Position numbers and translations under genes: made by a program. Positions 1 through 64,000 of a stretch of 64,000 nt of DNA are shown piece by piece. Source of the DNA: Planctomycetia bacterium. GTDB lineage: Bacteria; Planctomycetota; Planctomycetia; Pirellulales; Thermoguttaceae. The stretch is taken from positions 1-64,000 of the forward strand of contig JAUNBK010000009.1 of NCBI GenBank assembly GCA_030527105.1, written 5' to 3'. Numbering within the stretch: the first letter of the stretch is position 1; each line of letters begins with the position of its first letter. Below the pieces are notes generated by a model that did not search any database, was not told where the DNA came from, and was given only the letters and a program-made list of their open reading frames with translations.

Positions 1-1
1 A

Positions 2-3000
2 TGGAACGCGCAGCAGACGGACGACGAAACGGTTGCCGTTCTGGGAGAAATTCTCGTCGAGAATCCTCTGGAGAGTCTTGAGATGAACGACGGCGCGAGT
101 TTGTCTGCCGACGCGACGCAGGTCGAGGTGAAAAATAATTCTGAGTTGGAGTCTGCGTTGCGGAATTCGTCGGTTTCGAAGATAACTTTTGCCGCGAATT
201 ATGAGGGAGAACGCGTGTTGCTCGTGGGTGATACGCGTTTTTCTATTTCCCGCGCGCTTGAGGTCGACGCGTCGGCGCTCGAGGGTGGGTTTGAGTTCCA
301 AATGTCCGGCAGCGCTCAATTTCTCTTCTCCATCAGCGCGACGGACCAAAGTGTCACGTTTCGAAATATCTCTTTTTCCGGCATTCAGTCGGATTCGTTC
401 AAGAGTGCCGTGTATGTCGAAGGTGGGAACATCTCGTTCCACTCGTGTACCTTCTCGGGCAACACTTCCACGGTCGGCGCCGCGATTTATGTCGCACCGA
501 CCGCCACGGGAACGATTTTGATCGCCAACTCCACGTTTGACGACAATCATGCCGTGTCGAACAACGGCGGGGCGATCACGTCGTATTCCGCGTCGCTCTC
601 AATGACGATTCAGGAGAGCGTTTTCACACAAAATAGCTGCACGTCTGAAGAAAATAGCGGAAGCGGGGGCGCGATTTACACGAGCGGCGCGCTCGTCGTG
701 CAGGATTCGGAGTTTCGCAACAACTCGGCACACGCAGGGAACGGCGGCGCGATCCATGCCTCGGGGAGTTTGGAGATTCGCGACTCGCTCTTTGTGGATA
801 ACGTCGCGACAAACATTGGCGAGTCCCCAGGGAGTGGCGGCGCGGTCTCGGCAAGCGGCGCGCTTAAGGTTCAATCGTCGCAATTCTATCGGAACAAGGG
901 AGATTTCGGTGCCGCGTTGGTGTGTATGGGGACGGATGCCGTTGTCGTTTCGAACTCAATTTTCGCCGCCAACTCCGCAAGCCAGGAGGGATCGACGAGC
1001 CAGACTATTTATCTAGCGACCTCAGAGACGACGGCGTATTTCTATCAAACGACGGTTGTTGCCGCTGGCAGCGAGATGGGAATCTACACACAACGCAACC
1101 TTTGCTCTTGGAACACGCTCGTTCAGTCCGGATCGGGCGACGGCGTCTACGCCTGCTCGTCCCAAATCAGCGGGGGAGGAAACCTTTTCTCAAGCGCCTA
1201 TGGAGACCAATCAGGAGCGACAAGCGGAACGGTCGTTTTCACTTCGTACACGGGAGAAGACGAAACGCTGTGGGACTTCACGCTTACCACGGCGTCGGCA
1301 GGGTTTAATGCTGGCGTGAGTGCGTACGCTCTCGACGTGGACGGCGCGGCGCTCGAGACGGACATTTATGGACGCGCCCGAGTGGTGGACAACGTGGATA
1401 TCGGCGCGGCAGAGCAATCCTACACGACCGAGACGCTCAGCGCTCCCCTTCCGACGTGCACGGCGTCAGGGACGTCTGGCGTGCAGATTTCGTGGTCGGC
1501 GGTTGAAAATGCCACGGCGTATGCGCTTCGCTATCGTATTTCGCACGACGAAATTAATTCTTCTGGCTGGATTACGCTTGAGAACGTTGCGTACGAATCC
1601 TCCGCAGCGTCCGACGTTCTCTCCTATTCGATCGACCTGATCGAGGGAACGACGATCGAGGTGCAGATGCGCGCGATAGGCAACAATGAGAACACTTTCT
1701 CGTCCGTCTGGTCGGACTCGACGCGCTACACGGTGGCGGAGGTTGTTTTTTCGACGATTTTGCACGAAGGTGAGAGCGAGACGGACGTTTTTTCGCTTCA
1801 CTCCCTGCCGGGGGCGTCGAGGGTGATTTATCTCGATTTCACGGGGCACATCACGACCGGCACCGGGTGGAATAGCACGTATGGAGCGGACATGATCGTT
1901 CATCAGCCCTACGCGACCGGAGGGACGACTGGCTTTACGCAGACGGAATTGGCGGCGATCTACGAGATTTGGCAGCGGGTGGCGGAAGATTATGCGCCTT
2001 TTAATGTGGACGTCACGACGGAGTTCCCTGGTTTGGAGGCGCTGCGCTACTCGGGGAGTTCCGACGCGGCGTGGGGCGTGCGCTGCGTGATTTCGCGAGG
2101 GTGTTTCCTCGGAGAGTCTGCCGCCGGCGTTTCGTTCCAAAAGAGTTTCGTGTACTCCTCGGACACACCCGCGTTTATTTTCACGGAATATGCGTCGAGT
2201 AAAAAGACCATTGCCGAGGTGATTTCGCACGAAGTGGGACACACGGTGGGGCTGGGACATCGAGGGCACACCAGCGCGTCGATCGAATATTATTATGGAG
2301 CCAACGGTTGGGCACCCATTATGGGCGCGGGGTACAATGTAGAAATGACCCAATGGAGCGACGGAACGTACGACGGAGCCGTGAGTTATTCTTACCCAAC
2401 GAGCGGGGATCAAGACGATTTGTCGATTATCACGCAGTATCTTCCGTATCGCGACGACGACCACGCGTCCTTTAGTGGCGCTTCCTGGACGGCAGACACG
2501 CTCGATTCGTCTCCCTCGTCTCTCCTTGCAGGGACGACTTCCGAGGGACTGCTCCTTTCGAACCAAGGTATCATCGAGAGAAACACGGACAACGACGTTT
2601 TTGTTTTCGAGACGCAAACGGAAGGGGTGCTCTCGCTTGAAATCGTCGGCGTTGGGACGTGGTCCAACCTCGACATTCGTGCCGACTTGCTCAACGAAAA
2701 TTACGAAACGGTCTGGAGCGCGCAATCGACCGACTCGATCAATGCCGCTTTGAGTGGGACGCTCGCGGCGGGGACTTATTATTTGGTCGTCTCGGGCGAC
2801 GGAAAAACGGTCGGCGGAACCGTCTACTACACAAATTACGCTTCTCTGGGACAATACTTCGTCTCTGGGAGTTTCGCGACGGAAGTCTCCCTCACCCCAC
2901 CAACGTTGGAGGCGCAACTTTCGGGAGACAATGCCGCGATCGTTTCGTGGAACGACGTGAGCTGGGCGGATTCCTACTTGTTTGAATATGCGTTGAGTGC

Positions 3001-5353
3001 GGATTTTTCCGACGCGATTTCGATCCCGTTCGACTCTGCCGGGAGCCAAACGATTGAGGGTTTGGACTTCAATCGACAATATTATTTCCGCGTGACGGCG
3101 CTCGCAACGGGCGGCGTGGACGCTGCCGTTTCGAATTCGACTTCCATTTTCACGAACAAAGGAACGATCGTCGGCGTCTCCGTGGAGAATATTCGCGTCG
3201 TGTATTCTGGGGAACCGCACACGCTGCGCGTCTCGGGACTTCTCGAGGGTGACGAGGTGCTTTATAGTGCCGATGGGGGTCATTATTCCTCCGAAGCACC
3301 AACCTTCACGAATGTGGTCGACACGACGATTTGGGTGCTCGTCCGACGTGCCGATTATACGGATTGGACGTGCGAGGCAACGGTGGTCGTTGAGCCGAGC
3401 GTGTTGGCGACGCCGGGAAATATTGTGGTCGAAAACGTCTCCGACTCCGCCGCCAGTGTGCGTTGGGACGCAATCCCAAACGCCTCAGCATACGAAATCG
3501 CGTGGGACGGAGGGAGTGCAACGGTCGATTCGAATTCATATGAAATTCAAAACTTGACGCGCGACACGGAGTACGTTCTTTCGATCCGTGCGATTGGGGA
3601 GGGAAATTACGCCACGTCGTCTGCCGAGAGCGCAACGTTCCGCACGTCGAAAAGCACGATCGAAGGGGTGAGTCTCGCGGGTGTCACGAAGGTGTATGAT
3701 GGGGAGTCGTGGACGCCGCAAATTTTGGGCGCGGAGCCGGGCGACACTATTTCCTACAGCATCGATGGAGAGAATTTTGACGCGACACTCCCCTCTTTCG
3801 TCGCGGCGGGAGAGTACAAAGTGTGGGCGAAAGTCGAACGTGCCGGGTTTTTCGAGTGCGTCGTTTCTGCCGACGTGAGTATTTCGCCATACGAGTTGAT
3901 TTCTCCCGTCGTGACGCTTGCGCTCAACGACTCGGACAACGCGTTTGTGATTTCGTGGGAGGAACAGGCGCACGCGCAAAATTATCGTGTCGAGTACACT
4001 CTTTCGTCCGATTTTAGCAACGCGCAATTTGTGGATTTCGACGCTGCGGGAGCGCACACGCTTGAGGGTTTGAATTCCTCCGCAACGTATTATTTTCGCG
4101 TTTTGGCGCAGGGAGAAAGCTGCGTCGAAGCCGTCTCCGAGACGCACGAGGGCGTGTTGAATTTTCGCGCGGCAGACGCTCCTTTCTCGCTTCTCCTCCG
4201 AAGCAAAACGGAGAGTTTGGCGCAAGAAAGCGTGGCGCAAACCAATGGCGAAATTCCCTCGGTCGCGGCTTATCTCATTCAGGGCGTCGAGGCAGCGGTG
4301 GAATTTTGGACGCCTGCCGGGCTGGAGCTTGCCCCGGGGAGCGTGTGGCACGTCGAGATTTCGTGCCATGCCGCGTTGTATTCGCTCGAATCGCTCTTTT
4401 CGACGCACGAGGCGCTGCAATTTTCGATTGAGGAGACTCGAACGGAGGGAGAGCGCACGATTTATCGCGTGAAGATCGAAGTCTCGGCAACTTTGGCGGA
4501 ACCTTTCGAAACCCAGCGCGTCGGCGTGTGCTATTTTAACGCGCTCCCGGCGGATGGCGTGCTCGAAAGGGTCGATTCCACCGCGTTTGCGATTGGGGAG
4601 AGTGAGTTAGCCACGCAGGTGCGGCGCGCGCCTTACGATTTGGACAACGACGGCAAGATTCATGTCGACGATTTGATTTTGCTCATTCGTCAATATGGAT
4701 CCAAAGGCGAAAATCTTGCCGCCGATTTCAATTCCAATGGGTGTGTGGAGGCGCAAGATTTGATCGATCTTATCCTCAACTTCGCCAAAAACCAGTCGCA
4801 ATTTGAGACGCTCACGCTGCCATCGGCTTGGGCGTCGGGCACCAACACGGCAACTTCCGCCTCGGCAGATTCATCGGCACTCGCGGCACTTGCGGCGCTT
4901 CCTTTGGATGCGGGAACGTTGAGTGAAATTGTGCACGACGATATTTCTCTGGGTAATATTTCGCAAGACGACACCCTATTGTGCGAAACTGCCGAGTCGA
5001 ACGCAGCGCCTACGGGCGTTTTGATGGAGGAGGCGGAAGTGTTAGAAATTTCGAACACGTTGGAAAATTCCAGCGTGCCAACGCTCGTTTCGGGAGTTCC
5101 TGAGCTTGAATCGGGAGAAAACCTCGCACGTCGAGTGGAGCGGAATCGTGCGGAGGTGGAGAATATTTTTGCGCTCGAGCACGAAAATGGATTGGTTCCA
5201 CCGATTGTGCCTGTTGGTGAAAAAATGTTCCTGACGAAAAGGGGTGAGTTGGGTGAAAAAATCTCCATTATCGAACGTGTTTTTTCCGAAAACTCTCATG
5301 AGGATTGGCTCCTGATGCCGAAAAAGGCGAAATTTTTCTCTTTTTCGGGATGA
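2..5353 (+). CDS. Giant secreted multidomain protein: beta-helix, metzincin-type protease, FN3 repeats, dockerin (5' partial)
   Basis: The frame is open from base 2, so the gene very likely starts outside the window; the first in-frame ATG is at 83 and residue numbers count from it. In order: Gly/Asn-rich parallel beta-helix repeats (about 60-430) ending in a choice-of-anchor-Q-like DIGAAEQ; an FN3-like domain (about 450-550); a zinc metalloprotease with HEVGHTVGLGH at 716-726 and a downstream Met-turn-like PIMGAGY; a prepeptidase C-terminal (PPC)-like domain (about 830-930); alternating FN3 and MBG/YDG-like modules (about 950-1370); a cohesin-like beta region; and a type I dockerin with two calcium loops (DLDNDGKIHVDDL and DFNSNGCVEAQDL, about 1515-1570). 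The last 180 residues are low-complexity. It is probably a cell-surface or secreted adhesin-protease. No cohesin scaffold is visible, so the dockerin partner is unknown. Domains are recognised by eye. Confidence 0.85.
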   Translation, partial: WNAQQTDDETVAVLGEILVENPLESLEMNDGASLSADATQVEVKNNSELESALRNSSVSKITFAANYEGERVLLVGDTRFSISRALEVDASALEGGFEFQMSGSAQFLFSISATDQSVTFRNISFSGIQSDSFKSAVYVEGGNISFHSCTFSGNTSTVGAAIYVAPTATGTILIANSTFDDNHAVSNNGGAITSYSASLSMTIQESVFTQNSCTSEENSGSGGAIYTSGALVVQDSEFRNNSAHAGNGGAIHASGSLEIRDSLFVDNVATNIGESPGSGGAVSASGALKVQSSQFYRNKGDFGAALVCMGTDAVVVSNSIFAANSASQEGSTSQTIYLATSETTAYFYQTTVVAAGSEMGIYTQRNLCSWNTLVQSGSGDGVYACSSQISGGGNLFSSAYGDQSGATSGTVVFTSYTGEDETLWDFTLTTASAGFNAGVSAYALDVDGAALETDIYGRARVVDNVDIGAAEQSYTTETLSAPLPTCTASGTSGVQISWSAVENATAYALRYRISHDEINSSGWITLENVAYESSAASDVLSYSIDLIEGTTIEVQMRAIGNNENTFSSVWSDSTRYTVAEVVFSTILHEGESETDVFSLHSLPGASRVIYLDFTGHITTGTGWNSTYGADMIVHQPYATGGTTGFTQTELAAIYEIWQRVAEDYAPFNVDVTTEFPGLEALRYSGSSDAAWGVRCVISRGCFLGESAAGVSFQKSFVYSSDTPAFIFTEYASSKKTIAEVISHEVGHTVGLGHRGHTSASIEYYYGANGWAPIMGAGYNVEMTQWSDGTYDGAVSYSYPTSGDQDDLSIITQYLPYRDDDHASFSGASWTADTLDSSPSSLLAGTTSEGLLLSNQGIIERNTDNDVFVFETQTEGVLSLEIVGVGTWSNLDIRADLLNENYETVWSAQSTDSINAALSGTLAAGTYYLVVSGDGKTVGGTVYYTNYASLGQYFVSGSFATEVSLTPPTLEAQLSGDNAAIVSWNDVSWADSYLFEYALSADFSDAISIPFDSAGSQTIEGLDFNRQYYFRVTALATGGVDAAVSNSTSIFTNKGTIVGVSVENIRVVYSGEPHTLRVSGLLEGDEVLYSADGGHYSSEAPTFTNVVDTTIWVLVRRADYTDWTCEATVVVEPSVLATPGNIVVENVSDSAASVRWDAIPNASAYEIAWDGGSATVDSNSYEIQNLTRDTEYVLSIRAIGEGNYATSSAESATFRTSKSTIEGVSLAGVTKVYDGESWTPQILGAEPGDTISYSIDGENFDATLPSFVAAGEYKVWAKVERAGFFECVVSADVSISPYELISPVVTLALNDSDNAFVISWEEQAHAQNYRVEYTLSSDFSNAQFVDFDAAGAHTLEGLNSSATYYFRVLAQGESCVEAVSETHEGVLNFRAADAPFSLLLRSKTESLAQESVAQTNGEIPSVAAYLIQGVEAAVEFWTPAGLELAPGSVWHVEISCHAALYSLESLFSTHEALQFSIEETRTEGERTIYRVKIEVSATLAEPFETQRVGVCYFNALPADGVLERVDSTAFAIGESELATQVRRAPYDLDNDGKIHVDDLILLIRQYGSKGENLAADFNSNGCVEAQDLIDLILNFAKNQSQFETLTLPSAWASGTNTATSASADSSALAALAALPLDAGTLSEIVHDDISLGNISQDDTLLCETAESNAAPTGVLMEEAEVLEISNTLENSSVPTLVSGVPELESGENLARRVERNRAEVENIFALEHENGLVPPIVPVGEKMFLTKRGELGEKISIIERVFSENSHEDWLLMPKKAKFFSFSG

Positions 5354-5497
5354 ATTTCGAGTGTACTCCTTGTCAAAAAGAGGGAAAAGCGTTAAAATAG
5401 CGCAAAGTGTTTATCATTTTTGGGTTGATACCGTCCGACGTCGGGGGTTGTTCGATCTCGAACGTCTGGCGGATGGTTTTGTTTTTGATGAAAGATT

Positions 5498-6730
5498 ATG
5501 TCTGAGCCGTATTTTCAAGAGTTGTTTGCGGAACGCATCGGTGGTGCGCAGTATGGAAAAAACACGGAAATTTATAAATTCGAGAAGATAAAGCGCGCGA
5601 AACGCAAGGCTCTCGCGGATTTTCCTGAACGTCGGCTCTTAGATTTCGGCATCGGAGAAAACGACTCGCCTGCCGCGCCGGGTGTGGTGGAAAAATTGGC
5701 TCTCGAGGCTCCGCTGCGTGAGAATTGTGGCTATGCCGACAATGGTATTATCGATTTTCAAAACGCAGTTGCGCGCTTCATGAAGCGTTGGTTTCAAGTC
5801 GATTTGGACCCCGCAACGCAGATTATCCACAGCATCGGATCCAAGCCCGCGCTCGCAATGTTGCCGCAGTGCTTCATCAATCCGGGAGACGTGACGCTCA
5901 TGACCACGCCGGGCTACCCCGTTGCCGGGACCCACACGCGTTATTGCGGAGGCGAGGTTTATAATCTCCCGTTGTGTCCCGAGAATGATTTTTATCCAAA
6001 TTTCGATTCCATCCCGGAAGAAACGCTCAAGCGTGCGAAGCTCCTCGTCATTAATTATCCCAATAGTCCGACGGGGAAGTATGCCGACGCGCGTTTTTAT
6101 GAGAGGGTGGTTGATTTCGCAAAAACGCACAAAATTGTCGTGGTGCAGGATGCCGCCCACATCATGTTGAGCCACGAGGATCGACCGAGGAGTTTCTTGG
6201 AGACGCCCGGCGCGATGGATGTGGGGGTCGAAGTCCACTCCATGTCCAAAGGGTGGAACATGATCGGCTGGCGTATGGGCTGGGTTTGTGGCAATCCGCT
6301 CCTCGTTCGCGCTTATGGGGACGTCAAAGACAACAGCGATTCAGGGCAGTTCAAAGCGATTCAAAAAGCGGCTGCGGCGGCGTTGGACGACGATTCAATC
6401 CCGCGTGAGACGCACGAAAAATACCTCCGCCGTCTGAAGAAGCTCGTCGCCATGCTTCGAAGCGTTGGATTCCAATGCTCCGTGCCCGGCGGGTCGTACT
6501 TTTTGTACGTCAAAAGTCCAAAAGGCTTGGCGAACGGCGTTGTTTTTGAGAATGCGGAAGAGTGCAGCCAATTTTTGATTACGCAATGTTCAATTTGCAC
6601 GGTTCCGTGGGATAATGCGGGCGCTTATTTGCGCTTCAGCGTCACGTACGTCGCGGACGACGAGGCGGCTGAGGACCAACTCATGGAAGAGACGAAGGCG
6701 CGTTTGGATGGGCTTCATTTTGTCTTTTAA
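5498..6730 (+). CDS. dapL: LL-diaminopimelate aminotransferase
   Basis: A PLP-dependent fold-type I aminotransferase of 410 aa, the usual DapL length. It converts tetrahydrodipicolinate directly to LL-diaminopimelate for lysine and peptidoglycan synthesis. Seen: GYADNGIIDFQNAVARF near residue 75, HSIGSKPALAMLP, INPGDV...TTPGYPVAGTHTRYCGG, NYPNSPTGKYA, and the PLP lysine in HSMSKGWNMIGWRMGWV, followed by VKDNSDSGQFKAIQKA, which is typical of DapL rather than generic AspC. It starts at ATG 5498 after a weak GATGAAAG. It is a single gene between the giant surface protein and a lipoprotein. Another class I aminotransferase specificity is possible but less likely given these motifs. Confidence 0.8.
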   Translation: MSEPYFQELFAERIGGAQYGKNTEIYKFEKIKRAKRKALADFPERRLLDFGIGENDSPAAPGVVEKLALEAPLRENCGYADNGIIDFQNAVARFMKRWFQVDLDPATQIIHSIGSKPALAMLPQCFINPGDVTLMTTPGYPVAGTHTRYCGGEVYNLPLCPENDFYPNFDSIPEETLKRAKLLVINYPNSPTGKYADARFYERVVDFAKTHKIVVVQDAAHIMLSHEDRPRSFLETPGAMDVGVEVHSMSKGWNMIGWRMGWVCGNPLLVRAYGDVKDNSDSGQFKAIQKAAAAALDDDSIPRETHEKYLRRLKKLVAMLRSVGFQCSVPGGSYFLYVKSPKGLANGVVFENAEECSQFLITQCSICTVPWDNAGAYLRFSVTYVADDEAAEDQLMEETKARLDGLHFVF

Positions 6731-6829
6731 TTTCGTTTTTCATGTGGAATGCCGTCAAAATTGAGAGTGAAAATTTTTTGATCGATCCATTTTTGGGTTC
6801 AGAACTGCCTTAAGGGCGGGAGAGAGATT

Positions 6830-7762
6830 ATGAAAAAAGTGTTTGCCTTATTGGCGGGCGTGGGTCTGCTCATCCCGCTTTTCGTGGGGTGTGGGAAGGG
6901 TGAAAAATACGATCCGCAAAGTGGAATGACTCTTCTGCGCGAGATTGAGTCGGCTTTGAATGCCGACCCGCAAACAAAAGTGATTCAGCTGCCGGAACTC
7001 GCGTTGCGCCAGAAGGAGCTTTTGAAGGATCGCGCCGGCGCGTTGAGCACCATGGGGGCGGCGGAGAAAGCCTGCAAGGAAATTGAAGACGTCCAGGAGC
7101 GAATCAGCGCCTATTCTCAAGTCGCAAAGGGGTATTCTTCTCTTGGCAATCAAGGCAAAGCCCGCGGTGCCCTAAAGGAAGCGACCGAGACGCTCAAGCA
7201 CCTCCCCGAGGGCTTGCGCGCGGAGGATCGGATGAACGTCTTCATTCGTGTTGCCGAGGCACAAGGTGCCCTCAATGCGGAAGCGGACGCCTCCGAAACG
7301 CTCACCAGGGCGTTGGGTGAAGCCGAGCAAGTGAGTGACGAAGTCATTCGTTCTTCCCTTTATTTTAGGGTCGCGGACGCTTTCGCCTCTTTCGGGCAGG
7401 AGAGCGGGTGCGACATTGTTGCCGAGAAAATTGACGCTCTGGCGGAAAGTGCCGAGACGCCCAGACAAAGAGCAGAAATGTTTGCCGACATGGCGAATGC
7501 CTACGCCGCCGCGAAAGCGTTGGAGAAAATGCAGACGTATGCCGAGCGCTCAAAAGAGGCGATCGAGACGATTGATAGTGCTGCCGTCCAAGCGGTCGTT
7601 TTGTGCCGCCTTGCCCTTGCACTCAACGCGGGTGGGAATCAAGCTGAGGCGCAAGACCTCGTGAAAGACGCTCAAAGGCGCTACTCCAAGGACAGCGACA
7701 GCACGAGACGGCAAATCGCCGACGAAACGATTATCAATACAAAGCCACAAGTCGGCTTGTAG
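6830..7762 (+). CDS. TPR-like lipoprotein
   Basis: A 310-aa protein with a signal peptide ending in a lipobox-like LFVGC near residue 21, so it is probably lipidated and membrane-anchored. The rest is nearly all alpha-helical with A/E/K/R-rich repeats of about 35-40 residues (for example EADASETLTRALGEAEQ and ALEKMQTYAERSKEA), which suggests degenerate tetratricopeptide repeats and a scaffolding role. A strong GGGAGAGAG ribosome-binding site precedes ATG 6830. No enzymatic motif is seen. The function is unknown; the 113-bp gap to the next membrane protein would allow co-transcription. Confidence 0.6.
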   Translation: MKKVFALLAGVGLLIPLFVGCGKGEKYDPQSGMTLLREIESALNADPQTKVIQLPELALRQKELLKDRAGALSTMGAAEKACKEIEDVQERISAYSQVAKGYSSLGNQGKARGALKEATETLKHLPEGLRAEDRMNVFIRVAEAQGALNAEADASETLTRALGEAEQVSDEVIRSSLYFRVADAFASFGQESGCDIVAEKIDALAESAETPRQRAEMFADMANAYAAAKALEKMQTYAERSKEAIETIDSAAVQAVVLCRLALALNAGGNQAEAQDLVKDAQRRYSKDSDSTRRQIADETIINTKPQVGL

Positions 7763-7875
7763 TCCGTTGGAAGCAGCGGGCACGATTGCGTTCTGGGGAA
7801 AGATTGTGCGAAAAAAAGCGCGACCGTCTCGATGGGGGCGGCGCGTTACTATCGTGAGATTGTAGAGTTTTTGTT

Positions 7876-9096
7876 ATGAATAATAAGACGAATCAACGCG
7901 TCGTCTCCGCTCTCGACTGGCTGGAGATTTGTCCCTGGCTTCGTTTGGTGTCCGCTATTCAGATCGGTTTTTCCTTTCGTCTTTCTCTCCTCGTGCTCGC
8001 GCATCTTTTGTTCTCCGCGTGGTTGTGTTGGAGTTTTTGTGGCTTCGTTCCAAAGGAGCAAAACTTCTCCTCGTTCCTTGAGCGGCACTCCGTGGTGCAG
8101 CGCGAAGAATCTTTCTCCGCCCAGGTTTTTCGATATTTTTTCCCCGCCTCGTCGTCCGAATGGAGCGAGTTGGAGGAGGTTGTCTCGAACGACGCTCCGA
8201 ACGACGCGCTTCTCCTTGATTGCCTCCCGCTCGAAGAAAACGCAGCCTCGGAAGTGGGTTCCGCTGCGAAAAATCCTGAGCCTGAATCTTCGTGTCGATT
8301 TTTGTCCGATGTGTATGAGGTGTTGAGCCAACTCTCGTGGGTTTCGTGGTTGGTCTTTGCGTGGATATTTTTTGCAAGTCTCTTTTTGTGGATGATGATC
8401 GCGCGTCTCACGGCGATTCGCGTCGCGACGGGCGTCCGCGCTCGAGTTTGGTCGGAGTCCCGATTGGTGTGCCGCAAGATGGTGAGTTTCGGCGCCGCGC
8501 TTTTTTATATGGTCGTGGGGATTGCGATTTTGCTCCTCCCGCTTTGGCTCACGTGTTTTTTGCCGGAGAGTGCGATTGCTTTTGTCGCGCCGTTTGCGAT
8601 TTTGCTCAACTGGCTCGTTTTTTTCGTCGTGATTGGCGCTTTGGTCGGTAGCTGGCTCCTCCTTTGCGCTCTCGTCGCGGAAAATTCCGATTGTTTTGAC
8701 GCGCTGAGCCGTGCCTACGCCTACACGTGGCAGCGTCCGCTTCGATTTTTGTTTTATATCCTCGTTGCCGTTGGTTTTTTTTACTTTGGTGACTCGGCAA
8801 TCTCCATTTTCGCCATGCTGTCCGTCGATCTTTTGCGCCTTGCGATGCAGAGAAACCTTCCCATTTTCGAGGCGCAGAGCGAGTGGCTGTGGTTTTGGTC
8901 GTTTGCCTTTGGCTGGCTGCCGTTGGCGTTTCGATTCATCTTTTTTGCCTCAGCGAGCGCCGTGATTTATATGCTTTTGAGGCGCGACGTCGATGCCGTT
9001 GAGATGGACGAGGTTTGGCTCGAGAAGCCGCAGGGACCACCGATTCCGAAGCTGCCGAGGCTTCAAGCGCAGCCGCAAGATGCCCCTGCGGAATGA
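7876..9096 (+). CDS. Polytopic membrane protein, unknown function
   Basis: A 406-aa protein with about six hydrophobic segments: near residues 33-56, 147-170, 200-225, 233-260, 290-315 and 345-372. A hydrophilic loop of about 90 residues, rich in Ser/Glu, lies between the first two. The C-terminus is a cytoplasm-like Pro-rich tail (KPQGPPIPKLPRLQAQPQ). I do not recognise the family. It lies between a lipoprotein and a secreted S41 protease, which suggests an envelope function, but nothing in the sequence gives a substrate. Start ATG 7876 is poorly supported by an SD but is the only good candidate before the first hydrophobic segment. Confidence 0.6.
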   Translation: MNNKTNQRVVSALDWLEICPWLRLVSAIQIGFSFRLSLLVLAHLLFSAWLCWSFCGFVPKEQNFSSFLERHSVVQREESFSAQVFRYFFPASSSEWSELEEVVSNDAPNDALLLDCLPLEENAASEVGSAAKNPEPESSCRFLSDVYEVLSQLSWVSWLVFAWIFFASLFLWMMIARLTAIRVATGVRARVWSESRLVCRKMVSFGAALFYMVVGIAILLLPLWLTCFLPESAIAFVAPFAILLNWLVFFVVIGALVGSWLLLCALVAENSDCFDALSRAYAYTWQRPLRFLFYILVAVGFFYFGDSAISIFAMLSVDLLRLAMQRNLPIFEAQSEWLWFWSFAFGWLPLAFRFIFFASASAVIYMLLRRDVDAVEMDEVWLEKPQGPPIPKLPRLQAQPQDAPAE

Positions 9097-9198
9097 TCGC
9101 CTCCCCAAACTCCCGCAAAATTCCAACGGCGAACAAAACAATAAATTCTAACGAAAAATATTAAAATTCGTTTCATCACAAAAACAAGGACTTAAACG

Positions 9199-10632
9199 AT
9201 GAATAAAAAAATGCTCCCTTTTTTGCTCTACGGCATTGCGCTCGTGCTCGCGTGCGGCGCAAATGCGGCGGAGAAAGAGGATTCCGCTCCAAAGTCGGAC
9301 TCTTTCGAACAATATCGCGTCCTCATCGACACGATTGATCAGGTCTCACGCAACTACGTCAATCAGGTGTCGCGGGAGGAGCTTATCGAAGCGGCAATCA
9401 ACGGCGTGATCAAAAAATTGGACCCGTATTCGAACTACATTGCGCCGGACAAAATGGAGTCGTTCCGAAAAAATATTGATTCCAAATTCGGCGGCATCGG
9501 CGTTCAAGTCCATTCGCGCGACGGGAAAATTATTGTCGTTTCGCCCCTCATGGGGACGCCTGCGTACGAAGCGGGTGTTTTCTCTGGAGACCAAATTCTC
9601 AAAGTTGGCGGGGAGTCCGTCGAGGGCTTGTCGCTTGACGACGTTATCGAGCGCATGAAGGGGGAGATCGGAACTCCAATCACCCTCCAGCTGCGGCGCG
9701 AGGGGCGACCCGACCCGTTCGATTTGGAAATTGTGCGCGAGATTATCACTCTCGAGACCGTTTTGGGATTCGATCGCAACGAGGACGACTCGTGGAATCA
9801 TTGGCTCGACGAGAAAAACGGCATCGCCTACATCTGCATCTCTTCCTTTGCTCCAGAGACGACCAGGGATATGCGACGCGTTCTCAATGCTCTCGTGAAC
9901 GAGCGTGACGAAAATGACGAGCCGAAAATGAAGGGGCTGATTCTTGATTTGCGCTTCAACCCCGGTGGTTTGTTCCCTGCTGCGGTCGATATTTGCGACA
10001 TGTTCCTTGACGACGGCAGGATCGTGAGCACTAAGGGGCGCAATACGGAGGAGCAAGTGTGGAACGCCTCCAAAGAGAAAACCATTTGTGCGAGCGTCCC
10101 GATGGTCATTTTAATCAATCAATATAGCGCGAGCGCGAGCGAGGTCGTCTCGGCTTGCCTCCAAGACAATAATCGTGCGATTATCGTTGGTGAGCGTTCG
10201 TGGGGCAAAGGGAGCGTGCAAAACGTCGTCGAGTTGGAGGACGGGGCGAGCGCGTTGAAATTAACGACGGCCGGCTATTTTCGACCCAACGGGAAAAACA
10301 TCCATCGCGTCGAGGGTGCGGCGGAATCCGACGAGTGGGGCGTTGTGCCAAACGAGGAGCACCACGTCGCCATGACGCCTCAGCAACTCGCGTCGCTCAT
10401 GGAGGATCGAATGAGTCGTCAGGATTTGCGCACACACAACGTGCAGAAGTCCGAGGCGAAACCCTTCAGCGACCCGCAGCTGCGCAAAGCATTGGACGTG
10501 CTTTTCAAGGAATTGGGCGTCGATACAGGCGAGCAGGGCACCAAGACGAGCGCACTTACTCCGCGTAATGGGCGTCAGCTTTCCGTGAATTCCACGCAAA
10601 ATGCCTCCTCCCGACGTGGGTGGCGAAGATGA
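9199..10632 (+). CDS. S41 family carboxyl-terminal processing peptidase with PDZ domain
   Basis: A 477-aa exported serine protease of the CtpA/Prc family, expected to cleave or trim envelope proteins from the C-terminus. Seen: an N-terminal signal peptide (residues 1-24, ending GANAA); the S41 N-terminal helical region with LDPYSNYI; a PDZ domain (about 100-180, GIGVQV...SGDQILKVGG); DLRFNPGG; the catalytic serine region SASASE (310-315); and the catalytic lysine in GERSWGKGSVQ (K337). The C-terminal about 60 residues are a basic Ser/Asn-rich tail. AAGGAC precedes ATG 9199. A strong hairpin made of two repeat halves follows 12 bp after the stop and probably ends transcription. Confidence 0.9.
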   Translation: MNKKMLPFLLYGIALVLACGANAAEKEDSAPKSDSFEQYRVLIDTIDQVSRNYVNQVSREELIEAAINGVIKKLDPYSNYIAPDKMESFRKNIDSKFGGIGVQVHSRDGKIIVVSPLMGTPAYEAGVFSGDQILKVGGESVEGLSLDDVIERMKGEIGTPITLQLRREGRPDPFDLEIVREIITLETVLGFDRNEDDSWNHWLDEKNGIAYICISSFAPETTRDMRRVLNALVNERDENDEPKMKGLILDLRFNPGGLFPAAVDICDMFLDDGRIVSTKGRNTEEQVWNASKEKTICASVPMVILINQYSASASEVVSACLQDNNRAIIVGERSWGKGSVQNVVELEDGASALKLTTAGYFRPNGKNIHRVEGAAESDEWGVVPNEEHHVAMTPQQLASLMEDRMSRQDLRTHNVQKSEAKPFSDPQLRKALDVLFKELGVDTGEQGTKTSALTPRNGRQLSVNSTQNASSRRGWRR

Positions 10633-10644
10633 TTTTACGATCTC

Positions 10645-10689
10645 CTCGTTGAAATTTCCGATGCCGTCCGCGTTGGAAATTTCAACGAG
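10645..10689. repeat. Inverted dimer of repeat-family 5' halves; terminator-like hairpin
   Basis: The arm CTCGTTGAAATTTCC (10645-10659) and its exact reverse complement GGAAATTTCAACGAG (10675-10689) flank a 15-nt loop. Both arms are the 5' end of the 105-bp repeat family, joined head to head, and the loop still carries the family's GCCGTCCGC. The right side continues into AAGTATTA, the family terminus in reverse. The 15-bp perfect stem just after the S41 peptidase stop would act as an mRNA 3' end or stabiliser, although no long T-run follows. Confidence 0.75.
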
Positions 10690-10801
10690 AAGTATTACAA
10701 AAGTCTCAAGAAAACGGTCTTTTCCACAGAAAAATGCTCTGAATTATTTCTAGACATTGAACAGCGCCAACTGCTGAAGGCGAAGAACATCCACACACAA
10801 G

Positions 10802-10978
10802 AAAAAAAGGGAGCGCTAAACCATTGCCAAACAACACCCCTTCCACAGGGCCCCAAACAAACAACAGCCAGCGCTCCCAAAACGGGAAAGAAATTATTCT
10901 CAAATTCTCTATTTTTTGGAAACTGTGGAAGTTTGTTGTTTTGTATACCTATTCAATAGCACACTCATCCCAACGACA
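10802..10978 (-). ncRNA. Candidate small RNA, about 175 nt, with own promoter and terminator
   Basis: On the minus strand a near-consensus promoter (10985-11012) predicts a start near 10978. The transcript would end at a rho-independent terminator: GGGAGCGCT (10878-10870) pairs with AGCGCTCCC (10817-10809), followed by seven T (10808-10802). Inside the terminator loop is CTGTGGAAG (10848-10840), exactly complementary to CTTCCACAG (10931-10923) upstream in the same transcript, with a further AACAAC/GTTGTT match. The RNA could therefore switch between two structures. No open frame of substance and no match to SRP, tmRNA or RNase P signatures is visible. The rest of the 10633-11562 gap holds only repeat fragments. 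Confidence 0.45.
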
Positions 10979-10984
10979 GACGTA

Positions 10985-11012
10985 ATTATAGACGATGTTG
11001 CAATTAAGTCAA
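10985..11012 (-). promoter_or_regulatory. Sigma70-type promoter for the minus-strand small RNA
   Basis: On the minus strand, TTGACT (-35, 11012-11007) and a perfect TATAAT (-10, 10990-10985) are separated by 16 bp. No minus-strand coding gene follows for more than 300 bp, which is what makes a small RNA likely. Confidence 0.6.
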
Positions 11013-11328
11013 GAGGGAAAAAGCGTTTATGGCAAATTTTTTGCAAAATTTTTTTCTTTTGAGTTAAATTGGGGTATTTTAGGCGACTTTTAATGGTCAA
11101 GTCTCCCGTTTTTCTCTCACAGTTTTTTTAAGAACTTTGCAAACGGAAGTCGTGTTTGAACCAGAACTTACGACAAAACCACCCATACCAATTGCCGGGA
11201 AACTTCTTGCGTTGCACAAATATTGCTGGTTATTTTTGGAAAAATAGGCAAAAACCCCTTTTCATCAAGCTGACGGCGCACGATTTTGGCACTCTCGACT
11301 TCTGCCGCACATTGAGACTCATCGTGAT

Positions 11329-11466
11329 TTACACTCGTTCTGTCTTAAAATTCCCGTTTTATAATACTTCGCGTTGAAATTTCCCGTTCTGTTCGCCGTT
11401 GGAGCTACGCACCACGGCTCGCAAAGCGTCGCATAAAACGGGAATTTTAAAGGAGAACGAGTATAA
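11329..11466 (+). repeat. 105-bp repeat family: reverse 3'-end fragment joined to a full forward copy
   Basis: 11359-11466 is a full forward copy: ATAATACTTC, GAAATTTCCC, the central GCCGTTGG/CCACGGC hairpin, AAAGGAG, then GAGTATA. Immediately before it, about 11329-11360 reads ACTCGTTCTGTCTTAAAATT then CCCGTTTT, which is the 3' terminus of the same family in reverse. One element thus appears to have inserted next to, or recombined with, another. It lies about 97 bp upstream of mfd. Confidence 0.85.
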
Positions 11467-11562
11467 CGCAAATTTGAAGACTCTTGCCCCCTCCCTTGCG
11501 CAAAAGGTTGAAATAGGGTACAATGGTCGGACTTGTTTGTCTCTTATCAAAAAGGGTAAAAA

Positions 11563-14500
11563 ATGGAAGTTTTACCAGAAATCACAACGCACGCGCTCTC
11601 CTTTTGCGAGAAGCACGCGATTCTTTCGCTTGTTGAGAGTCGCAAAACGCCACACATTGAGGGTGTGTGGGGGGCTGGGGCGTCTCTGCTCGCGGCGGCG
11701 TTGTCGCACGAAGCGCCCGAGAAAACGTGCGTCATTGTCGCGCCGACTCAAAAGATTGCGCGGAATATTGTCTCTGATTTTCGACTTTTTAACGAGCGTG
11801 AGGCGCTTTATTTTCCCCCGCTCCAACGTCGTTGGTTTGAGGGGGTGGATTCTGCGGATGAAGATCGATTGGCGCTCATCATCCCGGACGCCACGGTGGG
11901 CGAGCGCCTGCGCGTTCTCAAGGCGCTTTCGGATGGCGAGCCGCATGTGGTCGTGGCGTCTATTCAGGCGCTTTTGTGGTCGAATCCCACCCCTGAAACG
12001 CTTCGTGGCGAGTCGATTTCTTTGCGCGCGGGAGACGCTTTGCAACTCGACACTCTCGCGGACTGGCTCGTCTCTCATGGCTTCCAAAACACTTCTGCCG
12101 TACAATATCCCGGCGAGTTTTTCGTGCGCGGAGGGCTGATCGACATTTTTGCCGTGGAGTGGGACGTTCCGTTGAGAATCGAGTTTTTTGGCGACGAAAT
12201 CGACTCCATTCGCACGTTCGATCTCGAGTCGCAAAGGAGTTTAGAACGGTTGGATGCCGCCCAAATTGGGTCGTTTCTTCCGATCATGCAGCCGCCCGGC
12301 GTGGAAAAAGGGGCGGAATTATGTGATTTTTTGGATAAAGAATCGCTATTTATGATTCTCGAACCTGAGGAGACGCAGATTCAGGGGAAGCGTTTTCGCG
12401 AGGCGCAGGAGGGTGCCGAGGCGTTTTTCACGACTGAGCAAATCCTTCGGCGCGCCATGGATTTCCCCTTTCTCTCCGTCTCAGCGGTGGGTGAGAGCGC
12501 GTTTGGCAAGACGTTTCGATTCCCTATGGAGTCCGTGGAGCGCTTCAGCGGCGATTTCTCGCGCGTGAAAGACGAATTGGAACGCTACGCGCTGGGGCAG
12601 CAGGTCTATCTTCTTTCGCCCAACGAGGCGGAATCCGCGCGCGTCGCGTCGTTGCTCGAGGAGAGTCTTCCCGCGAAAAACAACGCCCTCCACCTGCGTG
12701 TCGGCAGCATCTCCCACGGATTTCGTCTCATCGATTCGCGCGCGTTGGTTCTCACGAGTGCCGCGCTCTTCGGGAGGGACGAGGCGCAGACGATTCCCAA
12801 AATCGCGACAAAAGCAATCACCAAGGCGATCGATTCTTTCTCCGACTTAAGCGAGGGGGATTATGTCGTCCATATTTCTCACGGAATCGCACGATATCAT
12901 GGACTCAAACTCCTTGAGCCGCTCAAATCGAAGGGGGAAAAATCCCCTCAAGATGTCTCGGTCGGCATGAAGCCCAACGCGGCGGGGGCGGAGGAACATC
13001 TGGCGCTCGAATTTCGCGACAACGTGATGGTCTACGTTCCCGCGACGAAAATAGGTTTGGTTCAAAAGTACATCAACACGAGTGGGACGCCGCCGCGACT
13101 TTCGACCTACGGAGGAAAAGTTTGGCGGAATTTGACGAAATCGGTCTCGGAGTCCGTGGTCGATTTGGCGTCCGAAATGCTCGAAATTCAGGCGCAGCGT
13201 GCGTCGAAGCCGGGGATTGCGTTTCCGACGGGGACGACACTCCAGAACGAGTTCGACGCCCTCTTCCCTTACGCCGAGACTCCCGACCAACTCGAGGCGG
13301 CGAGCGCGATTCGTGCCGACATGGCTCAGACGAAGCCGATGGATCGTCTGCTTTGCGGGGACGTGGGTTTTGGCAAGACGGAACTCGCCATGCGCGCGGC
13401 TTTCACGGCGGCGGAAGCGGGCTATCAAACGGCAGTCCTTGTCCCAACGACGATTTTAGCGGCGCAGCATTGGCGCTCTTTCACGCAAAGAATGGCGGCG
13501 TTTCCCATTGTCGTCGAGTCCATCTCCCGCTTCTCGTCCGCCTCGGAGCAAAGGGAGGTTCTCAAGCGCGTCGAAAAAGGGTCCGTGGATATCTTGATCG
13601 GAACTCATCGACTCGCGAGCGCCAACATTCGATTCCACAATCTCGGGCTGGTGATTATTGACGAGGAACAGCGGTTCGGCGTCGAGATTAAAGAGTCCCT
13701 CAAGCGTTTTCGCTCGACGGTCGACGTCCTCACAATGACGGCAACGCCGATTCCGCGCACCCTCCACATGTCGCTTCTGGGAATTCGAGACATATCGAGC
13801 CTCGAAACGCCCCCCGAGGGGAGGATGCCCGTCTCGACCATCGTGACGAGGTTCAATCCAGATATCGTAAAAAACGCCATTCGAAGGGAACTGGATCGCG
13901 AGGGACAAATATATTTCGTACATAATCGAGTATACGACATCGACGCGACGGCGAGAATGCTCCACAAACTCGTTCCGGACGCAAGAATCGAGGTGGGGCA
14001 CGCGCAAATGCCTGAGAAACAACTCGAAAACGTGATGCTGCGTTTCGTCAATCACGAGTGCGACATTTTGGTAAGCACCACGATTGTCGAGAACGGGTTG
14101 GATATTCCCAACGCCAACACGATTTTTATCGACAATGCCGATCGATATGGACTCGCGGAGCTGCACCAGCTGCGGGGGCGCGTGGGGAGGTTTCGAAACC
14201 ATGCGTATTGCTATCTCATTGTGAACGATAAGCAAGGAATGACGGAGTCGGCTATTCGAAGACTCAAGGCGATTGAGGAGTTTTCCCACCTGGGTGCGGG
14301 GTTTAGTATAGCCATGCGCGACCTTGAAATTCGCGGCGCGGGCAACATTTTAGGCGCAAAACAAAGCGGGCAGATTGCTCTCGTTGGGTACGAGCTTTAT
14401 TGCGATTTGTTGGAGAATGCCGTGCGGAGGTTGCGTCGAATGCCACCGCGCGAAACAGTCGAAACGGACGTCGATCTCCCCGTTTCGGCATACATTCCTC

Positions 14501-14898
14501 ACGAATACGTCCCCGACATGCGCGCGAAAATCGATTTGTATCGCCAATTGTCGCGCTGCACGAGGGTGGAACATATCGAGGAATTGGAGTTGGCAATGAA
14601 AGATCGTTTTGGCCCGATTCCCCCGCCGCTTGCGCGACTGCTTCAAGTTTTTCGGATTCGAATTCACGCGCACCAACGATTAATCCACACCGTGCGTCGG
14701 GAAAACGATTTTATCGTCCTCCACTTTTATTCACGCAAGGCGATCGAACCACTCGCACTTCGCAAGATTGGCAAAATGGGGAAGTCGCTTCGGATTGCGG
14801 ACGAGACAAGCGCGTACCTTCCGATGGACGACGAGGTAAAAAATTCTCCGCCAGATTCCGAAAAAATGTTGAATTATGTCGAACTGCTCTTGCGCTAA
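11563..14898 (+). CDS. mfd: Transcription-repair coupling factor Mfd
   Basis: A 1111-aa superfamily 2 translocase that releases RNA polymerase stalled at DNA damage and recruits UvrA. Seen: a UvrB-homology N-terminal region (about 1-340, FVRGGLIDIFAVEWDVPLRIEFFGDEIDSIR region); a CarD-like RNAP-interacting domain (about 430-500, GDYVVHISHGIARYHGL); Walker A GDVGFGKTELAMRAAF near 600; DEEQRFG near 700; TATPIPRTLHMSLLGIRD near 725; the translocation motif TTIVENGLDIPN; and QLRGRVGR near 870. A C-terminal TRCF domain follows. The length is close to the family norm (about 1150). Start ATG 11563 follows AAAAAGGG. It is a single-gene unit with a repeat copy upstream. Confidence 0.95.
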   Translation: MEVLPEITTHALSFCEKHAILSLVESRKTPHIEGVWGAGASLLAAALSHEAPEKTCVIVAPTQKIARNIVSDFRLFNEREALYFPPLQRRWFEGVDSADEDRLALIIPDATVGERLRVLKALSDGEPHVVVASIQALLWSNPTPETLRGESISLRAGDALQLDTLADWLVSHGFQNTSAVQYPGEFFVRGGLIDIFAVEWDVPLRIEFFGDEIDSIRTFDLESQRSLERLDAAQIGSFLPIMQPPGVEKGAELCDFLDKESLFMILEPEETQIQGKRFREAQEGAEAFFTTEQILRRAMDFPFLSVSAVGESAFGKTFRFPMESVERFSGDFSRVKDELERYALGQQVYLLSPNEAESARVASLLEESLPAKNNALHLRVGSISHGFRLIDSRALVLTSAALFGRDEAQTIPKIATKAITKAIDSFSDLSEGDYVVHISHGIARYHGLKLLEPLKSKGEKSPQDVSVGMKPNAAGAEEHLALEFRDNVMVYVPATKIGLVQKYINTSGTPPRLSTYGGKVWRNLTKSVSESVVDLASEMLEIQAQRASKPGIAFPTGTTLQNEFDALFPYAETPDQLEAASAIRADMAQTKPMDRLLCGDVGFGKTELAMRAAFTAAEAGYQTAVLVPTTILAAQHWRSFTQRMAAFPIVVESISRFSSASEQREVLKRVEKGSVDILIGTHRLASANIRFHNLGLVIIDEEQRFGVEIKESLKRFRSTVDVLTMTATPIPRTLHMSLLGIRDISSLETPPEGRMPVSTIVTRFNPDIVKNAIRRELDREGQIYFVHNRVYDIDATARMLHKLVPDARIEVGHAQMPEKQLENVMLRFVNHECDILVSTTIVENGLDIPNANTIFIDNADRYGLAELHQLRGRVGRFRNHAYCYLIVNDKQGMTESAIRRLKAIEEFSHLGAGFSIAMRDLEIRGAGNILGAKQSGQIALVGYELYCDLLENAVRRLRRMPPRETVETDVDLPVSAYIPHEYVPDMRAKIDLYRQLSRCTRVEHIEELELAMKDRFGPIPPPLARLLQVFRIRIHAHQRLIHTVRRENDFIVLHFYSRKAIEPLALRKIGKMGKSLRIADETSAYLPMDDEVKNSPPDSEKMLNYVELLLR

Positions 14899-14977
14899 AT
14901 GGGCTTTTTTGTTTATATATATTATGTCGTTTTGAACAGATGAGTATAATGATTGTACCCAAGCCACACTTTATAGC

Positions 14978-16804
14978 ATGAATAAGAGAAATCGCAGCTG
15001 TCGTTCATTCGTCCTTTTTCTCGGGATTGGACTGCTGTTGGGGTTCGTTTCTTCGGACGCCAAGGCGCAGTGGTGGAAGAAAAAGAAGACCGAAACCCAA
15101 GCCTCGGAGGCGGTTGGCGATTCGTCTCAATGGTCTGTTTCGGATTCTTCGCGCGCGCGGTCGATTCAGGGCGCTGCCGCTGCCTCGAACTCTCCGCCCC
15201 AATCGGGCAACGCTGCGTTCATGAGTCGCGAGGAGCAAAAGGAAAAAGAGAAAAGCGAGGCGAAAAAGGGGATCGTAATTCGCTTCCCGTGGGCGAAAGA
15301 GAAGGACGAAAAAGAACAAACCTCCGATGGAGAAGCCGCGCGCGGGAGTAACGCGCACAACGATCCGTTCGGTCCGGCGGAGTTTCCCGAGTCGCCTGCG
15401 TATCAGGATATGTCGCAGATTTTGCAGACACAAAGTTCCACGCCCGCAGGAACGGTAGGTGCCGAGGTTTTGCCCCCGTCGCCTCAGTATTCTCCAGCGC
15501 AAGCCGTCCCTGCCGTCCCTGCCGCGCAAGCGTATCCCCCCGCTACGCTTCCTTCGGAGTTGCCCTCAGGTCTGCCCGCCGGGCTTCCGAGTGAGCTGCC
15601 GACGACGCCGTATTCTGCCGTGCCCGCAGATTCTCCTACGCCCGCTACGCATCCTGCGCCCGAAACTCAGACGGATTCCGTGGCTGCTTCGTCGATGTTT
15701 GTCGAGCAGAGTCCTTTCGGAAGAACGAACCCGAACATCTCCCCGACGGAGAGCGTGTTGGAGCAAATTCCCTCTCTTCAGATGGACTCCTCGGACTTGG
15801 CGAATGGCAACATTCAATTCTACTCCTACGGTCGCGCGCTGGCGCAGGTGGGAACGGAGGTTATTTTGGCGGGCGACGTGATGGACAAAGTCGACGCGAT
15901 TATGGCGGAAGAAGCCGCGCAGATTCCGCCCGGGCAGGTGGAACTCCGGCGAGAAGTCCTCACGCGCATGTTTTTGCGCAACGCGATTGAGATAAAGTTG
16001 GTCTTTTGCGACATCCAACGATCGATGCCGGCGGAGGGAATCAAACAAAATATTCAGATGATCGACAATGTCTTCGAGAAGGACGAGCTTGCGCGCCGCA
16101 TGAAAGAGGCAAATGTGACGACCCGTGAGGCGCTCGACGCGTGGTATCGTGAGCGTGGAACGACGCTCCTCAAGCAGAAGTATCTGTTCCGCGAGGCTGT
16201 TTTGTGTTCGGAATGGCTGCGACAAAATGTCCCGCAGAATCCCGATGTCTCGCAGCCGGAGATGCACGATTATTATCAAGCGCATTTGAAGGATTTCGAG
16301 ACCCCGCCGCGTGCAAGGTGGGAGGAGTTGGTCGTTCGAAAATCCCGCTTCGCGTCGCGGGAGGAAGCGTATCGCGAAATCGTACGAATCGGTTCGCTCG
16401 TTGCGCTTCAAAAGACTCCTTTCTCGGAAGTTGCCAAGCAATTCTCGCACGGTGTCACGGCAGCGTATGGCGGCGAGCAGGATTGGGTCAAACCTGGAGA
16501 TTTGATCTCAAAGCCGTTGGAGGCTGCTCTTTTCGCTCAGCCCGTCGGTGTTTTGAGCGCGCAGGTGATCGAGGACGAAAACTGTTTTTATATCATTCGT
16601 GTCCTTGAGAGGGATGAGCTTACGCGACTTTCTTTTGCCGATGCGCAGCCTCAAATCCGCGAGAAAATCAAACAACAGAAGGCTGCCGAGGCGCATGAAA
16701 AATACCTCAACAAATTGCGAAGTGAAATCCCCGTCTTCACGATTTTCGACGGAATTCCTTCTCCCGAGGAAAGAATGAAGCAGGGACAACGCTCGCTTTT
16801 TTAG
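14978..16804 (+). CDS. Secreted PpiC/SurA-like peptidyl-prolyl isomerase
   Basis: A 608-aa exported protein with signal peptide MNKRNRSCRSFVLFLGIGLL (first 20 residues) ending near AKAQ. Residues about 40-270 are low-complexity, charged then Pro/Ala/Ser-rich (PAVPAAQAYPPATLPSELPS). A SurA-N-like helical region (about 285-410, EVILAGDVMDKVDAI, REVLTRMFLRNAIE) follows, then a parvulin domain (about 435-560; RWEELVVRK, FSEVAKQFSHGVTAAYGGEQDW, FAQPVGVLSAQVIEDENCFYIIRV). It probably assists folding of envelope proteins. ATG 14978 lies beyond a TATAAT at 14945-14950. The upstream motif GTTTTGAAC-GATGA is shared with the next gene. Confidence 0.85.
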   Translation: MNKRNRSCRSFVLFLGIGLLLGFVSSDAKAQWWKKKKTETQASEAVGDSSQWSVSDSSRARSIQGAAAASNSPPQSGNAAFMSREEQKEKEKSEAKKGIVIRFPWAKEKDEKEQTSDGEAARGSNAHNDPFGPAEFPESPAYQDMSQILQTQSSTPAGTVGAEVLPPSPQYSPAQAVPAVPAAQAYPPATLPSELPSGLPAGLPSELPTTPYSAVPADSPTPATHPAPETQTDSVAASSMFVEQSPFGRTNPNISPTESVLEQIPSLQMDSSDLANGNIQFYSYGRALAQVGTEVILAGDVMDKVDAIMAEEAAQIPPGQVELRREVLTRMFLRNAIEIKLVFCDIQRSMPAEGIKQNIQMIDNVFEKDELARRMKEANVTTREALDAWYRERGTTLLKQKYLFREAVLCSEWLRQNVPQNPDVSQPEMHDYYQAHLKDFETPPRARWEELVVRKSRFASREEAYREIVRIGSLVALQKTPFSEVAKQFSHGVTAAYGGEQDWVKPGDLISKPLEAALFAQPVGVLSAQVIEDENCFYIIRVLERDELTRLSFADAQPQIREKIKQQKAAEAHEKYLNKLRSEIPVFTIFDGIPSPEERMKQGQRSLF

Positions 16805-16900
16805 CACAATTTGTGAAGTAAAATGTTGTTTTGAACCGATGATGGATAGTGTTGCACTAGAGTTGCAATAAATGAACGATTTTTGTGAAAGGGTGTGCGG

Positions 16901-17473
16901 ATGGCAATTTGTAAATATTTCGACTGGCTGGGGATTGTGGCGCTTCTCTTCGTGTGTTGTTGCACGTGTGCGGACGATGCATGGGCGCAGCGTTGGGCGG
17001 ATCGTGGTGCCCGCGCAGAGGGAAGGGCGGGGATATTCTCCGCCGGGCGTGCCGCGCAGGAGGAACGACTTCAGCGCAGGTTAATGACGCCCGAGCAGAG
17101 AAATTTCTATCGTACACTCTCGCCTGAGGAGAGGGAGAATTATCGCTTAAACGCTATGGAGCGATCCGACTCGCGTCCGCGTCCAGATTTGCGTCTCTTT
17201 CGACCGCGCCCGGAAGGTGGTTTGGATGAAGGCGCGCGCGTGTCGGACTCCGCAACGCCACCAACCGCCGTCCGCCGTCCGCTGCGTCCGAGGAATCCCA
17301 ATGTTCCAACGCCAGCGGCGCCTTTCGTCCGTCCGGATCAGCAATACTCGAATCCGAACGAGGTCGCGTCTCCGCGCGTCGTACCCACCGAGCGAGTTCT
17401 TTCTGCCGACGAGAAGCCGATTCGCGATATGACGTCGGAAGAGATTAGCGAACTCCTTGGCGACGCGCAGTGA
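16901..17473 (+). CDS. Small secreted protein, unknown function
   Basis: A 190-aa protein with a Cys-containing hydrophobic N-terminus (LGIVALLFVCCCTC...AWAQ), probably a signal peptide. The mature part is Arg/Pro-rich and unstructured-looking, with LMTPEQRNFYRTLSPEERENY near residue 62 and a conserved-looking acidic end (RDMTSEEISELLGDA). Start ATG 16901 has GTGAAAGGG eight bases upstream; an in-frame GTG at 16895 would overlap that site. A strong terminator follows at 17501. It lies 96 bp after the PPIase gene and shares an upstream sequence motif with it. I do not recognise the family. Confidence 0.6.
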   Translation: MAICKYFDWLGIVALLFVCCCTCADDAWAQRWADRGARAEGRAGIFSAGRAAQEERLQRRLMTPEQRNFYRTLSPEERENYRLNAMERSDSRPRPDLRLFRPRPEGGLDEGARVSDSATPPTAVRRPLRPRNPNVPTPAAPFVRPDQQYSNPNEVASPRVVPTERVLSADEKPIRDMTSEEISELLGDAQ

Positions 17474-17500
17474 AAACGTGGTCAGTCGATGATTAGCGAG

Positions 17501-17528
17501 GGTGTGGGGGTTGCCTCACACCTTTTTT
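17501..17528 (+). terminator. Rho-independent terminator
   Basis: GGTGTGGGG (17501-17509) pairs with CCTCACACC (17514-17522) as nine pairs including one G-U, loop GTTG, followed by TTTTTT. It ends the unit of the small secreted protein at 16901. Confidence 0.85.
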
Positions 17529-17625
17529 GTTTTTCTTCGAGCCAACGCCAGACGCTAAAATCCGTCCATTCCACAAAAAAATTCCAGAAAATTTAAAAAT
17601 CCTCCCAAATCGTCCATGTTTTTTC

Positions 17626-17653
17626 TTGACAAAGCGTGTTGCTATGCTATAAT
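17626..17653 (+). promoter_or_regulatory. Consensus sigma70 promoter
   Basis: TTGACA (17626-17631), a 16-bp spacer and TATAAT (17648-17653) match the consensus exactly. It predicts a start near 17660 and a 5' leader of about 105 nt before the PEP-CTERM gene at 17767. Such a perfect promoter suggests strong constitutive expression of this surface protein. Confidence 0.8.
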
Positions 17654-17766
17654 ATAGCCACACTTGGTGTCGTGTTGCGTGGACAGTGGGTTGCCATTGC
17701 CATTGCGCATTTCGGGGGCATCATTATACTGAGCACAAAATTTCAATGGAATCAAGGGTGAAACAT

Positions 17767-19917
17767 ATGAACATTCCTCATTTTCGACACATTCTCTCGC
17801 TTGCGTTGGTGTCATTAATTCTCACCATCGGCGCAAGTGCGGAGGCTGCCGTGACGCTTGAAGACAGACTTTTGGGCGGAGATATCACGGACCCGTACAA
17901 TCTTATCGACGTGTCGGGCTACACCAACTTCAATACCGCCACATGGCGGCAGCAGTATTCGTCCGCAACGTGGATAAATATCCAATCTGCTGGCGATTCT
18001 CCCTTTAGTGATATTGAAGGTCCCGTCAGTCTGTTCAACAACGTGATTTCTGGCGGAGGGAAGTCGAAATGGTATGATGGGTCATTCATTCCCTCGGACA
18101 CCAACCCGGCTTACGTGGAGTTGGAATTCGCGGCCCCTTTCGTCCTTACGCACTTCACGCTCGCGACTGCCAACGATAATTCTCCGCACAATCGCACACC
18201 TACCAATTGGCAGGTGTTGGGTTCGAATGACGGCGTCAACTGGACGTCGATTTACACCTACGATTACACCACGACCGGGACGACATTCACCACAACAAAT
18301 GATACGAACGTCCTCTTTTCGTCATTCACGACAGGAGATGGAGGCACGATTTCTTCCTCGGTTCTCAATGCTGCTCAGCAGTCGGCGGTTCAGACTTCTC
18401 TGGGTAGCACGGTCGTCTCGACGCCGGACTTTACCACACCTGAGGCGTATTCGCACTACCGGCTTCAGATCACGGGCACACAAGGACAAGCCACGCAGCT
18501 TGGCGAGTGGGAACTCTTTGGAAACACGACCGAGACCATCACTCCCAAAGTGATGACCAACGGCGATGGGACGCTTCGGAATTTGCTGACTGCCACGAAC
18601 GCGAGCTATCATCTTGACGCTTCGAATTCCGACTCTCTCACGACGGATGCAGACGGCAACGTTTCCGTGTGGGCGGATTCAGTCGGAAACAATAATTTCA
18701 CGCAGCCGAACGTAGCAAACCAGCCCAACCTCGGCACCATCACGATCAATGGTAATGAATTCGCTGCCGTTGATTTTACGATTCAAAGTGGCGTCGATCG
18801 TGGTGGCGACTATATGGTCGGCTCGACTTCCACCTCAGCAAGAACCGTCGCGGCGCTCGTCCAGTTGGACAGCGAAAGTGGAAACTTGGCAGGCTTGTGG
18901 GGAAACAGCGGTGCGGACCTTGGTATCCGCTATAACGAGACAAATAACGTATGGCAGGGAACCGGCACAGGTGGCAACACCGGAGATTTTGCTAACAACG
19001 GCTCCTATACTTGGAACGGTGGCGATACAAGTATTCCCGCCACGGACGTCCATCTCATTACCGCGTTTGCTGGTGCCAACACCGCTCTGACGGCTACGAT
19101 TGGTTCGTATTTTGTCAATAGTTCGTACCCTTCTCGTCCTATGGATGGTCGTATTGCCGAGTTGATTGTTTTCGATTCCGCGCTCAACGACCATCAACAG
19201 CAGCTCCTCAACACCTATTTTTACCTCAAATACGGCATGGAGACCGCGAATCGTTTGCAGGATGCGAGTGGTGTGGACATTGACCTCGGTTGGACGCCGA
19301 ACAGCGAAGTTTTCACGGTGGGCAACTATGCCGATCATGGAATCACGCTCCACAATTATGGCGTTGGCGGGTTTGGAATCGCGGGCAACGTTCCGGCTGA
19401 CGGTGGCAGCGTCAAGGCGGCGTTCGACTTGGGACTTACGCCGGGCTTCATGCCAACCGGGAGCGAGTTGATTGTCGTCTCCAACACGGATGAGGCTTTT
19501 GGGTACACCAAGGAACAGGTGGTGGGACTCGATGGCACGACGCAAGATGCGTGGCTTTGGGACAAAGAGTGGAAAATCACCAACCTCTCGGCAGAAGGAA
19601 CGGAGGGAAGTGTGGTCTTCGGGTTCGATTCCGAGGATGCACTCTATGATTATGCTTTCTCGGGCGACACGCTGTGGGCGCTCATGTTCAAGGAGAACGC
19701 GGAGGACACATTTGAGCAAATCAGCGATTTTGCCCTTTTTGACGGCACGTCGCTCCAGTTCATGTTGGATATGGGTGACATACAGACGGGCTTTTACACC
19801 ATCGGTGCGGATCGCGTGCCAGAAGTCCCCGAGCCAGCTTCATGGTTCCTTTTGCTCTGCGGTGTTGGGTTTGTCGCGTTCCGAGGCGTGAAGCGGCGCC
19901 GACAGTCCCTTGCGTAA
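17767..19917 (+). CDS. PEP-CTERM sorting domain protein with discoidin-like and ConA-like domains
   Basis: A 716-aa exported protein. Start ATG 17767 (MNIPHFRH...) is chosen over an in-frame start at 17686 because it begins a clean signal peptide ending SAEAA and has CAAGGGTG upstream. Residues about 35-240 look like an F5/8 type C (discoidin) domain (YVELEFAAPFVLTHFTLAT, WQVLGSNDGVNWTSIY, YRLQITG). About 255-490 resemble a LamG/concanavalin-like domain (YHLDASNSDSLTTDADGNVS). A beta-rich region follows, and the C-terminus has VPEPASWFLLL, a hydrophobic stretch and KRRRQ, the PEP-CTERM signal read by an exosortase. It is probably surface or EPS-associated. The exosortase is not in this window. 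Confidence 0.85.
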   Translation: MNIPHFRHILSLALVSLILTIGASAEAAVTLEDRLLGGDITDPYNLIDVSGYTNFNTATWRQQYSSATWINIQSAGDSPFSDIEGPVSLFNNVISGGGKSKWYDGSFIPSDTNPAYVELEFAAPFVLTHFTLATANDNSPHNRTPTNWQVLGSNDGVNWTSIYTYDYTTTGTTFTTTNDTNVLFSSFTTGDGGTISSSVLNAAQQSAVQTSLGSTVVSTPDFTTPEAYSHYRLQITGTQGQATQLGEWELFGNTTETITPKVMTNGDGTLRNLLTATNASYHLDASNSDSLTTDADGNVSVWADSVGNNNFTQPNVANQPNLGTITINGNEFAAVDFTIQSGVDRGGDYMVGSTSTSARTVAALVQLDSESGNLAGLWGNSGADLGIRYNETNNVWQGTGTGGNTGDFANNGSYTWNGGDTSIPATDVHLITAFAGANTALTATIGSYFVNSSYPSRPMDGRIAELIVFDSALNDHQQQLLNTYFYLKYGMETANRLQDASGVDIDLGWTPNSEVFTVGNYADHGITLHNYGVGGFGIAGNVPADGGSVKAAFDLGLTPGFMPTGSELIVVSNTDEAFGYTKEQVVGLDGTTQDAWLWDKEWKITNLSAEGTEGSVVFGFDSEDALYDYAFSGDTLWALMFKENAEDTFEQISDFALFDGTSLQFMLDMGDIQTGFYTIGADRVPEVPEPASWFLLLCGVGFVAFRGVKRRRQSLA

Positions 19918-20148
19918 GAAACGCACCTCAATTTGCAACGGCGAAGCCCGAAGTTTCCGACAAAATGCGCGGATCTTTCGGGTTGCGCCGTTTGTGTTGT
20001 GTATTTTTCGCAAAAATTTCCGGAATTTCACGGGGAGACCATTTTCTTTTGTCGAAAAATGGTGTATGATATAGGTCGCGAGTGAATTTCATTTTGCCCG
20101 TTTGGTTTTTTGCCCGTTTGATTAGGTTTAAAGGTCAGGAGTTAGGAT

Positions 20149-21480
20149 ATGCTGCGTTCTTTTTGGAGCATGCTGTTAGCGATTTTGTTGACGTTCGTCG
20201 TGGGCGGCGTGGCGAACGCTCAGACTTATGATGATAATGATGATAGTTCCGTCGGTGGCGTTATGATCGACGCCAAAGGTCTCCTTTCCTTGGCGAGTGT
20301 CGACGCGATGTCTCGTTTGGAGAAGGCGCGTCGCGACGCTCTTGAGCCGATTGCCAAGGGCTTGGATCGTGAGAACGACGCCAGAAAGGTTTCTCTTCGC
20401 GGAATCAACGAAACAATCCTCCGTTGCGAGACGGCTGGGGAACCCATTCCCGATGCCGTGCGGTATCTCGGGGGGCTGACGGCGATTGAGTTTGTCTTCA
20501 TTTATCCCGAGCAGAACGACATTGTTCTCGTCGGACCTGCGGAAGGTTGGACGGTCGGACCGAAAGGCGTGATTGTCGGCAAGAAAAGCGGCAAGCCAAT
20601 CCTGCTCCTTCAGGATTTGGTCGAGGCGATGAATGCCGCCGCAGGTCGCGAACGCCCCATTTTCTCCGTTTCGATTGATCCTTCAGCCGAGGGGTTGGAG
20701 AGAATGAGCGCCTACGCTTCTTCCTTGGGTGCGGCACGCAATCCAAAAGCGATTGCCGCTGGGATGGAGGAAGCCCTTGGGGATCAGATCGTGAAAATCG
20801 AGGGTGTGCCGCGTGACTCGCACTTTGCGTACGTGATGGCTGCCGCAGATTATCGCATGAAGCAAATCTCGATGGGCGCGACGAAATCTCCGCTCAAGAG
20901 TCTGCCGTCGTTCGTGAGCATGATGAAGTCTGCCGCCCCCTCTGGCGCGTTGCCGAGATGGTGGCTCGCCCCCAATTATGAGACAATCACGCGTGACCAA
21001 GAGGGGCTTTCGTGGAACCTCAAGGGCGGAAGTGTTTTGACTTGCACGGAGACCGAATTTCTCGATCGTGCTCAGGGCGCGAAAGGGAAGCCGAACGAGG
21101 ATTTCGCGCGTTGGGCGGAGAAAATGACCGAGAATTACGACGACTTGGCAAGGGTCGAGCCGATTTTCGGACAGTTGAGAAACTGCATGGATTGCGCCTT
21201 TGTTGCGGCAATTATCGCGCAATCCAACGCATATGAGCGCGTCGATTACGCCTTCGAGGCGATGCGCACCAATCCTCGCGTGTGTGCGAAGTTCGAAAAC
21301 GTGCCTCAGTTTGCGCCGAGCGTCTCGGTCGTTGCGCGAAAAAGTGGCGCGATCATGTTCGTGACGGGTGGCGTTTCGATGAATCCATGGCCCACCGTCC
21401 TTGCGTCCGAGAAATCCCCGCGCCTCGAGTCGATGCGTAGCGAAAATCAAATCTCCGGGAAGTCTTGGTGGAATAATTAA
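20149..21480 (+). CDS. Secreted DUF1598-like protein
   Basis: A 443-aa protein with signal peptide (LLAILLTFVVGGVANAQ). The core has VRYLGGLTAIEFVFIYPEQN, DIVLVGPAEGWTVGPKGVIV and KPILLLQDLVEAM (about 105-165), which I associate from memory with DUF1598, a planctomycete family of unknown function, followed by FSVSIDPSAEGLERM. The second half contains one CxxC-like pair (NCMDC, about 343-347). ATG 20149 is preceded by GTCAGGAGTTAGGAT. Upstream, TTTTGCCCGTTTG is directly repeated (20093 and 20108). A terminator follows at 21529. No biochemical role can be assigned. Confidence 0.65.
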   Translation: MLRSFWSMLLAILLTFVVGGVANAQTYDDNDDSSVGGVMIDAKGLLSLASVDAMSRLEKARRDALEPIAKGLDRENDARKVSLRGINETILRCETAGEPIPDAVRYLGGLTAIEFVFIYPEQNDIVLVGPAEGWTVGPKGVIVGKKSGKPILLLQDLVEAMNAAAGRERPIFSVSIDPSAEGLERMSAYASSLGAARNPKAIAAGMEEALGDQIVKIEGVPRDSHFAYVMAAADYRMKQISMGATKSPLKSLPSFVSMMKSAAPSGALPRWWLAPNYETITRDQEGLSWNLKGGSVLTCTETEFLDRAQGAKGKPNEDFARWAEKMTENYDDLARVEPIFGQLRNCMDCAFVAAIIAQSNAYERVDYAFEAMRTNPRVCAKFENVPQFAPSVSVVARKSGAIMFVTGGVSMNPWPTVLASEKSPRLESMRSENQISGKSWWNN

Positions 21481-21528
21481 CTTTTGGTGCCCTGTTGCAC
21501 TAAAGTTGGACCTTTTGGTCGGAATTCA

Positions 21529-21564
21529 GACGCTTTTCTCACACGAGAAGGGCGTCTCTCTTTT
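21529..21564 (+). terminator. Rho-independent terminator
   Basis: GACGCTTTTCTC (21529-21540) pairs with GAGAAGGGCGTC (21545-21556), 12 pairs with two G-U, loop ACAC, followed by TCTCTTTT. It separates the DUF1598-like gene from ispA. Confidence 0.8.
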
Positions 21565-21603
21565 ATGTGTGTCGTACTTTGATTTTGGGAGTGAGGCAGA
21601 GAG

Positions 21604-22623
21604 GTGGAAATATTAAAAATCGGCGCGTCTTTGGAGGAATGGAGAGAGGTTGCGCTCCGTTTGACCAATGAGCGATTGGAGAGTGTGTGCGACGAGGTGG
21701 GTTTGGAATGCCCGCCGCGTTTGAGCGAGGCGATGCGCTACGCGCTCCTTGCGCCGGGGAAACGTTTTCGTCCGCTTTTGGTTTTCTTGGGAGCGGGTGC
21801 GACGGGGGGCGTTTTTTCGAACGCGCGTCTCGAGGACACCCTCTTGGCGGCGTGTGCCATCGAGATGATTCACACCTACTCATTGATTCACGACGATCTC
21901 CCCTCCATGGACGACGACGACTTGCGCCGTGGGCGACCGACGTGCCACAAAAAATTCGATGAGGCGACCGCCATTTTAGCTGGCGACGCGCTCCAGACGC
22001 TCGCGTTTGAGACCATTCTCAAAATCACGCCGTCGAGGGCGACCCGCTGCGGTCGAATCTTGTCTCGCGCGGCTGGCGCGTTCGGCATGGTCGGTGGACA
22101 AATGGACGACGTTGCGTTTCGCGAGGAGGCGCGCCGTCCCATTTTGCCACTCGGCATTTTGCACGGGCTTTTTGAAGACCTGAGTCGCGAGTTTCAAGAG
22201 GTGCGTTCGAATGTTTTGTTGAATTCCTCGTTCGATGTCGACTTGGTGCCGCTTGAGTCGATGCAGGATCGAAAGACGGGCGCGCTCATTGCTGCGGCGC
22301 TCATGATGGGCGCAACGGTGGGCGACGCTACGGAGGAGCAAATCTTTCGTCTCGGACTTTTTGGGCAGTATTTGGGACTGATGTTTCAAATCACGGACGA
22401 CCTTCTCGACGCGACTTCGACCGTCGAGGAAATGGGCAAGCAGGTTCAGAAAGACGACGACAAGGGCAAAATCACGTGGCCGGCGCGCTTGGGACTTGAG
22501 CCGTCGCGACGATACGTTCAAACGCTGCGCGAGTTGGCGATTGCCGAGACGCCGGGAGAATTGTTCGCCAACAGAGAGGCGCTCTCTCAGTTGTTGGATT
22601 ATGTTTGCGAGCGGAAAAAATAG
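21604..22623 (+). CDS. ispA: Polyprenyl (farnesyl/geranyl) diphosphate synthase
   Basis: A 339-aa trans-prenyltransferase that condenses isopentenyl diphosphate with allylic diphosphates. Seen: PGKRFRPLLVFLG, the first aspartate-rich motif DDLPSMDDDDLRRGRPTCHKKF (substrate-binding DDxxxxD type with GRPT), GGQMDD, and the second motif QITDDLLD near residue 263. The DDLPSMDDDDLRRG spacing is that of bacterial IspA-type FPP/GGPP synthases. It begins with GTG 21604 after GGGAGTGAGG; length is slightly above the usual 300 because of an N-terminal extension. It heads an apparent operon with the flavin reductase 16 bp downstream. Confidence 0.88.
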   Translation: MEILKIGASLEEWREVALRLTNERLESVCDEVGLECPPRLSEAMRYALLAPGKRFRPLLVFLGAGATGGVFSNARLEDTLLAACAIEMIHTYSLIHDDLPSMDDDDLRRGRPTCHKKFDEATAILAGDALQTLAFETILKITPSRATRCGRILSRAAGAFGMVGGQMDDVAFREEARRPILPLGILHGLFEDLSREFQEVRSNVLLNSSFDVDLVPLESMQDRKTGALIAAALMMGATVGDATEEQIFRLGLFGQYLGLMFQITDDLLDATSTVEEMGKQVQKDDDKGKITWPARLGLEPSRRYVQTLRELAIAETPGELFANREALSQLLDYVCERKK

Positions 22624-22639
22624 GAAAATGGAGTGAAAA

Positions 22640-23158
22640 ATGTTTGAAGAAATAAAGGACGTGGCACAATTGTCGCGGAATCCGTTCCAAATGATTGGGC
22701 AGGATTGGATGTTGGTGAGTGCGGCGGCGGGCGATCGCGTGAACACCATGACGGCGTCGTGGGGCGGGCTGGGTGTTCTCTGGCAAAAAAACGTCGCGTT
22801 CGTTTTTATTCGTCCGCAACGCTACACGCGGGAGTTTGTCGACGCTGCCGAGACGCTTTCGCTCTGCTTTTTAGGCGAGGCGCAACGCAAAACGCTCACC
22901 TACCTTGGCACCACCTCCGGGCGGGACGAGGACAAAATCGCGAAGTCGGGACTCCACACCCTCTTTTGCGGCGAGACACCTTATTTTGAGGAGTCAGAGC
23001 TTGTTTTTATCACGAAGAAACTTTTCGTTCAACGCATGGATGAGAGCGCGTTTTTGGACAAGAAAATCATCGAAAAGTGGTATCCCGACCATGATTTTCA
23101 CTTCGTCTACGTTTGTTCGATCGAAAAAGCGCTGCAAAAAACAGGGAAATCAGAATGA
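22640..23158 (+). CDS. Flavin reductase family (FMN-binding) protein
   Basis: A 172-aa split-barrel flavoprotein. VSAAAGDRVNTMTASWGGLGVLWQKNVAFVF and FIRPQRYTREFVDAAETLSLCFL are typical of the flavin-reductase-like/FMN-binding family, which reduces or binds FMN. The start is ATG 22640, with AATGGAGTG upstream. It lies 16 bp after ispA and its stop overlaps the start of the next gene by 4 bp (ATGA), which implies translational coupling with the LarA-like gene. The substrate is unknown. Confidence 0.8.
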   Translation: MFEEIKDVAQLSRNPFQMIGQDWMLVSAAAGDRVNTMTASWGGLGVLWQKNVAFVFIRPQRYTREFVDAAETLSLCFLGEAQRKTLTYLGTTSGRDEDKIAKSGLHTLFCGETPYFEESELVFITKKLFVQRMDESAFLDKKIIEKWYPDHDFHFVYVCSIEKALQKTGKSE

Positions 23159-24426
23159 AAGTACAACTTTCTTACGGAAAGGATTCCGAAATAGAGTGGG
23201 ATATTCCGTCGGAGAATATCCTTTATTTTCACGGCGTGTATCTCGATGACGCGAAAACTGGCGACGCGAAAACTGGCAACGCGATTGCGGACGACGAGAT
23301 TAAGGCGCGGATTTGCGCAGCGTTGGACGCTCCCCAGGGCTACCCACCGCTGCGGGAGTGTTTGATTCAGGGGGATTCCGTCGTTCTGCCGGTCGCGCCT
23401 GGGCTGCCGATGAGGGATGCGATTCTCGAAGCGATTCTCGAGTACCTCTGGGCGTTGGACGAGCCTCATCGACCGGGGCGCGTCGCGATCCTTTTGTCGG
23501 CTCACGATTCGCCAAACGCGCCGTTTTTCTCGTTGGAGCTTGAGAAAATCCTTCCCGAGGAGTGGATGAGGGAGCGCACAACGTTTATCGTGCACGATCC
23601 AGAGAAAAAGGAACATTTAGCCCTTCTCGGACTCAACGAGGCAAACGAGTCGCTGGTCGTGAGTCGCGAGTTGTTTGAGGCGGATTTTGTCTTGCCGATC
23701 GGGTTTTATTTGCCGCGCGGCGCGAAGGGGTATTGGGGCGTGCATACGTCGATTTATCCCCTTTTTTCCGATCTCGAAACGCGAAATCGTTTCAATTTGG
23801 AGGAGGAGCGCGACGAGTTGGAGGCGGAGGCGGCTGAGGTTACGAGGCAGTTGGGTGTTGCGTTGTTTTTTCAAGCGTCTCTTGCGCCGAGAAAAAAGGG
23901 GGCAGGGCGCTTCCAAAATCTCGCGGCGGGTGCGTTTCACGAAATGGACGCAGCGGGATATGCCGAATACTCTGAACTTTGGGGCGCTCGACCTGCCGCG
24001 CGACTCGAGGCGGGGTGCGCGATTGCGACCGTTTCTCACGGGGGCGACGACCCGGACGAAAGGTGGCGCAACATCTTTCGCGCCGTGAAAAATGCCGCGA
24101 ACTTCGTGAGCGACGGAGGTTTGATTGTCGTACTCGCTGATTTTCAACCGCCGATCCCGCCCTCGTTGGAGATTTATCGTCAGATTCGGGAGTTGAACCC
24201 TTCGCTCAAGGCGATTCGGAAGCGGAATTTGCCCGACGCGCCGTACGTGATGGATTTTATTCGGATTTTGAACGAATATCGCGTCGCCTTTTTCCCCTCG
24301 TTTGACGGGGATTTTTTGGAGGAAATCGACGTCATGCCGCTTCAAAATCTCGCGGAGTTGAGTCGTGTGGTGGAGAATCGCGAGTGTGTTATTTTGCCCG
24401 ACGCGCATCAGATTATTGTGCGGTAG
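23155..24426 (+). CDS. LarA-like (lactate racemase/DUF2088 family) protein with altered active site
   Basis: A 423-aa protein. The start is ATG 23155, overlapping the previous stop by 4 bp; a longer in-frame reading from 23113 lies inside the previous gene. The N-terminus (MKVQLSYGKDSEIEWDIP) is typical of the nickel-pincer lactate racemase LarA family, and VLPIGFYLPRGAKGYWG aligns by eye with the LarA signature around its second catalytic histidine. Several family-conserved His/Gly positions there seem to be replaced, so racemase activity is doubtful. The gene contains a 16-bp tandem duplication near 23250-23285 encoding DAKTGDAKTGN. A repeat copy starts 20 bp downstream. Confidence 0.6.
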   Translation: MKVQLSYGKDSEIEWDIPSENILYFHGVYLDDAKTGDAKTGNAIADDEIKARICAALDAPQGYPPLRECLIQGDSVVLPVAPGLPMRDAILEAILEYLWALDEPHRPGRVAILLSAHDSPNAPFFSLELEKILPEEWMRERTTFIVHDPEKKEHLALLGLNEANESLVVSRELFEADFVLPIGFYLPRGAKGYWGVHTSIYPLFSDLETRNRFNLEEERDELEAEAAEVTRQLGVALFFQASLAPRKKGAGRFQNLAAGAFHEMDAAGYAEYSELWGARPAARLEAGCAIATVSHGGDDPDERWRNIFRAVKNAANFVSDGGLIVVLADFQPPIPPSLEIYRQIRELNPSLKAIRKRNLPDAPYVMDFIRILNEYRVAFFPSFDGDFLEEIDVMPLQNLAELSRVVENRECVILPDAHQIIVR

Positions 24427-24446
24427 AAATGGAGATCAACGGAGTT

Positions 24447-24556
24447 ATTATAATACTTCTCGTTGAAATTTCCGGTGCCGTCCGCCGTTGGAGCTACGCA
24501 CCACGGCTCGCAAAGCGTCGCGTAAAACGGGTATTTTAAAGGAGAACGAGTATATA
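24447..24556 (+). repeat. 105-bp repeat family, forward copy
   Basis: A full copy: TATAATACTTCT, GAAATTTCCGG, the GCCGTTGG...CCACGGC hairpin, GCGTCGCG, TTTTAAAGGAGAACGAGTATA-type end. It fills nearly the whole gap between the LarA-like gene and rnhA. Its AAAGGAG (24538-24544) is the only SD-like sequence before the rnhA ATG, 16 nt away. Confidence 0.95.
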
Positions 24557-24560
24557 CTTT

Positions 24561-25040
24561 ATGGAGAATAAAAAATCGAGAGAGGAATTGCGCACGACGG
24601 TCTCGCTTTTCACGGACGGCGCGTGTTCCGGCAATCCGGGCGTCGGGGGCTGGGCGTATATTTTAAGGCACCTGCCGACGGGGAAAGAAAAAGTGATGTC
24701 GGGGGCGGAGGCGGACACGACGAACAATCGCATGGAGTTGATGGCCGTGATTCAAGGCTTGCGCGCGCTCAATCGACCGGTGGCAGTGGAAGTCGTTTCC
24801 GACAGCCAGTACGTTTTGAAGGGTTTGAAGTCGTGGCTGAGCGGTTGGAAGCGCAACGGGTGGAAGTTGGCGAGCGGCAAGCCGGTCAAAAATATCGACT
24901 TGTGGCAGGAGTTGGACGAATTATCGACGTTGCATCAGCTTTCGTTCCAATACGTTCCTGGGCACGCAGGGCATCCCGAGAATGAAAAATGCGACGAACT
25001 TGCGGTTCAAGCGTATAAAGAATTGCGAAAAAACAGGTGA
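24561..25040 (+). CDS. rnhA: Ribonuclease HI
   Basis: A 159-aa enzyme that cleaves the RNA strand of RNA-DNA hybrids. All catalytic elements are visible: LFTDGACSGNPGVGGWAYIL (Asp), NNRMELMAVIQGL (Glu), VVSDSQYVLKGL (Asp), and VPGHAGHPENEKCDELA (His and Asp). Length is standard. The start ATG 24561 is 4 bp after the end of a repeat copy, so its promoter and ribosome-binding context come from the repeat or the operon upstream. It is followed by another repeat copy in reverse. Confidence 0.95.
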   Translation: MENKKSREELRTTVSLFTDGACSGNPGVGGWAYILRHLPTGKEKVMSGAEADTTNNRMELMAVIQGLRALNRPVAVEVVSDSQYVLKGLKSWLSGWKRNGWKLASGKPVKNIDLWQELDELSTLHQLSFQYVPGHAGHPENEKCDELAVQAYKELRKNR

Positions 25041-25144
25041 AATTTGCGAAAATATCGTTTTGACGCCACTTCCCCCCTTGCAAAAATGGCGCGTGTGCGA
25101 TAAACTTAAGTGTGTCTCGAAAAGGTGCAAATTTTTCGTTTGAT

Positions 25145-25250
25145 TATACTTATGGTCGTTTAAAATTCCCGTTTTGCGCGACGCATTGCGAGCCGTGGTG
25201 CGTCGCTCCGACGGCGGACGGAACGGGAAATTTCAACGAGAAGTATTATA
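25145..25250 (-). repeat. 105-bp repeat family, reverse copy
   Basis: The reverse complement of the family: starts TATACTTATGG, then TTTAAAATTCCCG, GCCGTGGTGCG, and ends GAAATTTCAACGAGAAGT-ATTATA. The 3' terminal part (TTATGGTCG) is diverged. It lies 35 bp upstream of the Tat-exported oxidoreductase and is open in the frame leading into that gene, which falsely extends its reading frame upstream. Confidence 0.92.
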
Positions 25251-25285
25251 TTTCCCCCAACCTACCAATATCAAGGAGCAGAAAG

Positions 25286-26677
25286 ATGAAATTGAGTGAA
25301 CTAACCCGACGCGGCTGGCTGAAGGCGGCGGGAATTGCTTCTGGCGCGGCGTTTTTGGGCGCAACCTCCGCAACGGACGAGGCGCAGGCGGATTTCGTCA
25401 CCAAGGGCAACGCAAAATACGGAAAAAAGTATGATGGGAGCGACGTGAATCCCTGCATATTCAAGGAGGGGGAGATTTTGCGCCCCGCCATGAGTGTCCC
25501 CAAGGTGAGCGAGACGGATGTTTTGGTCGTCGGCGGAGGTCCAGCTGGCTGCTGCGCCGCAATCTCCGCTGCGAGGGCGGGCGTCAAAGTCACGCTCGTT
25601 GAGCGATACAATCATTTCGGCGGACTCGCGACAGGCGGGCTTGTCCTTATTATTCTCGGGCACTGGACGAAAAATCAAAAAGGCGAAAAAGTCCAAGTCC
25701 TCCAAGGCATTGGCGAAGAAATGATGCAGCGCCTCGAGAAGCTGCCCAACGGAATCGTCAATCGTCGCCACGGCGTCAATCCCACGATCGATGCGGAGGT
25801 GTACAAATACCTTCTCGTCCAAATGATTACGGAAGCAAATATCGACGTCTACCTTCATTCGTGGGCGACCGAGGCGATTATTGACGACAGTCCTGACCCC
25901 AAAACGGGCAATCCGGTCGTCAAAGGCGTCGTCATTCAGACCAAGACGGGACCTCAGGCGATTCTCGCAAAGCAGATTATCGACACGACGGGCGATGGAG
26001 ACGTTTTCGCCACTTGCGGCGCGGCTTATGATCGTCGGTTGTACAATATTGGTCTTCCCTATCGATTAGGGAATTTGGATCGTGCGAAGCCCGCGCCGGG
26101 CGCGAAGCGTCCTCGTTTTCTTGGGGATTTGACGCCCGTCAGTGGTGTGCGGTGGGTCAATATGGGCGGACCGGATGCCGACGGTGTGGACGTGAAAGAA
26201 TTGTCTCGCCTTGAGCTTCAGCATCGAAAGCGAATTTGGGAACAATACATGGAGGTGAAAAATACTCCTGGGTATGAGGACGTCTATTTGATGGAGACGG
26301 CGCCGCAGTTGGGTGTTCGAATTACGAGAGTTATCGAAGGAACCGAGGAATTGACGCTCGCGGGCGCGAAAAGTGGGAAGAAATTCGACTCGTGCGTCGG
26401 CGTGGGTGGCGCGTGGGGAGGAGACCACATCGGATGGCAGGTTCCCTACGGCTGTTTGATTTCGAAAAATGTCGAGAATATTCTCACGGCGGGGCGCAGC
26501 ATCTGCGGTTCCCCGGATATGTCTGATTTGCTGCGCGTTATTCCAAATTGCTGGGTGACGGGGCATTCTGCTGGTGCCGCCGCTGCCGTGGCGGTGCAGG
26601 ATAATTGTTCCGCAAGGGACGTTAATTTGGAGAAAGTCCGAACCCTCCTGCGCCAGCAAAAAGCGTACTTGGGATAG
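25286..26677 (+). CDS. Tat-exported FAD-dependent oxidoreductase
   Basis: A 463-aa protein. The start is ATG 25286 with AAGGAG at 25273-25278; the frame is open further upstream only because it runs through a repeat copy. The N-terminus has a twin-arginine signal (TRRGWLKAAGIASGAAFLG). Residues about 75-110 are an ADP-binding Rossmann motif (DVLVVGGGPAGCCAAISAARAGVKVTLVER), followed by GGLATGGLV, as in the FAD_oxidored family common in Planctomycetota. IIDTTGDGDVFATCGA and the C-terminal NILTAGRSICGSPDMSDLLR are typical FAD-contacting segments. It probably acts in the periplasm; the substrate is unknown. Confidence 0.85.
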   Translation: MKLSELTRRGWLKAAGIASGAAFLGATSATDEAQADFVTKGNAKYGKKYDGSDVNPCIFKEGEILRPAMSVPKVSETDVLVVGGGPAGCCAAISAARAGVKVTLVERYNHFGGLATGGLVLIILGHWTKNQKGEKVQVLQGIGEEMMQRLEKLPNGIVNRRHGVNPTIDAEVYKYLLVQMITEANIDVYLHSWATEAIIDDSPDPKTGNPVVKGVVIQTKTGPQAILAKQIIDTTGDGDVFATCGAAYDRRLYNIGLPYRLGNLDRAKPAPGAKRPRFLGDLTPVSGVRWVNMGGPDADGVDVKELSRLELQHRKRIWEQYMEVKNTPGYEDVYLMETAPQLGVRITRVIEGTEELTLAGAKSGKKFDSCVGVGGAWGGDHIGWQVPYGCLISKNVENILTAGRSICGSPDMSDLLRVIPNCWVTGHSAGAAAAVAVQDNCSARDVNLEKVRTLLRQQKAYLG

Positions 26678-26796
26678 GGCAGGGCGGGTAGGTTTCTGAG
26701 AGATTCCTATCGCGAAAATGTGGAGAGCCAAACGTGATGGACGCGTGCCGCGCGTTTGGTTCCATTGTATATCATTTGACGCATAAAACAAACATT

Positions 26797-27801
26797 ATGA
26801 CAAAAAAAGCGATTGCGCTCCTGTCGGGCGGCTTCGACAGTATGCTTGCCGTGAGAATCATGCAGGAGCAAGGATTTGAGGTGGAGGGGCTGAACGTCGT
26901 CACTCCTTTTTGCGATACGTCTCAAACTGCCATGGAGTCTGCCGACGAGTTGGGAATCTCGTGTCGTTGCGTTCATGTGGGCGAGGATTATCTTGAACTT
27001 CTTCGCCATCCGCGCTACGGTTTCGGCAAGGCGTGCAATCCGTGCCTCGACTGTCATTTATACATGATTCAAATGGCGCGTCGGCGTTTGGAGGAGACGA
27101 AGGCGCAGGTTGTCGTCTCGGGCGAGGTGCTTGGTCAGCGTCCGATGAGTCAGCAGAGGCACCATCTCGAAATGCTCGATTATCATAGTGGTCTTGCTGG
27201 TCGGCTCGTGCGACCGATTTGCGCGAAGTTGCTCCCGCCGACGGTTGCGGAACTTGAGGGCGTTGTCGATCGAGAACGTCTTTATGGTTTGAGTGGTCGA
27301 GGACGAGCGCCGCTTCATCAGCTGGGTCGGGATTTAGGAATTCGCACCGAGCGTCGAGCCATGGCGGGGTGTTGTCTCACGGAGAAAACGTTTGCGCCGC
27401 GCGTGCGGGATCTTCTTCGACACGAGAACGAGGCGACTCAGATGTGGGAGTACGAAATTCTTCGCTGGGGGAGACACATTCGGTTGGACGAAACGTCTCG
27501 GTGTGTTTTGGGGCGACGGGAGAGCGATTGCGACGCGCTTCAGGAGAGGGTGAAGAAGTATTGCGCCACGCGTTCCGACGTTATTTATTGGGAGCCGGAG
27601 ACGTACACGGGGCCGTGCGTCATGCTCATCGGGAGGATTGACGACCAAACGATTTCCACGGCGAAAAACCTCCAAGTCGCCTATTCGAAAAATGCGCTCG
27701 AGGGGAATATTTCCCTCCGAAAATTTTATTTGGGAGAGGAATTGGTCGAGAGTTTCGTGCCAGAGCCGGGGTTCGGTCGCGATCGTTTTCGAACGATGTA
27801 G
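26797..27801 (+). CDS. PP-loop ATPase, MnmA/ThiI-like tRNA-thiolation family
   Basis: A 334-aa protein. ATG 26797 (MTKKAIALLSGGFDSMLAVR) is chosen because the conserved fold begins there; an in-frame GTG at 26734 gives an unconserved-looking extension. The PP-loop SGGFDS binds ATP for adenylation. CNPCLDCH (about 85-92) and VVSGEVLGQRPMSQQ, then RPICAKLLPPT and GLSGRGR, match a family described as tRNA methyl-thiouridylate synthase-like. It is related to MnmA/ThiI but lacks the THUMP domain. A tRNA sulfur-modification role is likely by family, not proven. It is followed by two repeat-type sequences before the convergent glycosyltransferase. Confidence 0.75.
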   Translation: MTKKAIALLSGGFDSMLAVRIMQEQGFEVEGLNVVTPFCDTSQTAMESADELGISCRCVHVGEDYLELLRHPRYGFGKACNPCLDCHLYMIQMARRRLEETKAQVVVSGEVLGQRPMSQQRHHLEMLDYHSGLAGRLVRPICAKLLPPTVAELEGVVDRERLYGLSGRGRAPLHQLGRDLGIRTERRAMAGCCLTEKTFAPRVRDLLRHENEATQMWEYEILRWGRHIRLDETSRCVLGRRESDCDALQERVKKYCATRSDVIYWEPETYTGPCVMLIGRIDDQTISTAKNLQVAYSKNALEGNISLRKFYLGEELVESFVPEPGFGRDRFRTM

Positions 27802-27828
27802 CGCGTTTGGGGCGTGAGAGCGAGAAAT

Positions 27829-27928
27829 ATTATACTTAAAATTCCCGTTTTGCGCGACGCATTGCGAGCCGTGGTGCGTCGCGCAAAACGGCGGACGGCA
27901 CCGAAAATTTCAACGAGAAGTATTATAT
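27829..27928 (-). repeat. 105-bp repeat family, reverse copy (short 3' terminus)
   Basis: A reverse copy: TATACTTAAAATTCCCG, GAGCCGTGGTGCGTCGCG, GGCGGACGGCACCG, AATTTCAACGAGAAGTATTATA. The usual GTTCTCCTT block of the 3' end is missing, which leaves TATAC joined directly to TTAAAATTCC. It lies between convergent genes, 28 bp after the PP-loop ATPase stop. Confidence 0.9.
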
Positions 27929-27939
27929 ACCCGATGCAC

Positions 27940-28030
27940 TGTAAAATTCCGCTTCGCCGGCATTTTTGCTTCGCTGAAAATGCCGGCATCAGAACCGTAC
28001 AAAACGGAAATTCAAATAAGAACGAGTATA
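27940..28030 (+). repeat. Variant palindromic element sharing the repeat-family 3' terminus
   Basis: It contains a perfect 10-bp hairpin CCGGCATTTT (27957-27966) / AAAATGCCGG (27977-27986), flanked by AAAATTCCG and CGGAAATT, and ends AAGAACGAGTATA-TA, the 3' end of the 105-bp family. The centre is different. It ends 5 bp before the stop codon of the minus-strand glycosyltransferase. It may be a related element with another core, or a chimera. Confidence 0.6.
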
Positions 28031-28035
28031 TAAAC

Positions 28036-29007
28036 CTAAACCTTCAAATACCTGGCGAACAGGTACTTAAAATACATACTCCACCGATTCCACAACCCGC
28101 CGTGGAACGAGAGGAAGAAATAGCGATACCAAACAGGGATTTCGTATTTCCACTCCCGCAGTTTTCGCCAAACTTCCGCAGGAAAATCGCGACCGATTCG
28201 CTTTCCTGATTTTCTCTTCAGAGTCGTTGGCATTCCTTCCCAATAAGACATAATGAACGTTAATTGGAACTCCTCAAAAATAGTTTTCACATCGTCGGTG
28301 GTGGGGTAGGTCTGAATGGCATTGAGCAAATCAACGTGGCTTTCGATACTTGCCACGCACTTGGTATTTGACAAAGAACCAGACCTTCGCCTGTAGAAAT
28401 ATAAGACATCGCGGACGACAGCGACCTCGTTCGCGACCAAGGCGCTTTCCAAAGCGAAAAGGTTGTCCTCTCCGACGGCTCTTCCCTCGTCGAAACGAAT
28501 ATGGCACCTCTTTAGCATCTCCAAAGAGAAAAGTTTACCGTAAGCCACCGAACCAGCAAGGCGCGCTTTTGCTGCCGCGTGAGAGTCCTGAGGCTTTGTG
28601 ATTCGTTCAAATTCGTCTAAAAGTGTGCCTTCTTCCGTCATTTTTTGCAAACCAAAAAGAACGATCTCCGCGCCCGTTTCCTTGTAGAAGGCATAGGCTT
28701 TTTCGCACATCTCCAAAGAGAGAACATCGTCGGAATCCACAAAAGCAACGACTTCACCACGCGCCAAATCTAACCCTGCATTTCTCGCGGCGGCGGCTCC
28801 TGCATTCGCCTGATGCATAACACGAAGACGTGCGTCTCTTCTTGCGTATTCATCCAAAATCGCACCCGAGGAATCCGTAGAACCGTCGTCAACACAAATA
28901 AGCTCCAAGTCCGAAAAGGTTTGATTCAATACGGAATCCAACGCCTCTCTCAGAAATTCTGCCGCATTGTACACGGGCATGATTATCGATATAATTGGGT
29001 GATCCAT
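28036..29007 (-). CDS. Family 2 glycosyltransferase
   Basis: A 323-aa GT-A fold transferase. MDHPIISIIMPVYNAAEFLREALDS at the N-terminus, ELICVDDGSTDSSG (nucleotide-sugar binding), ANAGAAAARNAGLDLARGEVVAFVDSDDVL with the metal-binding DSDD (about 87-90). The C-terminal part is helical with basic and aromatic residues near the end (WYRYFFLSFHGGLWNRW), suggesting a peripheral membrane enzyme adding sugars to polysaccharide. It is a close paralogue of the next gene upstream (29131-30099), including their 5' leaders. Start ATG at 29007, with CGGAGACG upstream. Confidence 0.9.
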   Translation of the reverse strand: MDHPIISIIMPVYNAAEFLREALDSVLNQTFSDLELICVDDGSTDSSGAILDEYARRDARLRVMHQANAGAAAARNAGLDLARGEVVAFVDSDDVLSLEMCEKAYAFYKETGAEIVLFGLQKMTEEGTLLDEFERITKPQDSHAAAKARLAGSVAYGKLFSLEMLKRCHIRFDEGRAVGEDNLFALESALVANEVAVVRDVLYFYRRRSGSLSNTKCVASIESHVDLLNAIQTYPTTDDVKTIFEEFQLTFIMSYWEGMPTTLKRKSGKRIGRDFPAEVWRKLREWKYEIPVWYRYFFLSFHGGLWNRWSMYFKYLFARYLKV

Positions 29008-29043
29008 TTTGAATCGTCTCCGCGTGAAAAATAAAGGACGAAG

Positions 29044-29136
29044 AATAAAACTTCGCGTTAAGACTTCCGATTCCGCCCACCACTGGAGCTTTGCGCCACC
29101 GCCCTCAAAACGTCGCGCAAAACGGGAATTTTAAAG
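29044..29136 (+). repeat. 105-bp repeat family, degenerate forward copy overlapping a stop codon
   Basis: A diverged copy: AAAACTTCGCGTTAAGACTT, CCGATTCCGCCCACC, TGGAGCTTTGCGCCACCG, CGTCGCGCAAAACGG, GAATTTTAAAG. The GGAGAACGAGTATA end is missing. The stop codon (TAA, 29133-29131 on the minus strand) of the next glycosyltransferase lies inside its TTTTAAAG end, so the element supplies that stop. Confidence 0.8.
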
Positions 29137-30099
29137 CGCCTTCAAATACCTCGCGAGTAGGTACTTGAAATACATACGCCACCGACTCCCCAAACTGCCG
29201 TGCATGGAGAGGAAGAAATATCTGTACCAAACGGGAAGTTCATACTCCCACTCTCTCAATTTGCGCCAGACTTCAGAGGGAAAATCTTGCCGAATCATGT
29301 GCTTGGCGCGCGCTTTCCACCTCCGCGATCTTTCACGCCATTGGGAAATAATAACTTGGAGCATCCACTCTTCATAAATTTTTTTCGCTTCCTCCGTGGT
29401 GGGATAGTTCTGAACCATTCCTACCAGCGAAATGTTGCAGAGAAGGTACTCATCATCGTCTAAATGGGACAGGGAGTCAACTCTTTCCCTGTAAAAATAG
29501 AGCGGTTCGGGCAGCATGACAATTTTGTTCGCTCTCAATGCGCATTCAAAAGCAAAAAAGGTATCCTCTCCAGCAATATCATGAAAGCGGATTTTGTGTT
29601 TTTCAATCAAATCCTTGGAGAAAAATTTATCCCAAACGAGGTTACCTATTAGGCGGATGCGTTCTTGCAACGATAAGGCGATGTGCGGAGCAGTAGGAAC
29701 TTCTTCCTTGCAGAGTCGTCCACCCCCCAGCATTTTGCTGTATGAAAAACGAGCGATTTCTGCGCCGGATTCTCTGTAGACGGGATAAATCGTTTCATAC
29801 AACTCTGGCGCAAGCAGGTCGTCCGCATCCAAAAAGGTGACGATTTCGCCACGCGCCAAATCCAAGCCCGTATTTCTCGCGCCCGCAGCCCCCGCATTTT
29901 TCTGATGAACGACACGTATTCGAGCGTCCCGCGCGGCATACTCGTCCAAAATTGCCCCCGAAGAATCCGTCGATCCGTCGTCGACACAAATCAATTCAAA
30001 ATCAGAAAATGTCTGGCTCAATGCAGAATCCAACGACTCTCTCAAATATTCTGCCACATTGTACACGGGCATGATTGTCGATATAATCGGGTGATCCAT
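29131..30099 (-). CDS. Family 2 glycosyltransferase (paralogue)
   Basis: A 322-aa paralogue of the gene at 28036-29007: MDHPIISTIMPVYNVAEYL, LICVDDGSTDSSGAILDEYA, KNAGAAGARNTGLDLARGEI, FLDADDLL (metal-binding motif), and the same C-terminal WYRYFFLSMHGSLGSRWRMY. ATG 30099 is chosen over a longer frame because it aligns with the paralogue's start; CGGAGACAATT lies upstream in both. The C-terminal residues KAL followed by TAA are encoded by a repeat copy, whereas the paralogue ends KV. The substrate is unknown; exopolysaccharide or surface glycan is likely. Confidence 0.9.
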   Translation of the reverse strand: MDHPIISTIMPVYNVAEYLRESLDSALSQTFSDFELICVDDGSTDSSGAILDEYAARDARIRVVHQKNAGAAGARNTGLDLARGEIVTFLDADDLLAPELYETIYPVYRESGAEIARFSYSKMLGGGRLCKEEVPTAPHIALSLQERIRLIGNLVWDKFFSKDLIEKHKIRFHDIAGEDTFFAFECALRANKIVMLPEPLYFYRERVDSLSHLDDDEYLLCNISLVGMVQNYPTTEEAKKIYEEWMLQVIISQWRERSRRWKARAKHMIRQDFPSEVWRKLREWEYELPVWYRYFFLSMHGSLGSRWRMYFKYLLARYLKAL

Positions 30100-30194
30100 T
30101 TTCGAAATTGTCTCCGCATGAAAAATAAAGGAGGAAACGCCGTCTCCATGACCTTCGTACAGGGCATTATACACGAATCTCGCCATTTTGTCAA

Positions 30195-30827
30195 GTACAC
30201 CACACTGACGTTTGGAGCTGTGGCGGAAGCATCCGCTGGGGAACCAACCCGACTGCGTGCGTAGGTTCGATTTGTATCGACCGACGAAACGACCACATTT
30301 ATATCGCTGGCAACAATCAATCGAAACTCCCCGAGGGGCAGCCGGACTTCGAACCGTGGGGCGTGGCGATGGATTCCGAAGGAAAATTGGGTGGGGGATG
30401 CGTCTTTATCCTGCGTCGATAGGATTTTCGACGCCCGACCAGTACCTCGACGCGCTGGCGATTGATCATGCCGTCCCGCTGTCTTCTGGCGGCGGAAATT
30501 TGGTCGTCGTCGCACGCTGCCACGGAAACAGCGTAAACAATTTTGGGGACGGAAATTCCATTCTCGAAAACGCCACGTCCGGTCGAAAAAGTTTTCAACC
30601 CTCCATCAGCGGAACCTCCGGCAACATCCATCTCCTGCGGCTCGGTTCGCTATGAAAATCCGAGTAGAAATAGCGTCCCTCGCCCCCCTCCCGGTCGGAT
30701 CGCTCCTTGCGGTCGGGCGCGCTCCGTTGAACTCCAAAACGGGACCACCCTCGGCAAGGAAATGTGCGTGCGCAACATCCCCACCTGGAGCGCACCCACG
30801 CGCCAAGGTCGTCCGGTGCTATTTTGA
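30195..30827 (+). pseudogene. Frameshifted remnant of a beta-propeller/SBBP-like secreted protein
   Basis: Three consecutive segments in different frames read like one protein: DVWSCGGSIRWGTNPTACVG then SICIDRRNDHIYIAGNNQ and QPDFEPWGVAMDSEGK (about 30206-30400); then STPDQYLDALAIDHAVPLSS, GGGNLVVVARCHGNSVNNF and SGTSGNIHLLRLG (about 30430-30655); then VELQNGTTLGKEMCVRNIP and TWSAPTRQGRPVLF (about 30730-30827). At least two frameshifts and several stops separate them, and both ends are missing. The IDRRNDHIYIAG type of unit is reminiscent of NHL/SBBP repeats. No promoter or intact start is visible. Confidence 0.6.
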
Positions 30828-30898
30828 AACTTCATCCGTAGAGGAGAGTTTTGCGGATTTTTTATGAGAAATTTCGGACAAAAACCCGCCAATTAACG

Positions 30899-32179
<1,281 letters not shown>

Positions 32180-32215
32180 GACGAAATCCTTTCTCGACTC
32201 TCGTTTTACTGGCGC

Positions 32216-33472
32216 TTAAAATCGACACACATTCTTGTCGGGACCAGCGTAAGCGATTCCCTCGATCTCGACCAGAAGCTCGGGGCGACACACATCCGCA
32301 ACGGTGTACAACTTGGGAACGTTCGGAATCATGCGCTCGCACACGGACCGAATCGCGTCGTAGTCCTCCAGCCGCTTGACGTAGACGCGCGCCATCGCCA
32401 TCTCGTCCAACGCCACACCAAAGCCGGGCTTCCCATGAGCCGCCAAGTTCGATTCGTCAATCAAAATCCGAATGTTCTCGAGTGTCAATTCCGTCTGCGC
32501 AATGGGGTCTCCATCAAAACGACTCTCGGAATCCGTGATGCTTGCCGTCCCGGAGACGAAAATAACGCCACTCTCGCCCGTTGCCGCCAGCAATGCGCGC
32601 GCAAATTTGGGACTTTTCAGGCTATATTCCTCGCCATAATCGAAAGCGGAGACCTGCTGAGGATTCTCGAGCGGGACGATACACCCATCCTGCGGCGAGT
32701 CAAAACGGACGGCAAGCGCGGACATCACCATCGTGTCCCCGACTCCGCCGATCCCGGTGCTCGCGGGATAAACATCGTGCGGCAACGGCACGGGAAGCAT
32801 CCCATCGAAAAAATGAATATCGCGAAAGAAATCCGTCCTGCCGCGATTCAATTCCTTGTACCTCTGCGTCTCGCCCTCAATTTCGCTAAAGCAAGGCTCC
32901 GTGATGTTTCCCAAATAGAGCCACGTACGAATCACATTCTCAAAGAGGACGCCACGTGCGGAGAAAAGACGATCTAACGATTGGAACATTTCGACGGATT
33001 GCGAATAAACGCTCCTTTCGTAATTCGAAGGTTCCTGGCACGCGGCATAATACCAACTCGCCCCGGAATGATGCGAGACCAGGAAACGATCGTTCACGAA
33101 CTCAAGGCTGCACGCCCCGCCCTCACGCGGGAACTCAATCGTCGCCTCAATGACGAGATGCTGCCCATCGCACGGCGGCTGAGGAATATAAACACAAACA
33201 GGCAGTCGCGCGCCATATGCCGAACGAAACCACTTTTGGCACGCGCTTCGCTCCTCGTAATTTTTGAGAAAAATGGTCAGTTGAAGAACGTGTCCCCCCG
33301 GTGCGTGTTGAGCCATTGTGCGCGAGATGTTCTCGTGTGTTTCGACAAGCTGATCCTCCAAAGTAGCGCTCGAAGCGTCCCCCTCCGGCGCAGCAATCAT
33401 CACGAGGTGCGAAACATCAAACGTTTGGGATAAAGTGCAGGTATAGGGGGTTTTGATTGTGTTTTCTTTCAT
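32216..33472 (-). CDS. RidA/chorismatase-like protein
   Basis: A 418-aa protein. ATG 33472 (MKENTIKTPYTC) is preferred to a longer frame that would run back through a low-quality stretch toward the SRP RNA. The C-terminal third (FARALLAATGESGVIFVSGTASITDSESRF, then QTELTLENIRILIDESN) is a YjgF/RidA-type domain. The N-terminal part with RTWLYLGNITEPCFSEIEGETQRYKELNRGR resembles the FkbO/Hyg5 chorismatase arrangement. It could bind or hydrolyse a chorismate-like or enamine substrate; the family assignment of the first half is tentative. It is in a two-gene unit with pyrC. Confidence 0.65.
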   Translation of the reverse strand: MKENTIKTPYTCTLSQTFDVSHLVMIAAPEGDASSATLEDQLVETHENISRTMAQHAPGGHVLQLTIFLKNYEERSACQKWFRSAYGARLPVCVYIPQPPCDGQHLVIEATIEFPREGGACSLEFVNDRFLVSHHSGASWYYAACQEPSNYERSVYSQSVEMFQSLDRLFSARGVLFENVIRTWLYLGNITEPCFSEIEGETQRYKELNRGRTDFFRDIHFFDGMLPVPLPHDVYPASTGIGGVGDTMVMSALAVRFDSPQDGCIVPLENPQQVSAFDYGEEYSLKSPKFARALLAATGESGVIFVSGTASITDSESRFDGDPIAQTELTLENIRILIDESNLAAHGKPGFGVALDEMAMARVYVKRLEDYDAIRSVCERMIPNVPKLYTVADVCRPELLVEIEGIAYAGPDKNVCRF

Positions 33473-33680
33473 CGCAAAAACCGTAAAAAAGGGGGGCGTC
33501 CCACCAACAAACGTGGTGAATGCGGGATAGGCAGGTGTGCTGACCTTAAAAAAAGCCCAAGCACCCATAGTGTAATCGAATACCCCCCCATTTGTCAAGG
33601 GGGTTTCCCCGTTTTTCGGAAGAAATTTTGCGTTTAGGGTGATTTTCGTCAATACAAACGGCAAAATCTCACCAAACTAC

Positions 33681-33800
33681 AAAAAAGACCGCCGTCGGGA
33701 ATCCTGACACACACGAAAGATGACACTTATGGCTGCTGGCGCAAACCCCTGACCAGGTTCATGGTCTCCCGTTGTGCAGGACGCCCGACGGCGACCTCAA
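33681..33800 (-). ncRNA. ffs: Signal recognition particle RNA (bacterial small type)
   Basis: On the minus strand, CGCCGTCGGG (33794-33785) pairs with CCCGACGGCG (33700-33690 region) to close a hairpin of about 105 nt followed by a T-run (33686-33681). The helix 8 signature is present: GGTCAGG (33754-33748), ten apical bases, AGCAGCC (33737-33731), which matches the Ffh-binding GGTCAGG...AGCAGCC of other bacteria. The apex reads GGTTTGCGCC, so the usual GGAA-type tetraloop is replaced by a T-rich loop. It has its own promoter. Confidence 0.85.
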
Positions 33801-33808
33801 TCTCATTA

Positions 33809-33837
33809 ATAATACACAGATTATAGCAGACTTCCAA
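33809..33837 (-). promoter_or_regulatory. Promoter of the SRP RNA
   Basis: On the minus strand TTGGAA (33837-33832), a 17-bp spacer and TATTAT (33814-33809) place the start close to 33802, just before the closing stem of the SRP RNA. Confidence 0.65.
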
Positions 33838-33874
33838 AATAATAAAAGGGGGAGGGGGATTCTTTCTCCACTTT

Positions 33875-33980
33875 TATAATACTTCTCGTTGAAATTTCCG
33901 GTACCGTCCGCCGTCGGAGCTACGCACCACGGCTCGCAAAGCGTCTCGTAAAACGGGAATTTTAAAGGAGAACGAGTATA
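33875..33980 (+). repeat. 105-bp repeat family, forward copy
   Basis: A full copy with TATAATACTTCTCG, GAAATTTCCGGTACCG, GCCGTCGG...CCACGGC, AAAACGGGAATTTTAAAGGA and GAACGAGTATA. It lies about 40 bp upstream of the -35 of the SRP RNA promoter, which points away from it. Confidence 0.95.
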
Positions 33981-34343
33981 GTATATTTACACCAGCGTTC
34001 AAAAGAATTTGCAGGTTCGACAAAAGATGAGGAACCGGGGTGGGAGAAACGCCACGCGTATTTCCTGCCGTTGATCGTTTTCACCGACCGCTCGCCAGCG
34101 TGGGGAGTTTCTGAGTTCACTTGAACATTGCTCGGCGATAAATTCACTACATTCGTTGTACACGAGAAATGTTTTTTACAAGTAGCAAAATAGCAAAAGA
34201 AATTTTTTGAGGATTTTTCTCCATAGTCTCCACGCCTGCGTATTCCTAAAAAAATCCCCGCTGCCCCTTGACCAAACGTGGGAAAAGAGGTACACTTGGG
34301 ATAGTGTCGTATCGGCGTTGGTTTTTCGTGTCGAAGTCGATGT
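33981..34343. other. Gene-free spacer between two repeat copies
   Basis: About 360 bp bounded by two forward repeat copies. A minus-strand frame of 61 codons (34147-33962) contains GRKYAWRFSHPGSSSFVEPA, which could be a gene relic, but it has no good ribosome-binding site and ends inside a repeat. I see no convincing gene or RNA. Confidence 0.4.
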
Positions 34344-34449
34344 TTATAATGCTTCTCGTTGAAATTTCCGGTGCCGTTCGCCGTCGGAGCTACGCACCAC
34401 GGCTCGCAAAACGCCGCGAAAACGGGAATTTTATAGGAAAACGAGTTTA
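34344..34449 (+). repeat. 105-bp repeat family, forward copy (variant end)
   Basis: A full copy with TATAATGCTTCTCG, GTGCCGTTCGCCGTCGG, AAAACGCCGCGAAAACGGG, ending TTTTATAGGAAAACGAGTTTA, so the usual AAAGGAG has decayed. It lies 48 bp upstream of the SDR gene. Confidence 0.92.
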
Positions 34450-34497
34450 GTTTTACGCATTTTACAAGCTGTTTTAGGAATACAAGAGAGATTGATG

Positions 34498-35457
34498 ATG
34501 AGCAATATGTTTGATTTGTCCGGGCGCACTGCGTGGGTCACGGGTGGAAGCGTGGGAATTGGTCGTGGATATGCTGTGGCGCTCGCGAAGGCGGGGGCGA
34601 ATGTCGCGATTGTCGATATCGATGAGCGAACGGGGCAAAAAACCGCTGCCGAGCTTCGCGAGATGGGGAGAGAGAGTTTCTTTGTCCGTTGCGACGTCAC
34701 GAAGGAAGACGAGGTGGAAGCAATGCGCGACCGCATCGTGAAGGAGTGGGGGCGACTCGATATTGCCGTCAATAATGCCGGGATTGGAATTTTGGGACCA
34801 GATGAGGAGTACCCGCTTCGCGACTGGCGCAAGGTGATCGACGTGAATCTCACGGGGATGTGGCTTTGTTGTCGAGCCGCCTGTCGGCAATTCATCGTGC
34901 AAAATGGGAGTGACGCGCGCCCGCGTGGGGGAAAAATCGTGAACACAGCCAGCATGTCCGCTCGAATTGCCAATTGCAACGCTTCCTACAACGCTTCGAA
35001 GGGTGGCGTCGTCGAAATGACGCGAATGCTCGCGGCAGAGTGGGGGCGCTACAACGTGAACGTGAATTGCATCAGCCCGAGCTATATTTTGTCGCCGATG
35101 CACGCCAGCACGCCAGTGGAGGTTCGCGCGCGGATTCGTGAGCTGACCCCCTTGGGATACATGGAGCGTCCCGACGATCTGCATGGACCGGTCGTTTTTC
35201 TTGCCTCCGACGCGTCCAATTACGTGACGGGCGTCGATCTTCTCGTCGATGGAGGGCACACGCTCAACGCTTGGCTCACCCCATTGTCGCGAGACGTCCC
35301 GCCGCGCGTGTCGCCAGAGGAAGAGGTCGTTTCGCTCAAGCACGATATGGAGGCGCTCGAGGTTCCGTTTGACGAGGATGGTATCAATTTCGATTATCAC
35401 CCAGAAATCGCCAACGCCTACAAGGCTGCGTTTGGTATTGGACCCGAGCGCACTTAA
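34498..35457 (+). CDS. SDR family NAD(P)-dependent oxidoreductase
   Basis: A 319-aa classical short-chain dehydrogenase. TGGSVGIGRGYAVALAKAG is the TGxxxGIG cofactor motif near residue 13; VDIDERT suggests an acidic residue after beta-2 that favours NAD. NNAGIGILGP, the catalytic triad region NTASMSARIANCNASYNASKG (Ser, Tyr-x-x-x-Lys), and the late VTGVDLLVDGGHTL are complete. The last about 60 residues (after GGHTLNAWLTP) are an extension not usual for the family. ATG 34498 has AAGAGAG eight bases upstream; ATG 34495 and 34507 are alternatives. The substrate is probably a sugar or polyol by general family trend. Confidence 0.85.
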   Translation: MSNMFDLSGRTAWVTGGSVGIGRGYAVALAKAGANVAIVDIDERTGQKTAAELREMGRESFFVRCDVTKEDEVEAMRDRIVKEWGRLDIAVNNAGIGILGPDEEYPLRDWRKVIDVNLTGMWLCCRAACRQFIVQNGSDARPRGGKIVNTASMSARIANCNASYNASKGGVVEMTRMLAAEWGRYNVNVNCISPSYILSPMHASTPVEVRARIRELTPLGYMERPDDLHGPVVFLASDASNYVTGVDLLVDGGHTLNAWLTPLSRDVPPRVSPEEEVVSLKHDMEALEVPFDEDGINFDYHPEIANAYKAAFGIGPERT

Positions 35458-35594
35458 AATTCGTTTTTGCGCCGAGAATTTGAGAATTCTCGGAGATTTG
35501 CGTATGCAGAATGGGCAAATACCGTCTGCGCCGTTGAAAAAGTGACTTCCGGAGAGAAACAAGGAAACAGAGAAACAAGGAAAGAGGTACCGTT

Positions 35595-37868
35595 ATGAAA
35601 AAGGTTCTAACTCCATTCTGCCTTCTGATTTGGGCGATTGCCACTCCGGTGTTTGCCCAGCCCACAACGGAAGAATTGCAGGCTCTTTATGCCAAAATCG
35701 TGCCGGGAGCCAGTGGCACGGAAAAGGTTCAGCCGCGTGGGTGGGGGCTGGCGGAATGCCCGTTTCCGGGGTTCACGTTGGTGCATAAGCGCGTGCACTT
35801 CGCGCTCTTCTCCGACACGGAATTCGCCCAAGCTGCGATTCTGTTTGAGATTCTCTCACTCGGTGTGAGCTGGGCGCCTCAGGAGTTGCGCGACAGGCTG
35901 GGTCTGCGGGAGCGCGATCTCTGTTATTTCGACCAAGATTTCGCCCATCAGCCGGCCCCGAAGAACAATAAAGGTCCGAGAATTTGGGTTCAATCCGGTC
36001 GGCTGTACATAGCGGGCGAGGAGCGGTGGATCAAGGAAATGCTCGAGCGGTGGTATGCGTGCGAGGCGGAGTATCCCGAACCGCAGCTGCGACCCGAGAA
36101 TTTGAAGACGCTGGAGGTGAGCGTCCCGAAAACGGAATATCAGCACGCCACAAATCTTCTCGGGCTGGTCCCGACTTACGAAAAGCACGTGACCAAAATG
36201 GGCTATCCGATCGTTGTGCACAATCCGCAGTCCGACGCGCCGGAACCCGCAAAAGTCCGCATGGTCCTACTGACTCCCGACTGGAAGAGCATTTCCAAGA
36301 GAAAACGTCCGCAAATACCAGGATATTTCGCGTCGGAAGGTGGAAGTGGTGAAAATGCCGTTTGGAAGTTGAATGTGGGCGTTTATACGCCCCCCGTGCC
36401 CGGTTTTGTGTATTTCCTCCATCCCGGTCGGCACTGTGTCCGGATTTATCATCTCGATGCGGACGACCAGATTCTCGCGTGGGGCGAGACGGAGGTCGAC
36501 GTCGAGAGGGTGCGGAGGGTGGTTCCCTACGCGGGCTACCTGACGTACGGCTTCACAGCCAACAGGGAGAGGTTCCCCTATCAGATCGTTGCGCCAAACA
36601 TTTCCACCTCGAACGCTCCGTATACTTGCAAACGCCCGGTGCTCGCGGAGGAGGATTTCCAAAAAATCAACCCGAATCTCGTGATGTTGAATGAAGTCAC
36701 GCTAAAATCCGTCGAGACCGGGACGCGGGAACTGGGCGCCGTCGAGAATCAAACGCCGTTTTTGTACCACCTGCTCGACAAGAAAACTGGCGACATCGTC
36801 GGCGTGCGCGTTACGTATGCACCCACTTCCGAGCAGGCGGTTCGGTGTATGACCATCGCGATAAGCTCGACTCCCATAATATCCAACATAGAGTCTTGGA
36901 GATACGTCCAGATCAGGATTGGTGAAATCGGCATACGCAGGGGAGATGAGCGGTTCGGGCGCTACGGGTGCTTCTTCATCCGTGGCTGCACGGTGTTCCA
37001 CGTGAGCAGCACGCTTCCGGTGGAACGGGAGCACGAATTCGCGCGTGCTCTCGATGATTTGTACGTCGAACATGCACGGAAACTCAATCCTGGACAGCAG
37101 ATAAACTCGACCGGTCTCGCGCCCAAGAAGCTCCCTGTGACGGAAATTTTTAAAGTCTTCTTTCTTCGGCAGATGAAGGAGAGAACTAATTTTTTACACG
37201 AATACACTCGTCTCACGGGTTATGGTCAAATGACTCCAGAAGAACAGGGCATTTTGCTCACCGGAAATTGGATTCCCAACGTAGGTTTCGCGCTGCATTT
37301 GAGAACGGATGCACAGTGGCTTTCGGAGTATCCCGAGTTGCTCTGCTATTCGGCAAATCAGGTAACGTATATCCTGAATAAGAAAACGATTATCCCGTTT
37401 TTGGGGCGGTTTTATCGCATGACGATGAGCGACGACTTGTCGAGTGTGACGTTCACGACTGTCGAGGTGCCGGATGTCGCTCCGCCAGACGAAACGAAAA
37501 TGGTGCTCCCGATGCTCACCGAACGGAAAGATGACCGGACGGTGTCCTTCAGGCAGGTGGAACGTCTGACACGGGTTACGCCCGTGACGGATCCGTGGGA
37601 GGTAATTTGCTGGGGAGTCGATACGGCGGAAGACGGCGAGTTGGCGGTCGAATTCTCGCTTAATACAGCACTTTGGAACGAGAATATTCGTGAGGAGACG
37701 TGGGAAAGTCGAAAAACGTATCGCGTCGGCGACATTGTGCCGTTCGACATACATGTCGGCTACCGGATCCATCGCATTCAACCCGGCAATTCGGACGGTC
37801 TGACGGGGTGGGTGGAGTTCGACCCCGAACTGATTTTGCTCCGCAGCGGGGAGAAAACGACTTTTTAG
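35595..37868 (+). CDS. Large secreted protein, unknown function
   Basis: A 757-aa protein with a clear signal peptide (MKKVLTPFCLLIWAIATPVF then AQ). The rest is mixed alpha/beta, aromatic and proline-rich, without repeats, membrane segments or catalytic motifs that I recognise. Segments such as FVYFLHPGRHCVRIYHLDAD and YAGYLTYGFTANRERFPYQI (about 270-330) look beta-sheet-rich. AAAGAGGTACCGTT precedes ATG 35595. It is a single gene followed by a repeat copy after 58 bp. It may be a lineage-specific envelope protein. Confidence 0.6.
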   Translation: MKKVLTPFCLLIWAIATPVFAQPTTEELQALYAKIVPGASGTEKVQPRGWGLAECPFPGFTLVHKRVHFALFSDTEFAQAAILFEILSLGVSWAPQELRDRLGLRERDLCYFDQDFAHQPAPKNNKGPRIWVQSGRLYIAGEERWIKEMLERWYACEAEYPEPQLRPENLKTLEVSVPKTEYQHATNLLGLVPTYEKHVTKMGYPIVVHNPQSDAPEPAKVRMVLLTPDWKSISKRKRPQIPGYFASEGGSGENAVWKLNVGVYTPPVPGFVYFLHPGRHCVRIYHLDADDQILAWGETEVDVERVRRVVPYAGYLTYGFTANRERFPYQIVAPNISTSNAPYTCKRPVLAEEDFQKINPNLVMLNEVTLKSVETGTRELGAVENQTPFLYHLLDKKTGDIVGVRVTYAPTSEQAVRCMTIAISSTPIISNIESWRYVQIRIGEIGIRRGDERFGRYGCFFIRGCTVFHVSSTLPVEREHEFARALDDLYVEHARKLNPGQQINSTGLAPKKLPVTEIFKVFFLRQMKERTNFLHEYTRLTGYGQMTPEEQGILLTGNWIPNVGFALHLRTDAQWLSEYPELLCYSANQVTYILNKKTIIPFLGRFYRMTMSDDLSSVTFTTVEVPDVAPPDETKMVLPMLTERKDDRTVSFRQVERLTRVTPVTDPWEVICWGVDTAEDGELAVEFSLNTALWNENIREETWESRKTYRVGDIVPFDIHVGYRIHRIQPGNSDGLTGWVEFDPELILLRSGEKTTF

Positions 37869-37926
37869 AGTTGGGGCGCAGCCATTTGGCGGGCGAGGTC
37901 TTGCTGGTGGAATGAATGACAAAATT

Positions 37927-38036
37927 TATAATACTTCGCGCTGAAATTTCCCATTCCGTCCGCCGTTGGAGCTTGCGCACCACGGCTCGCGAAGCGTCGC
38001 GCAGAACGGGGATTTTTAGAGGAGGGTGAGTATATA
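37927..38036 (+). repeat. 105-bp repeat family, forward copy (subtype with GGAGGGTGAG end)
   Basis: TATAATACTTCGCGCTGAAA, TTTCCCATTCCGTCCGCCG, CCACGGCTCGCGAAGCG, GAACGGGGATTTTTAGAGGA, GGGTGAGTATATA. It is nearly identical to the next copy at 38314-38421, differing mainly at TTGCGC/TACGC in the loop, so these two are a recent pair. Confidence 0.95.
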
Positions 38037-38053
38037 AAAGAAGGAGGTTGGAC

Positions 38054-38332
38054 ATGATTTTATTGCTTATCGGCGTTATCATTTATTTTTTTGTTCCACA
38101 GTATTTTTCTGCATACCTGAAAATATGCGGAATACTGTTGGCGCTGGCGATAGCTTACGCATTTCCTGCGATCCTCGGGTTGCCCGCAATTTACGTGGCG
38201 ACAATTATTTTCGCCCTCCTGTTGGGGAGATTTATATGCAGGACGTTTTTCGGCGTGGACGACATTGTGCTTTGGGAAGACCCTCCTCCCAAGCCTGAAA
38301 CGTCCAAGGAGGATTATAATTCTTCGCGCTGA
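38054..38332 (+). CDS. Small membrane protein whose 3' end lies in a repeat
   Basis: A 92-aa protein with three hydrophobic segments (ILLLIGVIIYFFVPQYF, CGILLALAIAYAFPAILGL, YVATIIFALLLGRFICR) and an acidic Pro-rich tail. ATG 38054 has a strong AAGGAGG at 38041-38047. The last codons (YNSSR) and the TGA stop lie inside the repeat copy at 38314, so the original C-terminus may have been replaced on insertion. It is flanked on both sides by almost identical repeat copies. I do not recognise the family. Confidence 0.6.
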   Translation: MILLLIGVIIYFFVPQYFSAYLKICGILLALAIAYAFPAILGLPAIYVATIIFALLLGRFICRTFFGVDDIVLWEDPPPKPETSKEDYNSSR

Positions 38333-38421
38333 AATTTCCCATTCCGTCCGCCGTTGGAGCTACGCACCACGGCTCGCGAAGCGTCGCGCAGAACGGGGAT
38401 TTTTAGAGGAGGGTGAGTATA
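38314..38421 (+). repeat. 105-bp repeat family, forward copy overlapping a stop codon
   Basis: The same subtype as the copy at 37927: TATAATTCTTCGCGCTGAAA ... GGGGATTTTTAGAGGAGGG, GAGTATA. The TGA of CGCTGAAA is the stop codon of the small membrane protein. It ends 55 bp upstream of the secreted methyltransferase gene. Confidence 0.95.
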
Positions 38422-38476
38422 GTGAGAAGTCGTATAACTTCGGTTTATAAGTACGAAGAAACTTGAAGGAGGTTCC

Positions 38477-39775
38477 ATGCAAAGCTGGCTCAAGATTGGT
38501 TTGGTCGTCTCGTTTTTGTCGGCGGTCGGTTCCGCTTTTGCTCAGTCGGAGAAAGATCTGACGGAGGCGCGATATCGCATGACGGCGCTTGAAATTGAGG
38601 AAGCCGGGGTGAGAAATCCTGACGTCCTCGAGGCAATGCGCACGACGCCGAGGCATAAATTCGTGTCGAACAAACTGCGCCCCAAAGCGTATTTGGAGAC
38701 CGCACTTCCGATCGGCTACGGGCAGACTATTTCTTCGCCATTCGTGGTGGCGAGTATGACGGAGGCGCTCGATCCGCAGCCAGACGACCGCGTTTTGGAG
38801 ATTGGCACGGGGAGCGGCTATCAAGCTGCCGTCCTCGCGTCGCTCGTGAAAGAAGTCTATTCGATCGAAATAGTGGAGCCTCTCGCGCGTCAGGCGCAAA
38901 AAACATTGCGTTCACTCAAGTACAACAATGTCCACGTCAAAGCGGGGGACGGATATTTGGGGTGGGAGGAAGCCGCGCCGTTTGATAAGATTATCGTCAC
39001 TTGTTCGCCGGAGTCGCCGCCGCCGCGACTTGTCGAGCAGTTGCGAGATGGGGGGCTGATGGTCGTTCCGATGGGCGAAAGGTACGCTCAAAACCTCTGC
39101 ATCCTTCGCAAGGAGGGGGACAAACTCGTCACGCAGCCGATTCGACCGATTCTTTTCGTCCCAATGACAGGGTTGGCGGAAGAGCGCAGGAGGGTTCTGC
39201 CGGATCCGGACAATCCGCAGCTCCTCAATGGCGACTTTGAAGAAGTGATGGAAGGGAAGCGCACGAGGGCGGAGAAATTCGTTGCCGATCGCGTCGAAAC
39301 GAGTCCCGGAGAAACTCCCATGGAGGACGGCGAGGAGCCCGAGTTGATTCCCACCGTTTGGTGCTATTTGAGGCAGGCGCAAATCGACCCGGATGGCGAC
39401 GCACCCTCGGGAGACTACTGCCTCCGCTTCTCCTCGCACGAGTTGGGGAACCCCTCCCACGCCTCGCAAGGGTTCGGCATCAACGGCAAGAAAGTCGTGG
39501 GTCTCAACATTCGAATGCGGATTCGTGGAGAGGGACTCTACCCCGACGTTCGGCGCAAGGGACTCCCAGGCGTTTATGTCCTTTTTATCGACGACGAGCG
39601 CGCGACCATTCGAAGCTCCATCGTCGGCGGCTGGCGCGGAACCTTCGATTGGCGCGATGTTTCCGTGAATATTAAAGTTCCTGAGTCCGCGCGCGAAGCG
39701 TGTATTTATTTCGGGCTGCATGGTGCGAAGGGAACGCTTTGGATTGATGATATCCGAATGAAAGCGATTTATTGA
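38477..39775 (+). CDS. Exported protein-L-isoaspartate O-methyltransferase with C-terminal beta domain
   Basis: A 432-aa protein. Signal peptide-like N-terminus (LVVSFLSAVGSAFAQ), then a complete PCMT domain (about 25-235): MTALEIEEAGVRNPDVLEAM, YGQTISSPFVVASMTEAL, SAM motif VLEIGTGSGYQAAVLA (about 113-128), VKAGDGYLGW, FDKIIVTCSPESPP. It should methylate isoaspartyl residues of damaged proteins. Residues about 250-430 form a carbohydrate-binding-like beta-sandwich (SGDYCLRFSSHELGNPSH, DVSVNIKVPESAREACIYFG, GTLWIDDIRM). GAAGGAGGTTCC precedes ATG 38477. Export of a SAM-dependent enzyme is unusual; the hydrophobic N-terminus could instead be a membrane anchor. Confidence 0.85.
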   Translation: MQSWLKIGLVVSFLSAVGSAFAQSEKDLTEARYRMTALEIEEAGVRNPDVLEAMRTTPRHKFVSNKLRPKAYLETALPIGYGQTISSPFVVASMTEALDPQPDDRVLEIGTGSGYQAAVLASLVKEVYSIEIVEPLARQAQKTLRSLKYNNVHVKAGDGYLGWEEAAPFDKIIVTCSPESPPPRLVEQLRDGGLMVVPMGERYAQNLCILRKEGDKLVTQPIRPILFVPMTGLAEERRRVLPDPDNPQLLNGDFEEVMEGKRTRAEKFVADRVETSPGETPMEDGEEPELIPTVWCYLRQAQIDPDGDAPSGDYCLRFSSHELGNPSHASQGFGINGKKVVGLNIRMRIRGEGLYPDVRRKGLPGVYVLFIDDERATIRSSIVGGWRGTFDWRDVSVNIKVPESAREACIYFGLHGAKGTLWIDDIRMKAIY

Positions 39776-39821
39776 CGCTTGTGCGGCTGCCGAAACGAGG
39801 ATTCAAGCGAGGTTGGGATTT

Positions 39822-39927
39822 TTATAATGCTTCGCCTTGAAATTTCCGGTTCCGTCCGCCGTCGGAGCTACGCACCACGGATCGCAAAACGTTGCGAAAA
39901 ACGGAATTTTAAAGGAGAACGAGTATA
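39822..39927 (+). repeat. 105-bp repeat family, forward copy
   Basis: TATAATGCTTCGCCTTGAAA, TTTCCGGTTCCGTCCGCCG, TCGGAGCTACGCACCACGG, AAAAACGGAATTTTAAAGGA, GAACGAGTATA. It ends 24 bp upstream of the next gene. Confidence 0.95.
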
Positions 39928-39951
39928 GGGTCGAGAAGGAGAGGTTTTGTC

Positions 39952-40497
39952 ATGTACGAAAAGATAGTCGAAGATTCGTTTTTGCTGCTTGCGCTGGGTG
40001 GTCTCACGACGGCGTTTTGCATCGCGGGCTACGTCATTCAGCCCCACAAAGGGTGGATTTTTGGCGGGGGCGTCGCTCTCCTGTTGACGATCGCGACGGC
40101 GCTTGCAGATTATTACGTCGTCACGGACAGGGAAATGGTTCAAATCGTGATCAACGAGGCGGTCGACTCCGTGCGCGCCAACGATCCAGATCGATTCATG
40201 AAGATTCTCTCTCCCGAGATGGCGAATCGCACACGCGGGCGCGTCGAGTGGGCGTGTCGAAATTTCCACTTCGAGAGCGTCAAAATCAGCAATTGCAAAA
40301 TCGAGACGAACGAATACACCTCCCCACCCACTGCCGAGGCGGAATTCCTCTGCGGGTTCAGCTTCCGCGACAAGTCGGGGCATTTCGCCGGCTTCGAGCG
40401 CTATGCGTGCCGAATCAAAGCCTCGCTAGAAAAGCGGCGTGGGACTTGGCTCGTGAGCGGACACCAAGAACACACACCACTCGGGCAAGAATATTAG
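39952..40497 (+). CDS. Small membrane protein with extracytoplasmic NTF2-like region
   Basis: A 181-aa protein with two N-terminal hydrophobic segments (LLLALGGLTTAFCIAGYVI and IFGGGVALLLTIATALADYYV) and a soluble part (about 60-181) starting MVQIVINEAVDSVRANDPDR, then FMKILSPEMAN. This pattern of helix followed by strands with F-C-G-F resembles SnoaL/NTF2-like folds, tentatively. ATG 39952 is preceded by AAGGAGAGGTTTTGTC. It is convergent with ileS (40-bp gap). Function unknown. Confidence 0.6.
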   Translation: MYEKIVEDSFLLLALGGLTTAFCIAGYVIQPHKGWIFGGGVALLLTIATALADYYVVTDREMVQIVINEAVDSVRANDPDRFMKILSPEMANRTRGRVEWACRNFHFESVKISNCKIETNEYTSPPTAEAEFLCGFSFRDKSGHFAGFERYACRIKASLEKRRGTWLVSGHQEHTPLGQEY

Positions 40498-40536
40498 CGT
40501 GCTCTGGGTGCCACTCAACGACACTCATAAATTTCG

Positions 40537-43500
40537 TTAGGATTTTCTCTTCACGAAAAACTTGATCGACGCGCCGGCGAGCGAAAGCTCAACTGTCCCG
40601 GATTGCGGCAGCGACTCGGAGACGAAATTCAACGAGTCGCACAACGTTTCGGCGCAAATGAACTCGCGGAACATCTCAATCGCGTGGCGCACATCGTCCG
40701 CATTGGTTTCTCCGTTTGTATCGAGGTCGATAGCGATTCGCTCCGAGTACTCGCAATTCAGCTCCTTACGCTGCGTTTGAATGGCACGAACGATTTCACG
40801 CGCGTAGCCTTCTTTGATGAGGTCGTCCGTGAGTTCGGTCGAAATAATCACGACGGAATTCTTTCCTTGCGAGGCGGCATAGCCCTCCTTTGCCTGGAGC
40901 CGAATGATCAACTCCTCGGACGTGAGTTGGACGGTCTCGTTGTTTTCGAGGGGCAGAGCGACCACACCATCCGCCTCCATTCGCTCCAAAAGCTCCGCCC
41001 CTTGCGCGTTGGCGAGGTACTTTTTGAGGAGAGGAAGTTGCTTCCCAAGTTTTGGTCCCAACTTCTTCAAGTCGGGGAGGATCGTGTACGAGATATATTC
41101 GTCGGCGCGATCGATAAATCGAATCTCTTTGACGTTCAGTTCGTCGCAAATGAGGTCGGCATGGTTCGTGAGCCATTCTTTCGCGCCCCGGGCACGCTCG
41201 GCGAGGAAAACGTCGGCATACCCCAACGGCTGGCGCACTTTGAGCGACGCCCCCATTCGAGCGGCGTGTCCATTCGAGCAAATCTCACGCATAACACTCA
41301 TTTTCGCGCTCAAATCCTCGTCGATGATCGAATCGTCCGGCTTCGGATAGTCGCACAAATGGACGCTCTCCGTTGCGCGCGTGCCGAAAGGCTCGGAGAC
41401 CAAAACGCTCCAAATCTTCTCGGAGAGGAACGGCGTGAATGGCGCCGTGAGTTTCGCGAGCGTGAGGATGCACTCGTACAAAGTCCAATACGCATCCCAT
41501 TTTTGCGCGTTTGCGTCGGATTTGTCGGAATCCCAAAAACGTTCGCGACTCCGACGCACGTACCAATTGCTGAGCGCGTCGAGAAACTCCACCATTCGCG
41601 CGGCAGCCGGATAATTATCGTAGGCGTCCATCTTTTCGATCACGAAGCCAATGGTGCGATGGAGTTCGCTCATGATCCAACGATCCAACTCGCCCCTCTC
41701 GCGAATGGGACGATACGTTTTGGCACGCGCCAACGTCTCGCTGGAGAGCTGCCCAACGTCTCCGTCGAGGCATTTTTCCGGCTCGAATTTGTCGCTATTC
41801 GAGTAAATCGCCAAGAATCGGAACGTTTCCCAAAACTTGAGGAGGTATGCGGGCATGGAGTCGCGAATCGCCTGCTCGCTATACACGATGGAACTCCAAG
41901 GCGCCTGATTGGCGTAAAAATACCACCGCAGCGCGTCCGCTCCATACGCATCGAAAATCTCATTCGGCGAGCGATAATTATGGAGCGACTTGGACATTTT
42001 GCCGATTTTGTGCTCGTAATTTTTCGCGCCAAGCTCATTTTTTGCCGAAGCTTCATCGAGATAAATCTTACGATCTTTCGGGTCCTTATACCCTTTATTT
42101 TCCCACCACTCCGCAAGCATCAAGCCAAGAACCACACACGTTTTGAACGGATGCGGATACGGTCTGGTGCGCGACTGAGCGTCTGCATTTTGGTTGCCGT
42201 TTTGATTTTCGTTCTGGCTCCCAAAAAGCAGGGTGCTTATCGCGAGCTGGCTATAAAACCAACCGCGCGTCTGGTCGATCGCCTCACTAATGAAGTCGGC
42301 GGGGAAATGGGAGTTGAATTTCTCCTCCGACCCCGGCTTATGTGGATACCCCCATTGCGCGAAGGGCATGGCACCAGAGTCGAACCAACAATCGATCACT
42401 TCGGGCACGCGCCGCATCCGAGGCACGCTTCCGTCCGGCATTCTTTCGGTCGTCGGCGAGTCGTACGTGATTGCATCGATGTATGGTTTATGCACCCTCA
42501 AGTCGTCAGGCAATTCGGGATTCTTCGCCTTTGCACTCTCCCACACTTCGGTGCCCGAGACGCCGGGTTTCGCGAGAAGCTCGTCATAATTCGCGATTGC
42601 CTCCATATATCCCGTTTTTTCACACACCCAAATCGGGAGCGGCGTCCCCCAAAATCGTTCGCGCGACAGCGCCCAGTCGACGTTGGTGGCGAGGAAATTC
42701 CCAAACCTTCCGTTGCGAATATGCTCTGGGAGCCAATTGATCTCGGCGTTGTTTTTGAGCATTTCGTCTTTGAATTGCGACGTCCGAATGAACCAACTCT
42801 TGCGCGGATATTGAATGAGCGGGTCGTCCGACCTCGTGTAGAATGGGTACTCGTGCAGGCATTGTTCCTGAAGGAAAAGAACCCCTTTCTCCTTCAATGC
42901 GCGGATAATTTCCTTGTCGGCATCCTTCACCCACTGCCCCTCAAACTCGGCAAAATCCGACGTGAACGTCCCATTCGACGCCACGGCGCAAATCATCTCG
43001 GGGCCCTCTCCGTCCACAAAACGAGCGTTTTGCGTCTGAAGCACCCCAAAGTCGTCCTCTCCAAAAGCGGGGGCGAGATGGACGATGCCCGTTCCGGTGT
43101 CGACACTCACGAAATCTGCCGGAACGACACGCCACGCGAGATACTCCTCGCCTCCGTCGCGAAGGGTGCCTTTTGCGGTGCCCAAGGTCTTGTGATACGT
43201 GTCGAACGGAGGCAAATAGCGCGACCCGATCAAATCCGCACCCTTGAGCGTGGCGCGTATTTTGTAGGTTTTTTTCGACTTGCCGATGATTTTTCGTGCG
43301 ATAGGTTCGACCAACGGTTCCACAAGCACCACGGCACGCTCGTCTCCCTCGAATTGGACGACACAATAATTCAAATCCGGGTGGATTGCAGCGAATTGAT
43401 TGCTCGAAAGCGTCCACGGCGTGGTGGTCCAAACGACCAAATCGGCATTCTTCAGCGCCTCGGGAGTGGAGTCGTCCTGCACAATGGGGTATCGTACATA

Positions 43501-44121
43501 AACAGCAGGATCGGCAACTTCGCGATATCCCTCGCCCACTTCTCCACTCGAGAGAGCGGTTCCGCCCTGCGCCCACCACCAAACGATTTTGTGTCCTTGG
43601 TAGAGGAGTCCCTTTTTGAAGAACTCGGAGAGCGCCCACCAGACAGACTCGACGAACGATTGGTGGTACGTGACGTACGCATCGTCGAGATGAATCCAAA
43701 AACCGATTCGCTCCGTGAGATGTTCCCACTCGCGCATATATCGCCAGACGCTTTTTTGGCAGAGTTGAATGAAGGGTTCGACGCCGTAGTTTTCGATTTC
43801 CTCGCGAGACTTTTTGAGACCAAGCGTTTTGCACACTTCAAGCTCGACAGGGAGACCATGGGTGTCCCACCCCGCTTTTCGTTCGCAACGATATCCACGC
43901 ATGGTTCGATAGCGAGGGAAGAGGTCTTTCATTGCGCGCGTGAGGCAATGCCCCGGGTGCGGCATGCCGTTGGCGGTTGGAGGGCCCTCAAAAAAGACGA
44001 AGGAAGGTGCATCTTCTCGCAACGCCAACGATTTCTCGTAGATGTTGTGTTCTTTCCACCACTGAACCAGACCCTCTTCTTGCTTCGGGAACGAAACGCG
44101 CCCTTCTTCCAATTGAAACAT
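40537..44121 (-). CDS. ileS: Isoleucyl-tRNA synthetase
   Basis: A 1194-aa class I aminoacyl-tRNA synthetase charging tRNA-Ile. Seen: [20 protein letters not shown] with the HIGH-equivalent HPGH at 55-58, [11 protein letters not shown], the editing (CP1) domain with [12 protein letters not shown] and [10 protein letters not shown], the KMSKS motif in [15 protein letters not shown] near residue 708, and a long C-terminal anticodon-binding region. The length and the [12 protein letters not shown]-terminus suggest the eukaryote-like IleS2 type rather than the 930-aa IleS1. Asn/Gln-rich [13 protein letters not shown] is an insertion near residue 650. It is a single gene; start ATG 44121. The opposite strand is open across its whole length but is not a gene. 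Confidence 0.93.
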
Positions 44122-44321
44122 AACGCTACCTCAACACCAACTCAACGCCAACATTTTGAAAAAAATCTTCCCGAACCCATATTCGCCTGATCTATCGGGG
44201 AAGAAGCAGATTCCACATCTTCAATCAAGCCCAAGACATGAAAACAGCCGAATTATACAGTCTTTCCCGAAAATAAAAAGGGGGGCTGGTCGAGTGTGTC
44301 GGCGTCTGGTGTGTCCTCAAA

Positions 44322-44396
44322 AAAGGTTTGCGCCTAAAATTCTACGGAGCCGAGAACGAAGGGCGTAGCCAGTAGTTCCGGACGGGTGGGAGAATC
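44322..44396. repeat. Second repeat family, short copy
   Basis: AAAAAAGGTTTGCGCCTAAA followed by ATTCTACGGAGCCGAGAACG, AAGGGCGTAGCC, AGTAGTTCCGGACGG and AGAATC. The same sequence blocks occur at 48227-48404, where about 100 bp separate the two halves. The core ends form an inverted ATTCT/AGAAT. It lies between the ileS start and a 105-bp family copy. The rest of the 44122-44540 stretch shows no gene. Confidence 0.75.
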
Positions 44397-44540
44397 TCTC
44401 GCCCCGTGCCGTTGGGGCAACGAGGGAGAATACGAAATGGCGAAAAAACGAGAGAAATCCATTTTTTCTTGAAATCACTCTTGCAGAATTTCAGAATATC
44501 CATTAAACTTGCACCGTGTCGCCGTCCTGCGGTGGTACCT

Positions 44541-44646
44541 TTATGGTACTTCTCGTTGAAATTTTCGTTTCCGTCCGCCGTTGGAGCTGGTACCACGGCT
44601 CGCAAAGCGTCGCGCAAAGCGGGAATTTTAAAGGACGACGAGTATA
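44541..44646 (+). repeat. 105-bp repeat family, forward copy (diverged)
   Basis: TTATGGTACTTCTCGTTGAA, ATTTTCGTTTCCGTCCGCCG, GGAGCTGGTACCACGGCTCG, GCGCAAAGCGGGAATTTTAA, AGGACGACGAGTATA. Loop and termini are more diverged than in other copies. It ends 77 bp upstream of the next start. Confidence 0.92.
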
Positions 44647-44723
44647 GATGAGTACAAATGTTTTGGTTTAAGAAACAATGCTGTGTTTCGGCAGCTACGG
44701 AATTTGGCAATGGAGGTTTATTT

Positions 44724-46583
44724 ATGAAGAAGATACTCATAGGCTGTTTCATTTTAGCGGCGTTTCAAGTTGCTGTGTGGGGGCAAGGTCGCGCCTCACA
44801 GGTCGAAACGGCGCTTCAGTACAAGCCCAAGCAGCAGGTGGATTATTCAACTCCTGCGGCTGAAGAGGTTGCAAATTGCAAGTTGGAGGCTCTCGCGGGT
44901 GGGTTGCGCCTCGTCGATCCTAATGGTCTCACGCTTCGTGAATTTGTCGATACGAATGGAGACAAGCTGCCTGACGAGTGGCGATATTTTCTCAATGGAA
45001 TCGAAGTTTATCGAGAAATTGATACGAACGCGAACAAGAAAGTGGATATCTTTCGATGGTATAATATGGCGGGGACTCGGCACGGTGTCGATGCGAACGA
45101 AGACGGCGTGATCGACTCGTGGCAAATCCTCTCCGTGCAGGAACTCTCTGCCGAGATTGCGTTGGCGGTCGCGACAGGAAATGCGGCTCGATTTGAGGCG
45201 ACTCTTCTCTCTGCCGACGAATTGAAGTCCCTCGGACTCGGCGACGAAAAATACAACCTTATCAAGGATAAACTCCAGAATGCTCGCGCACACTTTGCGG
45301 AAATCGTGGATTCTCAAGCTGTGCCGAAAAACGCGCAGTGGGTTCAATTTAGCGGCGTCCGACCCAGCACCTATGCGGCTGGCTCTGATGGAGCGCAAAA
45401 CGACGTCGATTATTACGAGAACGGGTCCTGCGTCGTGAGCGCCTCGGGCAACGATATCGAAATCGCGGTGGGCACGCTCATTCGCGTCGGTACAGTGTGG
45501 AAAGCTATCGATGCGCCGCGAGTCGTGACGCCCGACAATTTGAGCGAAATCGCCGCGAATAACGTCTTTATCCGAATTGCCCCCACCTCTGGGGCTGGTA
45601 CCTCTGGTGTCGCGCCAAATATGGAGGAGTTGGACGCAATCGACGCGAAAATCGCGAACGCATCCACCTTGGCGGAGGCGGCTGCGCTCCACGCTCAAAG
45701 AGCCGACCTTCTGGAGAAAATCGCCGCGAGCGTCTCGACGCCCGACGAACGCGCGTTGTGGATTCGAAACCTTGCGGACGGAATCACGGGTGCCGTTCAG
45801 CAAAACCTCTATCCGGACGGTCTCGCTCGACTTCAAAAGCTGCTCGAAACGCTCGAAAGCAACGAGGCGGACAAGGAACTCGCGGCGTATGTGAAATTCC
45901 GCTTGATCTCCTCCGAGTACACGATGGCAATGTCTCGATCGGGTGTCTCGTGGATGCAGGTTCGCACCAAATGGCTCGAGGACCTCAACGCTTATATCGA
46001 GCAGTATCCGGACTCGCCCGACACGCCCGAAGCGCTTCTCCAGCTTGGTTTTGAGAGCGAAAACGACGCGAACGACGAAAAAGCGCTCGAGATGTACTCC
46101 GCAATCGTCACGCGATTCCCCAATTCGAACGTCGCGCCGAAGGCGAAAGGTGCCGTGACGCGCCTGCGTTCGGTCGGAAAGGTGCTGCCTTTCACGGCTC
46201 CCGTTTATGGACTTGAGGGAAAACAGCTGAATCTCACCGCGCTTAAGAACAAAGTCGTGGTTCTCCACTTCTGGTCGAGTTGGATGAGCGATGCGGTGCG
46301 CGAAATGGATAAACTCAAGGAAATCCAGGCGAAGTATCCGGGGGTGGTTCTCTTCGGCGTCAATCTTGACAGCGACGAAAAGACGATGAAGGATTTTATC
46401 GACGCGAATCGAATTAAGTGGTATCAAACGCACGAGGCTGGCGGAATGGATAGCCGACCCGCCAACCTGCTTGGTATTTTTAGTGTGCCGACTATCATGG
46501 TCATTGCCCCGGATGGAACGGTCGTGTCGCGAAACGCCATGTCGTCCGAATTGGAAGGGATCGTGAGTCGTTTGGTGAAATAA
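44724..46583 (+). CDS. Secreted TlpA-like thioredoxin-fold protein lacking the CxxC motif
   Basis: A 619-aa exported protein. ATG 44724 (MKKILIGCFILAAFQVAVWG) is chosen because it starts a signal peptide and has AATGGAGG nine bases upstream; a longer frame from 44658 begins next to a repeat. Residues about 75-135 contain EF-hand-like Asp/Asn loops (DTNGDKLPDEW, DTNANKKVDIF, DANEDGVIDSW). A helical/TPR-like region (about 290-470) follows, then an AhpC/TSA-TlpA fold (about 480-619): VVLHFWSSWMSDAVREMDKL where WCxxC is expected, FGVNLDSDE, GIFSVPTIMVIAPDG. Both redox cysteines are absent, so it is presumably a binding rather than redox protein. The next gene starts 46 bp downstream. Confidence 0.8.
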   Translation: MKKILIGCFILAAFQVAVWGQGRASQVETALQYKPKQQVDYSTPAAEEVANCKLEALAGGLRLVDPNGLTLREFVDTNGDKLPDEWRYFLNGIEVYREIDTNANKKVDIFRWYNMAGTRHGVDANEDGVIDSWQILSVQELSAEIALAVATGNAARFEATLLSADELKSLGLGDEKYNLIKDKLQNARAHFAEIVDSQAVPKNAQWVQFSGVRPSTYAAGSDGAQNDVDYYENGSCVVSASGNDIEIAVGTLIRVGTVWKAIDAPRVVTPDNLSEIAANNVFIRIAPTSGAGTSGVAPNMEELDAIDAKIANASTLAEAAALHAQRADLLEKIAASVSTPDERALWIRNLADGITGAVQQNLYPDGLARLQKLLETLESNEADKELAAYVKFRLISSEYTMAMSRSGVSWMQVRTKWLEDLNAYIEQYPDSPDTPEALLQLGFESENDANDEKALEMYSAIVTRFPNSNVAPKAKGAVTRLRSVGKVLPFTAPVYGLEGKQLNLTALKNKVVVLHFWSSWMSDAVREMDKLKEIQAKYPGVVLFGVNLDSDEKTMKDFIDANRIKWYQTHEAGGMDSRPANLLGIFSVPTIMVIAPDGTVVSRNAMSSELEGIVSRLVK

Positions 46584-46629
46584 TTCCCATCCTGCCAATG
46601 GAAAGGAATCGTTTAGGAGTGGTGGCGGC

Positions 46630-47334
46630 ATGAGCAAAATAGCCTTTTTGTTTGGCTTGGAGGAGTACTTTCGAGCGCCTTGTTTGTCCGGCGCGGACGA
46701 ATCGGCAAGGCGCTTTGCAGAGCAGCTCGAGAACTTCCAGAACTTTGAAAGAGAAAACATCCATCTCTATCGAAGTCGGACGTATCCTTTTTGCCCTCTT
46801 TTGCGCGAAACGTTCGCAAGAGCGCTCGCGCAGCGCTACGGCAATGCTTTCGACACCCTCCTTCTCGGCGTGTGGGCAAGGCGCATCTTTCATCAGAGAA
46901 AACTCTGGCTCTGCCCCATGTGCGTGAGGGACGAAAAGGTCGAGCGCATGGGGCTCCCTCTCGACGAACTCGCCTCGTGGCTCCGTGCGTGGGAAGTGAA
47001 AAACGTCACTCTCGTCCTCGACCTGTGGCGACACACCCCCGGCAGTGCTCCAATGCACGCGGAAGAAGCCCTCGCTCTCGAGAGAATCGCGCGCGAAGGC
47101 TCAACGCAAGGGAGGCTCTTTCGGGTTCTCGCTTCGTGCTCGCCCGAGCAATACTCCCACGAACTCCCCGACACGGCGGGCGAGACGCTCTTTTCACGCG
47201 CCGTGGAGGAGAGCCTCGCTCTCAAGAAGCCTCACGCCTCCATAATGTCGTCGGAGTTTTTAGGCGACGTTCGAAAAAGGGTGGAGCAACTCGCGTCGGG
47301 TCTTGCAATCACGCAGACGCCTTGGAGCGCCTAA
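46630..47334 (+). CDS. Caspase-fold-like protein lacking catalytic His/Cys motifs
   Basis: A 234-aa protein. The order of elements resembles the caspase p20 fold: IAFLFGLEEYFRAPCLSGAD (first strand and helix), FDTLLLGVWARR where FSGHG is expected, LCPMCVRDEKVERMGLPLDE, then LASWLRAWEVKNVTLVLDLW where caspases have LLDxCHS. Neither the His of GHG nor the active-site Cys after Asp is present, so it would be an inactive homologue. Similarity is by eye and weak. AGGAG lies ten bases before ATG 46630. It follows the Cys-less thioredoxin-fold gene by 46 bp and is convergent with hisF. Confidence 0.5.
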   Translation: MSKIAFLFGLEEYFRAPCLSGADESARRFAEQLENFQNFERENIHLYRSRTYPFCPLLRETFARALAQRYGNAFDTLLLGVWARRIFHQRKLWLCPMCVRDEKVERMGLPLDELASWLRAWEVKNVTLVLDLWRHTPGSAPMHAEEALALERIAREGSTQGRLFRVLASCSPEQYSHELPDTAGETLFSRAVEESLALKKPHASIMSSEFLGDVRKRVEQLASGLAITQTPWSA

Positions 47335-47353
47335 TCTGATTGTGCCGTCGCGC

Positions 47354-48121
47354 TCATAATCGAACGTTGATTCCTTCGGCGCGCATGAACGCTTTCGCCT
47401 CTTGGATCGAGTACTCCCCATAGTGGAAGATGCTCGCGGCAAGGACGGCATCCGCTTTGCCTATTTTCACGGCATCGACGAGATGTTGGAGCGTTCCCGC
47501 CCCACCGCTTGCCACGACGGGGATTCTTACGGCATCCGCCACCGCCGCCGTGATTTCCAGGTCGTACCCGTTTTTCGTTCCGTCCGCGTCCATAGAAGTA
47601 AGAACGATTTCACCAGCGCCGAGGGACTCCACCCGCTTCGCCCATTCGACCGCTTGAAGCCCCGTTCCGACGCGCCCTCCATTGATGAAGACCTCCCAAA
47701 ACTCGCGCCCATCTCGGACGATACGTTTGGGATCAATATTCACCGTGATACACTGGCTGCCGAAGCGCCGCGCCGCCTCGAAAATGAGGTCTGGATTCTT
47801 ACACGCAGTGGAATTGATGGAGACCTTGTCACTCCCGGCATTGAGGAGCGCGCGAATATCATCAATCGTCCGAATCCCCCCGCCAACCATGACGGGCATG
47901 AAGCAGACCTCGGCAGTCCGTCGCACGACATCGAGCATGATCGCGCGTTCTTCGTAGCTTGCCGTGATATCGAGAAAGACGAGTTCGTCCGCGCCTTCTT
48001 GTTCGTATCGACGAGCGATTTCTACCGGATCGCCTGCGTCACGCAGGTTGAGAAAGTTGGTGCCTTTAACAACGCGTCCGCGAAAAACATCGAGACACGG
48101 TATGATTCTTTTTGCAAGCAT
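47354..48121 (-). CDS. hisF: Imidazole glycerol phosphate synthase subunit HisF
   Basis: A 255-aa TIM barrel, standard length, that closes the imidazole ring in histidine synthesis using ammonia from His[16 protein letters not shown] has catalytic Asp11; [13 protein letters not shown] and VNIDPKR (second catalytic Asp, about 130) are present, as are [15 protein letters not shown] and [11 protein letters not shown] near the end. ATG 48121 has AGAGGAA upstream; the frame is open about 300 bp further, but only through a repeat region. HisH and other his genes are not in the window. Confidence 0.95.
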
Positions 48122-48226
48122 ATTCGCATTCCTCTCATTGAGCGACAAAACAACAGCGCAATTATACCCTGGAAATCGCGAGTTGTAAAGGAGGGAGGGG
48201 AACCGACTTCGCACCCCGGGGGCGAT

Positions 48227-48404
48227 CAAAAAAGTTTGCGTTCGAGATTCTACGGAGCCGAGAACGAAGGGCGTAGCCCGCCCAGTACGACCGGGAACGA
48301 CGACGGCTTCCGCCGGTTGCAACATCGTCGGGAGGCAGTCGCTAACGCTTCTGGTCTCCCTTGCCATCAAGCTGCTGCCCGTAGTTCCGGACGGTGGAAG
48401 AATC
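48227..48404. repeat. Second repeat family, long copy
   Basis: AAAAAAGTTTGCGTTCGAGA, TTCTACGGAGCCGAGAACGA, AGGGCGTAGCCCGCCC (hairpin GGGCG/CGCCC), a further about 100 bp with nested GC-rich hairpins (ACGACGGCTTCCGCCG; TCGTCG), then CCGTAGTTCCGGACGG and GAAGAATC. The outer blocks match 44322-44396, which lacks the middle part. It lies upstream of hisF on the minus strand and might influence it. Confidence 0.75.
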
Positions 48405-48542
48405 GTTTGACGCTTCATCTGGAACTACTGTTGTGCCATTTTTAAAACACATTCGTGTTTCCTCTCAAACTCTCCTTCAAAAAACTTTCGCAGGCACCCT
48501 TGCACCCCACTCGTCGGGAATTTCGCGACGTGTGAGAAGATA

Positions 48543-48649
48543 CTATAATACTTCGCGTTGAAATTTCCCGTTCCGTCCGCCGTCGGAGCTACGCACCACG
48601 GCTCGCAAAACGTTGCGAAAAACGGAATTTTAAAGGAGAACGAGTATAT
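48543..48649 (+). repeat. 105-bp repeat family, forward copy abutting a stop codon
   Basis: TATAATACTTCGCGTTGAAA, TTTCCCGTTCCGTCCGCCG, TCGGAGCTACGCACCACGG, AAAAACGGAATTTTAAAGGA, GAACGAGTATA. It ends two bases from the stop codon (48652-48654, minus strand) of the GH9 gene. Confidence 0.95.
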
Positions 48650-48651
48650 TT

Positions 48652-51312
48652 TTAAGGCAGTGCGATAAAACCAGGAATCTCCTTGAGGTTTTTCACGGGG
48701 CGCATCTCTCGAAGCTCACGAGACGGCTTCCAACCGGGCGTGAGAAGGCAGCCGACTACGGCAGCTTCGGGCGAAAGCGTCTCCGAAACCGTATACTCGC
48801 TCGCTCCCACCGCCAGTCCCTCGAGATTCGCGAATCGACGCCAAATGGGCAAGCCGTTTCGCACTGCTTCGGAGTACGCCCCGATGTCGTCGATTTTGTC
48901 GTGTGGAAACTGCGCTTTCGGAAGCAACGGAATGTTGAGACCCTCGAATTTATGATCGACGCGCTCCGTGCAAAAGAGCCCCCACGCCAACTCGACAGCA
49001 GGGCGCGCAAGCCCGTACGTATTTCGATACGGTGTGATTCCGGGGACGAATTCGACGATCCGATCTTCGTACGACGGCAGGTCGAGGAAGCGCGCGGGAT
49101 AGGTTTGTCCCAATCGCGACGTCATGCTCGACCCGGTGGGATTGGCGCCCATCTGCCAGTCGTGGCAAAGGAACGCTGCGTCGCGATATTTCGTGTCGCC
49201 GCTAATCTTCCACGCAAGAATGAAGCATCGACCACGATTGAGCGGGTGAAAATTCCCCCACGACGTGTGCGACACATAAGCGTGATTGTGTGCGTACCAC
49301 GGCATACGATATTGGTAGTTGTTGTCCAACTCGAGAAGTCGCGTGTCGGCAAGGCGAATCATAGCGTCGCAAATATTCTTGTAGACCTCCGCAAATTCGG
49401 GAAGATTCTTCGCTTCGACGATAAATTCGGCGAAATAGAAGGGCGACCCGCGCCACAAAAGGTCGGCGACGAGTTTGTCGAAACCGAGAGGACGAAATTG
49501 TTCGAAATCCTCCAAATACTTCTTATCTTTCGTGAGCAAGTAGAGATTGAACGCCGTTTTTGCGAGTTCCGCGCCGCGCAGGACGTCCGACTCGCGATAC
49601 GTCAAATCGATCGGTGTGACTTTGCCACCCTCTCGATAGGGGTAGTTTTTGTATTCGTACTCGACACGATTGTTTTTGTCCGTTGCGTATTGATACGCCT
49701 TGATGGCGGACTGTAGGAAGAGATTAGCGCGTTTTTCGTCGCCAGCTTTTTTGAGCGCCCACGCCAGCGAGGCGGCATAGGCGGAATATTGCGCGGTACC
49801 TTCCATCGTCGGCAGGGCGAGAAAATACGGCTGCTCGTCGGTGGCAGGGATGTAGTTCCCCGGATGGCTCGACGCTTCGATCCAACAGCCGACGCCCCCT
49901 TTTTCGTTTTGCGCTTTCCGCCAAACGTCTGTGCCCCAGACGGCTTCGTCAAGAATGTCTGGCACTCCGTTCCCACTTTCGGGGAGATTCAGTTGGTTGT
50001 CGGAGAAATTTTCCGGGCAAAGGAGGTAGGCCGCCACCAAATCGCCGACACACTCCAAGTGGAACGGTCGTCGGTCGTAGTCTGCCGCATCGTGCCACCC
50101 ACCATGAACGTTGGGGAGCTTCGTTTCGGTCTTGCAATACTCACGAATGATCGTGAATTGGTCGGTTTTGTACTTTTTTCCATCCTTGTCGAAAAAGCCC
50201 CCGCCCGCGTCGTTCGTTCCGTAGTGGCGTGTGTTGGGTGGGAAGCAGCCTTGCCACGTCGTCATGTGGCACCCACGCGTAGGATTCTCTTTTTTCATCT
50301 CGTCTGGGACGTAAGACTCCCACGCGGTGTAGGGTTTTTGTTGGAGCGTGCCGCAGCGTTTGTGGTACATGCCGCGCGCTCGGACGTAGAACGACTTGCC
50401 GATTGCGTCGTTGTGGATTTGAAAGCGCCACGACCGCCCGACGCCGGGGACGTAAATTTGGTAGGTGCCTTCTGTGTTGAAGTCGGAAAAATCGAGGTCG
50501 CAAACGAACTCGCCAGAGAATTTATCGATCTCCTCGGAGAGATTTCGCGCGACGATTTCACCCCGATAGACTTTTCTCTCTTTTTGGTCAACGATGAAAA
50601 AGGGCTTCCCCACCCATTGCGAGTAGTCCCTTTTTTGGAGATTTGGACCGAGCCACGCACCCAAATAGGCATATTTTCGCCCCGCCATTGGTGAGTATCC
50701 CTCCTGATTCACCTTGATTGCTTCGGAGCGCTGCGACTCGCTATACGAGAAAACGACATTCTCCCCCAAAGGGTTCGTGAGCGTGTATTTTTCGCCATCA
50801 TTGAGCGGTTGTGCGAGGACGAGATAAGCATGATGAGAAATCTCCGCCGATCTCGTGAGCGTCTCCCGCCCCGTCGCCATGTCGGGGAAGCGCCCCGCCG
50901 AAATCGGATTGACCCAATAATCGTGCCGCAAAATGGGTACCTCACGCCCTTTTGAGTCGAGAATCTTGAACCTCTTTTTCTCCTGATACGCCTTCGAAAT
51001 AATCGGACGATACGCAGCAATCACCTCCAACGCGGCAAAATTATAATGAAATCGTCGCGACCAATCTTTCGGGGCATACTCCGGCTCCTCCAACATACGA
51101 AGGAAAGGACCGCATTCTTCTTTGAATCGCTCAATGAGGAAGTCCTGGTAGTAGCCCGTGAGACAAATGTGCGTAGCGTCGATTTGCGCGACGCGGAGGT
51201 ATCCCTCGATCTTCGGCGGCTGCTCGGGTGCCGTGCGACGCGGAATCGGAATCTGGGCGCCGTATGAAAGCGCCGGCATTAAAGCGGCGAGAATAATCAG
51301 CGCTCTGAACAT
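48652..51312 (-). CDS. Secreted glycoside hydrolase family 9 enzyme
   Basis: An 886-aa protein. ATG 51312 (MFRALIILAALMPALSYGAQ, a signal peptide) has AAGGAG seven bases upstream. After about 220 N-terminal residues of unknown fold comes a CelD-N Ig-like domain (KVNQEGYSPMAGRKYAYLGA, about 212-320) and an (alpha/alpha)6 catalytic domain (about 325-850). GGWHDAADYDR is the GH9 catalytic Asp motif; LPESGNGVPDILDEAVWG, FHPLNRGRCFILAW and WQMGANPTGSSMTSRLG are further GH9 signatures. Expected activity is endo-glucanase or another beta-glucan hydrolase. No dockerin or CBM is seen. The catalytic Glu near the C-terminus could not be placed with certainty. Confidence 0.85.
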   Translation of the reverse strand: MFRALIILAALMPALSYGAQIPIPRRTAPEQPPKIEGYLRVAQIDATHICLTGYYQDFLIERFKEECGPFLRMLEEPEYAPKDWSRRFHYNFAALEVIAAYRPIISKAYQEKKRFKILDSKGREVPILRHDYWVNPISAGRFPDMATGRETLTRSAEISHHAYLVLAQPLNDGEKYTLTNPLGENVVFSYSESQRSEAIKVNQEGYSPMAGRKYAYLGAWLGPNLQKRDYSQWVGKPFFIVDQKERKVYRGEIVARNLSEEIDKFSGEFVCDLDFSDFNTEGTYQIYVPGVGRSWRFQIHNDAIGKSFYVRARGMYHKRCGTLQQKPYTAWESYVPDEMKKENPTRGCHMTTWQGCFPPNTRHYGTNDAGGGFFDKDGKKYKTDQFTIIREYCKTETKLPNVHGGWHDAADYDRRPFHLECVGDLVAAYLLCPENFSDNQLNLPESGNGVPDILDEAVWGTDVWRKAQNEKGGVGCWIEASSHPGNYIPATDEQPYFLALPTMEGTAQYSAYAASLAWALKKAGDEKRANLFLQSAIKAYQYATDKNNRVEYEYKNYPYREGGKVTPIDLTYRESDVLRGAELAKTAFNLYLLTKDKKYLEDFEQFRPLGFDKLVADLLWRGSPFYFAEFIVEAKNLPEFAEVYKNICDAMIRLADTRLLELDNNYQYRMPWYAHNHAYVSHTSWGNFHPLNRGRCFILAWKISGDTKYRDAAFLCHDWQMGANPTGSSMTSRLGQTYPARFLDLPSYEDRIVEFVPGITPYRNTYGLARPAVELAWGLFCTERVDHKFEGLNIPLLPKAQFPHDKIDDIGAYSEAVRNGLPIWRRFANLEGLAVGASEYTVSETLSPEAAVVGCLLTPGWKPSRELREMRPVKNLKEIPGFIALP

Positions 51313-51443
51313 ATTGTTCTCCTTTTCTCTTAATCCTCCAGGGGGTGTCAAAAAAATGCAAAAAAAGAACGGCACGACTTATGGTCTAATGGATATTCCA
51401 CCATAAATCGCCCGTTTTTTCTCGAGTCGAGGAGGCTCGCACG

Positions 51444-53435
51444 TCAGCGGGCAAGCGTTCGTTTGCGGGAGACTCCCCGTCGCATGTAGACACCGCCAGC
51501 CAGCGCGAGAAGCAACAACGCCCACGAGGCAGGTTCCGGCGTGTAGTATTTCACCTCAAGATTGTCGATAAGTCCATAATAATTCCAACTGTACGCGGAG
51601 GAACTCAAAAGACCCAGAAGGTCGGTGGTATCGAACAAACTGCCAGCCAGCGAGGAATAATCGGCGGAAGATCCGGAGAGACTCACGTCGACAAGCGTGG
51701 CGCTCTCGCCATCTTCGTCGAACGCGAGCAGGAGCGACAGGGTGTACCAATCATCCTTGTTGAATTCCCCACCCTCATACGCAATGAGGTCGGACACCGA
51801 GTACGTCCCGTCCAAGTTGTCGTAGAAGTAGAGACGACCACTGGGATCAACGATAACACCATTGAATCCGATCCCAACCTCTTGGGTCAAACCACCAACA
51901 TCCTCGCTGTAGAACCCGAGACCGATGCCGCGCGCGTTCGCGCTATTATTATCGGTCTCAATCGTGTTCATTTTGAAGTCCATCGACATTTCGATCCACT
52001 CACCCGCGAGGACGGACTTGTCAATTGCCATCGTGCTTCCGCTGTTTGCTTTGGTGCGGAGCGCGCCGTTCTCTATAACGTTGTAGTAGCCCGTACCTCC
52101 TTCATGAAACACACCGCGCATTCCCCATTTGTTGCTTTCGCCCTCAGGAGTAAGGAAGTTGCAAATGTCCGCAGTGGTGTCTATCATGTACTTGCCATTG
52201 TTGCCCGTTCCGTTTGTTCCGCCGAACCCGGTCGCCAAGAGCAGCGACGTGCGACTTTTGTCGGCAGTCTGTCCCGCCACGATCTCATTCGATATCCCAT
52301 AAATATGGAGCGTGTCCGCCGCAGTGTTCGCAATGTTGAATGAAAGAGTTCCATCTGCGCTCGCGACGCCCGTCCACGTGACCAAGCCTCCGACAGGTGT
52401 GGTGCCGTCCGTGGTGAAATTCGACGCGTCGAACGCAATGGTGGTGCCGTCTGGTGCAGTGATCGTTCCGGGGCGAAGGCTATCGCCGAACTTCGCAAGG
52501 TAGAACGTGGTGGTGTATTCTTGCCCAGGGAGCAGATCCTTGAGCGTAATGTTGCTCGCGTTGTAGATGAAAGTTGCCATCGCTTGGCTCCCCGGATTGC
52601 TGTCGCCAAACGATGAACGCAGATTCGAGTCTGTCCCGTATGTACTGACCGCAGAGACCGAATACAAATCCGTAGAAGAGGAAGCCGAGGTAACGCCCGC
52701 GAAAGAGACGTTGTTGAGCGTGGTCGTCGAGGATGCCGCATTGCCAAAATTCAGCGTGTGCGTATACGTTTTGTCGGCATTCACGTTCGAGGTTGCGTCG
52801 CTTACCCAGAGCGACGTGGAGTCTGGAACCGTCCACGGATTGTCGACCGACGCGTCCTGAAGCGACACGGCGTCGAGCAGCACTGTGTTGTCGGTCGCGC
52901 TTGACTGCGTGTTGGCAAACGTTAGCGCGGTACTGCCAGAATCCGCCCGAAAAGTAACGGTATACGTTTGGTAGCCACCATCCGTCCTGTTATACTGCTT
53001 ATTGAAAACAGCCATGCTGCCGACTTTGGTATTCAGCGTGGTTTGGTAGTTTCTCGCGTTGTATTTGAACGTGAGGGTGTAGTAGTTGCCAGAAGTCAAA
53101 TTGATCGATTGCGCGACTTGCCCCTCGCGCTGCATAAAAAGAGCGTAATCCCCCTCCGCCACGAAAGGAACAAGGCTGGTCGTCGTCGCGACGTCCGTTC
53201 CGAAGCCGTAGTCCGTCGTCGTGGTGTTCGGAGTGTAAGTCCAACCGTCTACCTCTCCAGATATGGTTCCGTTCTTGTAGACGTAGTGGTGAGAGGTGGG
53301 GGTTCCACCATTGAGGGACCAATCCGTCTCCTCAAAACCACCATTGGTGATGTACTCTGCCGCCCGGGCAGGAGCGAGAAGACTCGTGGAGAGAATGGAT
53401 AACCCAAAAATTCCAACGCACAGCCATTTTTTCAT
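51444..53435 (-). CDS. PEP-CTERM sorting domain protein with CBM-like domains
   Basis: A 663-aa exported protein. Signal peptide KKWLCVGIFGLSILSTSLLA (to ARAAE). Residues about 27-195 look like a carbohydrate-binding jelly roll (ITNGGFEETDW, VAEGDYALFMQREGQVAQSI, YYTLTFKYNARNYQ). The middle is beta-rich, Thr/Ser-rich; about 410-630 may be a ConA-like domain (WIEMSMDFKMNTIETDNNSA). The C-terminus TPEPASWALLLLALAGGVYM then RRGVSRKR is a PEP-CTERM signal. It has the same sorting class as the protein at 17767 but a different body. It lies between GH9 and the 53.5-kb spacer, with 68 bp to GH9's far end. Probably a surface or matrix protein. Confidence 0.85.
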   Translation of the reverse strand: MKKWLCVGIFGLSILSTSLLAPARAAEYITNGGFEETDWSLNGGTPTSHHYVYKNGTISGEVDGWTYTPNTTTTDYGFGTDVATTTSLVPFVAEGDYALFMQREGQVAQSINLTSGNYYTLTFKYNARNYQTTLNTKVGSMAVFNKQYNRTDGGYQTYTVTFRADSGSTALTFANTQSSATDNTVLLDAVSLQDASVDNPWTVPDSTSLWVSDATSNVNADKTYTHTLNFGNAASSTTTLNNVSFAGVTSASSSTDLYSVSAVSTYGTDSNLRSSFGDSNPGSQAMATFIYNASNITLKDLLPGQEYTTTFYLAKFGDSLRPGTITAPDGTTIAFDASNFTTDGTTPVGGLVTWTGVASADGTLSFNIANTAADTLHIYGISNEIVAGQTADKSRTSLLLATGFGGTNGTGNNGKYMIDTTADICNFLTPEGESNKWGMRGVFHEGGTGYYNVIENGALRTKANSGSTMAIDKSVLAGEWIEMSMDFKMNTIETDNNSANARGIGLGFYSEDVGGLTQEVGIGFNGVIVDPSGRLYFYDNLDGTYSVSDLIAYEGGEFNKDDWYTLSLLLAFDEDGESATLVDVSLSGSSADYSSLAGSLFDTTDLLGLLSSSAYSWNYYGLIDNLEVKYYTPEPASWALLLLALAGGVYMRRGVSRKRTLAR

Positions 53436-53622
53436 CGTAAAAACCCTTATATCGAAATGAACTCAAAAATTGTGTATCAATGGGACAAACGGTCGGGCAC
53501 CTTCGCACTGGAACCGTCTTGCCACGCCCACACCCGCCCATTATACACGGAACTTTCCAAAATACAAGAAAAAAAATGTGTTTTTTACGAGTATTTTTAA
53601 ATTTTTTTCGGATAGCGAAGAC

Positions 53623-53765
53623 TTTATAACGCACTGCGTCGAAATTTCCGGTTCCGTCCGCCGTTGGAGCTACGCACCACGACTCGCAAAGCGTCGCGCA
53701 AAACGGGAATCCTAAAGCACGATGAGCACATAACGCACTGCGTCGAAATTTCCGGTTCCGTCCGA
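53623..53765 (+). repeat. 105-bp repeat family: diverged forward copy plus a tandem 5' fragment
   Basis: 53623-53732: TTATAACGCACTGCGTCGAA, ATTTCCGGTTCCGTCCGCCG, TTGGAGCTACGCACCACGAC, GCGCAAAACGGGAATCCTAA, AGCACGATGAGCACATA. At its end the 5' part starts again (ATAACGCACTGCGTCGAAAT, TTCCGGTTCCGTCCG, 53730-53765), giving a truncated tandem unit with the same unusual start. The surrounding 53436-53825 stretch contains nothing else recognisable. Confidence 0.88.
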
Positions 53766-53825
53766 GAAGAGCTGGCATAGAGCAAAAAATTTTTAAAAAA
53801 ATGAAAAAATTCGTCCCCCCCTCTA

Positions 53826-53854
53826 TTGCAAAACTTGCCCTGAGGTGTTATACT
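53826..53854 (+). promoter_or_regulatory. Promoter of the structured RNA
   Basis: TTGCAA (53826-53831), a 17-bp spacer, TATACT (53849-53854). The predicted start is near 53861, with no coding gene for 380 bp. Confidence 0.65.
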
Positions 53855-53860
53855 TAGGTC

Positions 53861-54103
53861 AGAAGGTGAGGGGTTTCCTTCACACCTTCAAAACCTTCAA
53901 CGACCAGACCGGTGGGAAACACATATTGGTGAGCCGATAATGAGCTCGTAAGGGACTCGTATAATCAAGACTTCGAAGAATGTATAGGCGTGTATCCTCA
54001 CACGAGGAACGCGCATCAACAGGATATTGAAGCTCGAGTATCCGCCTTAAATCTACGGGCTCTCCAATACTCTTGCCAACTTGGTGCGGTTGAAGGTTTT
54101 TTT
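53861..54103 (+). ncRNA. Structured non-coding RNA, about 240 nt; 6S RNA-like architecture possible
   Basis: AAAACCTTCAAC (53889-53900) is perfectly complementary to GTTGAAGGTTTT near 54089-54100, closing about 190 nt and followed by a T-run to 54103. Nested inside: TATTGG-GAGCC (about 53923-53934) with GGCTC-CCAATA (about 54058-54069), TAAGG/CCTTA and ACTCG/CGAGT, and a terminal GCGT-CCTC/GAGG-ACGC hairpin. A small hairpin (GAAGGTG/CACCTTC) lies at the 5' end. A long irregular rod with a closing stem is the layout of 6S RNA, but I found no sequence signature proving it. tmRNA and RNase P signatures are absent. Confidence 0.55.
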
Positions 54104-54245
54104 ACAAATTTTGAACTGAACACTCCTATCGTGTTTTTGGACGCATCGTTCCTTTCGATGCACTCTTTTTTGAACGCTGTTCCATCTTTGAGTGGCAGGG
54201 CGTTCATAGCGCTTCCTTTCCACTTCCCAACAGCCCCATTTGAGT

Positions 54246-55205
54246 ATGACTATGAAAATCGCCGGGACTCAAACGATTGCCGACCACCGACGAAATATTA
54301 TTTTGAGCGTCAATCCAAAAGCAGGACGGCGTTCCTCCAAAAAACGAACAGAACGACTCGCGTCGGCGCTGCGTGCGCTCGGCTTCGACGTCGATGTCCA
54401 GACGGATCTCCAAATCGTCGCCGAGAAGGCAAACGCTCTGCACGCGGAGGACAAATTGCGTGCCCTCATTGGAATCGGAGGGGACGGCACCGCAGCGGAA
54501 CTCACCAACCGCACCGTGCCGGGGGTCCCAATTGCGCTCCTTCCGAGCGGCACCGCGAATATTCTCGCGAAACACCTGAAATATAGTTTTCGTCCCGAGA
54601 AATTCGCACGAATGATCGCCGCAGGTCGCGTCGCGCAGATGGATGCCGCGCAAGCCAACGGGCGTATTTTTCTCGCCATGATTGGGTGTGGTTTCGATGC
54701 CGAGGTGGTGGCGCAGGTGCACGACGCACGGATGAGAAATCCCAAAGGCGCGCATATCAATTATTTTTCATACATCAAGCCGATTTTGAAGTCGATCGCG
54801 TCGTATCCCTACCCGAAAATTCGCACGGAGATTCTCGACTCGGAGTCGGGGGCAGAGTCGCAAGCGTACGAGACGGAGTGGGCGTTTTTGGCCAACCTTC
54901 CTCGATATGGTTGGGGAGTTCCGCTTGCGCCGCGCGCGCTCTTTGACGACGGATTGCTGGATTTGACGCTTTGGCGCGGTGGGTCGTTGTATCAAGGGCT
55001 TAAGTTGGCGCTTTTCGGGCAGTTGGGCGGTTTGCATCGCTTTTCGAGTCGCTGCACGATGGAGCCGGGCAAGGTGTTTCGTTTCTCCGCTGCCGAGAGC
55101 AATCCCGACGCGCAAATTCCCTACCAGCTCGATGGCGACCCGGCAGGCATGCTCCCCGTGGACGTCAAAATTTTGGAGCGACGACTGACGATTTTTGTGC
55201 CGTAG
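54246..55205 (+). CDS. Diacylglycerol/lipid kinase family protein (YegS/BmrU type)
   Basis: A 319-aa lipid kinase-like protein. LSVNPKAGRRSSKKRTERLA, then the signature GIGGDGTAAELTNR (about 78-91) and LLPSGTANILAKHL, typical of the DAGK catalytic domain; MIGCGFDAEVV and LFDDGLLDLTLWRG belong to the C-terminal beta-sandwich, with YQLDGDPAG near the end. It probably phosphorylates diacylglycerol or another lipid at the cytoplasmic membrane. Starts ATG 54246 or 54252. The gene is preceded by the structured RNA and followed by the YraN gene after 22 bp. Confidence 0.88.
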   Translation: MTMKIAGTQTIADHRRNIILSVNPKAGRRSSKKRTERLASALRALGFDVDVQTDLQIVAEKANALHAEDKLRALIGIGGDGTAAELTNRTVPGVPIALLPSGTANILAKHLKYSFRPEKFARMIAAGRVAQMDAAQANGRIFLAMIGCGFDAEVVAQVHDARMRNPKGAHINYFSYIKPILKSIASYPYPKIRTEILDSESGAESQAYETEWAFLANLPRYGWGVPLAPRALFDDGLLDLTLWRGGSLYQGLKLALFGQLGGLHRFSSRCTMEPGKVFRFSAAESNPDAQIPYQLDGDPAGMLPVDVKILERRLTIFVP

Positions 55206-55227
55206 TCGTGCAATTCTGGAGGCGTAC

Positions 55228-55749
55228 GTGGGTTGGAAATTTTTTGTCAAACTGATGAAGAATCTCTTCGCGTCCGCGTCTGCCGAGGGAAAACCGCCAG
55301 AGATTCCTGCGGAACTTATTGCTTCGCGTGAAAATTTGGGTCACCGTGGGGAGGGGATTGCGCGTTGGTTTCTCGAAACGCACGAAAAAATGACGTTCGT
55401 TGCCGCCAACGCCATCGTGCGTGAATCCGCGAAAAGTGCGCGCGTTGGGGGCGAAATTGACCTCATCATGGTGGCGCCAGGCAACAAGGAAACGATCGTC
55501 TTTGTCGAGGTGCGAACTCGGACAGAGCGTTCCCTTTGGTGGAGTCCCTTTTCGTCCGTCACGAGACTCAAGCGACTTCGTGTCTGTCGAGCGGCTCGGA
55601 CGTGGCTCCGTGAAAATAACGTTCCTTTGTCCCGTCCCGTGCGCTTTGATGTGGTTGCTATTGTTTGGGAAGAAGGGAAAAAACCGGACATTCGGCACTA
55701 TCCTTCCGCATTTGGCTGGACCGAACCGAAAATTCAAACAATAAAATGA
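55228..55749 (+). CDS. YraN/UPF0102 family endonuclease-like protein
   Basis: A 173-aa protein. LGHRGEGIARWFLETH, GEIDLIMVA and TIVFVEVRTRTERSLWWSP carry the E-D-ExK-type nuclease core of the UPF0102/YraN family, with VRFDVVAIVW near the end. The biological role of the family is unclear (DNA processing suspected). GTG 55228 follows CTGGAGG by five bases; ATG 55255 is an alternative. The family is usually near 120 aa, so about 45 residues at the N-terminus are extra. It lies in a compact run with the lipid kinase and the isomerase (28-bp gap). Confidence 0.8.
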   Translation: MGWKFFVKLMKNLFASASAEGKPPEIPAELIASRENLGHRGEGIARWFLETHEKMTFVAANAIVRESAKSARVGGEIDLIMVAPGNKETIVFVEVRTRTERSLWWSPFSSVTRLKRLRVCRAARTWLRENNVPLSRPVRFDVVAIVWEEGKKPDIRHYPSAFGWTEPKIQTIK

Positions 55750-55777
55750 TATAGGGATAAGCATGGAGTCCAACACA

Positions 55778-56623
55778 ATGAAATTTGCATATAGCACAAA
55801 CGCATATCGGAAATTCACGATTGAGGAGACGCTTTCGCGCGTTTCGAGTTTGGGGTACGAGGGGGTCGAGCTTCTCGCGGACGCGCCTCACGCCTGGCCA
55901 GCGGGACTTTTGCCCGAGCAGAAGAGCCTCATCCGACAGGCACTTGAGACCAACCACCTTCAAGTTTCGAACATCAACGCGTTCATGATGAATGCAGTGG
56001 CGGACCCCCGTCAGGCGTTTTGGCATCCGTCGTGGATTGAGCCATACGCGCCGTATCGTGCGATTCGTCGAGAACACACGCTTCGAGTGTTGGATCTTGC
56101 CGCAGAGCTTGGCGCGCCGAGTATTCAAACCGAGCCAGGCGGACCGCTCCCGGACGGCATGAGTTGGAGTGCGGGTGCCGCGCTTTTTTATGAGGAGTTC
56201 ATGCCTTGCGTCGAACGGGCGGAGCAAACGGGCGTCGATCTGCTGATTGAGCCGGAGCCGCTCTTGTTGATTGAAAAATTTGAGCAGTATTTGGAGTTCA
56301 TGGACAAAATCGACTCCCCGCGTGTGGGGCTGAATTTTGATATTGGTCACGCATTTTGTGTGGGAGACGATCCGGTCGAATGGATTCCACGCCTGGCGTC
56401 GCACACGCGTCATTATCATATCGAGGATATCGCGTCCACGCGCGAGCATCATCATTTGGTGCCGGGCGAGGGGGTGATTCCTTTCGACAAAGTTTTGAGT
56501 GCAATCCGCACCACGGGCTACTCGGGCTGGATCACGGTGGAACTCTATCCGTATTTGGACGATCCCGACCGCGCGGGTCGCACGGCACTCGGCGTACTTA
56601 TGCAGGCGCTCACAGGAATTTGA
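55778..56623 (+). CDS. Sugar phosphate isomerase/epimerase (AP endonuclease 2-like TIM barrel)
   Basis: A 281-aa TIM barrel. FAYSTNAYRKFTIEETLSRV, GYEGVELLADAPHAW, DLLIEPEPLLL, VGLNFDIGHAFCVGDDP and HYHIEDIASTREHHHLVPGE supply the Glu/Asp/His metal ligands of the xylose isomerase-like/EC 5.3.1-type family; WITVELYPYLDDP closes it. It probably isomerises or epimerises a sugar or inositol derivative. ATG 55778 has GGAG nine bases upstream; ATG 55763 in frame is an alternative. Third gene of a likely operon with the lipid kinase and YraN genes. Confidence 0.82.
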   Translation: MKFAYSTNAYRKFTIEETLSRVSSLGYEGVELLADAPHAWPAGLLPEQKSLIRQALETNHLQVSNINAFMMNAVADPRQAFWHPSWIEPYAPYRAIRREHTLRVLDLAAELGAPSIQTEPGGPLPDGMSWSAGAALFYEEFMPCVERAEQTGVDLLIEPEPLLLIEKFEQYLEFMDKIDSPRVGLNFDIGHAFCVGDDPVEWIPRLASHTRHYHIEDIASTREHHHLVPGEGVIPFDKVLSAIRTTGYSGWITVELYPYLDDPDRAGRTALGVLMQALTGI

Positions 56624-56856
56624 TTTTTCACGAGGTTTGAAGGTATAAAAAACGTCGGAAAGTATCGTGTAAAGGTTGTAGAAAATGGAATTTTCGTGAG
56701 TTTTTGTGTCGCAAAGGAGAGGAGGTCGTTGCCCATGGACACGAAATTGGCGCGAAAAATCTGCCTTCCTATAGACCGGATTGGGTATAAGCCCAACAAC
56801 CGGCGAAAAAGGTGGAGATTGAGCAAATATTTTCCTCTTGATTGTGCCGCCGCCCC

Positions 56857-56884
56857 TTCCCAATTTCTACAAGTTGGATATAAT
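56857..56884 (+). promoter_or_regulatory. Probable clpC promoter and leader
   Basis: A perfect TATAAT (56879-56884) with a weak -35 (TTCCCA, 56857-56862, 16-bp spacing) predicts a leader of about 90 nt. The leader has a small hairpin (GGTTGGC/GCCAGACC). No CIRCE or CtsR-type operator is seen. In 56624-56856 the only other candidate is a 53-codon frame from ATG 56735 with GGAGAGGAGG upstream; it reads through this promoter and is not convincing. Confidence 0.5.
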
Positions 56885-56979
56885 ATAAAGTGGTAGGTTG
56901 GCTTAATCGCCAGACCGAAGCAGGGAACCTGGCAGGAGGAGTCCACTTGTTGTCGTTGAATGTTTTGGAGAAATAAATT

Positions 56980-59496
56980 ATGTATGAACGATTCACGGAT
57001 CGCGCGCGGAAAGTTTTGCAATTGGCAAATCAGGAGGCACAGCGACTCAATCACGAATATATTGGAACAGAGCATATCCTGCTCGGGCTTGTCAAAGAGG
57101 GAAGCGGGGTTGCTTCCAACGTGTTACGCAACTTGGGCGTCGATTTGACGAAAATCCGTCGTGAGGTCGAGAAGCTTGTCACGCCCGGGACAGACATGTT
57201 CGCAATGGGGAAACTCCCCCAAACCCCACGCGCGAAAAAGGCGATCGAGTACGCCATGGACGAGGCGCGAAATCTCGGTCACACTTACGTCGGAACGGAA
57301 CACATCCTCCTCGGGTTGATTCGCGAGCAGGACGGCGTTGCCGCTCAGGCGCTCGTCAATTTGGGACTGAGTTTGAGCAAAGTGCGCGACGAAGTCTTGG
57401 GTCTCATCGGCAATGGCAAAGAAGAAGGCGATTCCGACTCAACGATTCACGCAGCAATGGGCGCTCAAGAAGGGGATGCTCCTCGGACGAACGCCAAGTC
57501 GAAAACGCCCGCTTTGGACAGCTTCGGACGTGATCTCACGGAGTTGTGCCGCGCGGGGAAATTGGATCCCGTCATTGGTCGCGACAAGGAAATCGAACGC
57601 ACCATGCAGATACTCGGAAGGCGCACGAAGAACAATCCTGTTCTCCTTGGCGAGGCGGGCGTGGGAAAAACCGCTATTGTCGAAGGCTTCGCGCAGAAGG
57701 TCGTCGAGGGTTCCGTCCCAGAAATCCTCCTCGACAAGCGGATTGTTGTTCTCGATCTCGCAATGATGGTTGCGGGCACCAAATACCGCGGTCAGTTTGA
57801 GGAACGAATCAAAGCCGTCATGAACGAAGTGAAACGTGCCCAAAACGTGATCCTTTTTATTGACGAGTTCCACACCCTCGTCGGCGCTGGCGGAGCAGAA
57901 GGTGCCATCGACGCAGCGAATGTCCTGAAGCCCGCATTGTCGCGTGGCGAAATTCAATGCATTGGCGCGACGACTTTGGACGAATATCGAAAGTATATCG
58001 AAAAAGACAACGCCCTCGAGCGACGTTTTCAACAGATTATCGTCGAGCCGCCGAGCAAGGAAGAGGCGATTCTCATCCTCAAGGGGTTGCGTGATCGTTA
58101 TGAAAAACACCATCATGTAGAGTATTCCGACGAGGCGCTTATCGCGGCGGTTGAAATGTCGGATCGATATATCACGGGGCGCTGCCTGCCCGACAAGGCA
58201 ATCGACGTCATTGACGAGGCGGGGTCGCGCATTCGACTCAAGAGCATGACGAGACCGCCAAATCTCAAGGATATCGATGCGGAACTTGAGCGTTTGACTC
58301 AAGTGAAAGATGGTGCCGTTGCGTCGCAAAATTTCGAGTCCGCCGCCACGCTTCGCGACCAGATCGACAAGCTGGTTCAGAAGAAAATCGATCTGACGGA
58401 GGAGTGGAAGACGCGCACTCAGGAGGCGAAAGGGAGCGTCGATGAGGAAGTGATTGCCGAGGTCGTCTCGAAAATGACGGGGATTCCGCTCACGAGAGTT
58501 TCGACCGAGGATTCCGCGCGGCTCATGGAGATGGAGACCGAGCTTCATAAGCGCGTCGTCAGCCAGGATGAGGCGATTCGAAAGATTTCCGAGGCGGTTC
58601 GGCGCAGTCGAGCTGGGTTGAAAGACCCCAAACGACCGGTCGGCTGCTTCATTTTTGCGGGACCGACGGGCGTGGGAAAAACGCTTCTTGCGAAGACCCT
58701 CACGGAGTTTATGTTCGGTGACGAAGACGCGCTGGTTCAGATCGACATGAGTGAGTACATGGAGAAACACAGCGTAAGTCGTCTCGTTGGAGCGCCTCCC
58801 GGATACGTTGGGTACGAAGAGGGGGGGCAGCTGACGGAGAAAATCCGCCGCCGACCTTATTCCGTCGTTTTGTTGGACGAAATTGAAAAAGCCCACTCCG
58901 ACGTATTCAATATGCTCCTTCAGGTGATGGAGGAAGGGCGTCTTACGGACAGCTTCGGCAGAAACGTCGATTTCCGCAACACGATCCTTATCATGACCAC
59001 AAACGCGGGCGCAGAGGCGATCAAAAACGAATCTGCTTTCGGCTTCCAAGCCCCCACCGGCGATGCGTCGTACGAGAGCATGAAGGACCGTGTGAAAGAG
59101 CAGGTCGAGAAGTTTTTCCGTCCGGAATTTCTCGGGCGCGTTGATGATCTCATCGTCTTCCGACATCTTACGGACAGTGATTTTGTCCATATTGTCGACT
59201 TGGAAGTTGGGAAAATTCATAAGCGTCTCAAGGACCATGGATACGACCTTATCATGACGCCCGAGGCGAAAGAGCTTCTCATCAAGCGTGGGAGCGATGC
59301 GGATTTCGGCGCGCGTCCTCTGCGTCGTGCGTTGGAGAGCAACATCGAGAATCCTTTGTCCGAGGATTTGTTGCGTGGAAAATTCCGTGGCAAGAACGTC
59401 ATTGAAATTTCTGTCGAGGAAATCGACGGCAAGAAAGAGTTCGTTTTCACGGGAACCAAAAACGAGGAGCATGAAGCCGAATTGGTTTCTGCGTAG
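56980..59496 (+). CDS. clpC: ATP-dependent Clp protease ATP-binding subunit ClpC
   Basis: An 838-aa double-AAA+ unfoldase. Two Clp-N repeats (YERFTDRARKVLQLANQEAQ; YVGTEHILLGLIREQDGVAA, to about 145), Walker A1 GEAGVGKTAIVEGFAQ (about 224), Walker B FIDEFHTLVGAGGAEG, a UVR-type middle region (FESAATLRDQIDKLVQKKID, about 450), MTGIPLTRV, Walker A2 GPTGVGKTLLAKTL (about 562), and RRPYSVVLLDEIEKAH. It feeds substrates to ClpP. Length is typical of ClpC (810-850). Start ATG 56980 follows TTTTGGAGAAATAAATT. ClpP and McsA/B are not in the window. Confidence 0.95.
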   Translation: MYERFTDRARKVLQLANQEAQRLNHEYIGTEHILLGLVKEGSGVASNVLRNLGVDLTKIRREVEKLVTPGTDMFAMGKLPQTPRAKKAIEYAMDEARNLGHTYVGTEHILLGLIREQDGVAAQALVNLGLSLSKVRDEVLGLIGNGKEEGDSDSTIHAAMGAQEGDAPRTNAKSKTPALDSFGRDLTELCRAGKLDPVIGRDKEIERTMQILGRRTKNNPVLLGEAGVGKTAIVEGFAQKVVEGSVPEILLDKRIVVLDLAMMVAGTKYRGQFEERIKAVMNEVKRAQNVILFIDEFHTLVGAGGAEGAIDAANVLKPALSRGEIQCIGATTLDEYRKYIEKDNALERRFQQIIVEPPSKEEAILILKGLRDRYEKHHHVEYSDEALIAAVEMSDRYITGRCLPDKAIDVIDEAGSRIRLKSMTRPPNLKDIDAELERLTQVKDGAVASQNFESAATLRDQIDKLVQKKIDLTEEWKTRTQEAKGSVDEEVIAEVVSKMTGIPLTRVSTEDSARLMEMETELHKRVVSQDEAIRKISEAVRRSRAGLKDPKRPVGCFIFAGPTGVGKTLLAKTLTEFMFGDEDALVQIDMSEYMEKHSVSRLVGAPPGYVGYEEGGQLTEKIRRRPYSVVLLDEIEKAHSDVFNMLLQVMEEGRLTDSFGRNVDFRNTILIMTTNAGAEAIKNESAFGFQAPTGDASYESMKDRVKEQVEKFFRPEFLGRVDDLIVFRHLTDSDFVHIVDLEVGKIHKRLKDHGYDLIMTPEAKELLIKRGSDADFGARPLRRALESNIENPLSEDLLRGKFRGKNVIEISVEEIDGKKEFVFTGTKNEEHEAELVSA

Positions 59497-60238
59497 TTTT
59501 TTCAAGAAGCGGCAGATGCGCGAGAGTTTCATGAAGTCTCGCGCGGCTGTCGTTTTCTCTTTAATTTGTACGATTGCCATGATTGATTCATTTTCGCTCT
59601 ACGTTGCGCTTGCGCCTTTGTCGGTTTATTTTATCCTCATCGGCATGATCAATATGTCGCGCCGTCCGTTTTTAGTCACGACGCAGCGCGATTTGGGCGC
59701 ATTGCTCACGGCGCTGGTGGGTCTTGCCGCCGTTGGTCCGATGGAATTGCTCTTTCCACTCAATGCGGCGTGGAATTATGGACCTTTCGTTTGGTGTTTT
59801 CTCCTCGCGATTTATGGCTTGGCTGCGTTTTTGATCTCGCAGCTTCAACGACCGGGGATGAATGTGTACAATATTTCGCTTGCCGACTTGCGCATGGCGG
59901 TCTCTGATATTGCGTTGGAGACGGACGCGAGTTCTCGTTGGGCGGGGGATTCGCTCGCCATTCCGTCGCTCGGCGTGCAGCTTTATCTTGAGGAGAACGC
60001 TCCTTTGCGCAACGCGTCGCTCCTTGCCAACGGCGCGAAGCAGAGTGCAGAGGGTTGGCGATTTTTGAAGCAAAAATTGTCGGAACGGTTCTCGCAAACC
60101 CCGCCTCTCGCCCCCAAAAACACCTGCGGAATCGTCTTTCTCCTTGTGGGTGTTCTGTCGTTTGTCTTCCTACACGCATTAATTTGGTGGGATTCGGTCG
60201 AGTTTTTGAAAGCGATACCGGATTTCCTCCGCATTTGA
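59471..60238 (+). CDS. Membrane protein, unknown function
   Basis: A 255-aa protein with about five hydrophobic segments (AAVVFSLICTIAMIDSFSLY, VALAPLSVYFILIGMI, LLTALVGLAAVGPMELLF, FVWCFLLAIYGLAAFL and the C-terminal GIVFLLVGVLSFVFLHALIW). A cytoplasm-like segment of about 90 residues lies before the last helix. ATG 59471 with GAGGAG directly upstream lies inside the end of clpC (26-bp overlap), suggesting coupled expression; ATG 59516 is an alternative. The family is not recognised. Confidence 0.65.
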   Translation: MKPNWFLRSFFKKRQMRESFMKSRAAVVFSLICTIAMIDSFSLYVALAPLSVYFILIGMINMSRRPFLVTTQRDLGALLTALVGLAAVGPMELLFPLNAAWNYGPFVWCFLLAIYGLAAFLISQLQRPGMNVYNISLADLRMAVSDIALETDASSRWAGDSLAIPSLGVQLYLEENAPLRNASLLANGAKQSAEGWRFLKQKLSERFSQTPPLAPKNTCGIVFLLVGVLSFVFLHALIWWDSVEFLKAIPDFLRI

Positions 60239-60248
60239 GAGCGAAACC

Positions 60249-62690
60249 ATGAAAACTGGAATATCGAACCTTGCTGTTTTATTGGTTGTTGGACTCTGCA
60301 CAATTTCTTCCGTTGCAACCGTCGTTGCGAATGAGATAAATTTCATCAACGGCAATTTCGAAAATCGTGACAATCCGACTGAGGGTTGGTCTCTTTTGGG
60401 AGCCGCCCAGACGCAGCGCGACGACAACTCCTCGCTCGTTTTGCGTGTGTGCGCTCCGGACTTTGGCACCCACGGCGCGGTGCAAAAAATCGAATTCGAG
60501 ACCCCGATCTTTAAACCAATCCGCTTCGGCGGCAAGAGCAAAATTGTGGGTGAGATTCAAAAAAGTGGTTTGCCTCGGGAAAATTTCGACATTTATATCG
60601 ACGTTTTTTACGAAGACGGCACTCATCTTTGGGCGCAGCTGGCGACGTTTTCCCCCGACAAAAAAGGGTGGCAGAGCGCGGAAGGTGTGATTTTCCCAGA
60701 GAAACCGATCAAAAGGCTGGAGGTTTTTCTCCTCTTTCGCCTCATGAAGGGGGAAGTCCTTTTCGACGACATTTTCGTGGAGGAATTGCCGCTTGAATAC
60801 AAATTTCTCGACGTTGCGGGCGGCATTTTTGGCGACGGAACGCTCGCAATCTCTGGCGGCTTGAGTTGGAACCCAAAATACATCTCGAAAAATCCCACCG
60901 AGTTGAAAATTTCTCTCCGTACGAAAAATCAAAAAATATCGATTTTCGACGCTTCCATGGCGGCTGAGACGTCTTTTTCGGCGTTCTATCGTGCCGAGGA
61001 GCGCGAGTTGATCGAGGAGCTAACGAACGCTCCGTGTGAAATCGTTTTCGAGTTAAAGCGCGGAAATACGACACAAACGCTCGTTCGAAGCGCTTCGCTC
61101 CGTTCGAAATCGGGGAACTGCGGGTACGCCGTTTGGACAGAGAGTTCGATGAATCGCGTCTTTCTCCACACGCTCCCGCCGACGGACGACGTGGTACCTG
61201 ACGCACCGTCCCTCACGCACAAAATCGCGCTTGCGAGAAACGAGTACGAGAGCTTCCAAATTGCCGTGCTCTCTCCCCAGGATTCGGAGCGCGTGCAGGT
61301 TGAAATATCCGACTTGAGGCTTATTTCTGACGAGTCCAAAACGATAACGAAAGAGTGTCTCGAGTGGCAGCAGGTGGGGTATATTCTCGCGGATCGTCTC
61401 ACGCCCCACGAGGCGGACGCCCGCGCGACGCCGGGATATTGGCCCGAGTTGCTTCTTCCGCTCAATGAGGGAAAATTCGTCAAAAATCGAACCGTCGCGT
61501 TTTGGGTGACGTTGTACGCTCCGACGGATGCCGCGCCGGGAGTTTATCGAGGCACGATTTCGATTCGTCCCGAGAACGCGCCGCCGACGGTCGTCGAGCT
61601 TGTGGCGGAGGTGTATCCTCTCGTTTTGCCCACCGAGGCGACGCTGCCCAACGCATTCGCGCTCATGGACGGCTTTCTCGAGCGCGTTTATGGCGAGCTG
61701 ACGCCCGAATTGCGTCGAGATTTTGGGGAGTTCCTCATCAAACACCGCCTTGCGCCCGAGGGGGATATTTCGCGCACCGAGTTCCCCTCTTTGGACGATC
61801 TTGAGGCGTATCGTGGGCGAGGGTTGGGGAAGTTCAATATTTTGAATCTCGTCGAGCCGCGAGGGTCGCACGCATGGCGCTGTTTTTCTCCGGAAGAATT
61901 CTACACCGAGAAACAAAGGGTGGAATTTCTCACCAAACTTCGACCATATGTTGAGGAATTGCGTCGCCGAGGGCTGATCGAGCAGTCGTATATATACACG
62001 TTTGACGAGCGAGGTGCCGAGTTTCACGAGATTATGACGCAGTTTTTTGGCATGGTCAAAGAGAATTTCCCCGAGATTCCGACTTTCACTACGGCTTATC
62101 TTCCGCAGAATCCGCAACTGCTTGAGAAACTCAACGTCGATTGGATGTGTCCTCTCACGTCGAAATACACTCTCGAGGATGCCGAGAAGTGCCGCGAGGC
62201 GGGGCGACAAGTTTGGTCGTATGTATGTTGTGGTCCAGATTATCCATACGCCAACATCATGTTTCGATTTCCGCTTATCGAATCGCGCATTTTGGGGTGG
62301 CAGGCGTTCGAGCAAAAGTATGATGGGCTTCTTTATTGGGGCGTGAATATTTGGAGTGCAGGCGACAATATTCCTATCGATCCAAACGACGGACTCTTCC
62401 ACCGTTGGACGACCGATTGGAGGTCCGGCGGGAGGCAAATCTATGGCGACGGAAGGCTTCTTTATCCACATGTTGATCGCAAGCCGATCGGGAGTCTCCG
62501 ACTCGCCAATCTTCGCGACGGGCTGGAGGATTACGAATATTTGCACGAGCTTGGTGAAAAAATGGGCGATATGGACAAAGCGCGCCAACTTTGCCCCCCT
62601 GTGTTTTCTACGCCCACCTCTTTCACGCGAGACGCGAAAGAGGTCGAGCGGCAGAGGGAGCGTCTCGTGCAAAAGTGGCTCTCAGAGTGA
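60249..62690 (+). CDS. Secreted DUF4091/GH123-like protein
   Basis: An 813-aa exported protein. Signal peptide-like N-terminus (LLVVGLCTISSVATVVA), an N-terminal CBM-like jelly roll (about 28-180: INFINGNFENRDNPTEGWSL), and a C-terminal barrel. AFALMDGFLERVYGELTPEL, YIYTFDERGAEF and FTTAYLPQNPQLLEKLNVDW lie in the catalytic-like barrel; YWGVNIWSAGDN, DGRLLYPHVDRKPIGSLRLA and LRDGLEDYEYLHELG are characteristic of DUF4091, the C-terminal part of GH123-type beta-N-acetylgalactosaminidases. It probably cleaves amino-sugar glycans. The YTFDERG acid is a candidate catalytic residue. Starts 10 bp after the upstream membrane protein. Confidence 0.8.
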   Translation: MKTGISNLAVLLVVGLCTISSVATVVANEINFINGNFENRDNPTEGWSLLGAAQTQRDDNSSLVLRVCAPDFGTHGAVQKIEFETPIFKPIRFGGKSKIVGEIQKSGLPRENFDIYIDVFYEDGTHLWAQLATFSPDKKGWQSAEGVIFPEKPIKRLEVFLLFRLMKGEVLFDDIFVEELPLEYKFLDVAGGIFGDGTLAISGGLSWNPKYISKNPTELKISLRTKNQKISIFDASMAAETSFSAFYRAEERELIEELTNAPCEIVFELKRGNTTQTLVRSASLRSKSGNCGYAVWTESSMNRVFLHTLPPTDDVVPDAPSLTHKIALARNEYESFQIAVLSPQDSERVQVEISDLRLISDESKTITKECLEWQQVGYILADRLTPHEADARATPGYWPELLLPLNEGKFVKNRTVAFWVTLYAPTDAAPGVYRGTISIRPENAPPTVVELVAEVYPLVLPTEATLPNAFALMDGFLERVYGELTPELRRDFGEFLIKHRLAPEGDISRTEFPSLDDLEAYRGRGLGKFNILNLVEPRGSHAWRCFSPEEFYTEKQRVEFLTKLRPYVEELRRRGLIEQSYIYTFDERGAEFHEIMTQFFGMVKENFPEIPTFTTAYLPQNPQLLEKLNVDWMCPLTSKYTLEDAEKCREAGRQVWSYVCCGPDYPYANIMFRFPLIESRILGWQAFEQKYDGLLYWGVNIWSAGDNIPIDPNDGLFHRWTTDWRSGGRQIYGDGRLLYPHVDRKPIGSLRLANLRDGLEDYEYLHELGEKMGDMDKARQLCPPVFSTPTSFTRDAKEVERQRERLVQKWLSE

Positions 62691-62691
62691 T

Positions 62692-62797
62692 TTATAATAC
62701 TTCGGGTTGAAATTTCCGGTTCCGTCCGCCGTCGGAGCTACGCACCACGGCTCGCAAAACATTGCGCAAAACGGAATTTTAAAGGAGAACGAGTATA
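62692..62797 (+). repeat. 105-bp repeat family, forward copy (tandem member 1)
   Basis: TATAATACTTCGGGTTGAAA, TTTCCGGTTCCGTCCGCCG, TCGGAGCTACGCACCACGG, AAAACGGAATTTTAAAGGAG, AACGAGTATA. It starts two bases after the DUF4091 stop codon and shares its terminal TATA with the next copy. Confidence 0.95.
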
Positions 62798-62894
62798 TAA
62801 TACTTCGGGTTGAAATTTCCCATTCCGTCTGCCGTTGGAGCTACGCACCACGGCTCGCAAAGCGTCGCGCAAAACGGGAATTTTAAAGGAGAAA
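62795..62894 (+). repeat. 105-bp repeat family, forward copy (tandem member 2)
   Basis: TATAATACTTCGGGTTGAAA, TTTCCCATTCCGTCTGCCG, TTGGAGCTACGCACCACGG, GCGCAAAACGGGAATTTTAA, AGGAGAAAGATAA. The CGAGTATA end is replaced. The two units differ by several bases, so the tandem is not a fresh duplication. Confidence 0.95.
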
Positions 62895-62899
62895 GATAA

Positions 62900-62920
62900 A
62901 TGAGGATGAGTAGAGGATGA
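62900..62920 (+). CDS. Possible six-residue leader peptide before mnmE
   Basis: ATG 62900 lies 8 bases after the AAAGGAG (62885-62891) of the repeat copy and reads MRMSRG then TGA at 62918-62920, four bases before the mnmE start. It may be a leader coupled to mnmE translation, or chance. Confidence 0.25.
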   Translation: MRMSRG

Positions 62921-62924
62921 GCAT

Positions 62925-64000
62925 ATGTACCCATTAGAAGAGACGATTATTGCGCTATCTTCCGCGCGTCGATCGGGCGGCGTACGTGGCGTGGTGCGTT
63001 TGAGTGGTCCCGACACTTTTTCGGCGTTGGAGACAATGGGTCTCCCTGTGCCTTGTGCGTCGGGCGCTTCGTTTCGATATCGGGGTGAGTTGGCGATTTC
63101 GTCGCGCGTTTCGCTCCCCGTCTGGGTGAGTTGCTGGCGCGAGGGGCATGGCTACACGGGGCAAGAATCTGCCGAGATTCATGCGTTTGGCGCGATTCCT
63201 TTTTTGGATCAAGCGATATCCAAATTTTGCGCGGAATCCAACGTGCGTCTTGCGCAGCCTGGGGAATATACCCTGCGCGCGTTTCTCTCTGGCAGACTTG
63301 ATCTCACGCAGGCGGAGGGTGTTTTGGGGGCGATTGATGCGACCGATCCTCAAAAACTCGACACGGCACTCCGCCAGCTTGCGGGTGGTTTGGCGCGCCC
63401 GCTTCATCAATTGAGGAACGATCTTTTCGACTTGATGGGGCATATCGAGGCGGGATTGGATTTTTCCGATGAGGATATCGAGTTCATTTCCTCCGAGGAG
63501 ATGGTCGAGATTATAGAAAGAGCGACCGAGCAGATGGAGGCGCTGTTGGACAAAATGAAGGCGCGAAGTCTCTCGTCCGACTTGCTGACTGCCGTGCTTT
63601 ATGGCTTGCCGAACATTGGGAAAAGCAGCTTGTTCAACGCGCTTCTCGGTCGCGGAGCGGCAATCGTGCACGACGCCCCAGGCACCACGCGCGACTATCT
63701 CTCCTCCACGCTTCAACTCTCCGGGATGGAGTGCCGATTGATCGACACGGCGGGGGATTCTTTCGAGTTAGAAACGGATTTTATCCATCGCGAGTCGCAA
63801 AATTTCGCGCGGGAGCAAAAGAGCGTGGCGGACGTTCGGCTCTATTGTTTCGACGCGGAATCGTTCTCAAAGGTCTCTCAAAGTGCGCGGCTTCATGAGA
63901 TCGAAAACGAATCAAACGCTCTGATCGTTCTCACGAGAGCGGACAAATGCGCGCCGATGGGGGGAAAAATCGCCACCAATTCCAAAATCATCATCACGAG
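62925..64000 (+). CDS. mnmE: tRNA uridine-5-carboxymethylaminomethyl modification GTPase MnmE (3' partial)
   Basis: An open frame runs off the right edge (358 codons visible). The N-terminal formyl-THF-binding domain (RGVVRLSGPDTFSALETMG, ESAEIHAFGAIPFLDQAI, PGEYTLRAFLSGRLDLTQAE) and the GTPase G1 motif YGLPNIGKSSLFNAL (about 225), with G2/G3 region DAPGTTRDY and LIDTAGD, identify MnmE, which with MnmG modifies the wobble uridine of tRNAs. The N-terminus lacks the usual DTIAAIATPPG run (here ETIIALSSARRSGG). GAGG lies upstream of ATG 62925. The C-terminal CxGK motif is beyond the window. Confidence 0.9.
   Translation, partial: MYPLEETIIALSSARRSGGVRGVVRLSGPDTFSALETMGLPVPCASGASFRYRGELAISSRVSLPVWVSCWREGHGYTGQESAEIHAFGAIPFLDQAISKFCAESNVRLAQPGEYTLRAFLSGRLDLTQAEGVLGAIDATDPQKLDTALRQLAGGLARPLHQLRNDLFDLMGHIEAGLDFSDEDIEFISSEEMVEIIERATEQMEALLDKMKARSLSSDLLTAVLYGLPNIGKSSLFNALLGRGAAIVHDAPGTTRDYLSSTLQLSGMECRLIDTAGDSFELETDFIHRESQNFAREQKSVADVRLYCFDAESFSKVSQSARLHEIENESNALIVLTRADKCAPMGGKIATNSKIIIT

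What the first reader, a model, noticed from the sequence alone, without database searches (positions are those of the whole stretch)
53826..54103. Structured plus-strand RNA with own promoter and terminator
TTGCAA-17-TATACT, then a 240-nt region closed by a perfect 12-bp stem (AAAACCTTCAAC / GTTGAAGGTTTT), nested helices and a T-run. The rod-like fold suggests 6S RNA or a new class. There is no coding potential and it lies in an 800-bp intergenic region.
Basis: partly seen in the sequence, partly recalled or inferred. Interest (0 to 1): 0.6.

Follow-up and report, generated by a model that had tools for sequence, protein, structure and literature searches.

The report
Divergent 6S RNA of Pirellulales bacteria
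This 210-base stretch encodes a diverged copy of 6S RNA, a small RNA that elsewhere blocks the main RNA polymerase when cells stop growing; the Rfam 6S model misses it here, and a genome paper reported the gene missing from this bacterial group.

Summary
Window 53890-54103(+) is a rod-shaped RNA with its own extended -10 promoter and a terminal stem plus T-run. It is present once in all eight genomes of the genus; 27 of 60 pairs covary (0/500 shuffles). Rfam's 6S model does not detect it, even at E<=10. A chain of models does. A covariance model built only from other Pirellulales (R2) finds the window RNA (E=2.7e-12 per genome). Across Planctomycetota the same model hits the place that Rfam's 6S model hits in 58 of 64 cases outside the order, never another place. 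The central-bubble motif GAGCCGAUA matches E. coli 6S at its product-RNA start (U44); the first nine predicted pRNA bases, AUCGGCUCA, are the same. A second helix covaries: distal 5' bubble GAGCUCGU with 3' strand ACGGGCUC, like the 'central bubble collapse helix' of B. subtilis 6S-1. In folding calculations it replaces the downstream helix once the pRNA site is occupied. The published statement that Thermogutta terrifontis lacks 6S is contradicted: R2 finds it in the genome of exactly that length. New member of a known kind; no expression evidence.

The parts
53826..53854 (+). sigma-70-type promoter TTGCAA-17-TATACT with TG before the -10
   Evidence: sequence; same arrangement TTGnAA...TGnTATACT in the aligned congeners and best-scoring promoter matches of 9-10/12 in several of them
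53862..53889 (+). 5' leader hairpin between the inferred transcription start (about 53861) and the closing stem; seen in this genus
   Evidence: folds in six congeners with differing stem sequences, -6.9 to -14.3 kcal/mol; many other Pirellulales have a promoter ending 3-16 nt before the closing stem instead
53890..54103 (+). 6S RNA body: closing stem, central bubble, apical arm, closing stem with T-run terminator
   Evidence: fold z -5.5; covariation; R2 hit 53891-54100, 56 bits; R3 111 bits (but R3 includes this sequence)
53890..53901 (+). closing (terminal) stem, 5' arm AAAACCTTCAAC
   Evidence: exact complement of 54089-54100; 5 of 12 pairs of helix 1 with double changes in congeners
53924..53935 (+). 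downstream helix (P2), 5' strand UAUUGGUGAGCC
   Evidence: pairs with 54058-54069; GAGCC/GGCUC standard in all 36 aligned sequences with a C-G to U-A double change
53931..53938 (+). GAGCCGAU: template for product RNA, predicted start opposite U53938; predicted pRNA 5'-AUCGGCUCACCAAU
   Evidence: identical to E. coli ssrS GAGCCGAU ending at U44 (L253); U44 as TSS from PMC8876501
53942..53949 (+). [quoted passage not shown]
   Evidence: pairs with 54055-54062; covariation 4 of 6 pairs; refolding computation
54055..54062 (+). ACGGGCUC: shared 3' strand, pairs either with GAGCC (downstream helix) or with GAGCUCGU (collapse helix)
54089..54103 (+). closing stem 3' arm and T-run (intrinsic terminator)
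   Evidence: sequence; T-run conserved in congeners

Best explanation
A 6S RNA gene (ssrS) of a Thermoguttaceae bacterium (order Pirellulales). The RNA is transcribed from its own sigma-70-type promoter, ends at its closing stem and T-run, and folds into a rod whose central bubble imitates an open promoter. It occupies RNA polymerase holoenzyme with the housekeeping sigma factor. When nucleotides return, the polymerase copies the bubble from U53938 into a short product RNA (5'-AUCGGCUCACCAAU), which unzips the downstream helix. The freed 3' strand ACGGGCUC then pairs with the distal bubble GAGCUCGU (central bubble collapse helix), and the RNA falls off. Shown here: structure, covariation, homology to 6S, the two alternative helices and their computed exchange. 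Inferred from known 6S RNAs: expression, polymerase binding, pRNA synthesis, growth-phase role.
For: Single copy in all 8 genus genomes; 27/60 pairs with double changes, 94.5% of cells paired, 0/500 shuffles and far above slid controls. R1, from congeners only, hits all 12 loci that RF00013 found in relatives. R2, built without the genus, finds the window RNA at 2.7e-12 per genome and 98 of 197 order genomes, one hit each. Outside the order R2 and RF00013 pick the same place in 58 of 64 hits and never different places. Three order members reach Rfam's 6S cut-off, with GAGCCGA aligned to the 6S consensus helix and bubble. First nine bases of the predicted pRNA are identical to E. coli. Collapse helix: 98.6% paired, 4/6 pairs with double changes; its mean pairing probability rises from 0.13 to 0.75 when the pRNA site is blocked, and the freed strand pairs with the distal bubble at 0.77, against 0.09 when that bubble segment is shuffled.
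Against: RF00013 itself does not match the window RNA, and a Planctomycetota-trained model (R3) does not match E. coli ssrS, so membership rests on a chain of intermediates. No transcript, polymerase binding or pRNA has been observed. The pRNA in the folding test was modelled only as a block on pairing.
Confidence: 0.93

Rival explanations
1. A 6S-like RNA that has changed its target, as Ms1 in Actinobacteria binds core polymerase without sigma; the extra 5' hairpin of this genus would then be part of a different binding mode.
For: 5' hairpin in this genus; [quoted passage not shown]
Against: The pRNA template GAGCCGAU and the collapse helix, which matter for templated release from holoenzyme, are conserved in the genus. 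The sequence-level 6S homology found here argues for retained function.
Confidence: 0.04
2. A cis-regulatory leader of the downstream lipid-kinase gene (54240-55205) that happens to be structured.
For: The same kinase gene lies next to it in 5 of 8 congeners, and a second terminator-like hairpin lies between (54143-54161).
Against: No kinase gene within the fetched flanks in G001, G004 and G005 nor in the other-family loci tested; the RNA ends in its own T-run before the gene; homologs are hit as 6S by Rfam.
Confidence: 0.02
3. A new structured RNA class unrelated to 6S.
For: No Rfam match for the window sequence itself.
Against: 58 of 64 coincident hits with RF00013 outside the order; same motif at the same place of the bubble as E. 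coli.
Confidence: 0.01

Closest known systems
6S / SsrS RNA, RF00013 (E. coli ssrS)
   Same: Rod with central bubble; GAGCCGAU at the pRNA start; GAGCC paired with GG(C/U)UC as the downstream helix; own promoter; single copy; about 210 nt
   Different: Scores below detection with RF00013; extra 5' hairpin; closing stem doubles as terminator; release switch looks like a collapse helix rather than E. coli's 9-bp 3'-bubble hairpin (PMC8876501)
[quoted passage not shown] here the same two segments can pair and covary
   Different: Different sequence; different predicted pRNA (B. subtilis pRNA begins GUUCGGUC, PMC8876501)
Ms1 RNA of Actinobacteria
   Same: 6S-like rod; extra hairpin outside the rod
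   Different: Ms1 is about 300 nt, has hairpins at both ends and binds core polymerase (PMC9130861)

Membership tests
6S RNA (RF00013) | Rod: closing stem, central bubble, apical arm with loop | tested here: met
   Consensus fold and covariation on 8 congeners
6S RNA (RF00013) | Homology to curated 6S sequences by covariance model | tested here: met
   Indirect: no direct RF00013 match, but R1 and R2 link the window to loci that RF00013 identifies
6S RNA (RF00013) | pRNA start site in the 5' central bubble next to the downstream helix | tested here: met
   GAGCCGAU identical to E. coli through U44; invariant in the genus
6S RNA (RF00013) | Rearrangement that unwinds the downstream helix on pRNA synthesis | tested here: inconclusive
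   Supported in silico by covariation and constrained folding; not shown in the laboratory
6S RNA (RF00013) | Direct score above Rfam's gathering threshold (an annotation criterion of one model, not a biological property of 6S RNA) | tested here: not met
   three other order members do reach it
6S RNA (RF00013) | Abundant ~200 nt transcript, binding to sigma-70/A holoenzyme, pRNA synthesis | not testable with these tools
   No expression or binding data available
RNase P RNA | RF00010 match | tested here: not met
   The genome's RNase P RNA lies elsewhere, C182:363-762
Ms1 RNA | Binding to core polymerase without sigma | not testable with these tools
   Only the extra 5' hairpin is a resemblance

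The most novel reading that the evidence does not exclude
Pirellulales carry an overlooked 6S clade whose release from polymerase works through a pRNA-triggered swap of one 3' strand between two helices, with base changes in the shared strand matched in both partners; this would be comparative evidence that the central bubble collapse helix, so far inferred and tested by mutation in a few species, is selected for across an order.
Probability: 0.6. Interest if true: 0.5.

Novelty: new member of a known kind. Interest (0 to 1): 0.42.

Why it matters
6S RNA sets how much of the main RNA polymerase is free, so its presence or absence changes how a group's growth control is understood. The Thermogutta terrifontis genome paper reports no 6S homolog and cites a survey reporting it absent from Pirellula staleyi and Rhodopirellula baltica (PMC5673643). 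The gene is in T. terrifontis and in about half of the order sampled here; the Rfam cut-off misses nearly all (3 of 197 reach it). The alignments offer a way to improve the Rfam 6S model for this group, and the covarying alternative helix gives point mutations and rescues to test.

Tried and rejected
RNA families at default and at E<=10 on the window: no 6S hit; a weak Pseudomon-Rho hit (21.9 bits, cut-off 45) lies outside the RNA (54136-54222) and is taken as chance. R3 against E. coli ssrS: no match at E<=10, so a direct one-step link was not obtained. RNase P RNA excluded. tRNA/tmRNA: none in the window. The first alignment of congeners had three loci on the wrong strand and was redone. RNAalifold on the mixed 36-sequence alignment lost the outer stems because the genus has a different closing stem. 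The 6S survey of Wehner et al. 2014 is not held; its statement is quoted second hand from PMC5673643. A set of 34 genomes, mostly negative with R2, was searched with R3 and looser filters: besides two congeners and G058, none of which had been in the R2 sample, only G144 turned positive.

Full report
WHAT WAS CLAIMED. A plus-strand structured RNA at 53826-54103 with promoter, perfect 12-bp closing stem and T-run; perhaps 6S RNA, perhaps new. The gap between flanking genes is 804 bp.

IS IT A REAL GENE? A nucleotide search of 60 relatives found it in all seven other genomes of the genus and in none of the genomes outside the genus at that sensitivity. Aligned, the eight sequences keep long invariant blocks in the middle (TTGGTGAGCCGATA, AGCTC, GGGCTCTCCAAT) while the arms drift. 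The consensus rod has 60 pairs; 27 show changes on both sides in at least one sequence, 94.5% of cells pair, no shuffle of 500 reaches any of the measures, and sliding the partner by 1-3 columns drops pairing to 34-47%. Single-base indels between congeners argue against coding. The promoter is conserved as TTGnAA...TGnTATACT in most congeners. Across 50 members of the wider family, 24% have an upstream promoter match of at least 9/12 against 3.3% in shuffles.

WHAT IS IT? Rfam finds nothing here. In a first set of 14 genomes the only 6S signal was one sub-threshold hit in G017 (34.7 bits, cut-off 46.4), and that locus carries TTTTGGTGAGCCGATA...CGGGCTCTCAAAA, the same core as the window RNA. 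I therefore built models step by step. R1 (eight congeners, core only) hit 35 of 197 genomes of the order, one place each, and all 12 loci that RF00013 had picked. R2 (26 sequences, none from the genus) finds the window RNA at 53891-54100 (56 bits; 2.7e-12 per genome) and 98 of 197 order genomes. Run over 294 genomes of the phylum, R2 gives 64 hits outside the order; 58 coincide in place and strand with RF00013 hits, 6 have no RF00013 hit in that genome, none lies elsewhere. RF00013 passes its own cut-off in 73 of 294 phylum genomes but in only 3 of 197 in this order. The conclusion that the family is 6S RNA rests on this coincidence and on Rfam's own alignments of L010 and L011, which place GAGCCGA at the consensus downstream helix and bubble. 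A caution: R2's training set includes 12 loci first found with RF00013 (and confirmed by R1), so R2 is not wholly independent of RF00013; R1 is.

COMPARISON WITH E. COLI. In ssrS of MG1655 (L253) the bases ending at position 44 are GAGCCGAU; U44 is the pRNA start (PMC8876501). The window has the same eight bases at 53931-53938. Predicted product RNAs: E. coli AUCGGCUCAGGGGA, window AUCGGCUCACCAAU. A one-step covariance match between the Planctomycetota model R3 and E. coli ssrS was not found.

HOW IT LIKELY WORKS. Two pairings compete for one strand. The downstream helix pairs GAGCC (53931-53935) with GGCUC (54058-54062); it is standard in all 36 sequences of the order alignment and has a C-G to U-A double change in two. 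In Thermogutta the A-U pair is replaced by G-C. The alternative pairs the distal bubble GAGCUCGU (53942-53949) with ACGGGCUC (54055-54062): 98.6% of cells of its six-pair core are paired, four of six pairs change on both sides, 0/500 shuffles reach the covariation score. In L046 and L017 a G-to-A change in the shared 3' strand is matched by C-to-U in both partners. [quoted passage not shown] subtilis and A. aeolicus. Folding 73 family rows (a few are duplicates), mean probability of the downstream helix is 0.77 and of the collapse helix 0.13; with the 14-nt pRNA site blocked the collapse helix rises to 0.75, and it rises in 70 of 73. With the 16-nt distal bubble shuffled, the freed strand pairs with it at 0.09 instead of 0.77. 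For the window RNA: 0.97 downstream helix free, 0.02 collapse helix free, 0.64 blocked. Outside the order the collapse helix weakens in several sequences (L089-L093). This is inference about mechanism from sequence and energy; no polymerase experiment exists.

DISTRIBUTION AND NAMES. [quoted passage not shown]). The identification of G030 rests on that equality of length. R2, which contains no sequence from it, hits it at 768873-769081, minus strand, E 2.3e-9. A pattern scan of named genomes returns Pirellulales, Thermoguttaceae, Pirellulaceae and a Pirellula sp. contig of 1,113,433 bases, the length of G048's contig, plus some chance matches in other phyla. R3 finds 100 of 197 order genomes. 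One large family (f16) is mostly negative even when rescored with looser filters, so the reported absence may be true for Rhodopirellula-like genera, by loss or by divergence beyond these models.

LOCAL PECULIARITY. In this genus a 5' hairpin of about 28 nt sits between the promoter and the closing stem, folding in six congeners with different sequences, whereas many other Pirellulales have the promoter right next to the closing stem. It may protect the 5' end or be trimmed off; untested. Next to the RNA lies a YegS-type lipid kinase gene in five of eight congeners, so the neighbourhood is only partly conserved.

VERDICT. Ordinary in kind, useful in detail: a diverged 6S RNA in a group where it was said to be missing, with comparative support for a known but thinly sampled release switch.

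Noticed in passing
53626-53660 and 53730-53764: Exact 35-bp direct repeat ATAACGCACTGCGTCGAAATTTCCGGTTCCGTCCG, 104 bp apart, upstream of the 6S promoter; the 31-bp core occurs only these two times in the genome, even with 3 mismatches.
   Followed up: partly
54143-54171: A second terminator-like hairpin with T-run between the 6S RNA and the lipid-kinase gene.
   Followed up: no
G436 C12:1007727-1007911 and C1:274202-274386: The only genome with two 6S hits by both R2 and RF00013; possible 6S paralogs or assembly duplication.
   Followed up: no
order genomes of family f16 and several Thermoguttaceae genera (g20, g28, g57): About half of the order gives no hit with R1-R3 or RF00013; possible repeated loss of 6S.
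   Followed up: partly
48652-53435, minus strand: A glycosyl hydrolase family 9 enzyme gene next to a DUF642 protein with a C-terminal PEP-CTERM-like tail (tail judged by eye).
   Followed up: no
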